Positions 1-64,000 of a stretch of DNA of 64,000 bases are shown here, piece after piece; position 1 is the stretch's first letter; each line of letters starts with the position of its first letter. The translations under genes and the position numbers were made by a program. Under the pieces are notes generated by a model that worked only from the letters and a program-made list of their open reading frames with translations, was not told where the DNA came from and did no database searches. The stretch comes from Methanolinea sp. (GTDB lineage: Archaea; Halobacteriota; Methanomicrobia; Methanomicrobiales; Methanospirillaceae), in contig JARYMB010000002.1 in the NCBI GenBank assembly GCA_029907345.1, forward strand, positions 1 to 64,000, in the 5' to 3' direction.

Positions 1-10
1 CATGTGGGGG

Positions 11-33
11 TGTGGGGGCGACCAGCCCCCACA
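11..33. repeat. GC-rich perfect inverted repeat at the left edge
   Basis: TGTGGGGGC (11-19) and GCCCCCACA (25-33) are exact reverse complements around a 5-nt loop, so a 9-bp hairpin can form. It is not followed directly by a T-run, so it is not a standard archaeal terminator. It could be the 3' end of a transcript entering from the left or a structured RNA end. The rest of positions 1-289 holds a T7 run near 70 and no convincing gene. Confidence 0.5.
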
Positions 34-289
34 TTGGGTTCTCATTACCCACTCAGATTAGCGAAGAGCCTTTTTTTACCTTTCCTGCACGCCAGATTGA
101 CATGAAACTCTTTCGGGAGCAAATATTAATAATATCGCAAAAACGTGATTGCCCGGCGGTGCATTCTCCACGAATTTCGAATTGAGTCGGTTTTTTTTTC
201 GGTTCACCCGGCACGGAGCTGATGGAAGGCAGAAATGTACCCTTGTTCTTCCCTTGCCGGATATGGAAAAACGGGGAAAGACAACCTGC

Positions 290-1081
290 TCACTCTTTTT
301 GTGCAGGCGTTTTCTCCTTTTTCACCTCCGCTGACCGGATATCCCAGCCGCGGGCATCCAGTTCCTGCAGGGCTGTCACGATCGCGTTCACCAGGACTTC
401 TCTCATGAATAGTCCTTTTTCCCGCGAAGCCTGTGTCGGGTCTCCGGATGCACCGGTGGTGGTAATCTCCGGAAAAAGCCACCAGACATCGAGATGCGGG
501 GGAAGATCGGGGACGATTCCCTGCGCATGCTCCGGCTGGCAAAGCCCGGGAAAGAGGGCAAGGGCAATCGAGAGTTCTCCCTCGCCGCCGTGGCCAAGCC
601 TGTTCCATGCATCGAAAAAATTTTCGGGCAGGAGGTCACCGATCATGTTCCACCATGCATCGATGCCAACGATCACGAGGTCGGGATGGGCAACCTTTGC
701 CTCCCGGGCGGCAATCTCGATCGGGGGGATGTTGCCGTCATGGCCGTTCATGAGGAAGACGTGCCGGATACCTTCGCGGTAGAGCGATTCGAGGATATCG
801 CCGATGACGGCTGTCTCGGTCGCGGGTTTCAGCGACACCGTGAAGGAGAAATCGCGGTAGTGCTCGCTCATGCCGTAGGGAAGCGGCGGGAGAACGATCG
901 TTCCCGGCACCCGGCCCGCAACTTCGAGGGCGATTTCATACGCTGTCAGCGTATCGGTTCCAAACGGCAGGTGGGGCCCGTGGCTCTCGAGGGATCCGAG
1001 CGGCAGGATAACGGTTGAAAACGGTTTTTCGCGGTAATCTCTCGCGGTGAGGTGCTGGACGAGGAGGGGGTTCTTCTCCAT
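290..1081 (-). CDS. Creatininase-family amidohydrolase (possibly ArfB-like)
   Basis: A 263-residue protein of the creatininase / creatinine amidohydrolase family of metal-dependent amide hydrolases. Visible signatures are the N-terminal GSLESHGPHLPFGTDT segment (family GSxEQHGPHLP, metal ligands) and NGHDGN near the middle (family NGHGGN). In methanogens one member, ArfB, hydrolyses a formylaminopyrimidine intermediate of riboflavin and F420 synthesis. That role is possible here, but this protein is longer than I would expect for ArfB, so substrate assignment is inference. The ATG at 1081 starts the conserved fold. The neighbour at 1365 is divergent and functionally unrelated. Confidence 0.8.
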   Translation of the reverse strand: MEKNPLLVQHLTARDYREKPFSTVILPLGSLESHGPHLPFGTDTLTAYEIALEVAGRVPGTIVLPPLPYGMSEHYRDFSFTVSLKPATETAVIGDILESLYREGIRHVFLMNGHDGNIPPIEIAAREAKVAHPDLVIVGIDAWWNMIGDLLPENFFDAWNRLGHGGEGELSIALALFPGLCQPEHAQGIVPDLPPHLDVWWLFPEITTTGASGDPTQASREKGLFMREVLVNAIVTALQELDARGWDIRSAEVKKEKTPAQKE

Positions 1082-1364
1082 GCGGGATCACCGTTCCCGG
1101 GCATGGCTGGTCGCAGAAATTCCGACGCACGTCCCCCGGAAGGGTGTATTTCGGGCAACCCCGGGACATCCTGGTATGTGAGTCATGGGAAACACTCACT
1201 CCCCCGTCTTACCCTGCCTCTATAAAATACCCGGGTTTCCCGATGGTCCGGCAGGAATATGAACAGAAGAGATCCTTCCAATTGCCGCGAAGTATTGCCG
1301 GGATCATGGTGCATAAAAAACATACATTGATGAGAGACACAGGTTCACATTCTCACGGGACTCC

Positions 1365-1925
1365 ATGGCTGACTTCACCCTCATTGTCCCCCTCGTCATC
1401 CTTGTCGCCCGGATCGTCGAGACAAGCCTTGAAACGATTCGGACGATTTACATCAACCGGGGCCATACGAACCTTGCCGCCGGCATCGGCGTAGTAAAGG
1501 TTGCAATATGGCTGCTCTCCACGGGACTCGTTTTTTCGAACCTTCAGAATATCCTCGGTCTCGTGGCATACGTGGCCGGGTATGCAATCGGGACTATCAT
1601 CGGGATGCAGATGGAGGACCGTATCAGTATCGGGAACGTTGTTGTCAGGGTTTTCTATCCGGGTGACCCGTCCCCGCTCATCAGGAGAATCGGAGAGATG
1701 GGCTATGGCATCACGCGCCTTGATGGTACAGGGTACCTCTCGTCACCGGTTGCGGTGCTCTTCATGGTTGTTCCGCGGGCAAACGTCAACGAACTCCTTT
1801 CGGTCCTTGACAGGGATTACCCCCGCCTTATCTACACAGTGGAAGACATCAGGAAGGGGAGTGACGAGAGCCGGATCTTTCACGGAGAGAAAAAGCCCTG
1901 GTGGAAACGTTTCCTGGGCATCTGA
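1365..1925 (+). CDS. UPF0316 / DUF2179-type membrane protein
   Basis: 186 residues with three hydrophobic segments in the first ~90 residues: an N-terminal helix, a second one around the VAIWLLSTGLVF stretch, and a third around GLVAYVAGYAIGTIIG. A soluble C-terminal DUF2179-like alpha/beta domain of about 80 residues follows (VVRVFYPGD to VEDIRKGSDES). This matches the UPF0316 family (DUF5698 plus DUF2179), widespread in bacteria and archaea and without established function. The MADFTLIV start fits an N-terminal membrane insertion. It appears monocistronic. Confidence 0.8.
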   Translation: MADFTLIVPLVILVARIVETSLETIRTIYINRGHTNLAAGIGVVKVAIWLLSTGLVFSNLQNILGLVAYVAGYAIGTIIGMQMEDRISIGNVVVRVFYPGDPSPLIRRIGEMGYGITRLDGTGYLSSPVAVLFMVVPRANVNELLSVLDRDYPRLIYTVEDIRKGSDESRIFHGEKKPWWKRFLGI

Positions 1926-2452
1926 TGAGTTGAAAACATGGATTAATGGGATTTTTGAAAATCCCTATCGCCTTTTTCCCACGAAAATCTCTTCGTAATT
2001 TCCAACCTTTGTGGTAGACCGCACGGGCTGTCATGGGTATGAACCACGACTATGGCTCCGTCATTTTTCAGTCTCCGTCCCGGTGAAAACCTTCTATTTT
2101 CAAACCGATCCATGTTCAGTACCGCGCTCTCTTCGGCATCCTCCCCCTCCGGGCAGGTGCCCGTATTTCGCTGCAGGGGATGCTGACCCTTGCCCGCAGC
2201 CCCGGATGCCTCCTTGGATGAATGATCCGCATCGTCTCTCTCCCGGGAGCAGGATTCCCAGGGCCCCGCCCCCCGACACCGGGGGTATTGGACTCCCCGT
2301 TTCCATATATTGAGAGGGTCGGAGCCTTCCCGGATTCCACTACGAACTATGACTGTCGATCCGGACGGTTCAATCAACGAGGCCGGGGACACACGATCTA
2401 TAGCGGGCAGGGGAAGGGAGAGCCCATGGCATTATGAGAGCGGAATGCGATC
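1926..2452. other. Non-coding stretch, no supported gene
   Basis: About 530 bases between UPF0316 and the N-formylglutamate amidohydrolase-like gene. The open frames here show no family resemblance, no plausible ribosome binding site and a composition like antisense shadow. A 5-bp C/G hairpin lies at about 2270-2285 (CCCCC, 6-nt loop, GGGGG). Nothing else is recognisable. Confidence 0.5.
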
Positions 2453-3256
2453 TTACACGATTTTCCGGACCCATTCACGAATGATCTCCCGGAAGACCCG
2501 GTTCAGTTCCTGCACCTTTTCGCCGTCGGTCAATGACCCTGTCTCCGGGCTCGAATTTTCCCCTTCATAGAGAGACCTGTTCATCTCGAGCTGGATCCAG
2601 GGTATCCCCGTGTGCCAGTAATGCGCGTTCATGATAAAGCCGCCATGGAACGGGTGGTTGATCCAGACACTCCCCCCTCCGCCGAAGTGGTCCTGAACCG
2701 AGTCCCTGAGGGCCTGGATCCATTCCGCCGGGCAGGTCGAAAGAGCTCCCGGTCGTGAATTCCCCTCGGCGTCACCGTTATTGGAGAGGCAGAAAAGGGG
2801 CCGCCTTTTCCCCTCGTCGGGTTGTCCCGGGAGCCCCAGGGGCACCATCGAGTGGCAGTCGAGAGCAACCGAGACCTTCCCGGAGAGGAGGAGCCGGTCC
2901 ACTTCCGCATGGTAGGGAAAATAGTGCCCGAGGAGGAGCCTGTGGATACATGCGAGGTCCGGTCGCCGTTCCTCCTTCCAGACCGGGTGACCAAGCGACG
3001 TTTTCGTCTTGACCACGCCGTCAGGGTACTTCGGCGGGAGGTGGTAGGGCGGCCTGTTGAGATCGATTATCACCCTGGATACGTCCGAATGCAGGAAGGC
3101 AGTGGCGAGCCCCCTCATGTCATACAGGTCCTGCGTTGCCGGGTCGCTGTAATAGGAGAGTGCCCGGTCATCGAGGCACACCCTGTCCCTGATTTCGCCC
3201 GGGAGGAGGGTTCCCCCGTGCGGGACCGATATCAGGACGGGAAGCTTCTTCCGCAT
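2453..3256 (-). CDS. N-formylglutamate amidohydrolase-like protein
   Basis: 267 residues of the N-formylglutamate amidohydrolase (HutG/FGase) family, related to zinc carboxypeptidases. The N-terminal ISVPHGGTLLP motif is the family signature, VIIDLNRPP matches the conserved DLNR segment, and ALDCHSM is the internal His-containing metal/substrate motif. No histidine-degradation genes lie nearby, so the true substrate is open; archaeal members may act on other N-acylated amino acids. The stop of the GNAT gene (TGA at 3257-3259) directly abuts this ATG, so the two are co-transcribed and probably translationally coupled. Confidence 0.85.
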   Translation of the reverse strand: MRKKLPVLISVPHGGTLLPGEIRDRVCLDDRALSYYSDPATQDLYDMRGLATAFLHSDVSRVIIDLNRPPYHLPPKYPDGVVKTKTSLGHPVWKEERRPDLACIHRLLLGHYFPYHAEVDRLLLSGKVSVALDCHSMVPLGLPGQPDEGKRRPLFCLSNNGDAEGNSRPGALSTCPAEWIQALRDSVQDHFGGGGSVWINHPFHGGFIMNAHYWHTGIPWIQLEMNRSLYEGENSSPETGSLTDGEKVQELNRVFREIIREWVRKIV

Positions 3257-3853
3257 TCATGGCCCTCCCGTCGTTCCGTGTATACGCTTCTCCTTCCGGT
3301 CAGCATGCTTTCTGAAGTACTCATCGATGCATATCCCATAAACCTCGATATCGTGGAACGATCCCCATTTCAGGGCATGACCGCGCATCGTCCCTTCATG
3401 GGTAAGGCCGATACCGGCAAGGACGCGGGCCGAGGCAGTGTTCCACGCCAGGTGCCGGGCATAAATCCTGTGGAGTCCCAGCCCGAAGAACCCGAATTCA
3501 AGGAGCGCAGATGCGGCTTCCCTGGCATACCCCTTCCCCCTGAAATTTCTGCCAATCCAGTACCCGAGTTCTGCATGGGAGTGTTCGCAGTTGACCCGGA
3601 GGGATGCAGCACCTGCGAGAGTTCCCCGGTGCCGTTCGCTGACGGCAAATGTATATTCCGTTCCACTCTCCCTCCCCTGTTCCAGCTGGCAGATCCATTC
3701 CATCGCATCGTCAAGAGTATAGGGGAACGGCAGTTCAAGGACGCCTGCAGGAATCGCAGGGTCGGAAACGAGATCCACGACAAAGGGGGCATCGGCTGCG
3801 GTAAAATGACGCAGGTGAAGCCTTTCTGTCTCGAGCCGTCCGGGGACCTGCAT
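3257..3853 (-). CDS. GNAT N-acetyltransferase, RimJ/RimL type
   Basis: 198-residue single-domain acetyltransferase. The LETERLHLRHFTAAD N-terminus is typical of RimJ/RimL-like enzymes, and GYWIGRNFRGKGYAREA is the acetyl-CoA binding motif A. The C-terminal half (NTASARVLAGIGLTHEG) also matches the family. These enzymes acetylate N-terminal or side-chain amines of proteins or small molecules; the target is unknown. It is the first gene of a two-gene minus-strand unit with the amidohydrolase at 2453-3256, with zero spacing between stop and start. Confidence 0.85.
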   Translation of the reverse strand: MQVPGRLETERLHLRHFTAADAPFVVDLVSDPAIPAGVLELPFPYTLDDAMEWICQLEQGRESGTEYTFAVSERHRGTLAGAASLRVNCEHSHAELGYWIGRNFRGKGYAREAASALLEFGFFGLGLHRIYARHLAWNTASARVLAGIGLTHEGTMRGHALKWGSFHDIEVYGICIDEYFRKHADRKEKRIHGTTGGP

Positions 3854-3985
3854 GGGAGAAACCTTCTCCTATCATGGTTGCCTTCCTGAAACATATGGAT
3901 TGTTGCAAACCAGGCTGCATTTTCCTGCCGGTCGATGGATTTTCCGGCAACCTTTTAGGGAGGACCGTCCGAACGAATAAGAGAA

Positions 3986-4507
3986 ATGGATGACACAGGC
4001 CGGACCCGGCTGGCACGGAAAGCCGGGGTAATCCTCTCCCTCTGGACGGGTTCGTTCATCGCCGGGTATTTCTCCCTCCAGCTCACGGTCGGGTCAGCCC
4101 CGGTCTTTGACCCACGGGACATTCTCGTTATCTGCGGGGGAGTCCTGGCCGGCCCCGTCGGCGGGGGCCTCGTCGGGCTCTCTGCAGGGCTCGCAGGCCA
4201 GGAACCAGCTGTCTTCGTCCCCTTCTATACCCTGGGGGGAATCCTGACCGGGCTTTTTGCAGGGTTCCTCCGTCGGGAAAAGAGGTGGATCCCGGGTGCG
4301 GCCCTGGGTCTGGGTGCCTGTTATCCCCTTGCCGGTCTCCTGATGATGGGGATGGGATTGGGGGACAGGATTGCTGCACTTGCGTTCCAGGCACTCGTCA
4401 TGCAGTTTACATGTATCCTTGTCCTCTCCATCATCGGATCCCTGGATCCTGACATCTTTTCCTGGGATGATGACCCGGAAAAATCTCCCAGAGATTCTTC
4501 TTCGTGA
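3986..4507 (+). CDS. Small multi-pass membrane protein resembling the LytS 5TM domain
   Basis: 173 residues with about five hydrophobic helices and a glycine-rich core (GGVLAGPVGGGLVGLSAGLAG). This pattern recalls the 5TM-LYT module of LytS/YhcK-type sensors, and also loosely the substrate-binding S components of ECF transporters. No cytoplasmic kinase or GGDEF domain follows; the protein ends with a short acidic tail (DDDPEKSPRDSSS). Family assignment is by pattern only. It stands alone, with a convergent-free gap of 500 bases downstream. Confidence 0.6.
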   Translation: MDDTGRTRLARKAGVILSLWTGSFIAGYFSLQLTVGSAPVFDPRDILVICGGVLAGPVGGGLVGLSAGLAGQEPAVFVPFYTLGGILTGLFAGFLRREKRWIPGAALGLGACYPLAGLLMMGMGLGDRIAALAFQALVMQFTCILVLSIIGSLDPDIFSWDDDPEKSPRDSSS

Positions 4508-4950
4508 AGCGGTGCCCCGAAATACATTTCCATCGGTGAAAAGGAAACCTCTTCTTCATTTTAACCGGGCAAGTGAGCCCACTCCGATGCGCAAAGAGCT
4601 GAAATAGAACTGTTTTGCCTGAAATAGCAACAGAAAAGTTCTTTTGAGGAGAGCGAGTGTTTCATGCCCTGCATTTTTTCGGGGAAAACTGCGGATAGTA
4701 CCTGGTGCAGAAAAAACATTGCCTGCCCGGGAAGCGATGGGAAAAGCCAGAGGTCATCCCGGTATCGACCGCGAGGTACCCGGTGCGGTCGTTTGGGGAG
4801 TTGATACCGGATGACCAGGCCATTCAAGGCGTGGAGGGCTGCAAAACCGTCCACATGGAGGGTGCCAGACAATAAATAGGCGACCACGTGAGAAATCATG
4901 GTCACCTGTCTAGCATGCCACATATCGCGTGCCAGAATAATAAAGATTAT
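4508..4950. other. Non-coding stretch, no supported gene
   Basis: About 440 bases with no gene I can defend. A 136-codon open frame on the minus strand covers it but has no recognisable domain and an unusual Cys/Phe-rich composition. The right end leads into an AT-rich promoter-like segment (about 4936-4950) and a palindrome described separately. Confidence 0.4.
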
Positions 4951-4965
4951 GCAGGTGCCACCTGC
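4951..4965. promoter_or_regulatory. Perfect 15-bp palindrome upstream of the small Cys-rich gene
   Basis: GCAGGTG (4951-4957) and CACCTGC (4959-4965) are exact reverse complements about one central base. It follows an AT-rich TATA-like stretch (aataataaagattat, 4936-4950) and lies 56 bases before the ATG at 5022. Its position just downstream of the candidate TATA element is where an archaeal repressor would bind. No regulator is identified. Confidence 0.4.
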
Positions 4966-5021
4966 CCGCACCCGGTGGCTTGATTACCGCCCGGGAGAAA
5001 GGGGACAGGAGAGAGGGAAAA

Positions 5022-5195
5022 ATGGTTGAAAAACCGGAAAAATGCGATGTATGCGGCAGGGCGGCAATCGGGATACAGGTGATGGGCTGCTGTGCGTCGA
5101 AGGTCTGCGAGGATCACGCAGACCCGCACCTTAAGGCCTTGAAACCCGGAGAGAAGCTCGAATGGGGGGCGTGTTTCTTCTCCCGGTACGGATGA
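5022..5195 (+). CDS. 57-residue cysteine-rich (zinc-ribbon-like) protein
   Basis: A short basic/Cys protein beginning MVEKPEKCDVCGRAAIG. It carries CxxC (residues 8 and 11), a CC pair followed by a further Cys (GCCASKVCEDH), and a late Cys. The CxxC...CC...C-x-x-H pattern suggests one or two zinc sites. The ATG at 5022 was chosen over an upstream in-frame TTG at 4980 because a purine-rich GAGAGGGA precedes it. No family is recognised. A palindrome and TATA-like element sit just upstream. Confidence 0.6.
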   Translation: MVEKPEKCDVCGRAAIGIQVMGCCASKVCEDHADPHLKALKPGEKLEWGACFFSRYG

Positions 5196-5207
5196 GAACC
5201 TGCACGA

Positions 5208-5750
5208 TCAGACATGGTTGGTGGTCACCTTCCCGTCCGGGACAGACCGTGATCGGCCATACATGGTGAGGAAGACTTCCTGGAAAGTCCAGGCGGCAAT
5301 CTCGAAATCACCCCCGCCGTAACACACACCGGCCTCCATGGACGGGAGCACGATCGTGAGCCGGGCGCCCCCTGCAAGGGTCGATCCGGGAGACCCCGTC
5401 ACAACAACACAATGAGCCCCTGCCGCCTCTGCTTTCCGGAGGAAGTGGAGGACCTCTTCCCTTGTTCCCGAACCCGAGAAGAGAATGACGAGGTCATCTT
5501 TCCGGATGGGGTCCCTGACCTCGTCGCCGAGCCAGAAGACCTGTCGTTCCGGTGCCAGGAAATGGCGCAACCGGATCGCCATGGCAAGTGCCGCTGTCCC
5601 GCTCCTCCCGAAACCGAAGATGTGCACGGCGCAAGCCTCATCGATGAACCGGGACAGGGTGCCAATCTCGCTCTCCATCCGTTCCATTGAGTCAAGTGTT
5701 TTTCCAAGAAACGTCCTGTACAACCCGGGTATCCGAGGGATTTCCTGCAT
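5208..5750 (-). CDS. hxlB: 6-phospho-3-hexuloisomerase (SIS domain)
   Basis: 180-residue SIS-domain sugar isomerase of the PHI type, interconverting D-arabino-hex-3-ulose 6-phosphate and fructose 6-phosphate. The FGFGRSGTAALAMAIRLRH segment is the phosphosugar-binding motif, LFSGSGTREEV the second Ser/Gly loop, and the C-terminal FEIAAWTFQEV segment carries the acidic residue typical of PHI. In methanogens PHI acts with hexulose-phosphate synthase in ribose-phosphate supply; with the phosphoribulokinase at 51200-52174 it could serve the reductive hexulose-phosphate pathway. It is close to, and convergent with, the small Cys-rich gene. General SIS isomerase is the alternative. Confidence 0.8.
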   Translation of the reverse strand: MQEIPRIPGLYRTFLGKTLDSMERMESEIGTLSRFIDEACAVHIFGFGRSGTAALAMAIRLRHFLAPERQVFWLGDEVRDPIRKDDLVILFSGSGTREEVLHFLRKAEAAGAHCVVVTGSPGSTLAGGARLTIVLPSMEAGVCYGGGDFEIAAWTFQEVFLTMYGRSRSVPDGKVTTNHV

Positions 5751-5922
5751 GGTTACGCCAACGAACCGCCTGTATTCCCTTGTGTGGTTGGCTTTCAGGG
5801 TTTATGAAAGCGTCCCCTGCGGGGGCTTGCCCGCATCCTGCAGGTCACGCGGAGACGATGCAGAAAACCCGGCTCTGAAGTTCCGGGGAAGGAAAAGGAT
5901 CTTGTTAAAGGTGAATGGGTGA

Positions 5923-5994
5923 CGCCCCAGCCGGGATTTGAACCCGGGTCGGAAGCTCCGGAGGCTCCCAGGATATCCACTACCCTACCGGGGC
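5923..5994 (-). tRNA. tRNA-Arg (CCG)
   Basis: On the minus strand GCCCCGG (acceptor 5' arm) pairs with CTGGGGC (3' arm) and is followed by a G discriminator at 5923. The T-arm is CCGGG-TTCAAAT-CCCGG. The anticodon loop reads CTCCGGA between GGAGC and GCTTC, giving anticodon CCG with U33 in place. No CCA is encoded, as usual in archaea. The D-arm GGGT...ATCC is compact. Confidence 0.88.
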
Positions 5995-6110
5995 TGGACT
6001 GTAATAATTGGCGCTTTCTTGGGTAAATAGGTTTTCAGGGAGAAAGAGGGAAAACCCCTTCCCGCCTTGCGACCGGCTTCGCTGGTCCCGGAGCAGGAAG
6101 AGCGGGGTCT

Positions 6111-7142
6111 TCATTCCTCCCGCGAGCGGTACGTGAACCATATCCGGCAGGCCCCTTCGTGGCTGACCATGCAGGGCCCGACGGGTGTCCGCGGGGTGCA
6201 TGCGGTTCCGAAAAGGCGGCAGTCCGTTGGTGATACGAGACCCCGCAGTACCTTGTCGCAGAGGCATGCGGTATGCTTCGTCACGTGGCGGAAGGAGATG
6301 TCAAACTTTTTCTGGGCATCATACTGCTCGAACTTTTTCCTGAGTTTCAAGCCTGACCTGGGAATGACGGGGAAACCCCTCCATTCCGCGTCCGTGGGTT
6401 CGAAGACCTCGTACATCAGCTGTTGGGCCCTGACGTTTCCCTCCCTCGTCACCGCCCGCGGATAGGCATTCTCGACGCGGGCCTCCCCTTTCCTGACCTG
6501 TTCGACCAGCATGAGGAGACCAAGGAGGATGTCTTCCGGTTCAAACCCTGCAACGACCTGCGGGACAGGGAACTGCTCGTATTCCTTATACCCGGCAACC
6601 GTGCATACGTGCCCCGGGAGGAGGAATCCCTGGAGATTGGCCTCGCCCTGTTCGAGGAGCCATTTCATGGCAGGGGGAACGAGGCGGTGACAGGAGAGAA
6701 TGCTGAAGTTCTCTGGCGGTTCGGAAAGGATCGTTGCCGCGACGGTGGGTGCCGTGGTCTCGAACCCGACGGAGATGAAGACAACTTCCTTGTCGGTTTG
6801 TTTTGCAATCTCGACAGCCCTGTGCACGCCCTGGACCACGTGCACATCGCCACCCGAGGATTCGAGGGACTCCCTGCTCCCCGGAACGCGGAGGAGGTCT
6901 CCGTACGTGGCTATCGCAAAGCCCCTCCCGGCAAGCTCGAGGGCGGCATCGATCTCCCCCTGCGGAGTGATGCAGACCGGGCACCCTGGTCCCATGACAA
7001 TCTTCATCTGTTGCGGGAGCACCCTGCGGAGGCCGGCACGCGATATGGCTGCCTCGTGCGTGCCGCAGATATGCATGAACGAGAGGTCACGGTCGACCAG
7101 TTCCTTCAGTTTCCCGGCTATTTCTCTTCCCACGGAAACCAT
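6111..7142 (-). CDS. hypD: Hydrogenase maturation protein HypD
   Basis: 343-residue HypD, the iron-sulfur scaffold that, with HypC, assembles the Fe(CN)2CO unit of NiFe hydrogenases. Family signatures are FMHICGTHEAAI near residue 27, GPGCPVCITP near residue 54, and the Cys-rich C-terminus (CLCDKVLRGL, CRLFGTACTP, CMVSHEGAC) that binds the [4Fe-4S] cluster. Length is usual for the family. It is alone here; hypA and hypE lie together at 55051-56384, so the maturation genes are split within the window. It is divergent from the MscS gene. Confidence 0.95.
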   Translation of the reverse strand: MVSVGREIAGKLKELVDRDLSFMHICGTHEAAISRAGLRRVLPQQMKIVMGPGCPVCITPQGEIDAALELAGRGFAIATYGDLLRVPGSRESLESSGGDVHVVQGVHRAVEIAKQTDKEVVFISVGFETTAPTVAATILSEPPENFSILSCHRLVPPAMKWLLEQGEANLQGFLLPGHVCTVAGYKEYEQFPVPQVVAGFEPEDILLGLLMLVEQVRKGEARVENAYPRAVTREGNVRAQQLMYEVFEPTDAEWRGFPVIPRSGLKLRKKFEQYDAQKKFDISFRHVTKHTACLCDKVLRGLVSPTDCRLFGTACTPRTPVGPCMVSHEGACRIWFTYRSREE

Positions 7143-7185
7143 TTAAGATGAATTATTTAGTATACAGACTGATAATCATACTGTT

Positions 7186-8274
7186 ATGGCAGGAGAGGCT
7201 GGACTTAATACGACCCAACCGGTCATCCCCGATATTCTTGGAATGCACGGGAATTTTCCTGCACTCATCGTCATCATCATGGGTGCTCTTGTTGCCATCG
7301 TCCTTTTTTTCCTTATGGGCTGGCTCCAGAAGAGAGCAGAGAAAACAGATTCAAAGATTGATGATATTGTTATTGCAGCCCTCGGGACGCCGGCTGTCAT
7401 TGCAACGTTTCTCGTCACCCTGTACCTGGCCCTCCAGGTCGCGGACATCCCCCCGGCACTTGGATGGATCGTGGATAGCAAGTACTTCGACGCGATATAC
7501 ATCATTCTCGGGGCCTGGGCACTCTCGAGCTTTGCCTACAATTTCATCAGCACGTACGGGCACAAGCTTTCTGCAGCCACCGCAACCGATCTCGATGACC
7601 GGATGGTTGCCCTCGGCCTCATCGTGGCAAAGTACGTCATCTGGTTTGTCGCCTTCCTGCTCATCCTCCACACCCTGGAGGTAGATATCACACCCCTCCT
7701 TGCGGGAGCAGGAATCATCACGCTGGCACTTGCCCTGGCTGCCCAGGACATCTTTTCGAACTTTTTTGGCGGTGCCCTGATTGCAATCGACAAGCCGTTC
7801 CGGTTGAATGACCGCATCCAGATAGACCAGTATTACGGCGATGTGATTCACGTGGGTCCCCGGAGCACGCGGATCAGGACGCTTGACAACCAGATCGTCA
7901 CGATACCGAACTCAAAACTCGTGAACAACTACGTCGTGAATTACGCCATGCCCGAACCAAGGATAAAGGTCAGGCTCCCCGTCAGTGTGGCCTATGGGTC
8001 CGACGTGAAAAAGGTCAGGGAGGTCCTCCTCGATATTGCGATGGACGCGGCGAAGGAGTATTCCTTCATCCTCACCGAACCCCGTCCCATCGTGTATTTC
8101 CTCGAATTCGGTGCGTCGAGTCTCAATTTCCAGCTCGTCGTCTGGTGCAATGACTTTTCCCTCACCTTCGAAACAAAGGACGCTCTGAACATGATGATCG
8201 CGGACCGGTTTGCACAGGAAGGGATCGAGATCCCGTTCCCGCAGATGGATGTGCATATAAAGGACAAACCATAA
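7186..8274 (+). CDS. MscS-family mechanosensitive channel
   Basis: 362 residues. An N-terminal multi-helix membrane region (about five hydrophobic segments up to residue ~185) leads into the pore-lining TM3 with its Ala/Gly pattern (LLAGAGIITLALALAAQ). The MscS beta domain follows (NFFGGALIAIDKPFRLNDRI; RTLDNQIVTIPNSKLVNN) and then an alpha/beta C-terminal domain. Such channels open under membrane tension and release small osmolytes. The ATG at 7186 lacks a clear ribosome binding site and lies close to a TATA-like element, so it may be translated from a very short leader. Confidence 0.9.
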   Translation: MAGEAGLNTTQPVIPDILGMHGNFPALIVIIMGALVAIVLFFLMGWLQKRAEKTDSKIDDIVIAALGTPAVIATFLVTLYLALQVADIPPALGWIVDSKYFDAIYIILGAWALSSFAYNFISTYGHKLSAATATDLDDRMVALGLIVAKYVIWFVAFLLILHTLEVDITPLLAGAGIITLALALAAQDIFSNFFGGALIAIDKPFRLNDRIQIDQYYGDVIHVGPRSTRIRTLDNQIVTIPNSKLVNNYVVNYAMPEPRIKVRLPVSVAYGSDVKKVREVLLDIAMDAAKEYSFILTEPRPIVYFLEFGASSLNFQLVVWCNDFSLTFETKDALNMMIADRFAQEGIEIPFPQMDVHIKDKP

Positions 8275-8339
8275 ACATTCTTTTTTTGGGGAGGGTCACC
8301 ATCACAACCTATTTCGTTTCTCCTGCATGACGGGAAGGT

Positions 8340-9056
8340 ATGTATGGAATCTCCACGTTCTGCCTCCACCGGCACCCCCTCGCCCACGCCCTCGAGGAGC
8401 TCTCGACCCGGACCGATCTCGTGGAGATAATGGACGACGGCCCCCACCATATCGAGTCCACGGATATCCTCGAATCCTTCCCTTTTCGTTATACGTTCCA
8501 CGCACCGTCCCGCGGGGTGAATATCGCAAGCCTCCTCGAACCGATCCGGAGAGCAAGCGTCGAGGTGATCGGTAACTGTTTCGACGTCGCCGGTGAGGTG
8601 GGAGCTCCTGTTGTCATCCATCCCGGGTACTTCGCATGGGAACAGGAGAGGGAACCGGCACTCCGCCAGATGGAGCGGTCGATCCACGAACTGGCACAAC
8701 GGGCATCGGAGGGGGGTATCACGTTCTACATCGAGAACATGGGAAACTGGAACTATTTCTTCCTGCGCGACCCCTCGGAACTCGGGATCATCGATGGTAT
8801 CGGCCTTGCCCTCGACGTGGGTCATGCCCACCTCAACCACTGCCTTCCCGGGTTCCTCGAGGCAAGCATCTCCCACGTTCATATCCACGACAACGACGGG
8901 AACGAGGATTCGCACCTCCCGGTCGGCAGGGGCACCATAGATTTCCATCCCGTGATGCGTGCCATCCGGAGGGACAATGCAGTGCCCGTGATCGAGGTGT
9001 CGACGCTCGAAGGAACGGACGAGAGTATCCGTGCACTCGACAGGTTGCAGGCATGA
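8340..9056 (+). CDS. Sugar phosphate isomerase/epimerase-like TIM barrel (AP endonuclease 2 fold)
   Basis: 238-residue xylose-isomerase-like TIM barrel. Metal-binding features of the family are visible: FHAPSRG, VIHPGYF, the central IENM glutamate, ALDVGHAH (Asp and His), HIHDNDG and the late VIEVST glutamate. These positions match divalent-metal enzymes that isomerise or epimerise sugars, or the nuclease Nfo fold. Substrate cannot be inferred. GGGAAGGT directly precedes the ATG. It ends 120 bases before tRNA-Thr. Confidence 0.8.
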   Translation: MYGISTFCLHRHPLAHALEELSTRTDLVEIMDDGPHHIESTDILESFPFRYTFHAPSRGVNIASLLEPIRRASVEVIGNCFDVAGEVGAPVVIHPGYFAWEQEREPALRQMERSIHELAQRASEGGITFYIENMGNWNYFFLRDPSELGIIDGIGLALDVGHAHLNHCLPGFLEASISHVHIHDNDGNEDSHLPVGRGTIDFHPVMRAIRRDNAVPVIEVSTLEGTDESIRALDRLQA

Positions 9057-9177
9057 CATGCGATGGGGTGGGGGCCGGTGCCCGCAATCGACCACCGGGA
9101 TCCTTTTTACGGGGCACCGGGGAGGCTTTTTCCGCAATCTTTTAAACGGTTCACGTCGATTATTGTTCTCACATCGT

Positions 9178-9250
9178 GCCTTTGTGGCTCAGTCGGTAGA
9201 GCGACACCTTGGTAAGGTGTAGGTCGGGGGTTCGATTCCCCCCAAAGGCT
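9178..9250 (+). tRNA. tRNA-Thr (GGT)
   Basis: A 73-nt cloverleaf: acceptor GCCTTTG pairs with CAAAGGC, D-stem GCTC/GAGC, anticodon stem ACACC/GGTGT with loop TTGGTAA (anticodon GGT), and T-arm GGGGG-TTCGATT-CCCCC. The discriminator is T and no CCA is encoded. Confidence 0.95.
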
Positions 9251-9463
9251 CTGGGACAGAAAGTTCAATTCCTCTATTCTGCGCAGGCTTGTTCCTGTTA
9301 CGATTTATCGTCAAATTTATCGATTATGGGCATTTTTGGGATTCAGATTCATTGCGCAGGGATCTTTTCAGTAGGGAAAATTGAAAGCAAAGATTTTCTT
9401 ACTGCGAATTATCGGTTCCCCTTTACTTTCCGGTTTATTTCCTCCAGCCTGGTTCTTTTCGTT

Positions 9464-9652
9464 TTAACCTTCCGGTTTTCCGACCTCGTTTTCCTGCAGT
9501 TCCATGTGCAGCCGTGCCATCTCCCTGAGTTGTTCTGCAAGGGCAACGACTTCCGTTCCCTGGGCGCTGTGAAACCTCCGGTTCAGGATGTCGATTGCCT
9601 TTGACGTGATGCGGAGGATCGCTTCCCGATCATGGATTGTGTCCTGGTCCAT
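9464..9652 (-). CDS. Small hypothetical helical protein (62 aa)
   Basis: The frame from the ATG at 9652 gives MDQDTIHDREAILRITSK and continues as a predicted amphipathic helix pair (ILNRRFHSAQGTEVVALAEQ, ending NEVGKPEG). A longer form would need the TTG at 9694. No family is recognised. The frame has sensible codon composition, but ribosome-binding evidence is weak, so it may not be a real gene. It sits between tRNA-Thr and the pilin-like gene, in the pilin orientation. Confidence 0.45.
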   Translation of the reverse strand: MDQDTIHDREAILRITSKAIDILNRRFHSAQGTEVVALAEQLREMARLHMELQENEVGKPEG

Positions 9653-9732
9653 ACCCAGCCCTCTGCATCCGGGGTAAATAACTTTGCTCCACAATCCAAC
9701 TGGTCTTATAGGATAGGAAGAAAAGAGTCAAA

Positions 9733-10275
9733 TCAGCCCGTTTTGCTGAAACGGGATATCAGAATGTTTTTTGGTTTCTGGTAAATCTCGACGGTGATGG
9801 TGTCTCCGGGGTGAAATGTCCCGTCCACAAAGTCAATAGCGATCTTTTCGCTGGGGTTCCACTTGTCCTCCCGACATCCTGTCCCGCCAATCGTCTGGAC
9901 TCCAAAATGGTGTGTCTTGATGAATTTGAAACCGTTGAGTGTCTCGATCACGCACGGGAGTTTATCCCCGTTCCGGTAAAAGGTCGCCGTCAGATCGTCA
10001 TTGAGATAGGACTTTGTCCCGTTGTGGAAGAGGACTACCTTGGAATCGTAATTGAGGGCACCCTGATCATTTGTGTGGATGATGGACCGGATCTCGATGA
10101 AGGACGGGGGCTTTACCACCTCGCCGAAATCAAACTGGAGACTGGGACACAAGAGGAGCACGAGTAAGGCGAGAAGAAGTGTGATTGCGACCAGGAGAAT
10201 AGTGGCGAGGGGGTGCGAGGATCCGCTGTCGTTGTCCTTTTGAGTCAAACTGTTGAAAGTGCACCGGTTTGCCAT
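9733..10275 (-). CDS. Archaeal type IV pilin-like protein
   Basis: 180 residues. A short charged N-terminus (NSLTQKDNDSGSS) precedes HPLATILLVAITLLLALLV, the form of the archaeal pilin N-terminal domain (Pilin_N/DUF1628). A soluble beta-rich domain with two cysteines follows (PCVIETLNGF, GGTGCREDK). The DPGD-like ending FHPGDTITVEIYQKP is also typical of this family. It probably enters the membrane through a class III signal processed by an archaeal prepilin peptidase. No pilus assembly ATPase is nearby, so its machine is encoded elsewhere. Confidence 0.75.
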   Translation of the reverse strand: MANRCTFNSLTQKDNDSGSSHPLATILLVAITLLLALLVLLLCPSLQFDFGEVVKPPSFIEIRSIIHTNDQGALNYDSKVVLFHNGTKSYLNDDLTATFYRNGDKLPCVIETLNGFKFIKTHHFGVQTIGGTGCREDKWNPSEKIAIDFVDGTFHPGDTITVEIYQKPKNILISRFSKTG

Positions 10276-10552
10276 TTAAGAATTGTGCTTCATGGTGACC
10301 CATGTCCCTTTCATGCATCGGGAAATGAAAGTCGGCCGCCCGTCTGGAGAGGAATCACATACCGCGCTCCGGGCTGAAGCGATCTCCCTCTCCAAATGAA
10401 TTTTGATCTTTCATCGGCCCGAACCCATTGATACTGGTGAATCCGGATCCCAGCAGGATTCGAGGAAAAGGAGGGGAAAACTTTCCCATAAAAAGATCAT
10501 GACATGGAATGATTCGTCGAAAATGAGATCATTTCCGCGGGAAAAAGGAGGA

Positions 10553-10882
10553 TCAGTGGATCTCTTCCCCGGTCCTGATCCTGAAAGACTTTATGACCGG
10601 CAGGACAAAGATTCTCCCGTCTCCAACCTTTCCCGTCCGGGCAGCGTTCATGATGATCTCTGCGGTTTTTTCTGCCATTTCATCTGCCACGATGACATCG
10701 AGCATGGTCTTGGGGATAAAATCAACGTTCATTTTCCCACCCCGGTAGGTCAGGGTAATCCCTTTCTGGTCACCTCTTCCCTGCACCTCGCGGATGGTCA
10801 TCCCGTTGATACCCGCCTTTTCAAGTGCCTGTTTGACGAACTCAAGTCGCTCCGGCCGGATTATGGCTTTTACCATCATCAT
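10553..10882 (-). CDS. glnK: Nitrogen regulatory protein P-II (GlnK)
   Basis: About 109 residues, a trimeric 2-oxoglutarate/ATP sensor that blocks Amt when nitrogen is ample. MVKAIIRPERL is the N-terminal strand, REVQGRGDQKGITLTYRGGK the start of the T-loop, and TGKVGDGRIFVLPV the B-loop signature. At the place of the uridylylated Tyr51 of E. coli PII (AEY) this protein has GKM, so that modification is not possible; Tyr46 is kept. The ATG at 10882 was preferred because GAGGGAG lies 9 bases upstream; ATGs at 10891, 10879 and 10876 are alternatives. It follows amt by about 15 bases. Confidence 0.95.
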   Translation of the reverse strand: MMMVKAIIRPERLEFVKQALEKAGINGMTIREVQGRGDQKGITLTYRGGKMNVDFIPKTMLDVIVADEMAEKTAEIIMNAARTGKVGDGRIFVLPVIKSFRIRTGEEIH

Positions 10883-10897
10883 GGATATCATCTCCCT

Positions 10898-12094
10898 CTA
10901 TACCCTCTCTCCATGCTGGGAGAGGTCAAGCCCGACGTATTCTTCCTCTTCTGAGACCCGCAGCCCGATGACCCTGTCGATGGCGAGGGCAAGGATGTAC
11001 GTGACAATAAAGGCATATGCAAGAGCTGCAAGGGCCCCGATGGCGTTTGCAACGAACTGCTGGACGTTCCCCTCTATCAGGCCCGAGAAACCGTTGACAG
11101 CCGCGGCAGCGAAGATGCCCGTCGCTATGGCCCCCCAGAGGCCTCCCATGCCATGGATGGACCATGCATCGAGGCTCTCATCGAGGCCTTTGTTGATACG
11201 CCAGAGCATGCAGGCATAGCACAGCAAACCGGCTGCGATACCGATTGCAATCGAAGCAGGAACGGTCACGAACCCAGCTGCAGGCGTAATTGCCACGAGA
11301 CCGGCTATAGCACCACTCACCATGCCGAGTGAACTTGGTTTGCCCCTGATCCAGCTTGCAAAGAGCCAGGCGAGGGCACCTGCCGCAGCCGATGTATTCG
11401 TGACGAGGAAAGCATTGGCAGCAAGCCCGTTTGCTGCAAGGGCTGACCCTGCATTGAACCCGAACCAGCCGAACCAGAGGAGAGCAGCCCCAAGCAGCGT
11501 CATCGGGATGTTGTGGGGTTCCATCGTGTACTGGCCAAAACCAGCCCTTTTCCCGATCACGAGGGCGACAGCGAGTGCTGCAAACCCGGAACTGATGTGC
11601 ACCACCGTCCCGCCGGCAAAGTCAAGGGAGCCCAATCCCATCGTCCAGCCCCCACCCCATGCCCAGTGTGCCAGGGGGTCATAGACGAGTGTCGTCCAGA
11701 GGAGGACAAAAATGACGAATGCCGACAGGCGTACCCTCTCTGCGAACCCGGATGTTACGATTGCCATCGTCACGGTTGCAAAGACAAGCTGGAATGCCAC
11801 GAAGAGGAGAGGTGGGTACGCGGTGTCTCCCTGGCCGGGATCCAGTCCCTCGAGTCCGAAATGCTGCAGGTTGCCAATCAGTCCCCCGATGTCTCCACCA
11901 AATGCAAGCGAGTACCCCAGTATGACCCACTGGATACTCACGAGGGCAAAGACGATGAAGGAGAGGGCAACCATCGAGATGAAGTTCTTCCTCCTTACCA
12001 GTCCTCCGTAAAAGAAACCAACAGCCGGTGTCATGAGCATGACGAGGGCAGTTGATATCAGGAGCCAGGCAGTCGTCCCGGAATCAAGAGCCAT
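10898..12094 (-). CDS. amt: Ammonium transporter Amt
   Basis: 398 residues with about eleven membrane helices, the Amt/MEP/Rh fold that conducts ammonium across the membrane. The Amt signature [12 protein letters not shown] and the pore histidines (GTVVHISSG and IHGMGGLWG) are present. The C-terminal cytosolic tail ([18 protein letters not shown]) holds the segment that contacts GlnK. amt is first and glnK second in a minus-strand operon with minimal spacing, the classic arrangement. A candidate repressor site and TATA element lie at 12181-12207. Confidence 0.97.
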
Positions 12095-12180
12095 TTTTCT
12101 TCTTCTCCGTTTTTCCTTGGAATCAAACGTCAGGGGGAGTGTCCTCCAGGGGACCCTTCTCCACTCCTCCGGTTGATTGA

Positions 12181-12207
12181 TAGAAATTGTGTTCTACATC
12201 ATATAAA
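12181..12207 (-). promoter_or_regulatory. amt-glnK promoter with NrpR-like inverted repeat
   Basis: Reading on the minus strand, a TATA-like box (atataaattt on +, 12201-12210) is followed by a perfect inverted repeat TAGAA-N6-TTCTA at 12181-12196. The GAA-N6-TTC core matches the published form of the archaeal NrpR nitrogen-repressor operator (GGAA-N6-TTCC). The site lies between the TATA box and the expected start of transcription, where binding would repress. The gene starts about 87 bases further on. Confidence 0.5.
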
Positions 12208-12371
12208 TTTATTTTTTTATCCTTTCCATTCACACCTTTTCTTTCCTGTTTTTTTGGAAAGGCAGCTGGAGCGCATTGACTAAAAAAGTGAAGAACTCCC
12301 AAACGGATTTATGATTTTTCAAATTATGATACAAAGTCGGGAATTGAATGCTTTTTGAAAAAAGGGAGTTT

Positions 12372-13700
12372 TTAATAAATTGCGAGATACCTGTCCAGTT
12401 CCCAGGGATGGACGGCAAGACGGAACAGGTCCGTTTCCAGTTGTGCGATGGAATTGAGACCTTCCATGATATGCGCCCCCATTGCCTTGGAGATGACAGG
12501 ATCGTTGTTGAGTGCCGCATTTGCCTCTGTCAGGCTCCCGGGAAGCATCTCGATCCCGCGTTTCTTTCTCTCTGCTTCGGTCAGGTGGTAGATATTGACG
12601 TCGGTACTCTCTGGGGGCATGATCTTTTTCTTGATCCCGTCAAGGCCTGCGGCAAGCATTGCAGCAAAGCAGAGGTACGGGTTGCACATCGGGTCAGGGC
12701 TCCGGAACTCGGCCCGCGTACTGTTGCCCCGGGCGGCCGGAACTCTCACGAGGGCTGACCTGTTCGTGGCACTCCATGTAATGTAGACCGGGGCTTCGTA
12801 ACCCGGGACGAGTCGCTTGTACGAGTTGATGGTCGGGTTTGCAACACGCGTTATTGCCTTTGCATGGGCGAGAATACCGCCGATATAGTACATCGCGGTA
12901 TCCGAGAGCCCGTCCTTTGCATTGGGGTCATAAAACGCGTTCTTTCCGTTCTTCGAGAGGGAACCGTGAGTGTGCATGCCGCTGCCGTTGATACCCGCGA
13001 TGGGCTTGGCCATGAATGTTGCATGAAGGTTCTTTGCAAGTGCGAGGGTCTTTGTCGCAAACTTGAATGTGATCACCTTGTCAGCAGTATCGAGAGCGTC
13101 ACTGTACTTGAAATCGATCTCGTGCTGGCTCTCTGCCACTTCATGGTGGGATGCCTCGATCTCAAAACCCATCTGGGTGAGTGCAAAAACGATGTCCCTC
13201 CGGACGTCTTCGGCAGCATCGGTGGGTGCAAGGTCAAAGTACCCCCCGTAGTCCTGGTAATTGGTCGAGGGCCTCCCGTCGACCATCTTGAAGAGGAAAA
13301 ATTCAAGTTCGGGACCTGTATTGAAGGTAAAACCCATCTTCTTTGCCTGTTCGATCTGGACTTTCAGGATGTACCGCGGGTCCCCTTCGAAAGGCTTGTT
13401 TCCATACGTATAAACATCACAGATGAAGCGGGCAACCCTTGCTTCTGCAGGTCTCCAGGGAAGTATTGCGTATGTCGCCGGATCGGGTTTCAAAAGCATG
13501 TCTGATTCTTCGATCCGTGCAAAACCCTCTATCGAGGAACCGTCAAACCAGATACCTTCGGTCAATGCCTTTTCTGCCTGCTGCACGGGTATTGCAACGT
13601 TTTTGGGCATTCCCTGGATATCGGTGAACTGGAGGCGGAGGAACTTGACATCGTCGTTCTCAATCTTCTCCAGCATCTCGGATACGGTGTTCTTCCGCAT
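12372..13700 (-). CDS. glnA: Glutamine synthetase, type I (alpha)
   Basis: 442 residues, the dodecameric enzyme making glutamine from glutamate, ammonia and ATP. Motifs: WFDGSSIEGF near residue 50, GPELEFFLF (metal glutamates), GINGSGMHTHGSL (ATP/His), NRSALVRVPA (glutamate/ADP Arg) and the terminal DRYLAIY. The loop bearing the adenylylated Tyr in GSI-beta enzymes is VNIYHLTEAERKK, so this is a non-adenylylated GSI-alpha; the Arg in GFARI is the position used in glutamine feedback inhibition in Bacillus GS. It is divergent from the glutamate synthase operon, with a palindromic site just before the start. Confidence 0.97.
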   Translation of the reverse strand: MRKNTVSEMLEKIENDDVKFLRLQFTDIQGMPKNVAIPVQQAEKALTEGIWFDGSSIEGFARIEESDMLLKPDPATYAILPWRPAEARVARFICDVYTYGNKPFEGDPRYILKVQIEQAKKMGFTFNTGPELEFFLFKMVDGRPSTNYQDYGGYFDLAPTDAAEDVRRDIVFALTQMGFEIEASHHEVAESQHEIDFKYSDALDTADKVITFKFATKTLALAKNLHATFMAKPIAGINGSGMHTHGSLSKNGKNAFYDPNAKDGLSDTAMYYIGGILAHAKAITRVANPTINSYKRLVPGYEAPVYITWSATNRSALVRVPAARGNSTRAEFRSPDPMCNPYLCFAAMLAAGLDGIKKKIMPPESTDVNIYHLTEAERKKRGIEMLPGSLTEANAALNNDPVISKAMGAHIMEGLNSIAQLETDLFRLAVHPWELDRYLAIY

Positions 13701-13701
13701 A

Positions 13702-13735
13702 TGGAAATTAACTTCTACCTTATCAGTTATATATT
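13702..13735 (-). promoter_or_regulatory. glnA promoter with NrpR-like inverted repeat
   Basis: TGGAA-N6-TTCTA (13702-13717, one mismatch from perfect symmetry, GAA-N6-TTC core) sits between a TATA-like box (atatattt, about 13728-13735) and the glnA ATG at 13700. With only ~28 bases from TATA to ATG, the glnA message is probably nearly leaderless and the site covers the transcription start. The arrangement repeats that of the amt promoter. Confidence 0.5.
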
Positions 13736-13759
13736 TAATGTAAAAGGTCGCACGTTACC
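13727..13759 (+). promoter_or_regulatory. Glutamate synthase promoter with GGTC-N6-TACC element
   Basis: Facing right, the shared AT-rich stretch (tatatattta, about 13727-13736) can serve as TATA box for the glutamate synthase operon. GGTC-N6-TACC at 13746-13759 is one base from the GGTA-N6-TACC form reported for methanogen NrpR sites, and again lies between TATA and the expected start of transcription. The evidence is by position and pattern only. Confidence 0.4.
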
Positions 13760-13813
13760 GGGAAGGAGAGAATCACCAGTGTCACCTCTCTGCCATGACA
13801 TACCGTGGTCGAC

Positions 13814-14866
13814 ATGTGTGGAATAATCGCTGTTATTGATCGTGCCGGGTGCTCAATGGACGGCACGAAAATTCGCTCGGCCCTCTCCATGATGGACGAG
13901 CGGGGGAGCGGAGAAGGAGCAGGATACGCAGTATACGGGGCCTTTCCCGAATTTGCAGATTATTACGCCATCCATGTCTTCTTTGATGCAGTCCACGAAT
14001 CGAAGGCTGCAGTCGACCGGGAGCTCGGGAACTGGGGCACTGTCGTGCACGAGGAGGAAATCCCGACTTACGAGAACAGGAATATCCGGAAAGTGCACAC
14101 GCCCTGGCGCTACTTTTTCAAGCCGGATCCCTCCCTCATGCCAAGGAGCGAAACACCGGAAGACGACATCGTGATGCACCTCGTGATGAAGATCAACACG
14201 ACGATCCCCGGCGCCCTTGTGTACGCATCCGGGAAGAATGTCGGGATATTCAAGGCAGCAGGCTGGCCGGAGGATGTGGCCGACTTCTATCGTATCCAGG
14301 ACTACAGCGGGTATATCTGGCTTGCGCACAACCGATACCCGACGAATACCCCGGGCTGGTGGGGAGGTGCACACCCCTTCAACCTCCTCGGGTGGAGTGT
14401 CGTCCATAACGGGGAGATCACCTCTTACGGGACAAACAGGCGGTTCATCGAGAGTTATGGATACAGGTGCACGATGTACACGGACACGGAAGTCGTTGCC
14501 TATCTCTTCGACCTGCTCGTGCGCAGGCACGGCCTGCGCCCTGAAATGGCTGTGAAAGCCCTTGCCCCCCCGTTCTGGGACGATATAGACCGGATGGATG
14601 CGAAAGAAAGAACTCTTTACAAGGCAGTCCGCCTTGCATACGGTTCTGCCATGATGAACGGTCCCTTTGCGATCGTTGTGGCTCAAAGGGACGGCATCGT
14701 CGGTTTCACGGATCGGATCAAGCTCCGCCCGCTCGTCTGCGGGATAGCGGGTTCCCGCCTGTACATCTCGAGCGAGGAAGCTGCCATCCGCACCATGGAG
14801 CCCGGCCTCGATGAGGTATTCATGCCGAGAGCCGGGGAACCCGTCGTCGGGAGGCTTGGGAAATGA
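13814..14866 (+). CDS. Glutamate synthase glutamine amidotransferase subunit (class II GATase)
   Basis: 350 residues. The ATG at 13814 gives MCGIIAVID, so after Met removal the catalytic N-terminal Cys is exposed, as class II amidotransferases require; the upstream GTG at 13805 would block this. Further family motifs are AHNRYPTNTPGWWGGAHPF and VVHNGEIT. It corresponds to domain 1 of bacterial GltB and releases ammonia from glutamine for the synthase subunit. Its stop overlaps the next start by four bases (ATGA), the first of three glutamate synthase pieces. Confidence 0.9.
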   Translation: MCGIIAVIDRAGCSMDGTKIRSALSMMDERGSGEGAGYAVYGAFPEFADYYAIHVFFDAVHESKAAVDRELGNWGTVVHEEEIPTYENRNIRKVHTPWRYFFKPDPSLMPRSETPEDDIVMHLVMKINTTIPGALVYASGKNVGIFKAAGWPEDVADFYRIQDYSGYIWLAHNRYPTNTPGWWGGAHPFNLLGWSVVHNGEITSYGTNRRFIESYGYRCTMYTDTEVVAYLFDLLVRRHGLRPEMAVKALAPPFWDDIDRMDAKERTLYKAVRLAYGSAMMNGPFAIVVAQRDGIVGFTDRIKLRPLVCGIAGSRLYISSEEAAIRTMEPGLDEVFMPRAGEPVVGRLGK

Positions 14867-16371
14867 CCATCGGGAGCGTACCGGTCAGGTTCAGGATTGT
14901 AGTGGACGACTCGCGGTGCATGCTCTGCGGGAGGTGCGTTGAAAACTGCCCCTACGACGTTTTCAAGAAGGAGAACGACACGATCCACGTGAACTCGCGC
15001 AAGTGCGTGGCCTGCCACAGGTGCATCGCGATGTGCCCCCGGGATGCAATCAGCATAAGGGAACGTCCCGTCGATTACAGGAGCCATCCCGTCTGGACAG
15101 AGGAGGCCCGGGAGTCGATCTACAACCAGGCGCGAACGGGAAAAATTATCCTTGCAGGGATGGGTAACGCAAAACCCTATCCCATCATATTCGACAGCCT
15201 GGTACTCGATGCATGCCAGGTGACCAACCCAAGCATCGACCCGCTGCGCGAACCCATGGAACTGCGGACATACATCGGCAAGAAACCGGGGAGACTCGAA
15301 TTCAGGGACGACGGCGACTGCCAGACGCTTGTGACGAACCTTGCACCCAACCTGGAACTCGCTACTCCCATCATGGTCGGTCACATGAGTTATGGAGCGA
15401 TCAGTCTCAACGCGCAGAAGAGCATCGCAATGGCCGTCAGGGAGTCCGGAACGTTCATGGGAACGGGAGAAGGGGGGCTCCACCCGTCGCTCTACCCTTA
15501 CCAGGACCACATGATCGTCCAGGTGGCGTCAGGGAGGTTCGGCGTCGACATCAACTACCTGGAGAGGGGAGCCGCAATAGAGATAAAGATCGGGCAGGGT
15601 GCGAAACCCGGAATTGGAGGGCACCTGCCCGGCGAAAAGGTATGCGAGGACGTCTCCTCGACGCGGATGATACCGCTCGGAAGCGATGCCATCAGCCCGG
15701 CACCCCACCATGACATCTACAGTATCGAAGACCTCAAACAGCTCGTCCGGAGCCTCAAAGAAGCCACGGAATGGAAAAAACCCGTTTTCGTAAAGATTGC
15801 AGCGGTTCATAACTCCGCGGCAATAGCCGCCGGCATAGCGAGGTCTTCGGCAGACGCGGTTGTCATCGATGGTTTCCGGGGTGGGACCGGGGCTGCTCCC
15901 CGGGTCTTCCGGGACCATGTCGGTATCCCCATCGAGGCGGCGGTCGCCAGTGTGGATGCAAAGCTCCGTTCCCAGGGGATCCGCAACGAGGTCTCGATCA
16001 TCGCGAGCGGGGGTATCAGGGAGAGCGCGGATGTTGCAAAGGTGATCGCCCTGGGAGCCGATGCCGTCTACATCGGGACGGCAGCCCTCGTTGCAATGGG
16101 ATGCAGGGTCTGCGGGACGTGCTACCGGGGCCTGTGCCCCTGGGGAATCGCCACGCAGCGTCCGGATCTCGTCGCCCGGCTCGACCCGGCCGTTGCGTCA
16201 CGAAACGTCGCAAACCTCATCCATGCATGGACCCTCGAGCTGTCCGAACTGATGGGGGCGGCAGGTATCAACAGCATCGAGAGCCTGAGGGGGAACAGGG
16301 ACCGGCTGAGGGGCTACCTTCTCGATGAATCGATCATGCGGGTTCTCGATATCAAACCGGTGGGGGCATGA
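14863..16371 (+). CDS. gltB: Glutamate synthase FMN/Fe-S catalytic subunit
   Basis: 502 residues. Two ferredoxin-type clusters open the protein (Cys 19, 22, 25, 29 and 48, 51, 54, 58). The FMN-binding TIM barrel of glutamate synthase follows, with GHMSYGAISLNAQKS, GTGEGG, QGAKPGIGGHLPG and the DGFRGGTGAAP loop, and CRVCGTCYRGLCPWG near the end supplies the [3Fe-4S] ligands. It makes glutamate from 2-oxoglutarate and the ammonia passed by the amidotransferase. The two extra ferredoxin clusters are standard for archaeal stand-alone GltB. It follows the amidotransferase with a 4-base overlap. Confidence 0.95.
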   Translation: MTIGSVPVRFRIVVDDSRCMLCGRCVENCPYDVFKKENDTIHVNSRKCVACHRCIAMCPRDAISIRERPVDYRSHPVWTEEARESIYNQARTGKIILAGMGNAKPYPIIFDSLVLDACQVTNPSIDPLREPMELRTYIGKKPGRLEFRDDGDCQTLVTNLAPNLELATPIMVGHMSYGAISLNAQKSIAMAVRESGTFMGTGEGGLHPSLYPYQDHMIVQVASGRFGVDINYLERGAAIEIKIGQGAKPGIGGHLPGEKVCEDVSSTRMIPLGSDAISPAPHHDIYSIEDLKQLVRSLKEATEWKKPVFVKIAAVHNSAAIAAGIARSSADAVVIDGFRGGTGAAPRVFRDHVGIPIEAAVASVDAKLRSQGIRNEVSIIASGGIRESADVAKVIALGADAVYIGTAALVAMGCRVCGTCYRGLCPWGIATQRPDLVARLDPAVASRNVANLIHAWTLELSELMGAAGINSIESLRGNRDRLRGYLLDESIMRVLDIKPVGA

Positions 16372-16378
16372 ACCTGGT

Positions 16379-17122
16379 ATGACGAGAGTGACCATCGATG
16401 CAGCCGGCATGCACTACACTCCGCTCAACCGCCGGATCCGGGAGGCGATCGGAGCGGGTGCGGACGAAATAATCATCACAGGTGTCATGGGGCAGAGGTT
16501 CATTGCAGACGGTGTAAGAGGTCGTGCAACGATCATCATCCATGGAATTCCCGGTGGAGACCTGGGTATGTTCATGAGCGGGCCGACCTGCATCGTTTAT
16601 GGCAATTGCGACCATGCACCAGGAAACACGATGGACGGCGGCATGATCATCATCCATGGGAGCGCGGGCGATGCGGTTGCCCACTCGATGCGGGGAGGTA
16701 AGGTCTTTGTCAGGGATACCATCGGGTACAGGGGAGGCATCCATATGAAACAGTACCAGGACAAATGCCCGGTCCTTGTCATCGGGGGAGAATTCCGGTC
16801 GTACCTGGGAGAATACATGGCAGGCGGACTCATCCTTGCCCTCGGGGACCCCGGGAAAAATTCCGGGAAAGAGAGGGGTATCGGGTCGGGGATACACGGG
16901 GGAAGGATAGTCATCAGGGGCGGCCCCCTCGATGACCGGTGCCTGGGGGTGGGGGCGGCTCAAAGACCGCTTTCCGGGGAGGGGTACCGGGAAATCCAGC
17001 CACTCATCAAGGAGTTTGCGGATGTTTTCTCCCTGGACCCCGATCCCCTCCTCCGGGACAGGTACACTGAGATTGTCCCCTCCAGCAGCCGGCCGTTTGC
17101 AAACAAGTACACGTGGGAGTGA
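16379..17122 (+). CDS. Glutamate synthase GXGXG (domain 3) subunit
   Basis: 247 residues of right-handed beta-helix with repeated glycine turns (IIIHGIPGGDLGMFMSG, GNCDHAPGNTMDGG, IIIHGSAGDAVAHSMRGG). This is the GXGXG structural domain at the C-terminus of bacterial GltB, also seen in formylmethanofuran dehydrogenase subunit C; the gltB context decides for glutamate synthase. The ATG at 16379, seven bases after the gltB stop, was chosen over the in-frame ORF extension into gltB. Confidence 0.9.
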   Translation: MTRVTIDAAGMHYTPLNRRIREAIGAGADEIIITGVMGQRFIADGVRGRATIIIHGIPGGDLGMFMSGPTCIVYGNCDHAPGNTMDGGMIIIHGSAGDAVAHSMRGGKVFVRDTIGYRGGIHMKQYQDKCPVLVIGGEFRSYLGEYMAGGLILALGDPGKNSGKERGIGSGIHGGRIVIRGGPLDDRCLGVGAAQRPLSGEGYREIQPLIKEFADVFSLDPDPLLRDRYTEIVPSSSRPFANKYTWE

Positions 17123-17130
17123 ATACCGGG

Positions 17131-18153
17131 ATGGCGGAACACAGTTACATAGATCTCCGGAAAGAGGTCTGGGAAAGGGGCACCTGCGCGGGTTGCGGGG
17201 CATGCGTGGCTGTATGTCCTGCAGATGCAATCTGCTTCGACGAGCCCGGGGGAGGCCTCCGGCCACGCAATATCGGTTATTGCAAAAAAGAGAACGACGA
17301 GGTGCCCTGCGGTGCCTGCTACGATGCATGTCCGCGGACGGGAGTGGTGATTCCGGAAAAATGGGGGAACTACAGGGAGATACTGTCTGCACGGGCGACA
17401 ATGGAAATACCCGGGAAGCAGGCCGGCGGCGCAGTGACCGCAATCCTCTCCACATTGCTGGAGCAGGGACTGATCGACGGGGTTGTGACCGTTACGGCAG
17501 ACAGGCTGACATTACTTCCCCGCTCGGTTGTCCTTACCACGGCAGGAAAGGTCAGGGAGACTGCAGGGAGCCGGTACAACTGGTGGGTCCCCCTCGTTGC
17601 GGCGCTCAAGACTGCGGTCATCGACATGAAACTGAAGAAAATTGCCATCGTGGGAGTCCCGTGCGTGATCAGGGCGGTACACCAGATAAAGGCAAGCGAC
17701 AATGACCTCCTCAAACCGTTTGGTACACGGATAAGGCTCTCGGTCGGACTCTTCTGCACCGAGACGTTCGATTACCGCATCCTTGTCGGGGATATCCTCG
17801 AAAAAAGGCATAACCTGAAAACAACAGACATACAACGCATCGACGTGCGCGGGAAACTCGAGATCACAACAAGGAAAAAGGAGAAGATTGCCTTCCCCAT
17901 GAGTGACCTGAAAGAGGCAATCCGGCCCGGATGTCATTTTTGCACGGATTTTACCGCCATCCATTCTGACATCTCGGCGGGAGCCGTGGGGAGTCCCCGG
18001 GGATACACGACTCTGATCGTGAGGACCGGGGAAGGTCAGTTCTTCCTTGACGAGGCAATGGCTCTGGGCAGTCTCGAGAGGGGTCCCGATGTTGACCGGG
18101 AAGCAGTCGACAGGCTTGCTGCAGGAAAGATCGACCGCGCCCGTAAGATTTGA
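17131..18153 (+). CDS. F420 hydrogenase/dehydrogenase beta-subunit (FrhB) family protein
   Basis: 340 residues. N-terminal ferredoxin motifs (Cys 19, 22, 25, 29; then CGACYDACP) precede the FrhB N- and C-terminal domains; CHFCTDFTAIHSDISAGAVG is the family cluster/flavin motif. FrhB proteins use FAD and Fe-S clusters to oxidise or reduce coenzyme F420. As the last gene of the glutamate synthase operon it probably supplies electrons from F420H2 to GltB in place of the NAD(P)H subunit GltD. A GTG at 17113 is an alternative start. A T8 run follows the stop. Confidence 0.88.
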   Translation: MAEHSYIDLRKEVWERGTCAGCGACVAVCPADAICFDEPGGGLRPRNIGYCKKENDEVPCGACYDACPRTGVVIPEKWGNYREILSARATMEIPGKQAGGAVTAILSTLLEQGLIDGVVTVTADRLTLLPRSVVLTTAGKVRETAGSRYNWWVPLVAALKTAVIDMKLKKIAIVGVPCVIRAVHQIKASDNDLLKPFGTRIRLSVGLFCTETFDYRILVGDILEKRHNLKTTDIQRIDVRGKLEITTRKKEKIAFPMSDLKEAIRPGCHFCTDFTAIHSDISAGAVGSPRGYTTLIVRTGEGQFFLDEAMALGSLERGPDVDREAVDRLAAGKIDRARKI

Positions 18154-18156
18154 ACC

Positions 18157-18164
18157 TTTTTTTT
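18157..18164 (+). terminator. T8 terminator after the glutamate synthase operon
   Basis: Eight consecutive T residues begin four bases after the stop of the FrhB-like gene. Archaeal RNA polymerase commonly terminates at such T-runs without a hairpin. The next gene starts 60 bases further with its own leader. Confidence 0.5.
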
Positions 18165-18223
18165 GGGGAAGATTTAATGGGAAACAGGGCAAATGTCCTG
18201 ATATTACAGGTGGATTGGGTACT

Positions 18224-18913
18224 ATGAAATCACTATTCCTGATCGCCGGATTCCTCGTATTCATGATCGCTCTTTTGACGGTCAGCGCGGCAGAGGTGCC
18301 TTCTCTCCCGGCTGAAACCGGTATATCCCAGCCGTTGATCCCGCATTCGTTTTACGGCACCATTACTGCGGCAGGGTCACCGGTTCCGGCAGGCGTGCCT
18401 GTCGAAGTCGATGCGCCGGGTATAAGGAAAGGGGTACCCGGAAACCCCGTCTATTCGAATGAGGGAGGGTATGGATCACCGGACCCGTTCAAACCACGCC
18501 TCGCCGCCCAGGGCACGGTGGAGCCCGGCACTGAACTTGCCTTCTTCGTGGGGGGTGTCAGGGCAGAGGTCCGCCCGGCGGGCACGGAAAGCGAATGGCA
18601 GTCTGTTTTTGCATATTCACCCGGAGGAGTAACCAATCTCGACCTCCGCGTTTCTGTCCCTGTCACCCCGGATCCCAATTATCGCATGACAACGGAAGAG
18701 ACATCATCGTCGCAACCTGTGGCGAACACCCCGCACGGGCAGGCGGCACCCTCACAGGAGGTCATGCTCGGTCTTGTTGCAATTCTCGTCATCCTCGCCG
18801 TCATTGCATTTTTCCTGGGAAGAAGGGTTGAAAAGAGGGAGAAGGAGACCGGAGGAGAAGAGGGCTCAACACAAAAAAGTGAAAGTCCTTCCAAAGACGA
18901 AAAACAGGAGTGA
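18224..18913 (+). CDS. Secreted, C-terminally membrane-anchored protein of unknown function
   Basis: 229 residues. A signal peptide (MKSLFLIAGFLVFMIALLTV, cleavage near SAAEV) is followed by a beta-rich domain starting HSFYGTITAAGSPVPAGVPV, which resembles the small archaeal surface domain with a FxGxv..nG..ap.G pattern. A Ser/Thr/Pro linker leads to a C-terminal helix (MLGLVAILVILAVIAFFLG) and a charged Lys/Glu tail. The topology suggests an outer-surface protein anchored near its C-terminus. The ATG at 18224 is preceded by AGGTGG. Function is not known. Confidence 0.75.
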   Translation: MKSLFLIAGFLVFMIALLTVSAAEVPSLPAETGISQPLIPHSFYGTITAAGSPVPAGVPVEVDAPGIRKGVPGNPVYSNEGGYGSPDPFKPRLAAQGTVEPGTELAFFVGGVRAEVRPAGTESEWQSVFAYSPGGVTNLDLRVSVPVTPDPNYRMTTEETSSSQPVANTPHGQAAPSQEVMLGLVAILVILAVIAFFLGRRVEKREKETGGEEGSTQKSESPSKDEKQE

Positions 18914-19071
18914 ACCCGCCTCATCCCATTATTTTAAATAACAGTACCCCTTTTGGTATGAAGTGAACACGATCGGACATTGCGGGTTCGCCGGGACATA
19001 AAAAGGCCCCGGAAGAGACGAAATATCCAAAAAACCACGAATATCCGGTTGCATGGAGAAAAGAGGTAATC

Positions 19072-21447
19072 ATGATGCATAACAGACAAATTGTTTTTTT
19101 GATCTGCATCGTTGGAGTTGCATTCCTGGCGTTCTCCCCGGCACTTGCAGGCCCGGGTGAAGGGGAAAAAGACAGCGCTTTTTTTTCAGGAGCTGGTTTG
19201 AATAATCATTCAATGGCAGGAGACGCCGGGCTGCTCGTGCGACTTGCACCTGCTCCGAATGTGAGCGTTCCCCTGAAATCTGTCACTATTTCACGAGATC
19301 TCGCGCCTGTTTTTTTGGGAAAGGTCAACACGACCGTTTACCGGGGAGACGGTCAGTCTCCCTCGCTTTTTTCTCCGGAAGCGCAGCAGGAGCTTGAAGA
19401 TATCCGCGAAGCCATCAGGAAATACAAGATGGCACCCGCAAACAAGGATTTCAAGGATAGTATTGAACGACTGAAATCACGGAACTCTTCCGGAAACAGG
19501 GAAGGGAAGGATACTGGTGATGATTCACTCGGGCTCATCCCCTCACCGATCGATATCGTCTTCCTTTCGTCGGTTGGATCCTTGGAATCCGGGGGGGATA
19601 CGGTCAGGAGCAGGACGGGAACTCTCCTGCAGGCCACAGGATATGCAACGGGATATGCAACGGCATACGCCCCTGCGACGTTTGATCTCCGGGCGGCAGG
19701 AAAGCTGACACCAGTCAAGGAACAGGGACAATGCGGTGCCTGCTGGGCCTTTGCAACGTACGGATCGCTCGAGTCAACGAACCTGCCCGGTTCTTCGTGG
19801 GATTTTTCCGAGAACAACCTGAAAAATACCCACGGTTTTGACCTTTCTCCCTGCCAGGGTGGAAATTACCTTATGGCTGCCGCTTACCTGTCGCGGTGGG
19901 CGGGACCTGTCAGTGAGACAGCCGATCCCTACCAGGAATCAGGAACGAGGGTTGTCCGGAACGCGCCCGTCCTCCAGCATGTCCAGGAGATATCCTTCCT
20001 CCCGTCGAGGCAGGGGCCGCTTGACAATGGTTACATCAAGCAGGCGATCAGGGATAATGGAGCTGTTTACTCGTCAATCCGCTGGGAAAAATCGTATTAT
20101 TCACCCGGCAGGTATTCCTACTACTATCCCGGGTCGTCCATCCAGAACCATGCCATCGATATCGTGGGATGGGACGATACCTACAGCAGGTTTAACTTCG
20201 CCGTCACGCCACCAGGTGACGGTGCGTTCATCGTGAGGAACAGCTGGGGAGAAGACTGGGGCGAAGGGGGATATTTCTACGTTTCCTATTATGATACGGT
20301 TATCGGAAAGGAACTGATCCAGTTTTTCCCGGAGAAAACATCGGACTATGACCGGATGTACAGCTATGACCCCCTCGGATGGGTCACGAGTGTCGGTGCC
20401 GGGGATGCGACACTCTATGCTGCAAATGTCTTTTCTGCAACAGGAAACGAAGAGCTCCGTGCAGTGAGTTTCTATACGCCGATAAAAGGGACATCGTACG
20501 AGATTGAGATTAGTAAAAATCCATCCGTCGGGCCGAGAGGGCAATTCTCGCAGGTGGTCAGTTCCGGGACGATTCCCTTTGCCGGTTACCACACCGTTGC
20601 CCTGGAAAACCCGGTTGCCCTCGAAAAGGGGGAAAAATTCTCGGTCATTATCAGGCTGACGACACCCGGATACGGGTATCCCCTTGCAGTCGAGTATCCG
20701 ATGAACGGCTACTCGAGCCAGGCGAATGCCCACTCCGGGGAGAGTTACATAAGCAGCGATGGAAAAACATGGACTGACCTTTCACGTGTCGTGCAGAACG
20801 GGAATGCCTGCATCAAGGCATTCACGGTGACAAGGAAGGCGACTGCGACGCCGACGGCGAAACCAACGCCAACGCCAACAGGGACGACGGTTCCTGCACC
20901 AACGCCAACACCCCCCGTTTCGGGGGACAGGAAGGCTCCAACAGTGACCATCGTTTCCCCAGGACTCATGTCTTCGTTTTCCCCGGGAGATACCATTCAG
21001 GTCAGCTGGTCCGCAAGGGACAGCGGAGGAATAGCCTCCGTCCGTGTCGAGTATTCACTGGACGGCGGGAGCTCATGGATACTTCTCCAGGCATCGACCT
21101 CTGAGACAGGCACGTGTTCCTGGAGGGTTCCGGATACATGCCCTGCGAAGGTGACATTGAAGATGACCGCAGTTGACAATGCGGGAAATGCAGCGTCGGT
21201 ATCGCGGGTGATCACCGTGAGGACAGTTGTCGGAAAACCCCAACCGGGGGTTCCCGGGATGAAAACGCCGCCGGTTTTCCAGCGCGAAATGGAGAGTGAA
21301 AATATCCCCGGGCAGGCATATCCACAGGATCTCTCTGCTGACAGGGAAGATTCCTCTCTATTTCCAAAAGTGAGCCCCCCTGTACAGTCCATGGTCAGCC
21401 TGAAAACAGGATCCCAAACAGGAACAACCAGATCGCGGCTTTTCTGA
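19072..21447 (+). CDS. Secreted papain-family (C1) cysteine protease with lectin-like and Ig-like domains
   Basis: 791 residues. Signal peptide at 1-24; a propeptide-like region to about 200; then a C1 peptidase domain with QGQCGACWAF (catalytic Cys about 224), NHAIDIVGW (His about 360) and VRNSWGEDWGEGGYF (Asn about 390). A beta-sandwich of the lectin_like type follows (about 420-590), a Thr/Pro linker (TPTAKPTPTPTG), and an Ig-like domain ending in TAVDNAGNA. The catalytic triad is complete, so an active extracellular protease is likely. AGAGGT precedes the ATG. Confidence 0.9.
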   Translation: MMHNRQIVFLICIVGVAFLAFSPALAGPGEGEKDSAFFSGAGLNNHSMAGDAGLLVRLAPAPNVSVPLKSVTISRDLAPVFLGKVNTTVYRGDGQSPSLFSPEAQQELEDIREAIRKYKMAPANKDFKDSIERLKSRNSSGNREGKDTGDDSLGLIPSPIDIVFLSSVGSLESGGDTVRSRTGTLLQATGYATGYATAYAPATFDLRAAGKLTPVKEQGQCGACWAFATYGSLESTNLPGSSWDFSENNLKNTHGFDLSPCQGGNYLMAAAYLSRWAGPVSETADPYQESGTRVVRNAPVLQHVQEISFLPSRQGPLDNGYIKQAIRDNGAVYSSIRWEKSYYSPGRYSYYYPGSSIQNHAIDIVGWDDTYSRFNFAVTPPGDGAFIVRNSWGEDWGEGGYFYVSYYDTVIGKELIQFFPEKTSDYDRMYSYDPLGWVTSVGAGDATLYAANVFSATGNEELRAVSFYTPIKGTSYEIEISKNPSVGPRGQFSQVVSSGTIPFAGYHTVALENPVALEKGEKFSVIIRLTTPGYGYPLAVEYPMNGYSSQANAHSGESYISSDGKTWTDLSRVVQNGNACIKAFTVTRKATATPTAKPTPTPTGTTVPAPTPTPPVSGDRKAPTVTIVSPGLMSSFSPGDTIQVSWSARDSGGIASVRVEYSLDGGSSWILLQASTSETGTCSWRVPDTCPAKVTLKMTAVDNAGNAASVSRVITVRTVVGKPQPGVPGMKTPPVFQREMESENIPGQAYPQDLSADREDSSLFPKVSPPVQSMVSLKTGSQTGTTRSRLF

Positions 21448-21554
21448 CCATCAACCCCTGTGTGCTGCTGAGAGAAAGACCGCCTCCTTATTTTTGATAC
21501 CGGTTACCGGATGATCACCCTAATAAGAGAAAAAAGAGAACATGGGACAGGGTC

Positions 21555-22547
21555 ATGAAAGGTAACCTGCTTCCTGCCGGAGGCTGCACTATATGCCAGC
21601 AGGGCGCAAAAATGGTCCTCTTCATCACCGGAAGGTGTTCCCGCACGTGCTGGTACTGCCCGCTCTCCGCTCAGAGGAAAGGCAGGGACGACATTTACGC
21701 CAATGAAAAAAAGATAGAGACGGTCCACGATGCAATCGCTGTCGCGCGCACGATGGATGCTCTGGGCACGGGGGTGACGGGCGGAGAACCCCTCCTCGTC
21801 ATCGGGAGGGTCCGGGAGTTCTGCCTGGGACTCAAAAAGGAGTTCGGGGAGGATCACCACATTCACCTCTACACGGGCTGTGCCCCGCGGAGGGATGAAC
21901 TCGGGTTACTCCTCGGGCTCGTGGACGAGATACGCATGCACCCGCCGCAGGACGAGTGGCAGCGGATTGGGGAGAGTGCATTTCTTCATTCTGTCACTCT
22001 CGCCCGGGAAATGGGCTTTTCGGCGGGCTTTGAGGTCCCGGCCCTCCCGGGTATCGAAGGGCTGCGTGATGCGCTTTCTGCACTCGACTTCCTCAACATC
22101 AACGAACTCGAGTGGGGCGAGACCAATGCGGATGCCATGCGGGAGAGGGGGATGGGACTTGCCGATGGCCTCCATAATGCAGTATCGGGGGCCCGTATCT
22201 GGGCTGCCCCCCTCCTTGGTCACCAAAAGGTTCACTGGTGCTCCTCGCAGTTCAAGGATTCGGTCCAGCTCCGGAAGAGGCTGATCCGGATCGCCCGGAA
22301 CACCGCCCGGCCCTTCGACCATGTCACGGAAGACGGAACAATCATCTACGGTGTCATCAGGGATAGGGGCAGGGTTCCCCAGATCCTCTCCCGGCTTGAC
22401 AGGGAGATGTACGAGGTCAGGGATGGAGAGATCGAGACCCTCTGGTGGATCGTTTCGGAATATTCAGGCGAAATTGGAGGAGAAAAGTGCATCATCGAGA
22501 GGTACCCGGACAGGGGAATCATCGTGGAGGTGACTCCCGTTCCATGA
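21555..22547 (+). CDS. Radical SAM protein, COG2108 type (PFL-activase related)
   Basis: 330 residues. GRCSRTCWYC (Cys 28, 32, 35) is the radical SAM cluster motif CX3CX2C, GVTGGEPLL the SAM-binding GGEP motif. A preceding CTIC (11, 14) is a further Cys pair. The sequence resembles the archaeal group annotated as related to pyruvate formate-lyase activating enzyme; its substrate is unknown. The stop overlaps the cis-prenyltransferase start (ATGA), so the two are coupled. Confidence 0.85.
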   Translation: MKGNLLPAGGCTICQQGAKMVLFITGRCSRTCWYCPLSAQRKGRDDIYANEKKIETVHDAIAVARTMDALGTGVTGGEPLLVIGRVREFCLGLKKEFGEDHHIHLYTGCAPRRDELGLLLGLVDEIRMHPPQDEWQRIGESAFLHSVTLAREMGFSAGFEVPALPGIEGLRDALSALDFLNINELEWGETNADAMRERGMGLADGLHNAVSGARIWAAPLLGHQKVHWCSSQFKDSVQLRKRLIRIARNTARPFDHVTEDGTIIYGVIRDRGRVPQILSRLDREMYEVRDGEIETLWWIVSEYSGEIGGEKCIIERYPDRGIIVEVTPVP

Positions 22548-23317
22548 TAGAGGATGCCATTCTCTCCTTGTACGAGAGAATTCTCCGTATGCAGTGCAGG
22601 CACGTACCGTCGCACATCGCCATCATCCAGGACGGGAACCGGAGGTTTGCAAGGACCCGCAACCTGCCCCGCTCGGAAGGTCACCGGGCAGGGGCAAACA
22701 GGACCGAGGAGATGCTTGACTGGGCCAGAGAACTCGGGATCAGGCACATCACGCTGTATTCTTTCTCCACGGAGAATTTCAACCGGGATTCGGATGAAGT
22801 CCAGGACCTCTTCTGCCTTTTTCGGGATAAACTCGACAAGGTCATTTCAGATCCCCGCGTGCACGGGGATGGTATCCGCGTCCAGGTGGTGGGGGACAGG
22901 GCACTCCTCCCCTCGGATCTCCAGGAAGCAATCGCCAGGGCCGAGGAAGCGACAAAGCACTACGATAAATACTTTTTAAACGTGGCCCTTGCGTACGGCG
23001 GTAGGAACGAGATTGTCAGGGCAGCACAGCGCATCATCGGGGGAGTATCCCGGGGAGAGGTTTCCCTGCAGGATATAACCCCGGAATTCGTGGAATCGCA
23101 GCTCCACGAGGGGCAGAACATCCCCCCTGTCGACCTCATCATCCGGACAGGAAACGAATACAGGACATCGAATTTCCTGCCGTGGCTTGCAAACGGTCAT
23201 GAGAGCGCGGTTTATTTCTGTGCCCCCTACTGGCCGCGGTTCCGCAAGATCGACCTCCTGCGCGCGATACGCACGTATTCGCAGCGGATCGATGCCATGG
23301 GGAAGGCGTCCTGTTAA
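22544..23317 (+). CDS. uppS: cis-Prenyltransferase (polyprenyl diphosphate synthase), catalytic-type
   Basis: 257 residues. HIAIIQDGNRRFAR carries the catalytic Asp (30) and the diphosphate-binding Arg; SEGHRAGA and the YSFSTENFNR stretch are also diagnostic of UppS. It elongates isoprenyl diphosphates to the long polyprenyl carriers used in archaeal glycosylation. At the C-terminus, where homodimeric enzymes end with RxG (RRFGG in E. coli), it has DAMGK, so the conserved Arg is missing. The start overlaps the radical SAM stop; the larger ORF reading into that gene was rejected. Confidence 0.92.
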   Translation: MIEDAILSLYERILRMQCRHVPSHIAIIQDGNRRFARTRNLPRSEGHRAGANRTEEMLDWARELGIRHITLYSFSTENFNRDSDEVQDLFCLFRDKLDKVISDPRVHGDGIRVQVVGDRALLPSDLQEAIARAEEATKHYDKYFLNVALAYGGRNEIVRAAQRIIGGVSRGEVSLQDITPEFVESQLHEGQNIPPVDLIIRTGNEYRTSNFLPWLANGHESAVYFCAPYWPRFRKIDLLRAIRTYSQRIDAMGKASC

Positions 23318-23581
23318 AAAACCTGTTTTGCATTGGAACGCACAGGGGGATTTCCCAACCGTGTACCCGGCCGCATATCCGGAGAACCGGTTGTTATGAC
23401 AATGGCACCGCCAGTTCCATTCGTAATACCCGGAGGCCTGATGAAAATGACGTCGTTTTTCAGAGGCCCCGCCCCGTCACCTGTATCAGAAACTTTCATC
23501 CCGAAAGCGTGTTTGTACAATCCATCGCTGTCTTTTCCGTCTCGTTTGATTGTTTTTCGGGCAACCAGAACGGGGGCCGGG

Positions 23582-24226
23582 TCAACGTCCGAACCGGCGC
23601 ATCCTCGACTGGTAATCGCGCAGTGCCCTGAGAAAATCGGTTTTCCGGAAGAGTGACCAGTTCACGTCGGAGAAGAAGAGCTCGGAATAGACCGACTGCC
23701 AGATGAGAAAATCCGTCAGGTGACTCCCGCCCGTCTTGATGACGAGGTCAGGAGTGTAGCGGAAAGTGAGGTGTTCCTCGATCGTGTGTTCATTGACCTG
23801 GTCGGGAGGAATTCCTTTGCCTGCAATCCGGCGGATGCATTCGGTGATCTCCTCGCGCCCGCTCTTCCCGATTGCGACATGGACGTTCATGCCCGAGCCG
23901 GCAACTTCGGTCTTATCCCCGTAGTGGAGCGTCAGCCGTGCAAACCGCGAGATATCCCGGATGCCGGGAAGCAGGGGCCCGATTTCATCCGGGTCATTCG
24001 TGCTGATATGGAACGTGACTCCCCGGATCACGCAGTTCTCTTCATCTCCCCGCGCCCGGTCTCTTTTTTGACCGATCGTATCCGAGGTCTCGATGCACCA
24101 GCGGCAAACCTCCGTGAGCTTTTCAGGTGCTTCCTTCTGTTCCTCCCCCGTGATCATGAAGCATACATGGGCAGGGAGTATGCGAAGCCCGCCGATGAGG
24201 TGCCTCTCGTAGAGCCAGTGAATCAT
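23582..24226 (-). CDS. cis-Prenyltransferase paralogue without catalytic Asp (NgBR-like candidate)
   Basis: 214 residues, clearly homologous to the UppS at 22544-23317: WLYERHLIGG and LPAHVCFMITGEEQ align with SLYERILRM and VPSHIAIIQDGNR, and the C-terminal DLVIKTGGSHLTDFLIWQS matches DLIIRTGNEYRTSNFLPW. The catalytic DGN has become TGE (Thr 26), so it is unlikely to be active alone. It keeps the C-terminal RFG (RxG) that the other paralogue lacks. It starts inside the polX stop (ATGA overlap). Confidence 0.85.
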   Translation of the reverse strand: MIHWLYERHLIGGLRILPAHVCFMITGEEQKEAPEKLTEVCRWCIETSDTIGQKRDRARGDEENCVIRGVTFHISTNDPDEIGPLLPGIRDISRFARLTLHYGDKTEVAGSGMNVHVAIGKSGREEITECIRRIAGKGIPPDQVNEHTIEEHLTFRYTPDLVIKTGGSHLTDFLIWQSVYSELFFSDVNWSLFRKTDFLRALRDYQSRMRRFGR

Positions 24227-25905
24227 GATGCCCACTCCAGGAGGTCCTTTTGTTCCATGCAGTTGAGGAGAGTCCCGGGAGTCGCCCATCCCCGCCGGCA
24301 GATACCGATACCGTACCGGATCCAGCCGAGTTCCGAAGCGTCATGGGCATCGGTGCCGAGGGCAACCTTCACGCCACGGTCAACAGCCTCCCTGATGGCA
24401 GTGTCATCAATGTCCATCCGGTAGGGGGAAGCGTTGCATTCCAGTGCCTTCCCGTGTGTGGCCGCCGCTTCGATGACCCTGTGGATGTCGATGGCAAAGG
24501 GCTCCCGTTCCCCGATCAGACGGCCGGTCGGGTGACCGAGGATGTCGATATGTTCGTTCTCGAGAGCAGTGATCACCCGCCGGGTCATGACATCCTGGTC
24601 CTGGGAGAATCCCGAATGGACCGATCCCACGACGATGTCGAGGTCAGCAAGGACGCGTGACGGCAGGCCGGGAGTCCCGTCTGCAAGGATGTCGACTTCT
24701 ATCCCGTGCAGAACCTGGCAGGAGGAGGATCGGTTGGCAATCTCGATCTCGTGTGCCTGCTTTCGGATTGCTTCCTCGTCGAGTCCATGGGCGATCCCGA
24801 GGCTCGCGGAATGGTCCGTGCAGAGGATATACGCGTAGCCGAGACTTTCGCCGGCCCTTGCCAACCCCTCAATATCCATGTGCCCGTCGCTCCACGTGCT
24901 GTGGACGTGGAGGTCTCCCCGGATCTCCTTCTCATCGACGAGCCGGGGGAGGGTATGGGAGAATGCCGCCTGTATCTCTCCCCAGTCTTCCCGGAGTTCG
25001 GGAACGATGTAGTCCATCCCGAGGAACGAGAAGATCTCCTCTTCCCGGGCAAAGGAGTGGACCTTGCCCCGGCCCGCATCTTCGATCCCGTACTCGTTGA
25101 GCTTGAGGCCCCTTTCGAGCGCGATCTCCCGAAGGCGGATGTTGAATGCCTTCGAACCCGTGAGGTAGAGGAGCATTGCCCCGCACCTGTTCCGCTCGAT
25201 GAACCGCACGTCGATGCGGGTTTTTTTGAACCGGAACGAGGTTTTCTTGTCTCCCTCGTCGATGACTTCCTCTGCAATCTGCCGGATGCGGGAATTGACG
25301 GACGGGGGAGAATCCACGGTGACGATGTCGATATCGCCAATGGTGCTCTTTTTCCGGCGGTAACTCCCGGCCACAACGAAAGTGCCTTCTGCAAACACGC
25401 CCCTGATACCTTCTATCACCTGGTCGGCAAAAAGCCGTGTCATCCTTGCCCGGGGCTGGCGGTAGTTTTCAATTGCCTCGAGGAATGCCTCTTCCTTCCG
25501 GGGGCCAAATCCCCTCACTGCCCGAATCCTGTGACCCCGTGCAGCACGTTCGAGGTCATCGATGCTCTGGATGCCGAGTTTCTTCCAGAGGGTCTTGATC
25601 GTCTTTGGTCCGACGCCATCGAGGGCAAGCATTTCGACGAGAGAGGCGGGTACTGATGACCGGGCCTCCTCGAGTTCATGGAATGTCCCGGTCGCGATGA
25701 TCTCCCTGACCTTCTTTGCAATAGCAGTCCCAATCCCGGGTACCGCCTCGAGCTCCTCCGGGGAGAGTGTCCCGACCGGGACACCGAGCCGCCCGATGCT
25801 CTCTGCCGCACGCCGGTATGCCCGGACCTTGAAGGGGTTTTCATCGAGGATCTCGAGAATATCACCCATGAGGTTGAGCTTTTCTGCGACCTCCCTGTTT
25901 GACAT
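24223..25905 (-). CDS. polX: DNA polymerase X with PHP exonuclease domain
   Basis: 560 residues in the PolX order. An N-terminal HhH domain (NPFKVRAYRRAAESIGRL; VPGIGTAIAKKV) and a second HhH (LDGVGPKTIKTLWKKLG) lead to the family X nucleotidyltransferase core (VVAGSYRRKKSTIGDIDIV with the metal Asp pair; TRIDVRF third Asp). The C-terminal PHP domain starts GDLHVHSTWSDGHMDIEG. It is expected to fill gaps and trim 3' ends in base-excision repair. Length matches bacterial and archaeal PolX. The downstream cis-prenyltransferase-like gene is translationally coupled. Confidence 0.95.
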   Translation of the reverse strand: MSNREVAEKLNLMGDILEILDENPFKVRAYRRAAESIGRLGVPVGTLSPEELEAVPGIGTAIAKKVREIIATGTFHELEEARSSVPASLVEMLALDGVGPKTIKTLWKKLGIQSIDDLERAARGHRIRAVRGFGPRKEEAFLEAIENYRQPRARMTRLFADQVIEGIRGVFAEGTFVVAGSYRRKKSTIGDIDIVTVDSPPSVNSRIRQIAEEVIDEGDKKTSFRFKKTRIDVRFIERNRCGAMLLYLTGSKAFNIRLREIALERGLKLNEYGIEDAGRGKVHSFAREEEIFSFLGMDYIVPELREDWGEIQAAFSHTLPRLVDEKEIRGDLHVHSTWSDGHMDIEGLARAGESLGYAYILCTDHSASLGIAHGLDEEAIRKQAHEIEIANRSSSCQVLHGIEVDILADGTPGLPSRVLADLDIVVGSVHSGFSQDQDVMTRRVITALENEHIDILGHPTGRLIGEREPFAIDIHRVIEAAATHGKALECNASPYRMDIDDTAIREAVDRGVKVALGTDAHDASELGWIRYGIGICRRGWATPGTLLNCMEQKDLLEWAS

Positions 25906-26039
25906 CTCCGGATTCAGCCAGGCACCCCCCGGTTCACCAGATCATCATATCCCCGAATCTACATAGTCATTCGCTTTTTGAGAGGAGGAAAACGGGAAAG
26001 GAATCCTTCTAAAAATAGGGACAAAAAAGGATGGAGGTA

Positions 26040-26600
26040 TCAGATATGCTGGTCGATATCCTTGAGGAGTTGCTTGATATCGATCCAGATGATGAGTTCG
26101 TTGACGGCCTTGTCGGTATCCTTCTCCTTGATGGACTTCTTGATGATCCCGAGGATGGACATATCCTCCCCGATCTCTGATGCAGACTTGGTGTCTACGT
26201 CCTTGAAGTCGAATGTCGAGACCGAGAGGACATCGTCGACCATGATCCCGATCTTGGACTTGGTATTCTTCTCGTCGAGGACGATGATACGGCTGTTCTC
26301 TTCGGGCTGGGTGGACTCGTCGGTGATATGGAGTCTCTGCTTGAGGTCAACGATGGTGGTGATCTCGCCGCGGAGGTCGATGATCCCCTTGACGTAGGGA
26401 GGGGTGTTGGGCAGTTTGGTGATCGTCGTGTATTCGACGACCTCCTTGACATCGAAGAGGTCGATGGCGAAATGTTCCTTCCCGAGGAGGAACTCGACGA
26501 CCTGGAGGGTACCGGAACTCCCTCCGGCACCCGCTACAACCTTTTTCCCCGCCGGTGCGGCTGGTTTCTCCATGGTTTCCCCGCTCTCTTTTGCAGTCAT
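26040..26600 (-). CDS. cheW: Chemotaxis coupling protein CheW (first copy)
   Basis: 186 residues with an N-terminal extension of about 30 residues rich in Ala/Gly/Lys before the CheW SH3-like fold (LQVVEFLLGKEHFAIDLFDVKEV, PYVKGIIDLRGEITTIVDLK). CheW links methyl-accepting proteins to CheA. It lies 17 bases after the large MCP gene and is co-transcribed with it. A second CheW is at 31595-32077; the two probably serve different receptors. Confidence 0.95.
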   Translation of the reverse strand: MTAKESGETMEKPAAPAGKKVVAGAGGSSGTLQVVEFLLGKEHFAIDLFDVKEVVEYTTITKLPNTPPYVKGIIDLRGEITTIVDLKQRLHITDESTQPEENSRIIVLDEKNTKSKIGIMVDDVLSVSTFDFKDVDTKSASEIGEDMSILGIIKKSIKEKDTDKAVNELIIWIDIKQLLKDIDQHI

Positions 26601-26617
26601 GGTCGTTACCCCGCCCG

Positions 26618-29272
26618 TTAAATCCTGAACTTGGAGACTTCTGTCGAGACCCTGACCACGATGTTGTTGACGTTGGCAATGACCTTTGCGATCTGGTCGA
26701 TGGCAGCTGCCGTCTCCTCGCTGACAGCCGCGGAATCGGTTGCCTCCTTGGCAGTGTTCCGGACGAGGCTGTTCACCTCGTTGATGCTGGCGGTGACTTC
26801 TTCGACCGACGCTGCCTGTTCCTCGGATGCCGCCGCGACTTCGGTCACGTTCCGGCTGATCTGGTCGATGGACTCCACGATCCTGTTGAAGTTCTCGAGT
26901 GTCTCCTTGAGGGCAACGCTGCCTTCCTTGACCTCGTTGTTCGAGATGGCAACCGTCTCGGCGGCCGTCTGGGTCTGTTTCTGGAGGTTGCCGATCATCT
27001 CGGCGATCTTCTCTGCAGAGATGCGGGACTCTTCGGCCAGGGACTTGACCTCGGTGGCGACCACGGCAAACCCTCTGCCGGCATCGCCGGCACGGGCGGC
27101 CTCGATCGCGGCGTTGAGTGCGAGCAGGTTGGTCTGGTTCGCAAGGTCGGTGATCAGGTTCACGATCTCACCGATCTTATCCATCTGGGACTTGATCTCG
27201 AGGATGATCGTGTTGACCTCGTTCGAGGACCGGGTGATGCCGTTCATGCCGCCCTCGGTCTTCTTGGCAAGCTCGATACCCTTCCGGGAATAGTCGTTGG
27301 TCTCCTGCACGAGCTGGGAGACGGACTCGGCTTTTGCTGCGACCTGCTGGATGGTCTTGGAGAGGTCTTCCATGGCCTTCAAGACCTCGGTGATGCCCTG
27401 GTTGCTCTGTTCGGCATTCGTGCTCACGGCAGCCGCGTTCTTGGCGACCTGGGCAGACCCTGCCGAGACCTCCTCGATACTCGCGTTTGCCTCTTCAGCG
27501 CTCGCCCCGAGTTCCATGATCTGCTGGTTTACGAGCGAGAGAGCCTTTGAGATCTGGATTCCGATGTTGTCGAGGGCTTCCCTGAACTTTTCAAAGTCAC
27601 CAGGAGTGGTCAGTTTTGTGTTCCACCGAACTTGGAAATCACCAGCTGCATACTTGTTGCAGATTCTCATTGCCTCGTTGAGCGGTGCAATAATATATTC
27701 AAGTGTAAGGTTGATTCCTTCGATTATTTTCCGATAGTCCCCCTGGTGTCTGGATGCATCAGCCCGGGTCCCGAGTTTTCCTTCGGTTGCCGCTTTTGAA
27801 AGCTTGTTTGTATCGGCAATGAGGGCGTTGATGTTGTCGATGCACTGGTTGAGGTTGTTCTTGATGATGTTGAAGTCACCGCGGTAGGTCTCGGAGATCT
27901 TCTCCGGCATGTCACCCCTGCTGATCCGGTCGATGTATGCAGCAGCCACGTTGAGGGGCCCGATAACGGCATCAAGGGTCTCGTTGAGGCCCCGGATGAG
28001 GCTGGCATAGTCTCCCTTGAACTTGGACGGGTCACCCCGGACTGATAGCTGTCCTTCGGATGCAGCAACGCTGATCTTCGCGATCTCGTCTGAAAACTTC
28101 TGGATTGTCGTGACGACTCCGGCAAACGCTTTCGACACCTCCGAGATCTCGTCTCCCCCGGACGTGATGTCCGATGTTCCTTCCAGCGTCTTTGACGCTG
28201 TCCCGAGGTCGCCGTCCATTACCTGGTTCCCGAGCGTCACGAGGTCGCCCATCCGCCGGGCTATCGACCTGCCGAACATGAGGGAGATGAGGGCTCCGAC
28301 TGCTATGCTCGCCACCAGAATGATGATGATTGCGTTCCGGATACCATCGATCGGGCCCATGAAATCAGAAGGATCGACCCGCGAGGCGATGATCCAGTCG
28401 AGGGCAGGGAAGTACATGTAGTATGCATCGATATTCTTGCCCTCCCAGACATACTCGAGTTTTGCGGGTTTATCCCTGACCTTATCCTTGTTTGCGATCA
28501 TCTTCTGGATAAACTCCTGATCGGCCATGTTCTGGCCCTGGAGTGACGGGTGGACGAGAAGTGTTCCCTTGCTGTCCATGACATAGACGTACCCGCTCTG
28601 GCCGAGTTTCACCCCGAGGATCTCCTTCTTGAGGCCACCATACACACTGTCTTCCGGTACACCGACAAAGAGGATACCGATGATCTCCCCGCTGCTGCTC
28701 TTGATGGGTTCATAAGCAGTTATGTACGTCTTTCCTACAACGTCGGCCGTACCGTAATACGTCTGGCCTTTCTGAATAACCGCGTCATAGACAGCATCAG
28801 AAACAGGCGTTCCGATTGCTCTCTTTCCATCGGCACCTACAACGTTGGTGGAAATACGGATCGCCTGGCCATCTGTCTTTTGGAATATCGTGGCTTTCGA
28901 TCCCGTCATCCTCTCGATCTGATCGACTATCTCGAAGTTGTCGTTGACCACGTACTCCCGGCTTCCCTGGCCCTTGAGAACGAGTTTTCCCCCGCTGATC
29001 TCAGGAGTTCCGTAGCCATAGAAGGTGGATCGGAGAACGTTCAGGTCACCATTCACTTTCTGCTGCGCGAGATCGTAAGTGTTCGCTGTCATCTTCTGAA
29101 TATCACTGATCTGCGTTGCAAGAAGCGTATCAACCTGTTCGGAAATCGCGTTGCTGGAACTGGTATATGCTACCAGGCCAAGGAGAAGGGTTGGCACGGC
29201 AACCAGTAACAGGCAGATGATGAGGATCTTTGTCCCTATTTTCATCCGGGAGAACCCGGAAATTTTCACCAT
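26618..29272 (-). CDS. Membrane methyl-accepting chemotaxis protein (Cache, HAMP, MCP signal)
   Basis: 884 residues. A first transmembrane helix at about 12-35, a periplasmic-side Cache_3-Cache_2 type sensor ([36 protein letters not shown]), and a second helix near 320-340 ([20 protein letters not shown]). Several HAMP-like repeats come next, then the signalling hairpin [20 protein letters not shown]. It senses a small extracellular ligand and controls CheA through CheW. Glu/Gln-rich helices flanking the hairpin would be methylation sites. It heads an operon with cheW; its promoter is AT-rich (about 29400-29412). Confidence 0.95.
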
Positions 29273-29522
29273 ACTTCAGCTAACCTCCATCCTGTATTCT
29301 ATGCACACCGCTCACGGGCACGGAACCATGGATCCTGCAGGAATACCACAGGAATGCTCATGGAGAGAATGCCGGAGGGATAACAAGGAGGTGGATTTTA
29401 CATTATATAAATATTTCCTCCTCTCATCATCAAAACCAATAATTAAAATAGGTGTATGATAATGATGTTAAATGCTGGTACAGACAGGGATTGAATAGTA
29501 GTAACATGCAAGGGTGTCCTGC

Positions 29523-30761
29523 ATGGTGGAAACGGGGGATATTGAGAAGATTCGTGAGTTACTGGGACAGCACAAACAGGGTCTCACGATCGATGAAGTC
29601 TCGCGGCATCTGGGGATAAACAGGAGCACGGCGTCAAAGTATCTCAATTCTCTCGTCTTTTCCGGCGCGGCAACAATCCGGAGACTCGGGCCCGCAAAGC
29701 TCTTCTACCTCAGAGAAGTCGTTCCCCTCGATCAGCTCCTGGACCATGCAACCGACGGCGTTGTCGTGGTCGATCCGGGATACACAATCCATTACATGAA
29801 CGACACGCTTGCCCGGATGTTCCATTGCCAGGCGGACAATGTCATAGGTGTGCAGGTCCACGATACACCGCTCTATCCCCTTTTCACGCCCGAGACGTTC
29901 CATGCAATCGAGAGTAGCCATGATGGCCCGGAACGAAAGGTAAATGAGTCGCTGAACCTCGGTGACATGACATGGACGGTTGAGAAAAGGATATTCCCTG
30001 TGCATTTCAGGTCGGGACTCCTGGGTACGGGGGTCGTCTGCCATTTCACTCCAGGGGAGGGACAACCCACCGGAATACCGGCAGGGGAATCAGACAGGTA
30101 TTCCCCCCTCCGGAAAAAATTCTGTCTCCAGCAGAACCAGCTGAATGTCCTTCTCCGGCGGTACGCGAAAAACCAGGTTGGACTCGCACTCGAGCTCCTA
30201 AAGAAGATGAGAGATGAGCGTGTTCCCGAAAAGATTCCAGGGTATGCACGGGAGCAGGAAGACCTCCTCCAATCGATTCTCCTCAACCTCCGAACGTTTG
30301 ACGATTTTCTCGGTGATGAGGTCCTGCAACCGGAATGGCTCTCCCTCGAGGAGGCCCTGGAAGAGGCCCTCATGGACACCAGGTTCTCCCATATCCGCTT
30401 TTTTTCGGATGTCAAGGGGTATTTCATCTGTTCCACCCGGAGCCTCCCCCGCGTATTCCAGGCATTGCTGGAAAATTCAATCATCCATGGACAGAAAGCG
30501 ACCTCTGTCCGGGTAACCGCCCGCGATACCGGGGAAGGACTCCTCATCACCTACGAAGATGACGGCATCGGAATCCCTGAAAGCGGGAAATTGTCCATTT
30601 TTGAGTGGGGGAAGGGTCCTCACCGGGCACACTCCCTTTTCCTCTCCCGGCAGGTACTCTCCGTGACGGGAATAGCGATGAAAGAAACGGGGAAATACGG
30701 GAGGGGTGCCCGGTTCGAGCTACTCGTTCCTCCCGGAAGGTTCCGGTCCACGCCTGGGTAA
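29523..30761 (+). CDS. HTH-PAS-histidine-kinase-like ATPase protein
   Basis: 412 residues. An N-terminal winged HTH (about 5-60, TIDEVSRHLGINRSTASKYL), a PAS domain (about 67-180, DGVVVVDPGYTIHYMN), a helical linker, and a C-terminal HATPase_c domain with N box LLENSIIHG, G1 DDGIGIP and G2 YGRGARFELLVP. I see no phosphoacceptor His in an H-box context in the linker, and no receiver domain. It may act as a one-component DNA-binding sensor whose ATPase domain sets its state. AAGGGTG precedes the ATG at 29523. It lies between the two chemotaxis operons. Confidence 0.8.
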   Translation: MVETGDIEKIRELLGQHKQGLTIDEVSRHLGINRSTASKYLNSLVFSGAATIRRLGPAKLFYLREVVPLDQLLDHATDGVVVVDPGYTIHYMNDTLARMFHCQADNVIGVQVHDTPLYPLFTPETFHAIESSHDGPERKVNESLNLGDMTWTVEKRIFPVHFRSGLLGTGVVCHFTPGEGQPTGIPAGESDRYSPLRKKFCLQQNQLNVLLRRYAKNQVGLALELLKKMRDERVPEKIPGYAREQEDLLQSILLNLRTFDDFLGDEVLQPEWLSLEEALEEALMDTRFSHIRFFSDVKGYFICSTRSLPRVFQALLENSIIHGQKATSVRVTARDTGEGLLITYEDDGIGIPESGKLSIFEWGKGPHRAHSLFLSRQVLSVTGIAMKETGKYGRGARFELLVPPGRFRSTPG

Positions 30762-30776
30762 GGGCACGTTATTTCT

Positions 30777-31577
30777 TCAGGTGACCTCTTTTCGGACGAA
30801 TATCTTCTGGAGTGGCTTATAGGGTGCAAACAGGTGTTCGACTTCGCGTCCCAGGAACTCCGACATCCCCATGATGTAATACCCGCCCGGACGGAGTCCC
30901 TGGTAAAACATGCGGACGAGGTCATTCTTCTGGGGTTCGGAAAAGTAGATCGTGACGTTGCGACACGACACAATATCAAGGTCACGCAGCACGGGGATGC
31001 CCGACATCAGGTCATGGTGCTGGAACCGCACTCTCTCCCTGATATGCGGTTTGATCTCGAATTTTCCATCCGCCCTCTGGGTGAAATGGCGGTGAAGCTG
31101 CCGTTCGCTGACGAACTCCAGCGCTGACTTGTCGTAGACTCCCTCCCTTGCCTTCGCGAGGATGACATCGTCGATGTCGGTTGCAATGACCAGCCAGTCG
31201 ATGTCCTTGCGGATGAGCGTCTGGTCATAGAGCATCATGGCATAAGAGTAAGGTTCTTCACCCGAAGAGCACCCTGCACTCCATATCCGGATCCTGTTCT
31301 GCTGGCGGAGCATGGGCACGAGAATCTCGTTTTTGATGCACTCAAAGACGGCAGGGTCCCGGAAGAACTTGGTGACGTTGATGGTAAGGGCATTCTTGAG
31401 GGGTTCGTGTTCTTCGGGGTGCTTGAGAAGGTACTCCTGGTATTCCCGGTATGTTGCTATCCGCCTTGCGTTCATCCGCGACGCCAGGCGACGCTTGATG
31501 TAATCTTCCTTGTAGTTGGTACACTGGATACCAAAAAGGCGCTGGATTGTCTGGAGGAGACTCTGAAATTCATCCAT
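30777..31577 (-). CDS. cheR: Chemotaxis protein methyltransferase CheR
   Basis: 266 residues: an N-terminal CheR_N helical domain (about 1-75) and a SAM-dependent methyltransferase domain with IWSAGCSSGEEPYSYAM (SAM motif) and DIVSCRNVTIYFSEPQK, GYYIMGMSEFL near the end. It methylates glutamates on MCPs for adaptation. Third gene of the minus-strand unit mcp-cheW-cheR (33683 to 30777). It ends convergently with the HTH-PAS protein. Confidence 0.95.
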   Translation of the reverse strand: MDEFQSLLQTIQRLFGIQCTNYKEDYIKRRLASRMNARRIATYREYQEYLLKHPEEHEPLKNALTINVTKFFRDPAVFECIKNEILVPMLRQQNRIRIWSAGCSSGEEPYSYAMMLYDQTLIRKDIDWLVIATDIDDVILAKAREGVYDKSALEFVSERQLHRHFTQRADGKFEIKPHIRERVRFQHHDLMSGIPVLRDLDIVSCRNVTIYFSEPQKNDLVRMFYQGLRPGGYYIMGMSEFLGREVEHLFAPYKPLQKIFVRKEVT

Positions 31578-31594
31578 GGGTAGTATCCGGCAAC

Positions 31595-32077
31595 TTACCG
31601 CTTGGCAAGGTCAAAGATATGAGATAGTACCTTTTCAATATCGAGATATAAAATAAGCTTGTGGGTACTCTTCCTCTCGCCGATACCGGTTTTTTCCTCT
31701 TCCAGCCGTATGATACCTTTAATGAAGGATTTCCGGGACTCTGACGGGCCATTGGTTTTGTACTCGATACTCGAGTCGGGCACAGAACAGACGCTGTGAA
31801 CCTCGTCGACAATAAAGCCGATTTTGTCACCTTTTGCTGCTTCGGATACGAGGATGATGAACTTGTGCGAAGGTGACACGGGCGCAGCCTTCTGCCCGAT
31901 GATCATGGCGAGGTTGATGAGGGTTGTTATCTCTCCCCGGATGTTCGTCATCCCGGCGATGTATTCCTGCGTCCTGGGTATGGGAGTGATGGGGAGAGAC
32001 TCCACTATTTCCCGGGTGTAACTGATGTCAACCGCATAGGAGTTTCCGTTCAGATCGAATTCCAGGATCTCGGGCAT
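31595..32077 (-). CDS. cheW: Chemotaxis coupling protein CheW (second copy)
   Basis: 160 residues of CheW fold (EILEFDLNGNSYAVDISYTREIV; TQEYIAGMTNIRGEITTLINLA). Unlike the first copy it lacks a long N-terminal extension. It follows the soluble MCP by 16 bases and precedes cheR by 17 bases, so it most likely couples that cytoplasmic receptor to CheA. Confidence 0.95.
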   Translation of the reverse strand: MPEILEFDLNGNSYAVDISYTREIVESLPITPIPRTQEYIAGMTNIRGEITTLINLAMIIGQKAAPVSPSHKFIILVSEAAKGDKIGFIVDEVHSVCSVPDSSIEYKTNGPSESRKSFIKGIIRLEEEKTGIGERKSTHKLILYLDIEKVLSHIFDLAKR

Positions 32078-32093
32078 GACTTACTGTATCCTT

Positions 32094-33683
32094 TCAGGTT
32101 TTTGTCTTGAAGGATTCGACGATCCTCCGGCACTCCGACATCTTCTGCTTAATCTCACTCGTTGCACTGGCAATCTCTTCTATCGATGCACTGCTCTCCT
32201 CGGCCAGGGCAGCAAGGTTCTCGGCATCCCTTTCGTTGTGAACGATGAGGTTGTGGATGAGCTCGATGTTGTTCATGACGTTGCTGCTCGCAATAGCCTG
32301 GTTCTCCGTGGCCTTCGATATCTGCCCGATACTCCCGGCGGTCGTCCTTATCCCTTCGGCCATCTGGTTCAGTGCCCCGATCGTAATCTCCACGCTTCGG
32401 ATGCCGGTCATTATCTCGTCATAGGCCTTTTTCATCGAGTTGACGGTCTGGCTGCTCGTACGCGAGATGTCCTGTATCACGGTATCGATGTTCTTTGTCG
32501 CATTCTTGGACCCCCCGGCGAGGTTCCTGACCTCCTCTGCAACGACCGCAAAACCCTTCCCGTGCTCTCCGGCCCGTGCAGCCTCGATGGCGGCATTCAG
32601 GGCGAGGAGGTTTGTCTGGTTGGCAATATCGGTGATGACCCTGACGATATTGCTTATCTCCTGGGTTTTTGCGTTCAGTGTCACCATCTCGTCCATGACG
32701 CGCCGGGAGAGATCCTGAACAAGGTTCATCTTTTCGGATGCTTCCTTCCCGAGTTTCCCTGCATCCTCGCCTGCAGAGAGGACTTTCTGGGAGGTCAATG
32801 CCATTTCCTGCGATGTCCGGGCAATCCTCTCCACGTCGGTATTCAGTTCGGAGATGTCCTTTGATACTTTCTCGAGCTGCCGTAACTGGTTCTTGGTCTC
32901 CTCCGAGTTCTTCTGCGCCGTAAGGGCGACATTCTGCGATGCACGGGCGATCTCGTCAGTTCCGGTGATGATATCCGAGAGCGAACTGTCCAGGAACTCG
33001 ATTGTCTGTACTAGATTTGATATGAGTTCGGTCAGTTTGTCGATTGTCGTGTTGAGGTCATTTTTGACAGCCTCAAGGGGGTCATTCTCATAGCGGGGTG
33101 CTTTCCTGGTGAGGTTCCCGCTGGCAAGACTTGCAAGGACATCCCCAACCTCGCCGATACTCTTCCTGAGGCGTTCCTCGAGGGCTTTTTTCTCTGTAAT
33201 ATCGTTGTAGATGACAAATACCGTCTGGATATCCCCCTTCTCGTCAAGGATGGGGATGCCGTACTGTTCCAGCACCTTGATGCCGCTTGGCATCTCCACT
33301 TTGACCTCGCCAAAGGATCGTCTCTTCGAGGTAATTGCGACCTTCAGCCCCTCTCCCTTCTGTTCGAGAATCTTGAAGCTCCTGGCACTCATCTTCTTGA
33401 GCTGGTCCCGATCGATGCCCGAAAGCCGGCTGTACGCCTGGTTTGCAGAGAGGATCTTCCAGTCCCGGTCGAAAATCAGGATGGGAAACGGGTTTTCTGC
33501 AAAGGTGACCTGGGTGCGGAGCCGCAGGTTCTCCGTAACCATCAGGAGGGAATTGATAGTCTCTGCATATTGCCGGCAGGCAGGATCAACCCTGTCCGGG
33601 TCTAATGTGATCGCAAAAGAGGCCCTCTTCCTGATGGCTTCCTGAATATCAGCAAGGGTGCCTTTCTTTTCTCTGATTGTCAT
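32094..33683 (-). CDS. Cytoplasmic PAS-containing methyl-accepting chemotaxis protein
   Basis: 529 residues without any transmembrane helix. An N-terminal helical region is followed by a PAS domain (about 65-175; [20 protein letters not shown]), a HAMP-like connector, and the MCP signalling domain with [28 protein letters not shown]. It probably senses an internal signal such as redox state or a bound cofactor. It heads an operon with cheW and cheR; an AT-rich TATA-like stretch (tagtatattaa) lies just upstream at about 33704. Confidence 0.95.
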
Positions 33684-33810
33684 TTTATGATAGTGTCTAC
33701 AAAGTAGTATATTAATTCATTGCTAATAATCATCAAAAATGAAAAACATTCCCAGTCATTAAATGGCAGAGGGTACTTCTCTCCCCGGTTATTCTCTGGA
33801 TGACCGGAAC

Positions 33811-33824
33811 TGGTCTTAAGACCA
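33811..33824. promoter_or_regulatory. Perfect palindrome upstream of dtxR-feoB
   Basis: TGGTCTTAAGACCA is a perfect 14-bp palindrome, 69 bases before the ATG of the DtxR-FeoA gene. A second palindrome (GGAGT-T-ACTCC, 33832-33842) follows directly, and AT-rich TATA candidates lie at about 33845-33870. Autoregulation by the metal sensor encoded next is the natural reading. Confidence 0.5.
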
Positions 33825-33892
33825 AATCTCAGGAGTTACTCCCCTGTATTTATCCAAATTCTCAAATAATTTCGGGAACAATTATTCCTGCG

Positions 33893-34522
33893 ATGAAGAC
33901 TTCGGCCGGGGAAGATATCCTCGAGGCTGCCTGCCTCCTTCTGGAGAAGGAAAAATCTATCCCGACGGTAAGGAAAGTCGCAGGCCGGCTCTCCGAGGAC
34001 GAGGACAGGGTCCGGAAAGAGGCCCTGGAGCTTGAGAAAGGGGGATTTCTCCGGCTGGAGGAGGGAGACATCATCGAACTCTCTGAAAAGGGCAGGGAGG
34101 CAGGGTTGCGTACGATACAGAAACACACGGTCCTCGAGCGTTTCCTCTCGGAAATCCTTGGCATGGAACGTGCTGCCGCATCGGAAGAGGCCTGCATCCT
34201 CGAGCACGATATTTCGGACGAGACGGCAGACAGGCTCGAGGGTTTTATTGCAGTCCCCCGGGGACGTGGCCGGAGGCTGCAGCGGGGACGCCGGAGACTA
34301 TTAACCCTTGCCGATGTTCCGGAAGGCACGGATCTCAGGGTTGTCACAGTCCGGTGCCGGGGCGGATATGAACGGCTGGCTGACCTTGGGATTCTTCCGG
34401 GAGAGACCATCAGGGTCGTGCACATCCTCAACCACAAAGCCGTGGTTATCCGCGTGAAAGGCTGTGACGTCGCCCTGAGCCCCGAAATTGCCTCTTCCAT
34501 CCTCGTGGAGAGGCTGCAATGA
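33893..34522 (+). CDS. DtxR/MntR-type metal-dependent regulator fused to FeoA domain
   Basis: 209 residues. An N-terminal winged HTH (about 1-60, AACLLLEKEKSIPTVRKVAGRL) and a metal-binding/dimer region with DtxR-like ligands (LERFLSEILGM...EEACILEHDISDE), then a C-terminal SH3-like FeoA domain (about 135-209; LADLGILPGETIRVVHILN). Such regulators repress iron or manganese uptake when the metal is bound. It overlaps feoB by four bases (ATGA), so the fused FeoA may double as the FeoB partner. The ATG at 33893 was chosen; the upstream in-frame extension carries no domain. Confidence 0.9.
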   Translation: MKTSAGEDILEAACLLLEKEKSIPTVRKVAGRLSEDEDRVRKEALELEKGGFLRLEEGDIIELSEKGREAGLRTIQKHTVLERFLSEILGMERAAASEEACILEHDISDETADRLEGFIAVPRGRGRRLQRGRRRLLTLADVPEGTDLRVVTVRCRGGYERLADLGILPGETIRVVHILNHKAVVIRVKGCDVALSPEIASSILVERLQ

Positions 34523-36369
34523 AGATCGGGCTCATCGGGAACCCCAACGTCGGGAAGTCGCTCATATTTCACCAGCTGACGGGTATCGGCGTCGAGGTCA
34601 GCAATTACCCGGGAACAACGGTCGACCTCTTTTCAGGAACGCTCTGTTACAGGAAGGAAAGAATCGAGCTGGTCGACCTCCCGGGCATTTATTCCCTTGA
34701 AGGAAAATCCCCCGAGGAAGAGATCGTTCGGAATTTCATAACCGGAGAGGAAGCCGAGGGTCTCGTCGCTGTCCTTGATGCAACCCACCTCGAGCGAAAC
34801 CTCTACCTTCTCCTGCAGGTTGCAGAGTACAAAAAGCCCCTTGTCGTTGTCCTGAACATGATGGACGAGGCTGAAAAACGCGGTATCGAGATCGATACAG
34901 GGAAACTCTCGTCAATCCTCGGCACCGAGATCATCCCGGTCACGGCAACTCAGGGTAAGAATATCCAGGAGATTATCCCGGCAACCCTCTTCCGGTCCAG
35001 GGTGCCGGACATCACCGTTCCCTACGACCTCCACATCGAGGCTGCTGTACGAACACTCGCCTCCGTTCATGGGATCAGCAGGGTTGTCGCTCTCCAGGCA
35101 CTCCAGGGGATGGTCGATCATCCCGGTATTGCTGAATCGGCAGCCACGCTTGCAAAGGAGATAGAAGAGGTGCACCGGATGTCTGTCCAGCAGATTATCG
35201 CCGGAAACCGTCACCGCTGTGCACGCGTGATTGCAGAAAAGGTAGTCCGGAAGAAGGAAGAGGTCACTGCGGGTTCCCTGGACACCCTGCTGACCTCCCG
35301 GGTATGGGGCCCCGTCATCCTCGCTGCTGTTCTCGCAGCCATCCTTCTCTCCGTTTTTTATATTGGTTCGTACCTCGAGGAATTCCTCGTCGGGTCCTTT
35401 GAGTCCCTCATCGTCCAGCCATTCCTGTCGCTCGGCCTCGGGCCCCTCCCCGAACAGATCGGTCTTGCAATCCTGCTCGCACTCCAGGCCGGACTTGGAA
35501 TAGCATTTCCCTTCATCTTCACCTTCTACATCTTCATATCCATCCTGGAAGACTCCGGATACCTGACGCGGGCGGCTTTCCTCGCAGACAGCACCATGCA
35601 CCGCCTCGGGATGCACGGGCAGGGCATCATCCCCCTCATCCTCGGGTTCGGGTGCAACGTCCCGGCCATCATGGGCATCCGTCTCCTCCGCACCCGGCGG
35701 GAGAGGATCATTGCATCGTTCCTCGTAAGCATGATCCCCTGTTCCGCACGGACTGTCATCATTGCAGGAATCGTCGCGGTTTTTGTCGGATTCGGGGCTG
35801 CGTTGAGCATCTACCTGATTGCACTCGGCCTGATCATCCTGACGGGGCTCATCCTGTCCCGGATTACACCAGGGGATCGATACGGAATGATCCTTGAGCT
35901 GTCGCCGCTTCGCATCCCGCAGCCGGGCAACGTCCTCGCAAAATCCTGGTTTCGGATAAAGGAGTTCCTGCTCATCGCAATGCCTCTCCTCGTGGCTGCA
36001 AGCATCGTCCTTGGTCTCCTGCAGTTTATCGGCTTTTTTTCCCTCTTTGGAGAACTTATCGCTCCTTTCTCAGAAACAATCCTCGGGCTGCCCGGGTACG
36101 CGGCAAGCGCCCTTCTCTTCGGAATTCTCCGGAAAGAGATGGCACTCGAGACACTTGTCATCCTGGCAGGGACGGCTGACCTTGCATCCGTTCTGACTGC
36201 AGGCCAGATATACGTTTTTGCCGTGGTCAGCGTACTCTTCATCCCCTGCATATCCACGATTGGAGTCCTCGTCAGGGTCGTGGGAGCTCGGATTACGGTC
36301 CTTGTCTCCCTGTATACGCTTATTCTCGGCGTTTGCATCGGAGCGCTTATAAACATTCTTGTGGTATGA
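34519..36369 (+). CDS. feoB: Ferrous iron transporter FeoB
   Basis: 616 residues. N-terminal G domain with G1 GNPNVGKS, switch NYPGTT, G3 DLPGIYSL and G4 NMMD; then a helical regulatory region, and a polytopic membrane domain with two Gate motifs (GFGCNVPAIMGIRLL; SMIPCSARTVI). It imports Fe2+. Length is shorter than the E. coli protein, as usual for archaea. There is no separate feoA; the domain is on the preceding regulator. Confidence 0.97.
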   Translation: MKIGLIGNPNVGKSLIFHQLTGIGVEVSNYPGTTVDLFSGTLCYRKERIELVDLPGIYSLEGKSPEEEIVRNFITGEEAEGLVAVLDATHLERNLYLLLQVAEYKKPLVVVLNMMDEAEKRGIEIDTGKLSSILGTEIIPVTATQGKNIQEIIPATLFRSRVPDITVPYDLHIEAAVRTLASVHGISRVVALQALQGMVDHPGIAESAATLAKEIEEVHRMSVQQIIAGNRHRCARVIAEKVVRKKEEVTAGSLDTLLTSRVWGPVILAAVLAAILLSVFYIGSYLEEFLVGSFESLIVQPFLSLGLGPLPEQIGLAILLALQAGLGIAFPFIFTFYIFISILEDSGYLTRAAFLADSTMHRLGMHGQGIIPLILGFGCNVPAIMGIRLLRTRRERIIASFLVSMIPCSARTVIIAGIVAVFVGFGAALSIYLIALGLIILTGLILSRITPGDRYGMILELSPLRIPQPGNVLAKSWFRIKEFLLIAMPLLVAASIVLGLLQFIGFFSLFGELIAPFSETILGLPGYAASALLFGILRKEMALETLVILAGTADLASVLTAGQIYVFAVVSVLFIPCISTIGVLVRVVGARITVLVSLYTLILGVCIGALINILVV

Positions 36370-36378
36370 TATTTGGGA

Positions 36379-37086
36379 ATGTATATTTATAAAACCGGGA
36401 TTCGCCTTATCGACGAGAAGAAAGGGGGGCTTTCCCCGGGATCGAACATTCTCATTCTTGCTCCTTCTTTGAGCAGCGGGGAGCGTCTGGGTTATTCGAT
36501 CGCCCGGCCGGTCGAGGGAGAATACGCGCTCATCCTCTCGACTGTCATGCGGGCAGTCGATCTCCTCGATTTTTTTTCAGAGTCCCGCATCGATCCTTCG
36601 AGGATCGGGATAATCGATGCCGTGAGCAAGCTCTCGACTCCCGATATCTCCGACTCGACACAGATCCGGTACGTATCAAGCCCCAGCGACCTGACGGGGA
36701 TTGGAATCAAGTTCTCGTCGATGGTGGAAAGTATCTTCAACGGCGAGTTTGCAGACTACGGCAACGCTCTCTTTCCACCGCCGATACGGTTTTATATCGA
36801 TTCGCTGACCACGCTCCTCATGTACAGGAGACTGGAAGTCATCTACCAGTTCCTCCATGTCGTGACTGCCAAGCTGAAGAAGATGGATGCCATCGGGATA
36901 TATGCCCTGAACAACGAATCATTCGATGAACGAACGCTCTCTTTGATCAAACAGCTCATGAACGTCGTGGTAGAGATAAAGAACGAACAACACGGGGACT
37001 TCCTCAGGGTAAGAGGCCTCCCGGGAGTATCCCAGGAGTGGGTCCACTTCCATATAAACGGCGAAGGTCTGGAGGTGGTCATATGA
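36379..37086 (+). CDS. KaiC/RAD55-like protein with degenerate Walker A
   Basis: 235 residues with the RecA-like alpha/beta order of archaeal KaiC-type signalling ATPases: YKTGIRLIDEKKGGLSPGSNILILAP at the start, then a strand/helix series ending RVRGLPGVSQEWVHFHI. At the P-loop position it has APSLSSGERL in place of GxxGxGKT, so ATP hydrolysis is doubtful. The ATG at 36379 is nine bases after the feoB stop; the stop overlaps the next start (ATGA). Confidence 0.7.
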   Translation: MYIYKTGIRLIDEKKGGLSPGSNILILAPSLSSGERLGYSIARPVEGEYALILSTVMRAVDLLDFFSESRIDPSRIGIIDAVSKLSTPDISDSTQIRYVSSPSDLTGIGIKFSSMVESIFNGEFADYGNALFPPPIRFYIDSLTTLLMYRRLEVIYQFLHVVTAKLKKMDAIGIYALNNESFDERTLSLIKQLMNVVVEIKNEQHGDFLRVRGLPGVSQEWVHFHINGEGLEVVI

Positions 37087-38246
37087 TCCGAACGGGAATT
37101 CCTGGAATAGACGAGATGCTCGGGTCCGGCATTCCGAGAGGATCGAGGGTTATCTTTTCACTGGAGACAGGTGTCGACGGCCGGCCCTTCTTCTTCCGGA
37201 TTCTCCGGACCGTCCTTTCAGCCGGAAAGAACGCACTGATCATTGCACCGCAGGCGACTGAAAGGGCATTCCTTTCGGACTTTTCCCAGATGATGAATAC
37301 CGATCCTGGCATGGAACCGGGAAAGATCGTCATCCTCGACAGTTCTGTGCGTGAGCGGATCAATGCACGCCTGAAAGGATCACGGGCACGCCGGAAAGAA
37401 TGGCAAAAGACCATGCGCGAGACGATCCAAGAGAATAGTATCGAAGTCCTTTTCGTTTACTTCGATCTCCTCTACGAGGACTTCGGGCTGGAACCTGCCC
37501 TCCAGCTCCTCCCCTCCGGGGATGAATACAGGGGCCTGACAACGATCGTCGAGCACCTCAACCTCGAGGGAGACAGCCTCATATCCGGATTCGCATCAGG
37601 GGGCTACTTCGATTTGATTATCTCCGTGCACTCGAACATCACTTCGGTCCCGTTCTTCAATTTCTTCACGCTGGAATACGTCTCCTGGAGCAGGATGCCC
37701 CGGCGTTCCGTTCCCTACACGGTGACTGACAGGACCATCCGCCTGTATATCCCGAAGATCATCGTGACCGGGCCGCCTTCCTCCGGGAAATCGACCTTCG
37801 TGGCGAATGCATCGGACAGGGGCCTCTCTGTCGATCGGGGAGACGTCGACGGTTTCAAAACGACGGTTGCAATGGATCTCGGCTGGCTGCACCTGAGAGG
37901 TTTTGATATCACCCTGTTCGGGACACCGGGGCAGCCCAGGTTCGACCCGATATTGCCACAGATCATCAGGAATGCGATGGGAATGATCATGGTCATCGAT
38001 GCAACCCGGCCCGAGACCCTTCCACGCGCAAGGGACCTCCTGACACTTGCGTATGCCGCACGGATTCCCGTAGTGGTGGCTGTGAACAAGGTAGACCTTC
38101 CCCACAAAATGGACGAGAGGCAGGTCAGGGAGAGCCTGAAGTTGAGGGATGCCATCCCGGTCTTCTTCATCAGCTCCCTCCGGCGGTCCGACGTCCATGC
38201 GGTGCTCGAGTCCATGATTGACCATATCACACGCTTTTCCCCCTGA
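37083..38246 (+). CDS. KaiC-like domain fused to Ras-like GTPase
   Basis: 387 residues in two parts. The N-terminal ~215 residues are KaiC-like (RTGIPGIDEMLGSGIPRGSRV) but the P-loop is LETGVDGRPFF, without GKT. The C-terminal ~165 residues form a small GTPase: G1 GPPSSGKST (230-238), switch TTVAMD, G3 FGTPGQPRF, G4 NKVD, related to the MglA/Rup group rather than translation GTPases. The GTPase looks competent. It is coupled to the paralogous KaiC-like gene upstream. A role in a signalling or surface/motility switch is inference. Confidence 0.75.
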   Translation: MIRTGIPGIDEMLGSGIPRGSRVIFSLETGVDGRPFFFRILRTVLSAGKNALIIAPQATERAFLSDFSQMMNTDPGMEPGKIVILDSSVRERINARLKGSRARRKEWQKTMRETIQENSIEVLFVYFDLLYEDFGLEPALQLLPSGDEYRGLTTIVEHLNLEGDSLISGFASGGYFDLIISVHSNITSVPFFNFFTLEYVSWSRMPRRSVPYTVTDRTIRLYIPKIIVTGPPSSGKSTFVANASDRGLSVDRGDVDGFKTTVAMDLGWLHLRGFDITLFGTPGQPRFDPILPQIIRNAMGMIMVIDATRPETLPRARDLLTLAYAARIPVVVAVNKVDLPHKMDERQVRESLKLRDAIPVFFISSLRRSDVHAVLESMIDHITRFSP

Positions 38247-38297
38247 CGGATGCTCTGTCCCGGGGAAAAGCACTGTACCTGCCAGGAGAAGGAAAGT

Positions 38298-39047
38298 ATG
38301 CTCACTTTCGTCGGACTCGGACTCCACGACCACACGGATGTATCAGTAAGGGGTCTTGAGAAAATCCGGAATGCCGATATCGTCTTTTTTGAGGGGTATA
38401 CATCGAGGCTTGGAGGATCATCGGTTTGGGAGATGGAGGAATTTTTCAAGAAGAAGATCATTTTTGTCAGCCGGAGAGATGTCGAAGATGATCCCGGGGC
38501 GATCCTTGGTCCTGCAGAGGATAAGGATGTGGTTTTCCTGACCGGCGGGGACCCCATGGTCTCAACGACCCATGCGGACCTCCGTATCAGGGCACACCAC
38601 CGGGGTATCCGGACGGCCATCATTCACGGGGCCTCCATTGTCAGTGCAGTCTGCGGGCTTTCCGGCCTCCAGAATTACCGCTTCGGCAAGTCATGTTCTC
38701 TCCCTTTCCCGGAGAAAAACTGGTACCCCCTGACGCCTGCAGAGGTCATCCGGACTAATCTCTCCATGAACCTACATACCCTTGTTTACCTCGACATCCG
38801 GGATGACAGGTGCATGACCGTGCACGATGCAGTCTCCCTCCTCGAGGAGCTATCTTCCAAATGCGGTTTTTCCATACCGCTGTACGTCGGTGTGGCACGG
38901 GCAGGGTCCCCTTCACCCGACGTGTTCGGCGGGGATGCCCAATCGGTTCTTTCCCACGATTACGGCCCCCCCCTGCATATCCTGATCGTCCCTGGTCCCC
39001 TCCACGTGATGGAGAGGGAATTCCTCGCATTGTTCGGAGGTCTATGA
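38298..39047 (+). CDS. dphB: Diphthine synthase
   Basis: 249 residues. [35 protein letters not shown] and [23 protein letters not shown] are tetrapyrrole-methylase-fold motifs of archaeal Dph5/DphB, which trimethylates the modified histidine of elongation factor 2 on the way to diphthamide. An internal ATG-rich extension upstream was rejected in favour of the ATG at 38298 preceded by AAGGAA. Overlaps the DUF357 gene by four bases. Confidence 0.95.
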
Positions 39048-39616
39048 TACCGCACCCCTGGGGGGAAGAGATTGCACGACGGCTCCGGGCCACGATCATC
39101 GTCCCGCCACCGGGGACCGTGTATTGTACTCTTGCAGAAGAGTTGCGTTCAATGGCTGCCTCCTACAGGGATGATGGCGAATATTTCCTCTCCTCGGGGG
39201 ATACCGTAAACGCCCTTGCCGCTTTTTCGTATGCTCTGGGATGGCTGGACGAGGCTTCCTGCCTTGGCCTCGTGATCAGCCCGGTGACAGGCAACCCATG
39301 GTTGTTCTCGCATGTCCCCGTACCCGCAGCCGAATCCGGGCGACTTACGGAGAAGGTGGACCGTTATGGCACCATGCTTTCCTCTGCGCTCGCAAACGTT
39401 TCCTGCGTCCCGGAGAAAGGGACAGGTCCCGGAAGGGCATCGGACCGGATTCTCTGTGCATGCCATGTGCTCAAAGGGTTCGGGGATCTCTTCCGTTCAT
39501 CCGGCAGGCCTGAAAACGCCCTCGGATCGTACAGCTATGCCCATGCGTGGCTCGATACCGGTATCCGCGCAGGGCTCTTGCGTATAATGGGAAGGCATGA
39601 GCTCTTTGCGGTATAA
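39044..39616 (+). CDS. DUF357-domain protein
   Basis: 190 residues. The first part ([40 protein letters not shown]) is the DUF357 helical pair, and the pattern recurs near the C-terminus ([28 protein letters not shown]), so it is a tandem duplication. The unit resembles a short TPR-like helical hairpin. The function is unknown. The start overlaps the dphB stop (ATGA), so both are read from one message. Confidence 0.8.
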
Positions 39617-39721
39617 CCGGGCTGTTTTGAACCCCTTACCGCCATTGACATATATTTATGCGGTACCACAGCTCTACCTGTTTCGTTTCACATCCCGGGA
39701 ATTTTTTCCCGCGTGAGGACC

Positions 39722-40753
39722 ATGAAGAAGACTGAGAAACGGTGGTTATGGATATCCCTTGGGTTCTCCCTCGTCGTCCTTGCCATTATCCTCTTTTTTA
39801 CCGTTGATTCATCCACATTCACGCTCCTCGAACGGATGAACCCCTCTTTCCTCCTCCTCGCCCTCCTCATCCACCTCCTCGCCCTCTTCTTCTGGTCGCT
39901 CCGGATATGGTTCATGAGCCGCGGCCTCGGGTACACGGTGCCTCTCGCACATTGCATCAACCTTGTCTATGCAAACCTCCTTGTTGCTGCAATAACGCCT
40001 TCGCAGGCCGGGGGCGAACCCGTGCGGATCCACGAGCTTTATAAAGCAGGGGTGAAAGTCGGGGATGCAACGGCCATCGTGATCACGGAACGCATCCTTG
40101 ACGGGATCGTCCTTGGTCTCGGCGGGGCATTTTTCATGTTCGTGCTCGGAAGCATCTGGCAGACAATCGGGTCTGTATACAGTTACTTCCTCTACGTATC
40201 ATGGATATTCATCACCGGACTTGTTCTCGTGTTCCTCTATTCTGTGAAAAATCCACAAATCCTGAAAAATTTTCTTGGTGGAACTGTCCGGCACATCGCG
40301 CGGTTCCGGGGCAGGGACCGGGCTGACTATTATGCGCAGCGCATCGATCGGGAGGTTGACAATTTCCACGCGACGCTTGCCCTGTTTCTCCGGCAGGGAA
40401 AGACGGGGCTGCTGCTTGGTCTTGTCTGCACCACGGCCTTCTGGTTCCTGGAGGCAATCATCGTCTCCGTTATCCTGGTGGGCCTCTCCCAGCCTCCCAT
40501 CCTTGTCGAATCCATGATCATCCAGCTGGTCATTGCAATCATCATGATGATTCCGCTCACACCCGGGGGGTCAGGGATAGCCGAGGTCCTCTTCTCGACC
40601 ATGTACGGGATTTATATTCCGCATGCCCTTATCGGGATTGTTGTCGTGTTGTGGCGGAGCATCCTCTACTATTCAAACATCCTGCTCGGATTTCTCGGGA
40701 GCCTCGTCATCGTCCGGCGGGAGGCCCAGAGCCGGGATGGTGACAAACCTTAA
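39722..40753 (+). CDS. Flippase-like integral membrane protein (UPF0104/LPG-synthase TM region)
   Basis: 343 residues with about eight helices. SLRIWFMSRGLGYTVPL, ITPSQAGGEPVRIHELYKAG and GIAEVLFSTMYGI are characteristic of the UPF0104 family, which covers the membrane part of lysyl-phosphatidylglycerol synthases and archaeal relatives thought to move lipids. There is no soluble synthase domain. The ATG at 39722 was chosen, with GTGAGG just upstream serving as ribosome binding site; a TATA-like ACATATATTTAT lies at about 39649. Confidence 0.85.
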   Translation: MKKTEKRWLWISLGFSLVVLAIILFFTVDSSTFTLLERMNPSFLLLALLIHLLALFFWSLRIWFMSRGLGYTVPLAHCINLVYANLLVAAITPSQAGGEPVRIHELYKAGVKVGDATAIVITERILDGIVLGLGGAFFMFVLGSIWQTIGSVYSYFLYVSWIFITGLVLVFLYSVKNPQILKNFLGGTVRHIARFRGRDRADYYAQRIDREVDNFHATLALFLRQGKTGLLLGLVCTTAFWFLEAIIVSVILVGLSQPPILVESMIIQLVIAIIMMIPLTPGGSGIAEVLFSTMYGIYIPHALIGIVVVLWRSILYYSNILLGFLGSLVIVRREAQSRDGDKP

Positions 40754-40782
40754 AGCCCCGACCGGGTAATTCCTTCTCACAG

Positions 40783-41238
40783 ATGGAACCGGTCCGCTGC
40801 GGTGTCAAGGGAGTATACATGGCAGTGAGTCCCCTTGGGGCCTCACCTGCAGTCATCATCTCGCTCCCCGGAGAAGAGATGTGCATCCCGATTTACATAG
40901 GCCTGTGGGAAGCAATTTCGATCCGGAACGCACTCAAGGGAGAGATCCCGCCGCGACCACTCACGCACGACCTCTTTGTCGAATTCATGAAGTCCTTTGG
41001 GATCGAGCTCCGCGAGATGGTTATCGACTCCATCGAGGACGGAGTGTACTACGCCCGCCTGATACTCGTCCGTGACAACCACCACTTGAGCATGGATTGC
41101 CGGCCGAGCGACGGAATTGCCCTATCGCTCCGCTGCAATGCAGACCTCTTCGTGGACCAGGAGGTCGTGGCCGGCTCTTCCGTCAGTTTTTCGGAACTTT
41201 CCGGCCTGCAGGACCTGGATACGTACCTGGGGGGCTGA
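40783..41238 (+). CDS. Bifunctional-nuclease-domain (BFN/DUF151) protein
   Basis: 151 residues: ISLPGEEMCIPIYIGLWEAISI and MDCRPSDGIALSLRCNADLFVDQEV are the two conserved BFN segments. The domain is reported to have RNase/DNase activity in plants and is widespread in bacteria and archaea with unclear role. It starts 29 bases after the flippase-like gene and may share its transcript. It converges with hisE. Confidence 0.88.
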   Translation: MEPVRCGVKGVYMAVSPLGASPAVIISLPGEEMCIPIYIGLWEAISIRNALKGEIPPRPLTHDLFVEFMKSFGIELREMVIDSIEDGVYYARLILVRDNHHLSMDCRPSDGIALSLRCNADLFVDQEVVAGSSVSFSELSGLQDLDTYLGG

Positions 41239-41239
41239 A

Positions 41240-41533
41240 TCATTTCCTCCGGGAGGCAAGTTCCCGGAGGACTTCTTCCCATTCCACGCCGGCAGATTTC
41301 AGGCTGACCATGAGGTGGAAGACGAGGTCTGCGGCTTCGTAGGTGATCTCATCTTTCCTGCCGTTCTTGACGGCCAGGATATACTCGGTTACCTCTTCCC
41401 CGACCTTTTCCAATACCCTGTCAATGCCCTTTGGGTCTCCCACGAGGGATGCAACGTATGACCCGGATCTCGGGTTCTCCACGCGGTCCCTGATAACCTC
41501 GAAAAGTTCGAGGAGGATGTCACTGCGTTCCAC
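41240..41533 (-). CDS. hisE: Phosphoribosyl-ATP diphosphatase
   Basis: 97 residues, the all-alpha NTP-pyrophosphohydrolase of histidine synthesis that hydrolyses phosphoribosyl-ATP to phosphoribosyl-AMP. Family motifs are SYVASLVGDPKGIDRVLEKVGEE (metal-binding Glu) and EAADLVFHLMVSL (ExxD). It is monofunctional, without the HisI part. Its start overlaps the nusA-like gene by 14 bases, an unusual pairing of histidine synthesis with transcription termination. Confidence 0.92.
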   Translation of the reverse strand: MERSDILLELFEVIRDRVENPRSGSYVASLVGDPKGIDRVLEKVGEEVTEYILAVKNGRKDEITYEAADLVFHLMVSLKSAGVEWEEVLRELASRRK

Positions 41534-41972
41534 CTGGTGCCTCCTCCACGATTATCTCACCAATTTCCGGCCCGCCGAACCTCCGACAGAGAATTCTTGC
41601 CTTCTCGATCGTGGTCCCCCCCTTTCCGATGGCAAGGCCGAGGTCACCCTTCTGTTTCACGATGATATCGATAGTACCCGGAATTGCAGATTCCTTCGTT
41701 CCGGTCACGTTGGCAGGTTTGAACATGTGAGTGATGAACTGGAAGAGGTCATCGGAATACTCGACCATCTCCACTTTTTTCCCAAGGACTTTCTGGAGAC
41801 GGCGGATGTTCTCCCCCTTTTTTCCTATCGCGAGGCCCATGTCACCCTGCTTGATGACATAAATGACACGTTCGAATTTTTCGTCTATAATGCAGTCTAT
41901 TGCGGTGGCCCTTGTCAGTATCCGTAATTCCTCGATATATCGCCGTTCTTTAAACCCGATTGTACGCTCCAT
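41520..41972 (-). CDS. nusA: NusA-like KH-domain transcription factor
   Basis: 150 residues with two KH domains, each with a GxxG loop (MGLAIGKKGENIRRLQ and LGLAIGKGGTTIEKAR). It is the archaeal NusA homologue, which has only the KH RNA-binding part. The ATG at 41972 was chosen because AAGGAT lies seven bases before it; an upstream in-frame ATG at 41987 gives five more residues. It precedes hisE. Confidence 0.9.
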   Translation of the reverse strand: MERTIGFKERRYIEELRILTRATAIDCIIDEKFERVIYVIKQGDMGLAIGKKGENIRRLQKVLGKKVEMVEYSDDLFQFITHMFKPANVTGTKESAIPGTIDIIVKQKGDLGLAIGKGGTTIEKARILCRRFGGPEIGEIIVEEAPGGTQ

Positions 41973-42337
41973 CCGATGATCCTTCATATATATGTTCCGG
42001 GTGCAGGAATTAAATGATTGGTTGCAGTCTTTGGATACTCTTTGGATACTGCCAGCCCGGCGTCAAAAGAATGGATTTTTTTGGTCCCCAACAGGTTAGT
42101 GCTGGCAAAACGGATTTTTTGCTCTCCGCTAATCCGGGTAGGTAGTGAAGCACTCAAGTGGGGCATGGGGATGGTCCCGCCGCCCTTAAAAGGTGCGCCC
42201 CGGCGGCGGTTTCACTATGAATTTTATACAAAGTCGATATTTCCCCTTCGGATAAACCAATCAAAATGAGAAAGGCTGTCATGCACTCATACAACTCACC
42301 CGTTCAAACTGATGAAGAGGGAAAAAATTTGGCGGTT
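41973..42337. other. Non-coding stretch with a GC-rich inverted repeat
   Basis: 365 bases between nusA and the SIMPL gene, both leftward. CCGCCG (42177-42182) pairs with CGGCGG (42201-42206) to form a possible terminator hairpin for the SIMPL transcript. A TATA-like ATATATAT lies at about 41986-41995, close to the nusA start. Open frames crossing here show no family features. Confidence 0.4.
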
Positions 42338-43078
42338 CTATCCAATGAGGTAGACTGCACTGACTTCTGCAGTGACCTTTACTTCTCCCGCCTCGATGGG
42401 CGTCGGGGCCTGTTCATACACATTGTCTCCCGATGCATACGTAGCAAGACTCTTGTAGAGTCGGGGGGGATAGGAACTTGCGACAGTGATCTGCTTGACT
42501 CCCGTGATAGTCACTCCTGCGGCACCTGCAACGATCGATGCGTCCGAGTAGGCCTTTTTCACGGCTTTTGCGAGCAGTTCATCCCGCAGGGACTGTTCCA
42601 GTTCATCGCTTACCTGGAATTCGATGGAATCTACCTGGTTGGCTCCTGACTTAACGGCGGTATCGATCACCTCTCCTGTCCGCGAGACATCCCTGATGGT
42701 GATCTCGAGGCGGTTTGCAACCCGGTAGTATTTCACCTTCTGTCCGAACGGAACTTTTGAGTCCTCGTACACGGGGTAAATGGAGTACCCGGTCGTTTTG
42801 AGATCCTTCTTCTCGATCCCGAGATTCTCGATTGACTTAGAGACAGAGTCCATGATGCGTGCATTCTCGCTCTGTGCAGCCTGAACGTTGGCATTCTCGG
42901 TGACGACAGCGACGATGATATGCGCCCTGTCAGGCGTGACCATTGCTTCAGCACTTCCGGAGGTGGAAATTGTCCTTTCGTTGTTCTCTGCAGCGGCGAC
43001 AGCCCCCGGAAGGAAAGCCGCGACCAGTACAAAGACGAGGACAAGCGAAAAAGCCCGGCTGATTGTCTGTGGGTTCAT
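42338..43078 (-). CDS. SIMPL-domain (DUF541) exported protein
   Basis: 246 residues. Signal peptide (AFSLVLVFVLVAAFLPGAVA) followed by a SIMPL domain: ISTSGSAEAMVTPDRAHIIVAV, then TTGYSIYPVYE and the C-terminal beta strand region to VTAEVSAVYLIG. The family (with bacterial YggE and eukaryotic SIMPL) sits outside the membrane; its role is not known. The ATG at 43078 was chosen because it begins directly at the signal peptide; the longer start reads into the intergenic region. Confidence 0.85.
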   Translation of the reverse strand: MNPQTISRAFSLVLVFVLVAAFLPGAVAAAENNERTISTSGSAEAMVTPDRAHIIVAVVTENANVQAAQSENARIMDSVSKSIENLGIEKKDLKTTGYSIYPVYEDSKVPFGQKVKYYRVANRLEITIRDVSRTGEVIDTAVKSGANQVDSIEFQVSDELEQSLRDELLAKAVKKAYSDASIVAGAAGVTITGVKQITVASSYPPRLYKSLATYASGDNVYEQAPTPIEAGEVKVTAEVSAVYLIG

Positions 43079-43250
43079 GCCGTGTACTATCTTTGGAAAA
43101 TTCAAATACCTTTCCAAAACTGCGAAAAAATTCGCAACTATTCACTTTTTTTTCCGGACCACAACATCCGCAGCAGTTTTTTCCGGGAAACATTTCCGCC
43201 CCATACCAAAATACAAAAAGAAGAAGGGTGCATACATTGATGGTTCTTGT

Positions 43251-44501
43251 ATGGCATCAACGCTGGTCGAGAAAATATTCTCAAGGAGATGTGCACGGGA
43301 CGTCAGAGCAGGTGACGTTGTCATGGCACCGATCGACATGGCCATGATCCATGACATCACCGGGCCCCTCGCTGTCCAGAAGTTCCAGGAGATGGGGGGA
43401 AGAACGGTATTCGATCCTGGAAAAATCGTTCTCCTCTTCGACCACCAGGTGCCTGCTGATTCCATCTCAGCCGCAAACAACCATGTATTCTTAAGAAAAT
43501 TTGCCCGTGAGCAAAACATCGAAAACCTCGACGGGAGAGAGGGTATCTGTCACCAGGTGGTGATGGAACGCGGGCGTGCGGCACCGGGCGATATCATCGT
43601 CGGGGCCGATTCGCACACGTGCATGTACGGTGCTGCGGGTGCGTTTGCGACCGGAATAGGATCAACTGACATGGGTTTCGTCCTCAAGTTCGGAGTTCTC
43701 TACTTCCGTGTGCCCGAAACGATCAGGGTCACCGTCGGGGGAAAGTTCCCCGGAAGGGTGGGGCCAAAGGATCTCATCCTCGAAATAGCCGGGAAAATAG
43801 GGGCCGACGGAGCGACATACCAGGCTCTCGAGTTCACGGGGGAGACCTTCAGGACCATGGACATGCCCGGCCGGATGACATGCTGCAACATGGCTGTTGA
43901 GATGGGGGCAAAAGCAGGCATCGTTCCTCCCGACGATGTTACCTGGTCATACCTCAAAGGAAGGAGAGATATAACGCCATTTTTACTTGCCAGCGATGAG
44001 AATGCCTCCTTCTCGATGGAATACTCATTCGATGCATCACGGCTCACACCCCGCGTGGCGGTTCCCCACAACGTGGACCAGGTCGTGGACGTCGCAAAGG
44101 TCGCCGGGACGCATATAGACCAGGTTTTCATCGGTTCCTGCACGAACGGTCGGTTCGAAGACCTCAAGGAGGCAGCCGACGTGCTGAAAGACGGGACTTT
44201 CCACCCGGATGTCCGTGTCATCATCATCCCTTCCTCGCGGACAGAGTACCTGAAAGCCCTCAAGGCCGGCCTGATCGAGCGGTTCGTCTCTGCCGGGGCA
44301 CTCGTCGAGGCACCCTGTTGCGGGCCGTGCATGGGTGGGGCTTTCGGCCTGCTCGCTCCCGGCGAGGTCTCCCTCTCGACATCGAACAGGAACTTCCGGG
44401 GGCGGCAGGGAAGCACCGATGCGTTCGTCTACCTCTGTTCACCCGCGACGGCCGCAGCCAGTGCAATGAAAGGAGAAATAACGGACCCAAGGGAGGTGTG
44501 A
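43251..44501 (+). CDS. leuC: 3-Isopropylmalate dehydratase / homoaconitase large subunit
   Basis: 416 residues. The [4Fe-4S] ligands lie in IGSCTNGRFEDL and APCCGPCMGGAFG, and GADSHTCMYGAAGAFATGIGSTD is the aconitase-family signature. This methanogen family contains both isopropylmalate isomerase (leucine) and homoaconitase (coenzyme B), which the large subunit alone cannot separate. The small subunit loop (YLVI) suggests the isopropylmalate form. It starts a plus-strand operon leuC-leuD-leuB. Confidence 0.85.
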   Translation: MASTLVEKIFSRRCARDVRAGDVVMAPIDMAMIHDITGPLAVQKFQEMGGRTVFDPGKIVLLFDHQVPADSISAANNHVFLRKFAREQNIENLDGREGICHQVVMERGRAAPGDIIVGADSHTCMYGAAGAFATGIGSTDMGFVLKFGVLYFRVPETIRVTVGGKFPGRVGPKDLILEIAGKIGADGATYQALEFTGETFRTMDMPGRMTCCNMAVEMGAKAGIVPPDDVTWSYLKGRRDITPFLLASDENASFSMEYSFDASRLTPRVAVPHNVDQVVDVAKVAGTHIDQVFIGSCTNGRFEDLKEAADVLKDGTFHPDVRVIIIPSSRTEYLKALKAGLIERFVSAGALVEAPCCGPCMGGAFGLLAPGEVSLSTSNRNFRGRQGSTDAFVYLCSPATAAASAMKGEITDPREV

Positions 44502-44504
44502 AGG

Positions 44505-44999
44505 ATGCGGGTATGGAAGTTTGGGGACAATATCGATACAGATGCCATCATACCCGGGCGGTACCTTGTCATCTACGATCCGTGGGCACTTGCAACCCAC
44601 GCTTTCGAAGGAACCCGCGATGAATTTGCCCAGAACGCGCGGGAAGGGGACATCATCGTCGCCGGAAAGAACTTCGGCTGCGGCTCCTCGCGTGAACATG
44701 CACCCCTTGCCCTCCTCGGGGCAGGGATCAAGGTGATCATCGCCCGGTCATTCGCCCGGATCTTTTATCGTAATGCCATCAACGTCGGGATTCTCCCCCT
44801 CGTGTGTCCCGAGGCCGGGACGATCGAGGACGGGGCGGTCGTCACCATCGATCTCGATGCAGGTTTCATCGAATCGGGTGGAAGAAAGATGCCAATCGAA
44901 CCGGTTCCCGCCTTCCTGAAGGAAATAATCGATGCAGGGGGACTTGTCGGGTACGCCCGCAAACTCGAGAAGGTGAAGACATGTACAGAATCGCAGTAA
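44505..44999 (+). CDS. leuD: 3-Isopropylmalate dehydratase / homoaconitase small subunit
   Basis: 164 residues. [19 protein letters not shown] opens the domain; [22 protein letters not shown] is the substrate-binding motif. The specificity loop reads YLVI. From the methanogen literature as I recall it, YLV-type loops go with isopropylmalate and YLRT-type with homoaconitate, so LeuD is favoured. It starts three bases after leuC, and its end overlaps leuB by 19 bases. Confidence 0.85.
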
Positions 45000-46096
45000 T
45001 CGGCGGGGACGGGATCGGCCCGGAGATCGTAGCCGAGGGCAGGAAAGTCCTCGAAGCTGCGGCTGACCGTTTTTCCTTCGACATCCGGTGGGAGGAGTTC
45101 GACATAGGTGCGGAACGCTACCTGGAGACTGGAGAACTCCTCACCGAGGAAGACCTCAAAGAGCTCTCGGGGTTTAGGGCCATTTACTTCGGGGCTGTGG
45201 GTGACGAGCGCGTTTTGCCCGGTGTCCTCGAAAAGGGAATTCTCCTCTCTTTACGCTTCTACTTCGACCAGTATATCAACCTGCGTCCTGTCCGCCTCCT
45301 CGAGGGTGTAACCACACCCCTCGCGGGGAAGTCACCCCGGGACATCGACTTTGTTGTCGTCAGGGAGAATACCGAAGATTTCTACGTCGGCGTGGGAGGA
45401 AGGGTTCGTGGCAGGGACAGGGCGACACACGAAATCGTGCGCAACCTCTACAATATCAGATTTGGAATCGATTGCGAGAGCGATGCGGATGAGATGGCCT
45501 ACCAGATCGGAATCATCACCCGCGAAGGGGCAAAGCGCGTGATTACCTATGCCTGCGATCTCGCAAGGAGGAGGAGAAAGAAACTGACCTCTGTTGACAA
45601 GGCCAATGTCCTGACCGACATGTACGGACTCTGGAGGGAAGTCTTTTCCGAGGTCTGCGGAAACTACAAGGATATTACCACGGAGTTCGCTTTCGTCGAT
45701 GCCGTCACCATGTGGTTCGTAAAAAACCCCGAATCGTTCGACGTCGTGGTGACCCCCAACATGTTCGGAGACATCATCACGGATCTCGGGGCGATGATTC
45801 AGGGGGGCCTTGGTCTTGCAGCCGGCGGGAACATCAACCCGGGAGGGACGTCCATGTTCGAACCCATCCATGGATCGGCACCGAAGTACAGGGGTCTGAA
45901 CCAGGCAAACCCCATGGCCACGATCTGGGCGGGATCGATGCTGCTCGACCACATCGGCGAGACTGCGGCAGCAGAAAAGGTACTTGCAGCAATAGGCCGG
46001 TCTATTAAGGACGGTGTCGTGACAAAGGACATGGGAGGCATGTCCCGGACATCGGATGTCGGCGATTACATCGCTGCCCTCGTGAAAAATATGTGA
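44981..46096 (+). CDS. leuB: 3-Isopropylmalate / homoisocitrate dehydrogenase
   Basis: 371 residues of beta-decarboxylating dehydrogenase fold. [19 protein letters not shown] begins the protein; [27 protein letters not shown] and the metal-binding [17 protein letters not shown] with [18 protein letters not shown] follow. NAD(P)-dependent oxidation of 3-isopropylmalate is the likely reaction; homoisocitrate (AksF in coenzyme B synthesis) is the alternative. Third gene of the leuCD operon. A start inside leuD was accepted since MYRIAVIGG is the conserved N-terminus. Confidence 0.85.
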
Positions 46097-46113
46097 GGGT
46101 CTTTCCGGGAGTT

Positions 46114-46533
46114 TCACGCCGTGCAGGGGAAGATCGGCCCTGCGAAGTCCGTGAGGAGGTGGTTGTGGGGATACCTCTTCTCGCTTCCCGCATGGAATTC
46201 CATGATGGGGGCTGTCCTCTCCCTGTAGGAGAGCACGTCCTGGAGGGATTCAAGAGAAAGCGTGAACCTGTCCCCGTTCACGAGCGAGATGTTGAGGGCT
46301 TTCCCGGATCGGGAGAGCGATACCAATCCCGCCTCTCCACCGAGGTACTCCATCCAGTTCTGCTTGATGCGCCTCACGGAGCAGGTCGTTCCCCTCCCAA
46401 TCACACCGGTGAGTTCATCGACAGGGATGCAGAGCCGTGCCCCGTGTATGAAGAGGAAAACGACCTCCCGGGGGACACCCTCACCATCAAGAACCTCGTG
46501 CCCGTCCCTGCAGAGGTATCCTGCCCTTTTCAT
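46114..46533 (-). CDS. Hypothetical protein next to the nitrogenase-like operon
   Basis: 139 residues, mixed alpha/beta, with five cysteines including CRDG near the start and TCSVRR in the middle. No family is recognised. It has its own promoter: a TATA-like GGTTTATATACC (minus strand, 46571-46582) lies ~40 bases before the ATG, so it is not necessarily part of the nitrogenase-like operon. It converges with leuB. Confidence 0.5.
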   Translation of the reverse strand: MKRAGYLCRDGHEVLDGEGVPREVVFLFIHGARLCIPVDELTGVIGRGTTCSVRRIKQNWMEYLGGEAGLVSLSRSGKALNISLVNGDRFTLSLESLQDVLSYRERTAPIMEFHAGSEKRYPHNHLLTDFAGPIFPCTA

Positions 46534-46619
46534 GGTTCTTTCTCACCTGTATACCACCTCTGGAAGGACTGGTATATAAACCCTCGATGAGCGCGGGGTG
46601 AAAGTGAAATCCCGGGGGT

Positions 46620-47777
46620 CTAGGGGGAAAGATCGTCTCTTTTCTTCTTTGCCTGGTCCATGCATGCGTTCAGCACCGATTCGAAGAGTGCGAGTGCTCC
46701 TTCGATACCGGCGAGGGGACGGGAATGGAGCCTGATGGTTCCCCGGAGGGGTGGTGTCACCCCGACGAATGCAGCACCGGGGCATGCATACTTCTCAAAC
46801 GACGATCCAAGCACGAGATCCGGTTTCTCGCGGGAGAGGATCTCCACAATGGTATCGTAATCCTTAGCCCTCTCGACATGGAACTTACCGGGAACGGGCG
46901 GGTTCCGTGATCCGATCACGAGGATATCGGCATCGAGGTATTCCTCGAGCATCAGGGCTATCTCCTGCATCGTTTTGCTCTGCCCGAAGAGTGCGGCCCG
47001 GGGAGGGTCGAACCTCTTCATGAACCGGTCACAGGCTGCGGTAATTTTCCCGCTGGCAAGGGGAATATCATGTTCCAGCAGGTCACCTGCCCCCTCGCTG
47101 AACGATGCGATCCTCCTGACCGCCTCTTCGAGCCGGGAGAGCCCGACGAGACTTCCCAGAGATTCTCCCAGGTCAAGGCTGAGGTCGGGGTTGGTATGGA
47201 GCGTGTACGGGGAGAGGGGTTGGCCATACCGGTAATTCCCAAAAGGGAGAGCAGCACCCGGCGCAGTCCCTGCCAGTCCTAGCAGCCTGAGTGCCTCCTG
47301 GAAGTTCCCCTGCCGGAACGGGTCAAAGGGGGAGAGCCCGTCGATGTTCACGCCGGTCTTTGTGCCGGATACGGGAGGATCGATCGCCCTTATGGCAGAC
47401 CGGAAACCGTCCTCGTATTCTCCCGCGAAACCGGGCGCATCGATAACACAGATCCGGGCACTGTCTGAATACTTCTCCTCGAGCATCCCCCGGATATCCT
47501 CTCCCGTGATGGAGGGGATGCAGGTGCAGAGCACGGCAATCAGGTCGTATGTATCCCGGATTGCATCGATGGTGCGGATGAGAGCGTCTTCTGTCCCGAG
47601 GATGATATCCCTGTCCGTGACAGAAGAACAGTACAGGGGAAGGTGGAGGACCGAGGATGGATAATAATAGCATCCCGCAGACCCATGGATAACGACTCCT
47701 ATTCCATCGATTCCTGCGAGGGCCGCTGCTGCACCGGTGAGGGCACAGGGCCAGAGCGGCCCGGAACACTCATGCAC
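46620..47777 (-). CDS. Short nitrogenase component 1-like protein (NifK/NifE type)
   Basis: 385 residues from the GTG at 47777, which has GGAGG upstream and overlaps the preceding stop by 8 bases; the TTG/ATG extension to 47876 would overlap by 107. Component 1 motifs are C-x-L-T-G (Cys 11), IHGSAGCYYY (Cys 36), VTDRDIILGTEDAL, and LCTCIPSITGEDI (Cys 86); these match the three P-cluster-type ligands of NifK. Total length is well below NifK (about 500). It is third in the NifH-D-K-like operon. Confidence 0.85.
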   Translation of the reverse strand: MHECSGPLWPCALTGAAAALAGIDGIGVVIHGSAGCYYYPSSVLHLPLYCSSVTDRDIILGTEDALIRTIDAIRDTYDLIAVLCTCIPSITGEDIRGMLEEKYSDSARICVIDAPGFAGEYEDGFRSAIRAIDPPVSGTKTGVNIDGLSPFDPFRQGNFQEALRLLGLAGTAPGAALPFGNYRYGQPLSPYTLHTNPDLSLDLGESLGSLVGLSRLEEAVRRIASFSEGAGDLLEHDIPLASGKITAACDRFMKRFDPPRAALFGQSKTMQEIALMLEEYLDADILVIGSRNPPVPGKFHVERAKDYDTIVEILSREKPDLVLGSSFEKYACPGAAFVGVTPPLRGTIRLHSRPLAGIEGALALFESVLNACMDQAKKKRDDLSP

Positions 47778-48789
47778 GGCAGGCCCGCCTCCATTGGTAA
47801 AGGAGCCTGCGTATCCCCCCGGTGCCGACCGGGAACGGTTCCGGGACGGGAACAGGATATCCTTCCGGGTGAACAATCAGCCCTGCGGCGGACGCGATCT
47901 CCCTGCAGACTTCCGAGTCGGTCCGGTTTCCAAACGGGTCACAAAATGTGATCCGCTTTCCCGCAAGGGAGCGGAATTCACGGAATATCCTGTCCTGTCG
48001 CGCCTCTTCGTCCGCGATCGCACCTGAGACATCGAGGAAGAAGAGCCGGCCCACCTCTTCGAGGAATCGGATAGTCCCCCGGGAACCGATGGGAAACGAG
48101 CTGATGAACGGCGTCCCGAACCTCTCTTCCAGGAATCGCCCCACCTCCTCCATCGAGGGGTCCCGCAGGATGTTGCATGACCCGCGGGAGAGCCGGGATA
48201 TCCCCCCGACAGTCGTCCTGCAGACGAACCGAGTGCAGATGGGGATCCCGGCCGCCGCAAGGAGCCTCCTGACCTCGTTGAAATGCTCGTCGCGTTCGTT
48301 TTCGAGGGTCTTTTCTCCGACGAGGTTTACGGAAGGAATCTTTTCATCATCCTTTGCAAGGGACGAGAGGGACATCAGGGCCTGGATGTGGCCCTGATGG
48401 AAACCCCCACCGAGGAACCCTGCGGTCGGTATGGAGATGACCGGTATCCCGTGGTATCCGCGGCAGATCGCATCGACGTCGTCCCCGATCGCCCCTGTGA
48501 CACAGGTCGAAAGAACGCAGATGAGGGAGGGGTTTTTCGCCGCAGCCCTCCGGATCGCCGCATCGAGGGCGTCCTCGCCACCAAAGATGATGTCGGTTTC
48601 GGCAAGATCTGTCGAGAGAACCCGCGGGAGTCGCGGGTCATCCCTGCCGGCACAGAGCGCATGGAAAAGGGAGAAATTGTGATGGGCACAACCGGCGGGT
48701 CCGTGGATGATGGTCACGGACCCTTCAATCTCTGTCGTTACGGAGAGGGCGCCTGTGAGGGTGCACCCGCTGTCACGGGGAGTATTCAT
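47770..48789 (-). CDS. Short nitrogenase component 1-like protein (NifD type)
   Basis: 339 residues. Component 1 signature: SGCTLTGAL (Cys 9), [11 protein letters not shown] (Cys 34), [16 protein letters not shown] and [12 protein letters not shown] (Cys 96), plus [10 protein letters not shown] and [21 protein letters not shown] in the second half. The three ligand cysteines are kept but no equivalent of the FeMo-cofactor Cys/His is evident, and it is ~150 residues shorter than NifD. The ATG at 48789 was preferred over a TTG at 48804. It overlaps the NifH-like stop by 17 bases. Confidence 0.85.
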
Positions 48790-49588
48790 ATGCAAGGCTT
48801 TCAAGTTCCTCTATCCCGAGCGGAACAGGTATGTCCATCCTCCGGTTCTCCATCACTCTGGAAGCAAGTTCCCGGTAGACGGCTGCCTGGTTACTCGAGG
48901 GAGCAAATTCGACGACGGTCTTCTTGTTTAACTCCGCCTGCTGGACGACCTGGTCGCGCGGGATATACAAAACGAGGAAACTCCCGATGCGTTCCGCAAA
49001 TTCTGCAACAAGTTCCTCCTCGCGGGGGAGGTTCTTTGCGTTGCAGATGACTCCCGCGAGCCTGCACGTGCTCCTCGACCGGGAAGAGAGACGCGCTATC
49101 GCCTTACAAATGTTGTTTGCAGCATACAGGGACATCAGTTCGCCGGACGTAACGAGGTAGACCTCTTCTGCGTACCCCTCCCGCATCGGCATCGCAAAGC
49201 CGCCGCAGACCACGTCGCCCAGGACATCGTAAACGACGACATCGGCATGGAGGGCTCCCAGCCGTTCGAGGATCTGGAAGGTTGCGATGATGCCCCTGCC
49301 TGCACAACCGACACCCGGTTCGGGACCGCCTGCCTCAACGCACCGGACACCCATGAAGCCCTCGTAGACGATGTCCTCCCGGGCAATGTCCGAATCGCCC
49401 CTCTCGCGGACCAAATCCATCACGGTTGGTATCAGCCTGCCCTGCATCAGCATCCGTGTGCTGTCCCTCTTTGGGTCGCACCCGATCTGCATCACATCGA
49501 GCCCGCGGCAGGCAAGAGCCGCTGAAAGGTTAGCCGCGGTGGTTGATTTTCCTATTCCCCCTTTCCCATAGAGGGCAATCTGTTTCAT
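48773..49588 (-). CDS. NifH-like ATP-dependent iron protein
   Basis: 271 residues. P-loop [10 protein letters not shown] (7-16), switch [13 protein letters not shown] (Cys 128), and [13 protein letters not shown] (Cys 95, Arg 98) give both [4Fe-4S] ligands, the full NifH/BchL/CfbC pattern. The C-terminal [18 protein letters not shown] segment is also conserved. It delivers electrons to component 1 at the cost of [14 protein letters not shown] recalls CfbC (F430 reductase) more than true NifH. It leads the operon with the two short component 1 proteins; a TATA-like element lies at 49627-49636. Confidence 0.95.
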
Positions 49589-49626
49589 TGAGTACCTGTT
49601 GGGCGGTGTTCATAATTAGATATTCT

Positions 49627-49636
49627 GTATATAACC
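49627..49636 (-). promoter_or_regulatory. TATA-like promoter of the nitrogenase-like operon
   Basis: GGTTATATAC on the minus strand lies about 40 bases before the ATG at 49588, within a markedly AT-rich spacer. No nitrogen-type operator (GGAA-N6-TTCC) is visible between TATA and start, unlike the amt, glnA and glutamate synthase promoters. Confidence 0.4.
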
Positions 49637-49666
49637 AAACCAAAATTGAATAAGACCCTTTGGTTC

Positions 49667-51124
49667 TCAGTCGTTCCCCTTCAGGAGGCCCGCAAAGAGG
49701 ACGATGACGGGAATGACATCGAGTCGCCCGATCCACATCACGAAGATGAAGACCCACTTGGAGACAAGCGGCATGGTCGGGCCCACGTACCCGGCGCTGA
49801 CACCACACGAGCTGAGAGCCGAGACGATGTCAAAGACAAGGACGGTGACATCGCAGGAGATGATGTGAACCTGCAGTATGATCATTGTCGCGATGAAAAC
49901 GGTGATGACAGAGAGAATGATGACCAGCATGCTCTTGGAGAGCTCAGGTTCGGCTACTTCGATCGGGACGTTCCTCCCCTGGTAGCGGAACGGCACGAGC
50001 ACCGTGCTCCTGACGAATGCACGCCGGAACCACCAGACAATGCCCCTGTACCCGAGCGCGATCCGGGAAAGGTGCAGCCCGCCCGCCGTGCTGCCGCTCG
50101 ATCCGCCCACGAACATGAACATTGTCAGGAAGACGAGAGTAACGCCTGGAAAAAGGGAGATGGTGGCGTTCTGGAAACCGGTCGTGCTTATGACGGCCGT
50201 CATCATGAAGAGCCCCTGCCTGACGGCCTCTGCCGGTGCGTCCCGGGCAATGAAAAGGAGGTCGGCAATCACGATGAAAGAACCGAAACAAAGGAAATAT
50301 ATGAGGGTCCTGACCTGTTCGTCGGAGAAAAACGACATTTTCCGGTTATGGTACGTCATGTAAAAAAGAGAGAACGGAATCGATCCCATCACCATGACCG
50401 GGATGAGGAGGAACTCGAGGGTTGTGTTGTGGTATGTCGGGATACCCCCGGCAACAGGGATGAACCCGCCGGTGGAGATTCCGGAGAGGGCGAGGTTGAG
50501 GGCATCCCAGAGCGGAACTCTTGCAACCATGATGATTCCGACCGAGATCACCGTGAGCAGGATGTAGACTGCCCATATCTCCTTTCCATTGGCAACGATA
50601 CCCGGGATGATCCTTTCAGACCTGCTCTCCGGGCGGAAGAGGGGCGGAGCATCGAGATTTGACCGGAACGCGATGGTCAGGGAGAGAGAGATGATTGCAA
50701 GCCCTCCCAGCCACTGGATGTACGTCCTCCAGAATAGGAGGCTCCGGGGGAGAAGGTCGATATCCTGGAGGAGAGAAAAACCCGTTCCTGTCCACCCGGC
50801 CATCGCCTCGAAGAGTGCATCGGTGAAGGGAATGTCAAGCACAATCATGAAGGGAATGCACGAAACAACGGCAAAAGAGAGCCAGAGCAGGGCAACGGAA
50901 CAGAGTGCCGTTGAAAACCCGACATCCCCCGGATTCCGGGGCATTCTGTTGAGAATCATCCCCCCGCAGAAGAAGAGAAGGGGCACCGTCGCCAGGGGCA
51001 GGAGGAGGTCCCATTCCCGGAAAACGATGGCAACAGGAAGGGAAATCAGCGTCAGGGGACTGATAAAAATGAGCATTTCGCCGAGCTCTCCCAGAACGAT
51101 CGAGAAATACCGTATCCTGCCCAT
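49667..51124 (-). CDS. trkH: Potassium uptake protein TrkH
   Basis: 485 residues, polytopic. The four selectivity-filter loops are seen as GWTGTGFSLL, GISTGGFIP, STTGFQNATISLF and LSSCGVSAGYV, as in TrkH/KtrB. TrkH conducts K+ with a TrkA regulator; no trkA is in the window. It lies between the nitrogenase-like operon and phosphoribulokinase without overlap. Confidence 0.95.
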   Translation of the reverse strand: MGRIRYFSIVLGELGEMLIFISPLTLISLPVAIVFREWDLLLPLATVPLLFFCGGMILNRMPRNPGDVGFSTALCSVALLWLSFAVVSCIPFMIVLDIPFTDALFEAMAGWTGTGFSLLQDIDLLPRSLLFWRTYIQWLGGLAIISLSLTIAFRSNLDAPPLFRPESRSERIIPGIVANGKEIWAVYILLTVISVGIIMVARVPLWDALNLALSGISTGGFIPVAGGIPTYHNTTLEFLLIPVMVMGSIPFSLFYMTYHNRKMSFFSDEQVRTLIYFLCFGSFIVIADLLFIARDAPAEAVRQGLFMMTAVISTTGFQNATISLFPGVTLVFLTMFMFVGGSSGSTAGGLHLSRIALGYRGIVWWFRRAFVRSTVLVPFRYQGRNVPIEVAEPELSKSMLVIILSVITVFIATMIILQVHIISCDVTVLVFDIVSALSSCGVSAGYVGPTMPLVSKWVFIFVMWIGRLDVIPVIVLFAGLLKGND

Positions 51125-51199
51125 TTCTCTCTGATCTGTTGGATAGTCCCGGATGATGTAAGTTTGCCCGGAGATGCCCCTGTCTGCAGGAACTGCCCT

Positions 51200-52174
51200 T
51201 CAGGAGTCTGTCCCCGTATCTGCCAGGGACAGCATGTGGGCGACGATGCACCCGCACACGAAGAGCCGGGTAAAAGCGGTCGGGGTGAGCATGCGGCAGT
51301 CCTGCAGGAGGTTTTCGGGGTCCCTTCCCGTTGTCTCCTCCAGGAACGCAGCGAGGCTTCCAAAACAGGTGCAGGGGAGCATCCCGTCCAGTTCGAAGGA
51401 CCCTGCGGTCCCATCCCGGGATTCTGCCGGCCGAAAGAATAACGAGAAAGGTCTCCCGTGAGACGTGAGCGTGCTCCGGAAGTCAAAGGAAAGGGATGCG
51501 CCGGGAGGGTAGTGGTCCCAGGGAGAGAGACTGAGAGTGACCCGGTAGATGTTTTCCTCCCACCCGAGGTTTCTCCCGAAACGGGAGAAGGAAATACCGA
51601 TAACGACCGTCGCATGCCGGCGCTGAGGTGCGACATAGAGAGAGTAATCCGATGCCCTCTGCGCGAGTTCTTCCCTGACTTCCTTCTCCGTGTAACCGCG
51701 GGCGCCCGTATCCCGCTTGAATTTCCATTCCTTCTTGACGTCGGGGTCGGGATCCACGAAGAGCGTAAAATCACACAGGCGTCGCAGGTTTTCCGTAAAA
51801 AAGGCATGCAGTCCCTCGAGGATGAGAATCCTTGCCGGATGGAAAGGATAGGGACCGGTGATGGTCCCGGTGGAGTGATCATAGACCATTTTCCGGATGG
51901 GAAGCCTCCGCCTGAGGCGGGTGACATCCTCCTCCAGCCGATTGAAATCGTTGGCGTCGGGGGAAAGGGGGGTTATCCCACGTTTTTTCCTCTCCTTCCT
52001 GTCGTAGAGATGGTAATCGTCGAGTGATATGGTTGAAACGAGATCGTCGCCGAGGAGATGCCGGATTGCTGATGCAAAAGTCGTCTTGCCTGAACCACTG
52101 TCGCCGGCCACTCCGATGACATAGACAGAATCGGAAGCATTCAGGGCTGAAAGGAGGGGAGGAGTCCTTTTCAT
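51200..52174 (-). CDS. prk: Phosphoribulokinase (archaeal type)
   Basis: 324 residues. P-loop GDSGSGKT (24-31), LDDYHLYDRKERKKRG, MVYDHSTGTI, ILILEGLHAFF and RDTGARGYTEKEV are phosphoribulokinase features. The length and C-terminal domain match the archaeal PRK shown in Methanospirillum hungatei to make ribulose 1,5-bisphosphate for RubisCO in the reductive hexulose-phosphate pathway. Uridine kinase is related but lacks the long C-terminal domain. ATG at 52174 has GGTGAT upstream; a GTG at 52189 is possible. No RubisCO gene lies in the window. Confidence 0.85.
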   Translation of the reverse strand: MKRTPPLLSALNASDSVYVIGVAGDSGSGKTTFASAIRHLLGDDLVSTISLDDYHLYDRKERKKRGITPLSPDANDFNRLEEDVTRLRRRLPIRKMVYDHSTGTITGPYPFHPARILILEGLHAFFTENLRRLCDFTLFVDPDPDVKKEWKFKRDTGARGYTEKEVREELAQRASDYSLYVAPQRRHATVVIGISFSRFGRNLGWEENIYRVTLSLSPWDHYPPGASLSFDFRSTLTSHGRPFSLFFRPAESRDGTAGSFELDGMLPCTCFGSLAAFLEETTGRDPENLLQDCRMLTPTAFTRLFVCGCIVAHMLSLADTGTDS

Positions 52175-52249
52175 GACATCACCCGTCACCCCGGAGGAAA
52201 TACCGGCCCCATTCTCCCGACTCTTCTGCTTTACTGTTGCCCCGGAAGG

Positions 52250-53437
52250 TCACGGGTGTATCCCAATTTCCCTGTGTTTTCCGACGATCGTATCGGCAAG
52301 TTCCTCGATTTTCTTCTGGTCGGAAACTCCCGGTGCCCCCCTGATATAGACAGGTTCGAGCAGCTCGGGCTTAGTCCTGGTGAGCATTCCCTTGAGCAGC
52401 TCGATGGTGTTGCCACCCCATCCGTATGAACCGATGATCGACAGGAAACGGGTTTTGGGTTTGAGCATGTTGAAGAGAAATGCTGCATAGGCAGCCTGCG
52501 GGTGGGGACCGAAGAGAACCGTCGGAGTCCCGATGACGACGGTCGCCGCATCCACGAGTGCCATTGCAAGTTCCCCGATGTCGGTTTCCGTCAGGTTGAA
52601 GGGTTTTACACGGATGCCCCTCGCGATGAGTGCCTCGCAGAGCTGGTTGACCATCTTCTCCGTGCTTCCGTGCATGCTCACGTAAGGAATAACAACTTCG
52701 TCCTTTACATTGTCCGATATCCAGTCCCTGTATGCGTCGAGGATGACGCCGGGCCGGGAATGAACCGGCCCGTGGCTGGGTGCAATGATGGAAACAGGGA
52801 TGTCTTTTAGTTTTTCCATGTGGTCCGCAATGTTCCTGCGAAACGGCATCATGATCTCTGCGTAGTACCTCTTTGCAGAGGTGTAGACCTCGTGTTCGTC
52901 AGCCACAAAGAGGGAACTCTCCGCGTAATGTGTGCCAAAAAGGTCGCAGGAGAAGAGTACCCTGTCCTCGACGGCGTAGGTCACCATGGTCTCGGGCCAG
53001 TGCACCCATGGTGTGATGAAGAACCGGAGGGTCTTTCCTCCCAGGTCCAGCGTATCCCCGTCTTTTACTTCCATGCACCGGGCCGGATCGATATCGAGGA
53101 GCCGGGTTACGAGGTCCTTCGATTTCTCGTTGACGACGATTGAGGCCTTTGGGAAAAGTTCGGCAATCATCGGGAGCGAACCGGAGTGATCCTGCTCGGC
53201 GTGGTTGATCACGATATAATCGATCGTATCGACCCTGGCTTTCACCAGGTTGGTGACGAGGTCAAGTTCCTTTGCCGGGTCAACAGTATCGATGAGGGCT
53301 GTCTTCTTCCCGCCCTTCACGAGATAGGAGTTGTACGTCGTCCCATGCGGAAGGGGTATGAGTGAATCAAAGAGCCTGCGGTCGAAATCGAGGGCGCCGA
53401 CTGCATAAATGCCGGGGACAATCTCGCGGACTGACAT
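52250..53437 (-). CDS. fprA: F420H2 oxidase (A-type flavoprotein FprA)
   Basis: 395 residues. Metallo-beta-lactamase-like diiron domain (HAEQDHSG, WVHWPETM, ending APSHGPVHSRP) followed by a flavodoxin domain (YVSMHGSTEKMV; GSYGWGGNTIELLKG). In methanogens FprA reduces O2 to water with F420H2. GGAG lies just before the ATG at 53437. It is directly downstream of a rubredoxin gene (10-base gap), an electron-carrier pairing for oxygen defence. Confidence 0.93.
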   Translation of the reverse strand: MSVREIVPGIYAVGALDFDRRLFDSLIPLPHGTTYNSYLVKGGKKTALIDTVDPAKELDLVTNLVKARVDTIDYIVINHAEQDHSGSLPMIAELFPKASIVVNEKSKDLVTRLLDIDPARCMEVKDGDTLDLGGKTLRFFITPWVHWPETMVTYAVEDRVLFSCDLFGTHYAESSLFVADEHEVYTSAKRYYAEIMMPFRRNIADHMEKLKDIPVSIIAPSHGPVHSRPGVILDAYRDWISDNVKDEVVIPYVSMHGSTEKMVNQLCEALIARGIRVKPFNLTETDIGELAMALVDAATVVIGTPTVLFGPHPQAAYAAFLFNMLKPKTRFLSIIGSYGWGGNTIELLKGMLTRTKPELLEPVYIRGAPGVSDQKKIEELADTIVGKHREIGIHP

Positions 53438-53447
53438 CGGGATCTCC

Positions 53448-53606
53448 TCACAGTCTCCTGAACAGGCCCGGTGCCGCCTTGCAGACAGGGCACTTCCAGT
53501 CACCGGGCAATTGGGAAAAATCGATTCCGGGCGGGATACCCATGTCAGGCTCTCCCCTGTCCGGGTTGTATATATGCCCGCATATGGTGCACATGTAAGA
53601 ATCCAT
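53448..53606 (-). CDS. Rubredoxin
   Basis: 52 residues, so short that it is easily overlooked. MCTICGHIYNPDRGEPDMGI and DWKCPVCKAA hold the four iron ligands (Cys 6, 9, 39, 42), and the Pro/Gly spacing (PPGIDFSQLPGDW) is standard for rubredoxin. It is a single-electron carrier and likely partner of the FprA gene downstream. AAGGAGA precedes the ATG at 53606. Confidence 0.93.
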   Translation of the reverse strand: MDSYMCTICGHIYNPDRGEPDMGIPPGIDFSQLPGDWKCPVCKAAPGLFRRL

Positions 53607-53746
53607 TTTTTTCTTCTCCTTTTCCTGCCAACTCTGGCTTTTTCTGGCAGTAGATGTAGAGGACAGGCAGGCATAATTGTTTTCTTTATGGAACGGGACA
53701 GTCCGGAGTGTATCACAACACTTTTCTTTTCTGACGCTCTGAAGTG

Positions 53747-54865
53747 ATGAAAAGGACGAACCAGTCTATGACGATAATGAAAATCCGTGGTGGTGACCTC
53801 GACCTCGTCGAGTATGAATTCATCACGTTCAGACCAGGGGAACAGGTAAAGACTGCCGGGATCGTATGTTCCAGGCCGGTCGTCCCGTTCTCCGGGACTG
53901 TTACCGTCCGCGCACCTGCCCGGATTCACTTAACCGTGCTCGACATGAACCGGTTCTCCCCGTCCCGGCCTGGCGGAGGGGGAGTCGGGTTTGCGATCCA
54001 GCTCTACTGCACCGTGACGGTCTCCTGCACGGAGAAAGAGGTCACGATCGATTACAACCGGCCTGCGATCATCCGGCACTTCATCGAGGTGTTCAGGAAA
54101 ATTTCGGGGTATGAAGGCGGTTTTTCGGTTTCCGCACGGGATCACCAGCACCAGCACGTGGGACTCGGTTCGACGAGTACCATCATGATTGCCCTCGCTC
54201 ACGCGCTCAACAGGGCCGTGGGTTCCCCCTTCTCGGATGACCAGCTCCGGAAGATGATAGGCTATAACTATGTCGAGGAGACGGTCGAAGGAAACGTTGC
54301 ATTTGGATTCGAGACTGGGGTGGGGCCGGCAGCATCCACGTACGGCGGGATGGCAATCATGGGCGATGACCTGACCCTCATCTACCACCACCCGTTTGCG
54401 ATGGGAAAGGACGTTTATGTCGTCATTCCCCCAAGCGACATCTCGTCGGCCGGGACGAAGGAGTTTGATCTCCTCATGAACAAGGCGAGGGTCCTTGACT
54501 ACCGGGACAGGGAACTCAAGGCCTACCTTATCATGATGGACCTGATCCCGGCCCTCGAGAAGGGAGATATTTCCAAGATGGGTGATATCATCTGGGAGTT
54601 TGACTTCAGGGGATCCAAGAGAGCGGAGGTGGAACACCACAGTTTTGCCATCTACCATTACATGAGCCGGCTGCGCGAGGCAGGGCTCGAGTTCGTGGGC
54701 ATGAGTTCCGTCGGGCCTTCGATCTCCATCATCACGGGGAAACCGCGGTCCGAAGTCGAAAAGATCGTCCGGGATCTGGGGCTCTCGGTTGCGGTCACGA
54801 CGGCGGTTGACAACGAGGGCCTGAAGGTCTCTGTCAGTGAAAAACAGGCGTCAACCGTTTTTTAA
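53747..54865 (+). CDS. mptG: Beta-ribofuranosylaminobenzene 5'-phosphate synthase
   Basis: 372 residues, GHMP-kinase-like fold. VRAPARIHLTVLDMNRFSPSR, HQHVGLGSTSTIMIAL and TGVGPAASTYGG are characteristic. The enzyme joins PRPP and 4-hydroxy (or amino) benzoate at the start of methanopterin synthesis. The first ~40 residues, before the conserved domain, are not typical; ATGs at 53768 and 53777 are alternative starts. It is divergent from rubredoxin and upstream of hypA. Confidence 0.88.
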   Translation: MKRTNQSMTIMKIRGGDLDLVEYEFITFRPGEQVKTAGIVCSRPVVPFSGTVTVRAPARIHLTVLDMNRFSPSRPGGGGVGFAIQLYCTVTVSCTEKEVTIDYNRPAIIRHFIEVFRKISGYEGGFSVSARDHQHQHVGLGSTSTIMIALAHALNRAVGSPFSDDQLRKMIGYNYVEETVEGNVAFGFETGVGPAASTYGGMAIMGDDLTLIYHHPFAMGKDVYVVIPPSDISSAGTKEFDLLMNKARVLDYRDRELKAYLIMMDLIPALEKGDISKMGDIIWEFDFRGSKRAEVEHHSFAIYHYMSRLREAGLEFVGMSSVGPSISIITGKPRSEVEKIVRDLGLSVAVTTAVDNEGLKVSVSEKQASTVF

Positions 54866-55050
54866 AGGCTCTTCCCCTTCATTTTCACCGGAGTTGCCGG
54901 ATCCGGCGTAAGAATGGAAAAGACATGACAATGAAGAATGATTTATCCCGGTTATCGCAAAATGGATATAGGTACAATCTCCTGTATCTTCCAGCACCCG
55001 GGTCTTTTTCCCGGACCCGGTGTCCATTAAAACACAGGACAACGTCACGC

Positions 55051-55392
55051 ATGCATGAGTTTGGAATCGCCTACGACATCTATGCCACCGCACGGAAAGC
55101 TGCCCTCGAGAGGAACGCAAGGGATGTGAAGGAGGTTCACGTGGAATTCGGGGAGATGGCCGTGGTCAACCCCGAGCAGGTGGCCTTCCTGTACGATACC
55201 CTCATCGAGGATGACAACCTCATGCGGGGCTCGCGCCTGACCTGGTCTGTTATCCCGCCGCTGACCCGGTGCACATGCGGGTACGAGGGATCTGAACAGT
55301 TCGTCTGCCCGCGGTGCGGGAAATTTCCCGAACTTGTCAGGGGGCGGGAAGTCATGGTGACGCACATGGAAATTGAGGTGGACGACGAATGA
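55051..55392 (+). CDS. hypA: Hydrogenase nickel-insertion protein HypA
   Basis: 113 residues. MHEFGIA presents the nickel-binding His2; CTCGYEGSEQFVCPRCGK is the zinc site. HypA with HypB inserts Ni into hydrogenase. The ATG at 55051 is required for the N-terminal MHE; the upstream extension would block metal binding. The stop overlaps hypE (ATGA). Confidence 0.95.
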   Translation: MHEFGIAYDIYATARKAALERNARDVKEVHVEFGEMAVVNPEQVAFLYDTLIEDDNLMRGSRLTWSVIPPLTRCTCGYEGSEQFVCPRCGKFPELVRGREVMVTHMEIEVDDE

Positions 55393-56384
55393 AGGTCACA
55401 CTCATGCATGGTGCGGGGGGAGAGGTCATGGGGGAGCTCCTCCAGATCCTGACCCGGATGGAGCACCGCAATGCAGGCGGCATCGGTCTTGAATCCCTCG
55501 ACGATGGTGCGGTTATCCCCCTCGGCGGGCAGAACATTGTTTTTACGACCGATTCCCACGTGGTCCGGCCGGTATTCTTCCCGGGCGGGGATATCGGGAG
55601 GCTCGCGGTCTGCGGGACCGTCAACGACCTGGCCATGATGGGTGGCAGGCCCGTCGCCCTCTCCTGCAGCATGGTCATCGAGGAAGGCTTCGATTCCAAA
55701 GACCTGGAGAAGATTGTTTCATCGATGGACGCTGCACTCGGAGAATGCGGTGCGAGCATTGTGACCGGGGACACCAAGGTGCTCGAGAAGGGAGCCCTTG
55801 ACGGGATCGTGGTGAACACTGCCGGGATAGGGGTTGCAGAAAGAATCATCCGCGACTGCACGCTCCAGCCCGGTGATGCCATCATCGTGAACGGCACTCT
55901 CGGTGACCACGGGCTGACCATCATGGCCGAGCGTGCCGGGCTCTCGCTGGGCTCGCAGCTGAAGTCCGATGTCGCACCGCTCTGGAACCTCGTTGCCGGG
56001 GCACTCGCAGCAGGGGACATCCACGCGATGAAGGACCCGACCCGCGGCGGATTTGCAAGTGCCATCAACGAGATGGCAAGGAAGAGCAGGGTGGGCGTGA
56101 GGATCAGGGAAGAACTGATCCCCCTCAAAAAGAGCGTCAGGAGTGCATCGGAGATGCTCGGGATCGATCCCCTCCAGGTTGCAAACGAGGGCAAGGTCGT
56201 GATGGGTGTTGCCGGGAAGGATGCGGAAGCGGTCCTTGCAGCACTGCGCTCCCATCCCTACGGGAAGGACGCAGCAATCATCGGGAATGTCGTGGCCGGG
56301 TCGGGTGTGATCCTCGAGACCGAGATCGGCGGGGAACGGTTCATCGAACCCCCGATTGGCGATCCTGTCCCTAGGGTCTGCTAG
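55389..56384 (+). CDS. hypE: Hydrogenase maturation protein HypE
   Basis: 331 residues. AIR-synthase-like fold with HGAGGEVM at the start, FTTDSHVVRPVFFPGGDIG and DPTRGGFASAINEMA, and the essential C-terminal PRVC, whose Cys carries the carbamoyl then cyano group passed to HypD. It is translationally coupled to hypA. Its TAG stop shares bases with the stop of the convergent DUF447 gene (56381-56384). Confidence 0.96.
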   Translation: MKVTLMHGAGGEVMGELLQILTRMEHRNAGGIGLESLDDGAVIPLGGQNIVFTTDSHVVRPVFFPGGDIGRLAVCGTVNDLAMMGGRPVALSCSMVIEEGFDSKDLEKIVSSMDAALGECGASIVTGDTKVLEKGALDGIVVNTAGIGVAERIIRDCTLQPGDAIIVNGTLGDHGLTIMAERAGLSLGSQLKSDVAPLWNLVAGALAAGDIHAMKDPTRGGFASAINEMARKSRVGVRIREELIPLKKSVRSASEMLGIDPLQVANEGKVVMGVAGKDAEAVLAALRSHPYGKDAAIIGNVVAGSGVILETEIGGERFIEPPIGDPVPRVC

Positions 56385-56959
56385 GTCGCCCGAAAACCGC
56401 ATTCCCTGAACAGTATCTCCTCGAGAAGTGCCAGGGCCTCCTTCTCACGGGGACCGCCGCACCTCCGGACGATGGAGGCGTGATGCGAAATGAGCCGTCC
56501 CAGCTGGGAATCCTCCCGCCGGATGTACCGTGTCGCATGGATCGTGGCCTCTATCACGCTCGAAAAACCCCTGTTGACCGGGTGGATTGTAGGGGAACAG
56601 ACCTCCTCGCGAAGGGGGGTCAGATTGACAACCAGGGCCTCGCCTGTATCCCGTGTTACTTCGGCACGGAATGCTACCCAGGCCTCCGCCCGGGAAAGCC
56701 TCTGCACCACAAGGTCACCGACGGTCTCAAGGGAAAAATAACGGGGTTCGAGATCCGAGAAGGCAGTTTTGACGTAAAGCACAGGGTCGTATACGATGTT
56801 TGCAACGACCCAGCCATACCGGGAAATGTTTTGGGACGTGTGACTGCCATGGAAGACGACCATCGTGTGGCTGCCGCTGCGGAGGATGATTCCCATGGGT
56901 GCCGCATTGTCCCTCGTTGTCGCGATGACCTCGTTGATTCCTTCCTTCAGCAGTCCCAT
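56381..56959 (-). CDS. DUF447 protein (FMN-binding split-barrel-like)
   Basis: 192 residues. MGLLKEGINEVIATTRDNAAPMG begins the DUF447 split barrel, and NIVYDPVLYVKTAF and NRGFSSVIEATIHATRY are conserved blocks. Homologues occur in methanogens and in the C1-transfer gene sets of methylotrophic bacteria, so a role near pterin or methanofuran synthesis is possible. The start at 56959 overlaps the preceding gene by 13 bases. Confidence 0.85.
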   Translation of the reverse strand: MGLLKEGINEVIATTRDNAAPMGIILRSGSHTMVVFHGSHTSQNISRYGWVVANIVYDPVLYVKTAFSDLEPRYFSLETVGDLVVQRLSRAEAWVAFRAEVTRDTGEALVVNLTPLREEVCSPTIHPVNRGFSSVIEATIHATRYIRREDSQLGRLISHHASIVRRCGGPREKEALALLEEILFRECGFRAT

Positions 56960-57762
56960 TCCCAGCCCTCTCCAAGGGCAGTGTAGATCGATGCGATGAT
57001 AATATCTGCGATGGAACCCGGGTTGATCCCCTTCCCGATGCACTCCTGGTCGAATGCTGCGAGGTCACGTACGCCTTCAAGGACCTCCCGTGCCCTCCTC
57101 ATGGTCATTCCGGCAACTTCCGGACCGTGTTTCTTGATGATGAATGTGTCGGGTTCCAGGGCAAGCAGCGAGAGGAAAGCCTGAACTATTCCCTGCCTCC
57201 CGCACCCTGCCGCGTGCAGGAGATCTGCTCCTCTCCGGGTCATCTGGAAACCTGAAACCCACTCCCGCGCCACCATGTCCCTCGGGGCAGAATAGAGCAT
57301 GAGGTCATAGAGCGTCATCCCTCTTTTTCGTATCTCCTCAAGGGATGACGGGTCGTTCACATCGAGTTCGTGCCCGGGAATGACCCTGACACGTGTCTTT
57401 CCAAATGCGCGGTAAAATTCCACCGTGTCCTCGACGGTGGTTTCCCCAACGAGCCTTCTTGCACCCTCGATACCGTCACCCGCAACGAGGGGCACAAGGA
57501 GGATGAATGCGCCGAAATGGGTGTTTCCACCCGAGTGGCCGCCCGTGCGTTCAACAGCCTCGTGGATGAGACTTCCCAGTCCCCTGCCGCCCCTCTCTGC
57601 GGCTTCCAGTGCCGGGCCTGCCATGATGGCCGAAGCAAGAAAATGTTCGAGGCGCGTGGTGGGAAAGTCGTGGCAACGGTCCACGTTGCCGGGTTTGGGA
57701 AAGGCCGATACCTCAAGGACCATTGCGAGCTGGGCGCGTTGTGCACGTGTGAGGTTCCGCAT
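56947..57762 (-). CDS. CitG-like triphosphoribosyl-dephospho-CoA synthase family protein
   Basis: 271 residues. EVSAFPKPGNVDR, GGNTHFGAFILL and the C-terminal GINPGSIADI motifs match the CitG/MdcB family, which attaches a phosphoribosyl unit to dephospho-CoA in bacteria. Methanogens have no citrate lyase, so the real acceptor is different and unknown. It overlaps the marker-9 gene by 50 bases and DUF447 by 13; the three form one operon. Confidence 0.85.
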   Translation of the reverse strand: MRNLTRAQRAQLAMVLEVSAFPKPGNVDRCHDFPTTRLEHFLASAIMAGPALEAAERGGRGLGSLIHEAVERTGGHSGGNTHFGAFILLVPLVAGDGIEGARRLVGETTVEDTVEFYRAFGKTRVRVIPGHELDVNDPSSLEEIRKRGMTLYDLMLYSAPRDMVAREWVSGFQMTRRGADLLHAAGCGRQGIVQAFLSLLALEPDTFIIKKHGPEVAGMTMRRAREVLEGVRDLAAFDQECIGKGINPGSIADIIIASIYTALGEGWEWDC

Positions 57763-58882
57763 TCCTTGAAAAGAGATGTTGTATGATCTTATCAGCCAAT
57801 TGCTTCTTCTGCCTCATGTACTCCTGCCGGGAGAGGCCGGACTGGACAAGCGTCATGTCCCGGAACATGCAGGGCGAGGAGACCTTGCAGCACCATGCCA
57901 GGCTCCCGAAACACGTCTGGGCACCCGGCTCAAGGGGCGTTCCGGCAACCGCCTTCTGCTTGAAGTCCAGGTACTCTTCGCGGGAAAGCCCCAGCCTGTC
58001 GAGCGTGGGCAGCAGGGGGCAGTTCTTGACAGGCATGCAGCAGAACGTGAGTGCCCTGATATCCCCGCCGCGGCAGAGCTGCTTGGGGGCATTGTACCAT
58101 CCCTGTTCATCCGTGAAACGTTCGATGGCGGCATCAAGCCCTGCAAGCGTGCGGACATCTGCGTTCCGTGCGAGGGAGACAAGGTCGGCGCCGTGCGAGA
58201 ACATCTCCCTCACCCTGTCGAAGGTGTTCATGGAATTGTTCGCGATGAGGACCAGCGGGCACGAGTTCCTCATCTGCCGCACTTTCTGGTAGTCATAGTC
58301 CATCAGGTCGACATGGATGATGTCGGCGCCGGCCTTCCATATTTTCCGTGCGAGGAGGCGGTCATCGGGACTCACGCCTGCCCGGATCTTTACCGAGACA
58401 GAGACATCCTCGCGTTTCAAAGCCCTGATCTCTTCTGCGAGGAGGTCGGTATGGGAAAGGAGGTATTCACCGGAACGCGCTTCTACCATCGGTTCCTGCC
58501 TGCAGTGGGCATCGATCTCGTAGATGACCTGGTCACCGAGGTGGGAAGCAACCTCTGCAAACGATTCAGGTGAACTTCCCCGGAGGTTCAACCCGCATAC
58601 GAGACCCGATCCTTCGAGCCGCCGGACCTGTCCTGACAGTTCTTCCACAGGGTCCTCGAACAGAAATTCCCTGCGACCGGACCTTTCCAGGACCCTGCTT
58701 GCCTCCATCGTGGGAGCATCGATCGAGAAACCTCCAAGGAACGCGACACCGACATGGGATGCGCGGGCAAGGGCATAGTCCGCATCCACGATTCCAGCCA
58801 TTGCTGAGAGAGCCAGGGGGGTCCTGACAACCTGCCCGTTCAGGAGAAGATCATACCGCTCAAAACTGCGCATCATTTCCAT
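57713..58882 (-). CDS. Methanogenesis marker protein 9
   Basis: 389 residues. A TIM-barrel dihydrouridine-synthase-like part (MAGIVDADYALA; VKIRAGVSPDD; LMDYDYQKV) is followed by a Cys-rich C-terminus with CCMPVKNCPL and CFGSLAWCCKVSSPCMFRD, which identifies marker protein 9. It is found essentially only in methanogens, so it probably acts on a methanogenic cofactor or enzyme. It heads the marker9-CitG-DUF447 operon. Confidence 0.92.
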   Translation of the reverse strand: MEMMRSFERYDLLLNGQVVRTPLALSAMAGIVDADYALARASHVGVAFLGGFSIDAPTMEASRVLERSGRREFLFEDPVEELSGQVRRLEGSGLVCGLNLRGSSPESFAEVASHLGDQVIYEIDAHCRQEPMVEARSGEYLLSHTDLLAEEIRALKREDVSVSVKIRAGVSPDDRLLARKIWKAGADIIHVDLMDYDYQKVRQMRNSCPLVLIANNSMNTFDRVREMFSHGADLVSLARNADVRTLAGLDAAIERFTDEQGWYNAPKQLCRGGDIRALTFCCMPVKNCPLLPTLDRLGLSREEYLDFKQKAVAGTPLEPGAQTCFGSLAWCCKVSSPCMFRDMTLVQSGLSRQEYMRQKKQLADKIIQHLFSRNAEPHTCTTRPARNGP

Positions 58883-59082
58883 CGGTGGACCATCCGCCCC
58901 ACATCGGATCCGCGGTATCCGAAGTTCTTATAAATATGATGTCTCTGGATATAAAGGTAAACTATCCGCAGTTGGAAAAAAAGTCCTCCATCTTCCGTTT
59001 CAATCCCATTTCCCCCGATAAACGACTGCCTATGCAGTAAGCGGGACGACGGCACGGCAATGGAGATTCCGTGAGTATTACA

Positions 59083-59155
59083 TTTAAATATCCTTCATCT
59101 TAAATCGGCAACCATTTTACCCATGCTCGTAATACCGTATGGTATATGGGTAAAA
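59083..59155 (+). promoter_or_regulatory. F430 operon promoter and start-codon hairpin
   Basis: A TATA-like TTTAAATA lies at 59083-59090, placing the transcript start near 59110. TTTTACCCAT (59115-59124) is the exact reverse complement of ATGGGTAAAA (59146-59155), which contains the cfbA ATG. Between them ATACC (59132-59136) and GGTAT (59141-59145) pair around a GTAT loop. The 7-nt GCTCGTA on the left arm stays unpaired. The same symmetry could also be a repressor-binding site at the transcription start. Confidence 0.55.
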
Positions 59156-59547
59156 CAGGACTGTTACTGGTCGGGCATGGGAGCAAACTGCCCTATAACA
59201 AGGAACTTGTCGAAAGTACCGCACGGCTCATCGGGGACAGGTGCCCGGGATACGTGATCCGGTGCGGGTTCATGAATATCAACTCCCCGACCATCAGGGA
59301 AGCCCTCGAGCAGTTCCGGAAAGATGCAATCGATGTCCTCGTGGTGGTACCTCTTTTCCTTGCCAAGGGAGTACACATCCTCGAAGATATTCCCGGTGAA
59401 ATCGGCCTTGCAAAAGGCCAGGTGAAGGGAGAATTCGCCCTCAACGGAAAGACCATTCCACTCCTCTATGCAGACCCCATCGGGAGTGACCCCCTCCTCG
59501 CCGACCTGATGATCAAGAACGCTGAACGGGCATTAAGGGAACTCTAG
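59146..59547 (+). CDS. cfbA: Sirohydrochlorin nickelochelatase CfbA
   Basis: 133 residues, the short CbiX-type chelatase. LLLVGHGSK carries the N-terminal metal-binding His, and VVPLFLAKGVHI the second His. It inserts Ni into sirohydrochlorin as the first committed step of coenzyme F430 synthesis. It opens the operon cfbA-cfbE-cfbD-cfbB. Its ATG sits in the inverted repeat of 59115-59155. Confidence 0.95.
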   Translation: MGKTGLLLVGHGSKLPYNKELVESTARLIGDRCPGYVIRCGFMNINSPTIREALEQFRKDAIDVLVVVPLFLAKGVHILEDIPGEIGLAKGQVKGEFALNGKTIPLLYADPIGSDPLLADLMIKNAERALREL

Positions 59548-59557
59548 ATTACTCCCC

Positions 59558-60766
59558 ATGCGCATCCTCGTCCTCGATACCATCCATGGTGGCAGGACAA
59601 TTGCCCATGCCCTCCGGGAAAGGGGCCATGCCGTTGAAACGGTCGATATATACAGGGGACGGGAGGGAATCAGCCCGTCTGATGCACGTTCCGGGGACTA
59701 CGAGATGATCATCGCACCCGTCCACCTCGATCCCGGTCATGTGCTCCTCCGCGAATTGCCCGCCCCCCTCGTCACGCACCACGAGGCTGTACGCTGGATC
59801 ATCGGGAAAAAGGCCCCTGCCCGGTTCATCGAGGTGACAGGTGCACGGGGAAAGACCACGACTGCCAGTGCACTGGCTCACGTCATGCAGGGTCCCGGCA
59901 TCCTCCATACGTCCCTGGGGACAATTCGTCTGCCTGAAAAGGAGACTATCGGAAGGACGGGGATTACACCTGCCTCGCTTATTGCAGCGGCACACTCTGC
60001 ATATTCCCAGAACCGCTGGCTCATCGGGGAAGTGTCGCTTGGTTTCGTGGGTGCGGGCAACCTGGGGGTTCTCTCCTCCGCCGGAACCTATGCATTCGGC
60101 GCGGGAAAGAGGGATGCGCTCTCTGAAAAACTCCGGTCCGGAAACAGGCTGCCCCTCGTCATTGTGCCTCCGGGGTTCGGGCGGTCCGGAAACAGGCTCC
60201 CTGCCGATACAGTTGCCGTTTCTGAAGGAAGCACGTGCCGGTACGAATGGGAGGGGATAACTGGCAGGTACGAAAACCCCCTCCTCGGGACGGAGGCTTA
60301 CCGCGATCCCCTCCTCATTGCGACGGCAGCAGCCTGCGTCCTTGGCATCGACCCTTCCCCCCTTGCCGGTTTTGCGCCGCTGGAGGGAAGAAAAACCGTT
60401 TCATGGGTCGGCAGAACTCTCGTCGTGGACGATTCCAACTCGGGAACCTGTGCGGAAACAGCCCGTGACGCAATCCGCCTCGCCCGTGCAAGGGCAGGGA
60501 TACCCTCGCCCCTGACTCTCGTTATCGGAAAGGAAGCAGGGGCGATCTGCGAAGGTTTCCCGCCGGACGAGATTGCATCGGTCATCAGGACAGAGTCCCC
60601 CGATAACGTCATCCTCGTCGGGGATTATGACCCGGATGAGGTCTGTCATGCGTGGGAAGGGGGAGGCCGCGTCCTGCAGGCACGCACCCTCGGGGAGGGG
60701 AGGGCCCGTGCGTTGCAGGTTCCTGATGGGAGCATTGTTGTCCTCGCGGTGAAAACATGGCGTTGA
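59558..60766 (+). CDS. cfbE: Coenzyme F430 synthase CfbE (Mur ligase family)
   Basis: 402 residues. P-loop VTGARGKTTTASA, then KTVSWVGRTLVVDDSNSGT and other Mur-ligase motifs. CfbE closes the sixth carbocycle in the last step of F430 formation, with ATP. It lies ten bases after cfbA and overlaps cfbD by ten bases. Confidence 0.93.
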   Translation: MRILVLDTIHGGRTIAHALRERGHAVETVDIYRGREGISPSDARSGDYEMIIAPVHLDPGHVLLRELPAPLVTHHEAVRWIIGKKAPARFIEVTGARGKTTTASALAHVMQGPGILHTSLGTIRLPEKETIGRTGITPASLIAAAHSAYSQNRWLIGEVSLGFVGAGNLGVLSSAGTYAFGAGKRDALSEKLRSGNRLPLVIVPPGFGRSGNRLPADTVAVSEGSTCRYEWEGITGRYENPLLGTEAYRDPLLIATAAACVLGIDPSPLAGFAPLEGRKTVSWVGRTLVVDDSNSGTCAETARDAIRLARARAGIPSPLTLVIGKEAGAICEGFPPDEIASVIRTESPDNVILVGDYDPDEVCHAWEGGGRVLQARTLGEGRARALQVPDGSIVVLAVKTWR

Positions 60767-61836
60767 AGACGATGAAGTACATGCAGCCCCGGCCGAGTTC
60801 CATCGTTGCCGCCCTTTACACGGCGAGGGATCTCGGGGTCGATGTATCGATCCTCCACGGCCCCTCGGGGTGTTCGTTCAAGCATGCGAGGCTGCTCGAG
60901 GAAGACGGGATGAGGGTGCTGACAACATCACTTGCCGATCACGAGTTCATTTTCGGTGGGCAGCAACCCCTTGAAGCAGTGCTCGAGTACGCGGAGAGGA
61001 CTTTCTCTCCCCGGCGGATGGCCGTCATCGGGACGTGCGTCTCCATGATCATCGGCGAAGACCTCCAGGCAGCAATCCGGAACTCGGGGATTTCGACCCC
61101 GACCATACCGGTCGAGATCCATGCCGGTTACCCTGAAAACATCGCGGGCGTCATAGCAACCCTCGAACCTGCGGCGGCACAGGGGTGGATATCACAGGAG
61201 GAACTGGAGAGGCAGAAGTACCTCCTCGGGAAGGCAAACGAGGTTGAACGGCTCAGGGGCGCAGCATCAAAGCCATACATCGAACCATCCCGCGGTGACC
61301 TCAAGCACGTGGCGGCAAAACGCCTCCTGGCCCTCGCCGACTCGGGGAAAACGGGTGTCGCCATCATGAACGCAAAGAAGGAGACGGCATACATGTTTGC
61401 CGACGAACTCATTGCCCTCCACGACGCCCGGCCCGGGGCGGACATCACGTTTATTGCAAACCTCGAGGAGAAGGGGCTGCCCAAGGTGAGAGAGGATGCC
61501 CGCCGGATCCGGACGGAAATGGAGGCAAAAAGCCTGGATCTCCGGCTGTGCGGAGCCCTCGACGAATACGGTGCGAATGGAGATGCATTAGGGGAGGTCA
61601 TTTGCTCCATCTCGCCTGAATTTGCATTCATCGTCGGAGTCCCCCATGCAATACCCCCTTCTGCTCTCCAGGGAATCGAGTGCATCTCGGTCACGAATGG
61701 TCCCCGCCAGGTGGAACCTCTCCGGGAGCAGGGCCATCGCATTGTTGTGGTCGAAGTGGACCTCCACCCGCGGACGCTCGGGGTGAGGAGTATCGTGGAG
61801 AGTGAGCTCGGGGCGGTCATCAGGAGCATGGCATGA
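60757..61836 (+). CDS. cfbD: Ni-sirohydrochlorin a,c-diamide reductive cyclase subunit CfbD
   Basis: 359 residues, NifD-like. SILHGPSGCSFKHARLL (Cys 39), LADHEFIFGGQQPLEAVLEY and VIGTCVSMIIGEDL show the component 1 fold. CfbD with the NifH-like CfbC reduces the nickel-tetrapyrrole ring. The three-Cys order of the short component 1 proteins at 46620-48789 is not kept (the first Cys is missing). cfbC is not in this operon. It overlaps cfbB by four bases. Confidence 0.95.
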   Translation: MALKTMKYMQPRPSSIVAALYTARDLGVDVSILHGPSGCSFKHARLLEEDGMRVLTTSLADHEFIFGGQQPLEAVLEYAERTFSPRRMAVIGTCVSMIIGEDLQAAIRNSGISTPTIPVEIHAGYPENIAGVIATLEPAAAQGWISQEELERQKYLLGKANEVERLRGAASKPYIEPSRGDLKHVAAKRLLALADSGKTGVAIMNAKKETAYMFADELIALHDARPGADITFIANLEEKGLPKVREDARRIRTEMEAKSLDLRLCGALDEYGANGDALGEVICSISPEFAFIVGVPHAIPPSALQGIECISVTNGPRQVEPLREQGHRIVVVEVDLHPRTLGVRSIVESELGAVIRSMA

Positions 61837-63215
61837 AGGCGCTGATGGTAGCGGGTGACCGTTCCGGGAGCGGCAAGACGAGTGTCACCCTTGCCATTGC
61901 ATCCGCCCTCTCCCGCAGGATGGCTGTCCAGACGTTCAAGGTCGGGATGGATTACATCGACCCGTCGTACCTCTCGGCAGTAACGGGACGACCCTGCCGT
62001 AACCTCGATACATTCGTGATGAGCCCGGATCAGGTTCTCTCCGTGTTTGCCAACGGGTGCCGTGGCGCAGACATCGCCATCATCGAGGGTGTCAGGGGAC
62101 TGTACGAGGGGGCTGAAGCACTCGGTGATTCCGGGAGCAGTGCATCTGTCGCACGGATCCTCGATGTTCCTGTTGTCCTCGTGGTGAACGCACGGAGTAT
62201 CACCCGGAGCGCCGCTGCGATCGTCCGGGGTTTCCAGTCGTTTGATCCCTCGATTCGGATTGCGGGTGTGATCCTCAACAACGTTGCCGGGGAAAAACAC
62301 GCGGAGAAGGCCAAAATGGCCGTGGAACATTACTGCGGCGTGCCTGTTCTAGGCACCGTCCCCCGGAATCCGGAACTCGAACTCGGGATGCGTCACCTGG
62401 GGCTCGTGCCGTTCAGGGAAGGCCAGGAGACAGGAGGTTTCCGGGAGAAGATCGGGACAATCACAGAGGCAGTCCGGCAGGCAGTCGACCCCGGCGTTAT
62501 CCTGGGAATTGCACGCGAGGTTTCTCTGCCGGAAGGGGAGGCCCCCTGGTTCTCCCGCACGAAAAAACAGGATATCAGGATAGGTATCGCGTATGACCAC
62601 GTTTTCAACTTCTACTATGCAGACCTCTTTGATATTCTGGAAGCACAGGGGTGCAGGGTCGTCTTCTTTTCCCCGGCATCCGGCGACCTTCCCGATGCCG
62701 ACGGGTACATCATCGGCGGAGGGTACCCCGAGATGCATGCCCCGGCCCTTGCGGAGAACCAGAACATGCTCGGGGAGATCAGGGAACGCTCGCGGGAGGG
62801 TACCCCCATATACGCGGAGTGCGGGGGGCTCATGTACCTGACCCGGGAACTTGTATTGAAGGAGGGGTGGCTGGGGAGAAAGGCAGAGGAGAGGTACCCC
62901 CTGTCCGGCGTTTTTCCGGGAAAGACGGTCATGCCAGCGAGCCGGGTCGTTGCCTATATTTCCGGGGAGAGCAGCGCGGAATCCCCCATGGGAGCATCCC
63001 GGTTCAGGGGGCACGAGTTCCACTACTCCGCGGTACTGCTGCCACACGATACCCGTTTCGTATACAGGCTCTCGAGGGGGCAGGGAATATGCGATGGACA
63101 GGATGGTGCACTCGTCCGGAAGACCCTCGGGAGCTTTTCGCATCTCCACCCGGTCGGGAGCCATGCCATGTTTTCGAGGTTCCTCGAGACCTGCCGTGAT
63201 TCCCGCGAGGCGTGA
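61833..63215 (+). CDS. cfbB: Ni-sirohydrochlorin a,c-diamide synthase CfbB
   Basis: 460 residues. [17 protein letters not shown] and the [17 protein letters not shown] stretch form the N-terminal ATPase domain; [14 protein letters not shown] (catalytic Cys) and GHEFHYSA (His) form the glutamine amidotransferase domain, as in CobB/CbiA. It amidates the a and c side chains. The operon context favours CfbB over cobyrinate diamide synthase. Last gene of the F430 operon. Confidence 0.95.
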
Positions 63216-63262
63216 ACCAATCAGCAGGTAAAAAATACTATGAGAGAACACTCTATGCTTGC

Positions 63263-64000
63263 ATGTTCGTTTACATAGACGGCACAATGTACCCCAAAGA
63301 GGAGGCAAAAATCTCTGTCTTCGACCATGGTCTCCTCTATGGCGACGGGGTTTTCGAAGGGATCCGCATGTACAACGGGCGCATTTTCCGGCTCCCTGAA
63401 CATCTCGACCGGCTCTACGATTCGGCCAAAGCAATCGATCTCTGCATCCCGCTGACGAAGGATCAGATGACTGCGGCAATCATCGAGACCGTCCGGAAGA
63501 ACGGGTTTAAGAATGCATACATCCGCCCGATCGTGACCCGGGGGGTGGGAGACCTCGGGCTCTGCCCGACAAAGTGTCCGAAGCCGACTGTCATCATCAT
63601 TGCAACGGAATGGGGGGCGATGTACGGCGACCTGTACGAGAAGGGCCTCCGGGCTGTCACCGTGTCCATCCGGCGGAACCCCTGCTGCACTCTCCCGCCC
63701 AACATCAAGTCCCTCAACTACCTCAACAACATCCTTGCAAAGATAGAGGCAAACTGCAAGGGAGGAGACGAGGCGATCATATTCGACATGCAGGGGCACA
63801 TCTCCGAGGGGTCGGGTGACAACATCTTCATCATCAAGAACGGTGTCATCTACACGCCCCCGACACTGAACAACCTGAGGGGGATAACCCGCATGGTGGT
63901 CCTCGAGAATGCAAAGGCGCTCGGGATACCCGTGGTGGAGACGAACCTCGGGTACTTCGACCTCTATACTGCCGACGAGGTCTTCGTGACCGGTACCGCA
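63263..64000 (+). CDS. ilvE: Branched-chain amino acid aminotransferase (3'-truncated by window end)
   Basis: 246 residues are visible, and the frame is open at the window end. [23 protein letters not shown] starts the class IV PLP fold, [21 protein letters not shown] is the family signature, and [11 protein letters not shown] contains the PLP-binding Lys; EGSGDNIFI is the cofactor-binding glutamate segment. It transaminates leucine, isoleucine and valine. It starts 47 bases after cfbB, so it may be read through or have its own promoter. Confidence 0.93.

Follow-up and report, generated by a model that had tools for sequence, protein, structure and literature searches.

A nitrogenase-like component 1 pair encoded with a CfbC-type iron protein in Methanomicrobiales

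Organization of the locus

The window, that is the whole 64,000-nucleotide stretch of a Methanolinea sp. contig analysed here, harbors three overlapping minus-strand genes (H, D and K) with the coordinates originally assigned to them, and, about 10 kb away on the opposite strand, the cfbEDB genes:

46114-46533, minus strand: 139-aa protein without a Pfam family, downstream of K
46620-47777, minus strand: K, component 1 subunit, 385 aa from a GTG start
47770-48789, minus strand: D, component 1 subunit, 339 aa
48773-49588, minus strand: H, NifH/CfbC-type Fe protein, 271 aa
59558-60766, plus strand: CfbE, coenzyme F430 synthase (NF033197, 281 bits, cut-off 250)
60757-61836, plus strand: CfbD (TIGR03282, 491 bits, cut-off 268)
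61833-63215, plus strand: CfbB, Ni-sirohydrochlorin a,c-diamide synthase (NF033195, 630 bits, cut-off 560)

H and D overlap by 17 bases (48773-48789), D and K by 8 bases (47770-47777). The open frame of K extends to a TTG at 47876, giving 418 aa, and the GTG at 47777 (385 aa) is backed by the relatives, in many of which a Met aligns at this position. The proximity of cfbEDB to H-D-K may be incidental, and no corrinoid gene adjoins the operon in the window. Synteny with FprA, PRK, TrkH and LeuBCD is conserved around the operon and points to no function.

The three genes are under purifying selection (dN/dS 0.02-0.18), with values from three comparisons per gene of 0.02-0.06 for H, 0.12-0.17 for D and 0.14-0.18 for K, and the D profile matches span the full ~340 positions in most of the relatives listed. 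Truncated pseudogenes, one of two outcomes that would have spoken against the original prediction, are ruled out by these full-length matches and by low dN/dS values without sign of decay. H-D-K is almost certainly a real functional operon.

A component 1 pair with complete P-cluster ligands

Both D (2.7e-54, covering positions 1-274 of 399) and K (2.1e-36) match the Oxidored_nitro family PF00148. The cysteines proposed earlier as P-cluster-like positions are invariant: C9/C34/C96 in 63/63 rows of D, which also has C109, and Cys 11/36/86 of K (44/69/119 in the 418-aa numbering) in 45/45 rows, some genomes contributing two loci, one named and one unnamed, to these row sets. An extra N-terminal Cys of K (residue 37 of 418) is present in 44 of the 45 rows. 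The conserved cysteines align with the P-cluster cysteines of NifD and NifK. D/K thus resembles the NifDK of Mo-nitrogenase in its six P-cluster Cys, but D lacks the FeMo-co ligands Cys275 and His442: in the alignment columns, the former is Asp or Glu and the latter falls in a gap in all eight D rows (NifD residues numbered as in PMC3464626). CfbD has Asp at the Cys275 column in 4/4 rows, while a separate HMM alignment gives D a gap instead of an acidic residue at this place.

In the phylogenetic tree, D (support 100/99) and K (100/100) are each monophyletic and fall outside the NifD/E, NifK/N and CfbD clades and the Bch rows, that is, not within any characterised clade of the tree. They appear to be a nitrogenase-like pair outside the characterised clades sampled, with methylthio-alkane reductase (MAR) compared by profile and fold scores only. 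Scores against curated models agree: nifE is the best NCBIfam match of D (117 bits, cut-off 505), the best BchN/B/Y/Z score of either protein is 60 bits against 490, and TIGR03282 gives 47.9 bits for D and 32.5 for K against 268, in line with the earlier distinction from CfbD. That both proteins are far shorter than NifD, NifK, NifE or NifN also stands, but the contrast in length does not extend to CfbD (359 aa) or to a fourth component 1 protein of the same genome (392 aa, C22:76740-77852).

The predicted structures, with each chain folded alone, have a pLDDT of 91.1 for D and 85.1 for K. The D fold matches NifEN, NifD, MAR and the dark-operative reductase DPOR; among the 50 matches listed, MAR has its highest query TM (0.74) and NifEN its best E-value, and DPOR subunit B has the highest query TM for K (0.77).

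D and K are short like CfbD, and D shares with it the acidic residue at the Cys275 column, but CfbD is a homodimer, according to PMC12176620, with Ser/Cys/Cys at the P-cluster positions, whereas D and K are two proteins in separate clades with three Cys each. NifE is the best named family for D, and every aligned NifE and NifN row has Cys at the three positions, but D lacks the cofactor Cys and His region and clusters separately. DPOR (BchNB), described in PMC3464626 as reducing a large substrate without a catalytic metallocluster, provides by TM the closest listed fold for K, but its BchB row reads Pro/Asp/Cys, in contrast to the six cysteines of D and K, and D/K lies far below the curated Bch cut-offs of DPOR and COR. 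MarHDK is likewise heteromeric and contains P-clusters (PMC12552129); D lacks the [Fe8S9C] ligands and scores lower with MAR than with NifE. PMC3464626 also mentions a pair, Mlab_1039/1040, with two and one conserved cysteines; identity with D/K is rejected because these counts differ, rows L136 and L137 keeping three and three. The "yellow" clade of that paper may contain D/K members.

Distribution and a fused sister system

The pair is conserved across Methanomicrobiales: D is present in 201 of 232 genomes (profile search, E<=1e-60) and K in 205 (E<=1e-20). The D count, the single-NifH and CbiD counts below and the fusion-locus neighbours were counted by eye from tables. The class-level D search covered the same 232 genomes, so it yields no members outside the order; in the phylum search, family f8 presumably corresponds to Methanosarcinaceae. 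Both genes are missing from G130 (99% complete) and G203 (96% complete). H persists in the same gene neighbourhood at three loci devoid of D/K (L145 in G203, L146 in G130, L147 in G197), where a relative of the 139-aa protein adjoins the orphan H.

The closest relatives of D in the tree are the D parts of H-D fusion proteins, the two sets forming sister clades (97/99) that are each monophyletic; the tree shows no supported affinity of K. Fused nifH-nifE-like genes are mentioned in PMC3464626. The two systems differ in that H and D are separate genes in the operon, the component 1 profile is matched over its entire length by the fusion D part, unlike the order D, and the fusion K has Asp/Cys/Pro in place of the three Cys of the order K, which implies that its cluster differs. 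Genus g13 lacks D/K, and 8 of its 12 genomes contain the fusion K; G112 and G114 carry both systems.

Eight of twelve fusion loci have corrinoid-salvage, FecCD-type transport or tetrapyrrole-chelatase neighbours, whereas no corrinoid-type gene adjoins H-D-K in the window. These neighbours are CbiZ-type proteins (7 loci), FecCD/BtuC-type permeases (7), BtuF-type proteins (6), CbiK (4), chelatase AAA/VWA proteins (3) and CobN (1); L094, L096, L098 and L099 have none of these, with seven of their neighbours typed by Pfam. As iron and haem are further cargoes of FecCD-type transporters, a cobalamin reading of this context rests mainly on CbiZ.

An iron protein probably shared with CfbD

H is a complete NifH-like iron protein (Fer4_NifH PF00142, 1.3e-106), as originally described, with the P-loop, C95, C128 and R98 conserved to 95% or more across 56 rows, among them that of the window. 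It passes the CfbC model NF033200 (422 bits, cut-off 402) and falls below the nifH model TIGR01287 (385 bits, cut-off 394). The CfbC model is also passed by the H of L136, by H proteins of genomes devoid of D/K (421 and 406.5 bits) and by the CfbC adjoining CfbD in two other genomes (429 and 405 bits), and it is failed by the single true NifH tested (386 bits). The window genome (88% complete) contains no strong NifH match besides H, the further matches being weak (3.2e-12 and 5.6e-6). Exactly one NifH (E<=1e-60) is found in 13 of 27 single-contig Methanomicrobiales genomes, all 13 with D and K; the other 14 hold 2-5 NifH, so sharing is not forced in those. H is the sole NifH at E<=1e-40 in G203 and G130, which lack D/K, while G197 has a second Fe protein within its H-D fusion.

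The tree places the order H in a clade of its own (95/90, with weak deep branches), outside a separate clade (99/98) formed by four CfbC encoded beside CfbD in other genomes and one more H. Because H scores above the CfbC cut-off, has no strong NifH beside it in the genome and is kept where D/K is absent, it very probably serves both CfbD, in F430 synthesis, and D/K. The operon is better read as a cfbC gene joined by an additional D/K pair than as a reductase with a dedicated Fe protein. The suggestion of a heteromeric ATP-dependent reductase retains its basis in a pair outside the sampled clades with intact P-cluster ligands, but not in an exclusive H.

Proposed function and alternatives

Our best explanation as a whole, held with slightly less than even confidence, is that a CfbC-type H is shared by CfbD and a Methanomicrobiales-specific D/K reductase with a likely tetrapyrrole substrate. 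The operon would combine the Fe protein of the order with a catalytic component particular to it. H would use ATP hydrolysis to deliver low-potential electrons to CfbD and to a D/K heteromer, a shared use strongly suggested by gene content. The six conserved Cys provide the ligand set for a putative P-cluster-type [Fe-S] relay at the predicted D/K interface, and such a relay without a catalytic metallocluster is probable from these residues. Electrons would then reduce an organic or metallo-organic substrate in a D-side cavity; this type of substrate is suggested because D has neither a FeMo-co nor an L-cluster site, both ligands having been tested and found absent, and the cavity is perhaps more open because D appears, from profile coverage, to lack most of the third domain. 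The gene context of the sister family and the acidic residue common to D and CfbD at the Cys275 column point to a tetrapyrrole, possibly a corrinoid: the former is a leading but tentative candidate, and a corrinoid in particular seems doubtful. The predicted activity is most likely ATP-driven reduction of a tetrapyrrole-like substrate by a P-cluster-type enzyme.

Two alternatives appear unlikely to a similar degree. D/K could aid CfbC/CfbD, as an accessory or modified F430 reductase or by reductive tailoring of F430 or one of its precursors, consistent with its operon with a CfbC-type H, with the acidic residue in D and CfbD and with cfbEDB 10 kb away; H stays in place in genomes devoid of D/K, however, and since methanogens must make F430, those genomes show that D/K is not essential for it. 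Reduction of a metabolite other than a tetrapyrrole, such as a small organosulfur compound, in the manner of MAR or the isethionate-linked Nfl enzyme, would suit a heteromer with an intact P-cluster ligand set, the P-clusters of MAR (PMC12552129) and the presence of MAR among the closest listed folds for D. Against it, MAR also uses an [Fe8S9C] cluster, according to that paper, whose ligands are missing from D, and in profile scores MAR chains reach 89-94 bits, compared with 115-118 for the best chains of NifE and Clostridium-type NifD and 136-177 for the fusion D (near-identical profile).

A NifEN-like scaffold or maturase that would work with H on an [8Fe-9S-C] cluster from NifB, destined for the MCR activation complex, is less likely still. 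NifE as top NCBIfam match and NifEN as best listed fold E-value for D favour it, as do the L-cluster-like clusters of McrC and Mmp7 and the NifB cited as essential in methanogens (both in PMC12176620). The Cys275 equivalent kept in 4/4 NifE rows is nevertheless acidic in all eight D rows, the His442 region is missing, and the absence of D and K from G130 and G203 indicates that such maturation by D/K is not generally required for MCR activation. Finally, substitution of D/K for the cobalt-precorrin-6A reductase CbiJ of cobalamin synthesis is very improbable: PF02571 (E<=1e-5) is indeed found in 0/232 order genomes and 0/294 phylum genomes (3/14 control genomes match), but this phylum sample mostly lacks the order-type D, and CbiD is kept in 9/9 tested order genomes devoid of D/K, six of which (G130, G200, G203, G206, G142, G143) lack the fusion K as well, so that de novo cobalamin synthesis does not depend on D/K.

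Implications

Among the literature matches listed, judged by title and start of abstract, we found no description of an order-wide D/K pair or of an H common to CfbD and another component 1. D/K might represent a third type among the nitrogenase-like reductases that act on tetrapyrroles, driven by CfbC, with a D naturally reduced in its third domain, full P-cluster ligands and no catalytic metallocluster. Its substrate in most Methanomicrobiales would be a Co or Ni tetrapyrrole, and the fused H-D/K relative would take its place in the Methanospirillum-like genus g13, although we consider this complete scenario rather unlikely. If the proposed reading of D/K is true, a major methane-producing order would carry a widely conserved enzyme built on nitrogenase parts, its Fe protein would be shared by two or more catalytic components, and nifH surveys would count H in organisms without nitrogen fixation. 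The substrate question would be directly testable with three small genes, and the system would bear on the origin of P-clusters without FeMo-cofactor.

The H-D-K operon and its conservation in Methanomicrobiales

The window harbors a gene for a NifH/CfbC-type Fe protein (H) and two genes for short nitrogenase component 1 subunits (D and K), followed by a gene for a small protein:

48773-49588, minus strand: H, 271 aa, Pfam Fer4_NifH (1.3e-106)
47770-48789, minus strand: D, 339 aa, Pfam Oxidored_nitro (2.7e-54)
46620-47777, minus strand: K, 385 aa, Pfam Oxidored_nitro (2.1e-36)
46114-46533, minus strand: 139-aa protein downstream of K, no Pfam family

As described in the original prediction, the component 1 genes follow the NifH-like gene with overlaps, of 17 bases (H/D) and 8 bases (D/K), and the GTG start of K at 47777 is backed by relatives carrying Met at this position. 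The AlphaFold models are confident (pLDDT 91.1 for D and 85.1 for K), and in a fold search both match nitrogenase component 1 structures, the best hit being a NifE chain for D (E = 3.4e-20) and a MoFe beta chain for K (E = 3.9e-20). The dN/dS ratios against three relatives are 0.02-0.06 for H, 0.12-0.17 for D and 0.14-0.18 for K.

Profile searches over 232 genomes from the order identified D in 201 (E<=1e-60, counted by eye) and K in 205 (E<=1e-20), the latter including 126 of the 135 genomes that are at least 90% complete. H, D and K are clustered at loci in families f1, f3, f5 and f6; in four loci (L015, L020, L031 and L148) K lies about 2.4-4.9 kb away from D, on the opposite strand in L015 and L020. 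Among 294 genomes of the phylum, some of them from the order itself, matches to the D profile reach E<=1e-104 within the order versus 7e-53 for the best outside match. Upstream of H-D-K, locus L136 carries a same-strand methyltransferase and two oligopeptide-type ABC ATPases; L137 is arranged alike. Genome G114 holds an additional H-D-K set (L157:2010-5825; 295, 517 and 451 aa) besides that of the order and an H-D fusion.

Ligands and phylogeny of D and K

Three cysteines are invariant in D (63/63 rows) and three in K (45/45 rows), and they align with the P-cluster ligands of NifD and NifK, in agreement with the P-cluster-like site proposed initially. An additional Cys109 is present in 62/63 D rows and an additional Cys37 in 44/45 K rows. 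In a distant alignment, the column of the FeMo-co ligand Cys275 holds Asp or Glu in 8/8 D rows and Asp in 4/4 CfbD rows, whereas an HMM alignment instead shows a gap in D at this place; the His442 region was not found in the eight D rows of the distant alignment.

In a component 1 tree of 58 rows, which includes BchN and BchB as long branches and leaves out MarDK, VnfEN and group VI, D and K form clades of their own (support 100/99 and 100/100). Neither joins NifD/E, NifK/N, CfbD or the two Bch rows, so that they do stand outside the characterised clades sampled, and the sister clade of D is formed by the D portion of the H-D fusion proteins (97/99). Nitrogenase-like DK pairs with three Cys per subunit and lacking FeMo-co ligands, as well as fused nifH-nifE-like genes, are already reported in PMC3464626, which also considers that NflD might act in the reduction of cobalamin; related literature comprises PMC12176620, PMC12552129, PMC9012536, PMC3578447, PMC9391474, PMC11346949, PMC8597730 and PMC7242693. 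The literature listings yielded no account of a D/K pair that spans the order and shares an operon with CfbC, of the argument from a sole Fe protein, or of the in-place loss of D/K (the last two described below).

H as a CfbC-type Fe protein

The window H scores 422 bits against the NCBI CfbC model (cut-off 402) and falls under the cut-off of the nifH model. Also accepted by the CfbC model are the CfbD-adjoining CfbC of two other genomes (429 and 405 bits), two H from D/K-less genomes (421 and 406.5 bits) and H of L136 (424 bits); the sole true NifH tested scores 386 bits. A simple name is disfavored by the NifH tree, which has weak deep branches and a long-branch BchL outgroup: H of the order groups as a separate clade (95/90), distinct both from a clade of CfbC of other genomes (99/98) and from NifH (100/99).

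Besides H, the window's own genome yields only weak NifH matches (3e-12 and 6e-6); as it is 88% complete, the absence of another strong NifH is uncertain. Among 27 single-contig genomes of the order, exactly one NifH (E<=1e-60) is present in 13, all of which carry D and K, and two to five in 14 (counted by eye). Three D/K-less genomes (G203, G130 and G197) retain the order FprA, PRK or TrkH, H and 139-aa protein, with D/K missing between the last two; a relative of the window's 139-aa protein adjoins H there. No NifH other than this H reaches E<=1e-40 in G203 and G130, while G197 has a fusion besides. Every methanogen requires F430, and CfbD requires an Fe protein; H must therefore serve CfbD where it is alone (the check for CfbD with its dedicated model covered the window, where it was identified, and not G130 or G203). 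Since H near-constantly adjoins D, it is suggested to serve D/K as well as CfbD.

Elsewhere, the window's genome encodes a fourth component 1 protein of 392 aa (G000:C22:76740-77852; L036:12698-13876), with a gene for a LarE sulfur transferase (TIGR00268, 260 bits) upstream. It keeps the three P-cluster Cys and a Cys275-equivalent, as do 5/5 rows of its group. H may also be its Fe protein, as this genome has no second strong NifH.

The sister H-D fusion system

Fusions of H with D (728-805 aa), with a K of 423-449 aa encoded downstream (362 aa in one ORF), were found in family f8, which we take to be Methanosarcinaceae, and in part of the order. Two examples among the 12 loci (L089-L099 and L135) are:

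L089:8362-11867, fusion locus
L135:9494-12948, fusion locus

Genes for CbiZ, FecCD/BtuF-type transport, CbiK, CobN or a chelatase ATPase are present in 8/12 loci: CbiZ-type in 7, a FecCD/BtuC-type permease in 7, BtuF-type in 6, CbiK in 4, chelatase AAA/VWA proteins in 3 and CobN in 1. None of these was seen among the genes examined in L094, L096, L098 and L099, the L096 fusion starting 582 bases from the contig end, so that its upstream side is unseen. Neighbors were typed by Pfam in L089, L090, L092, L094-L099 and L135, and by BLAST clustering otherwise. With such neighbors, the fusion and K are a candidate system for ATP-driven reduction of a corrinoid or tetrapyrrole. Iron and haem compounds are further cargoes of the permease family, which makes CbiZ the main ground for the corrinoid reading.

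The fusion K was found in 8/12 genomes of genus g13, all of them without D and K, in 2/25 D/K-bearing genomes tested and in 0/3 other D/K-less genomes, several of the genomes surveyed being incomplete. A 3.54-Mb genome of genus g13 lacks nif genes, in line with PMC11346949, and the genus probably corresponds to Methanospirillum. This distribution suggests related functions for the two systems, within the limits that g13 is a single lineage and that G112 and G114 carry both.

Proposed function of D and K

CbiJ (PF02571) was found in 0/232 genomes of the order and 0/294 of the phylum (E<=1e-5), although CbiD was found in 23/24 genomes tested, and the phylum seems to be without a recognised precorrin-6A reductase. 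The idea that D/K replace CbiJ was tested and failed.

Gene content, ligand positions, conservation and clades are established here. Beyond these, H would hand electrons with ATP to a predicted P-cluster-type relay in D/K, which would reduce a substrate bound without a metallocluster. Judging from the gene context of the sister system and the acidic residue common to CfbD, this substrate is most likely a tetrapyrrole, and perhaps a corrinoid in particular.
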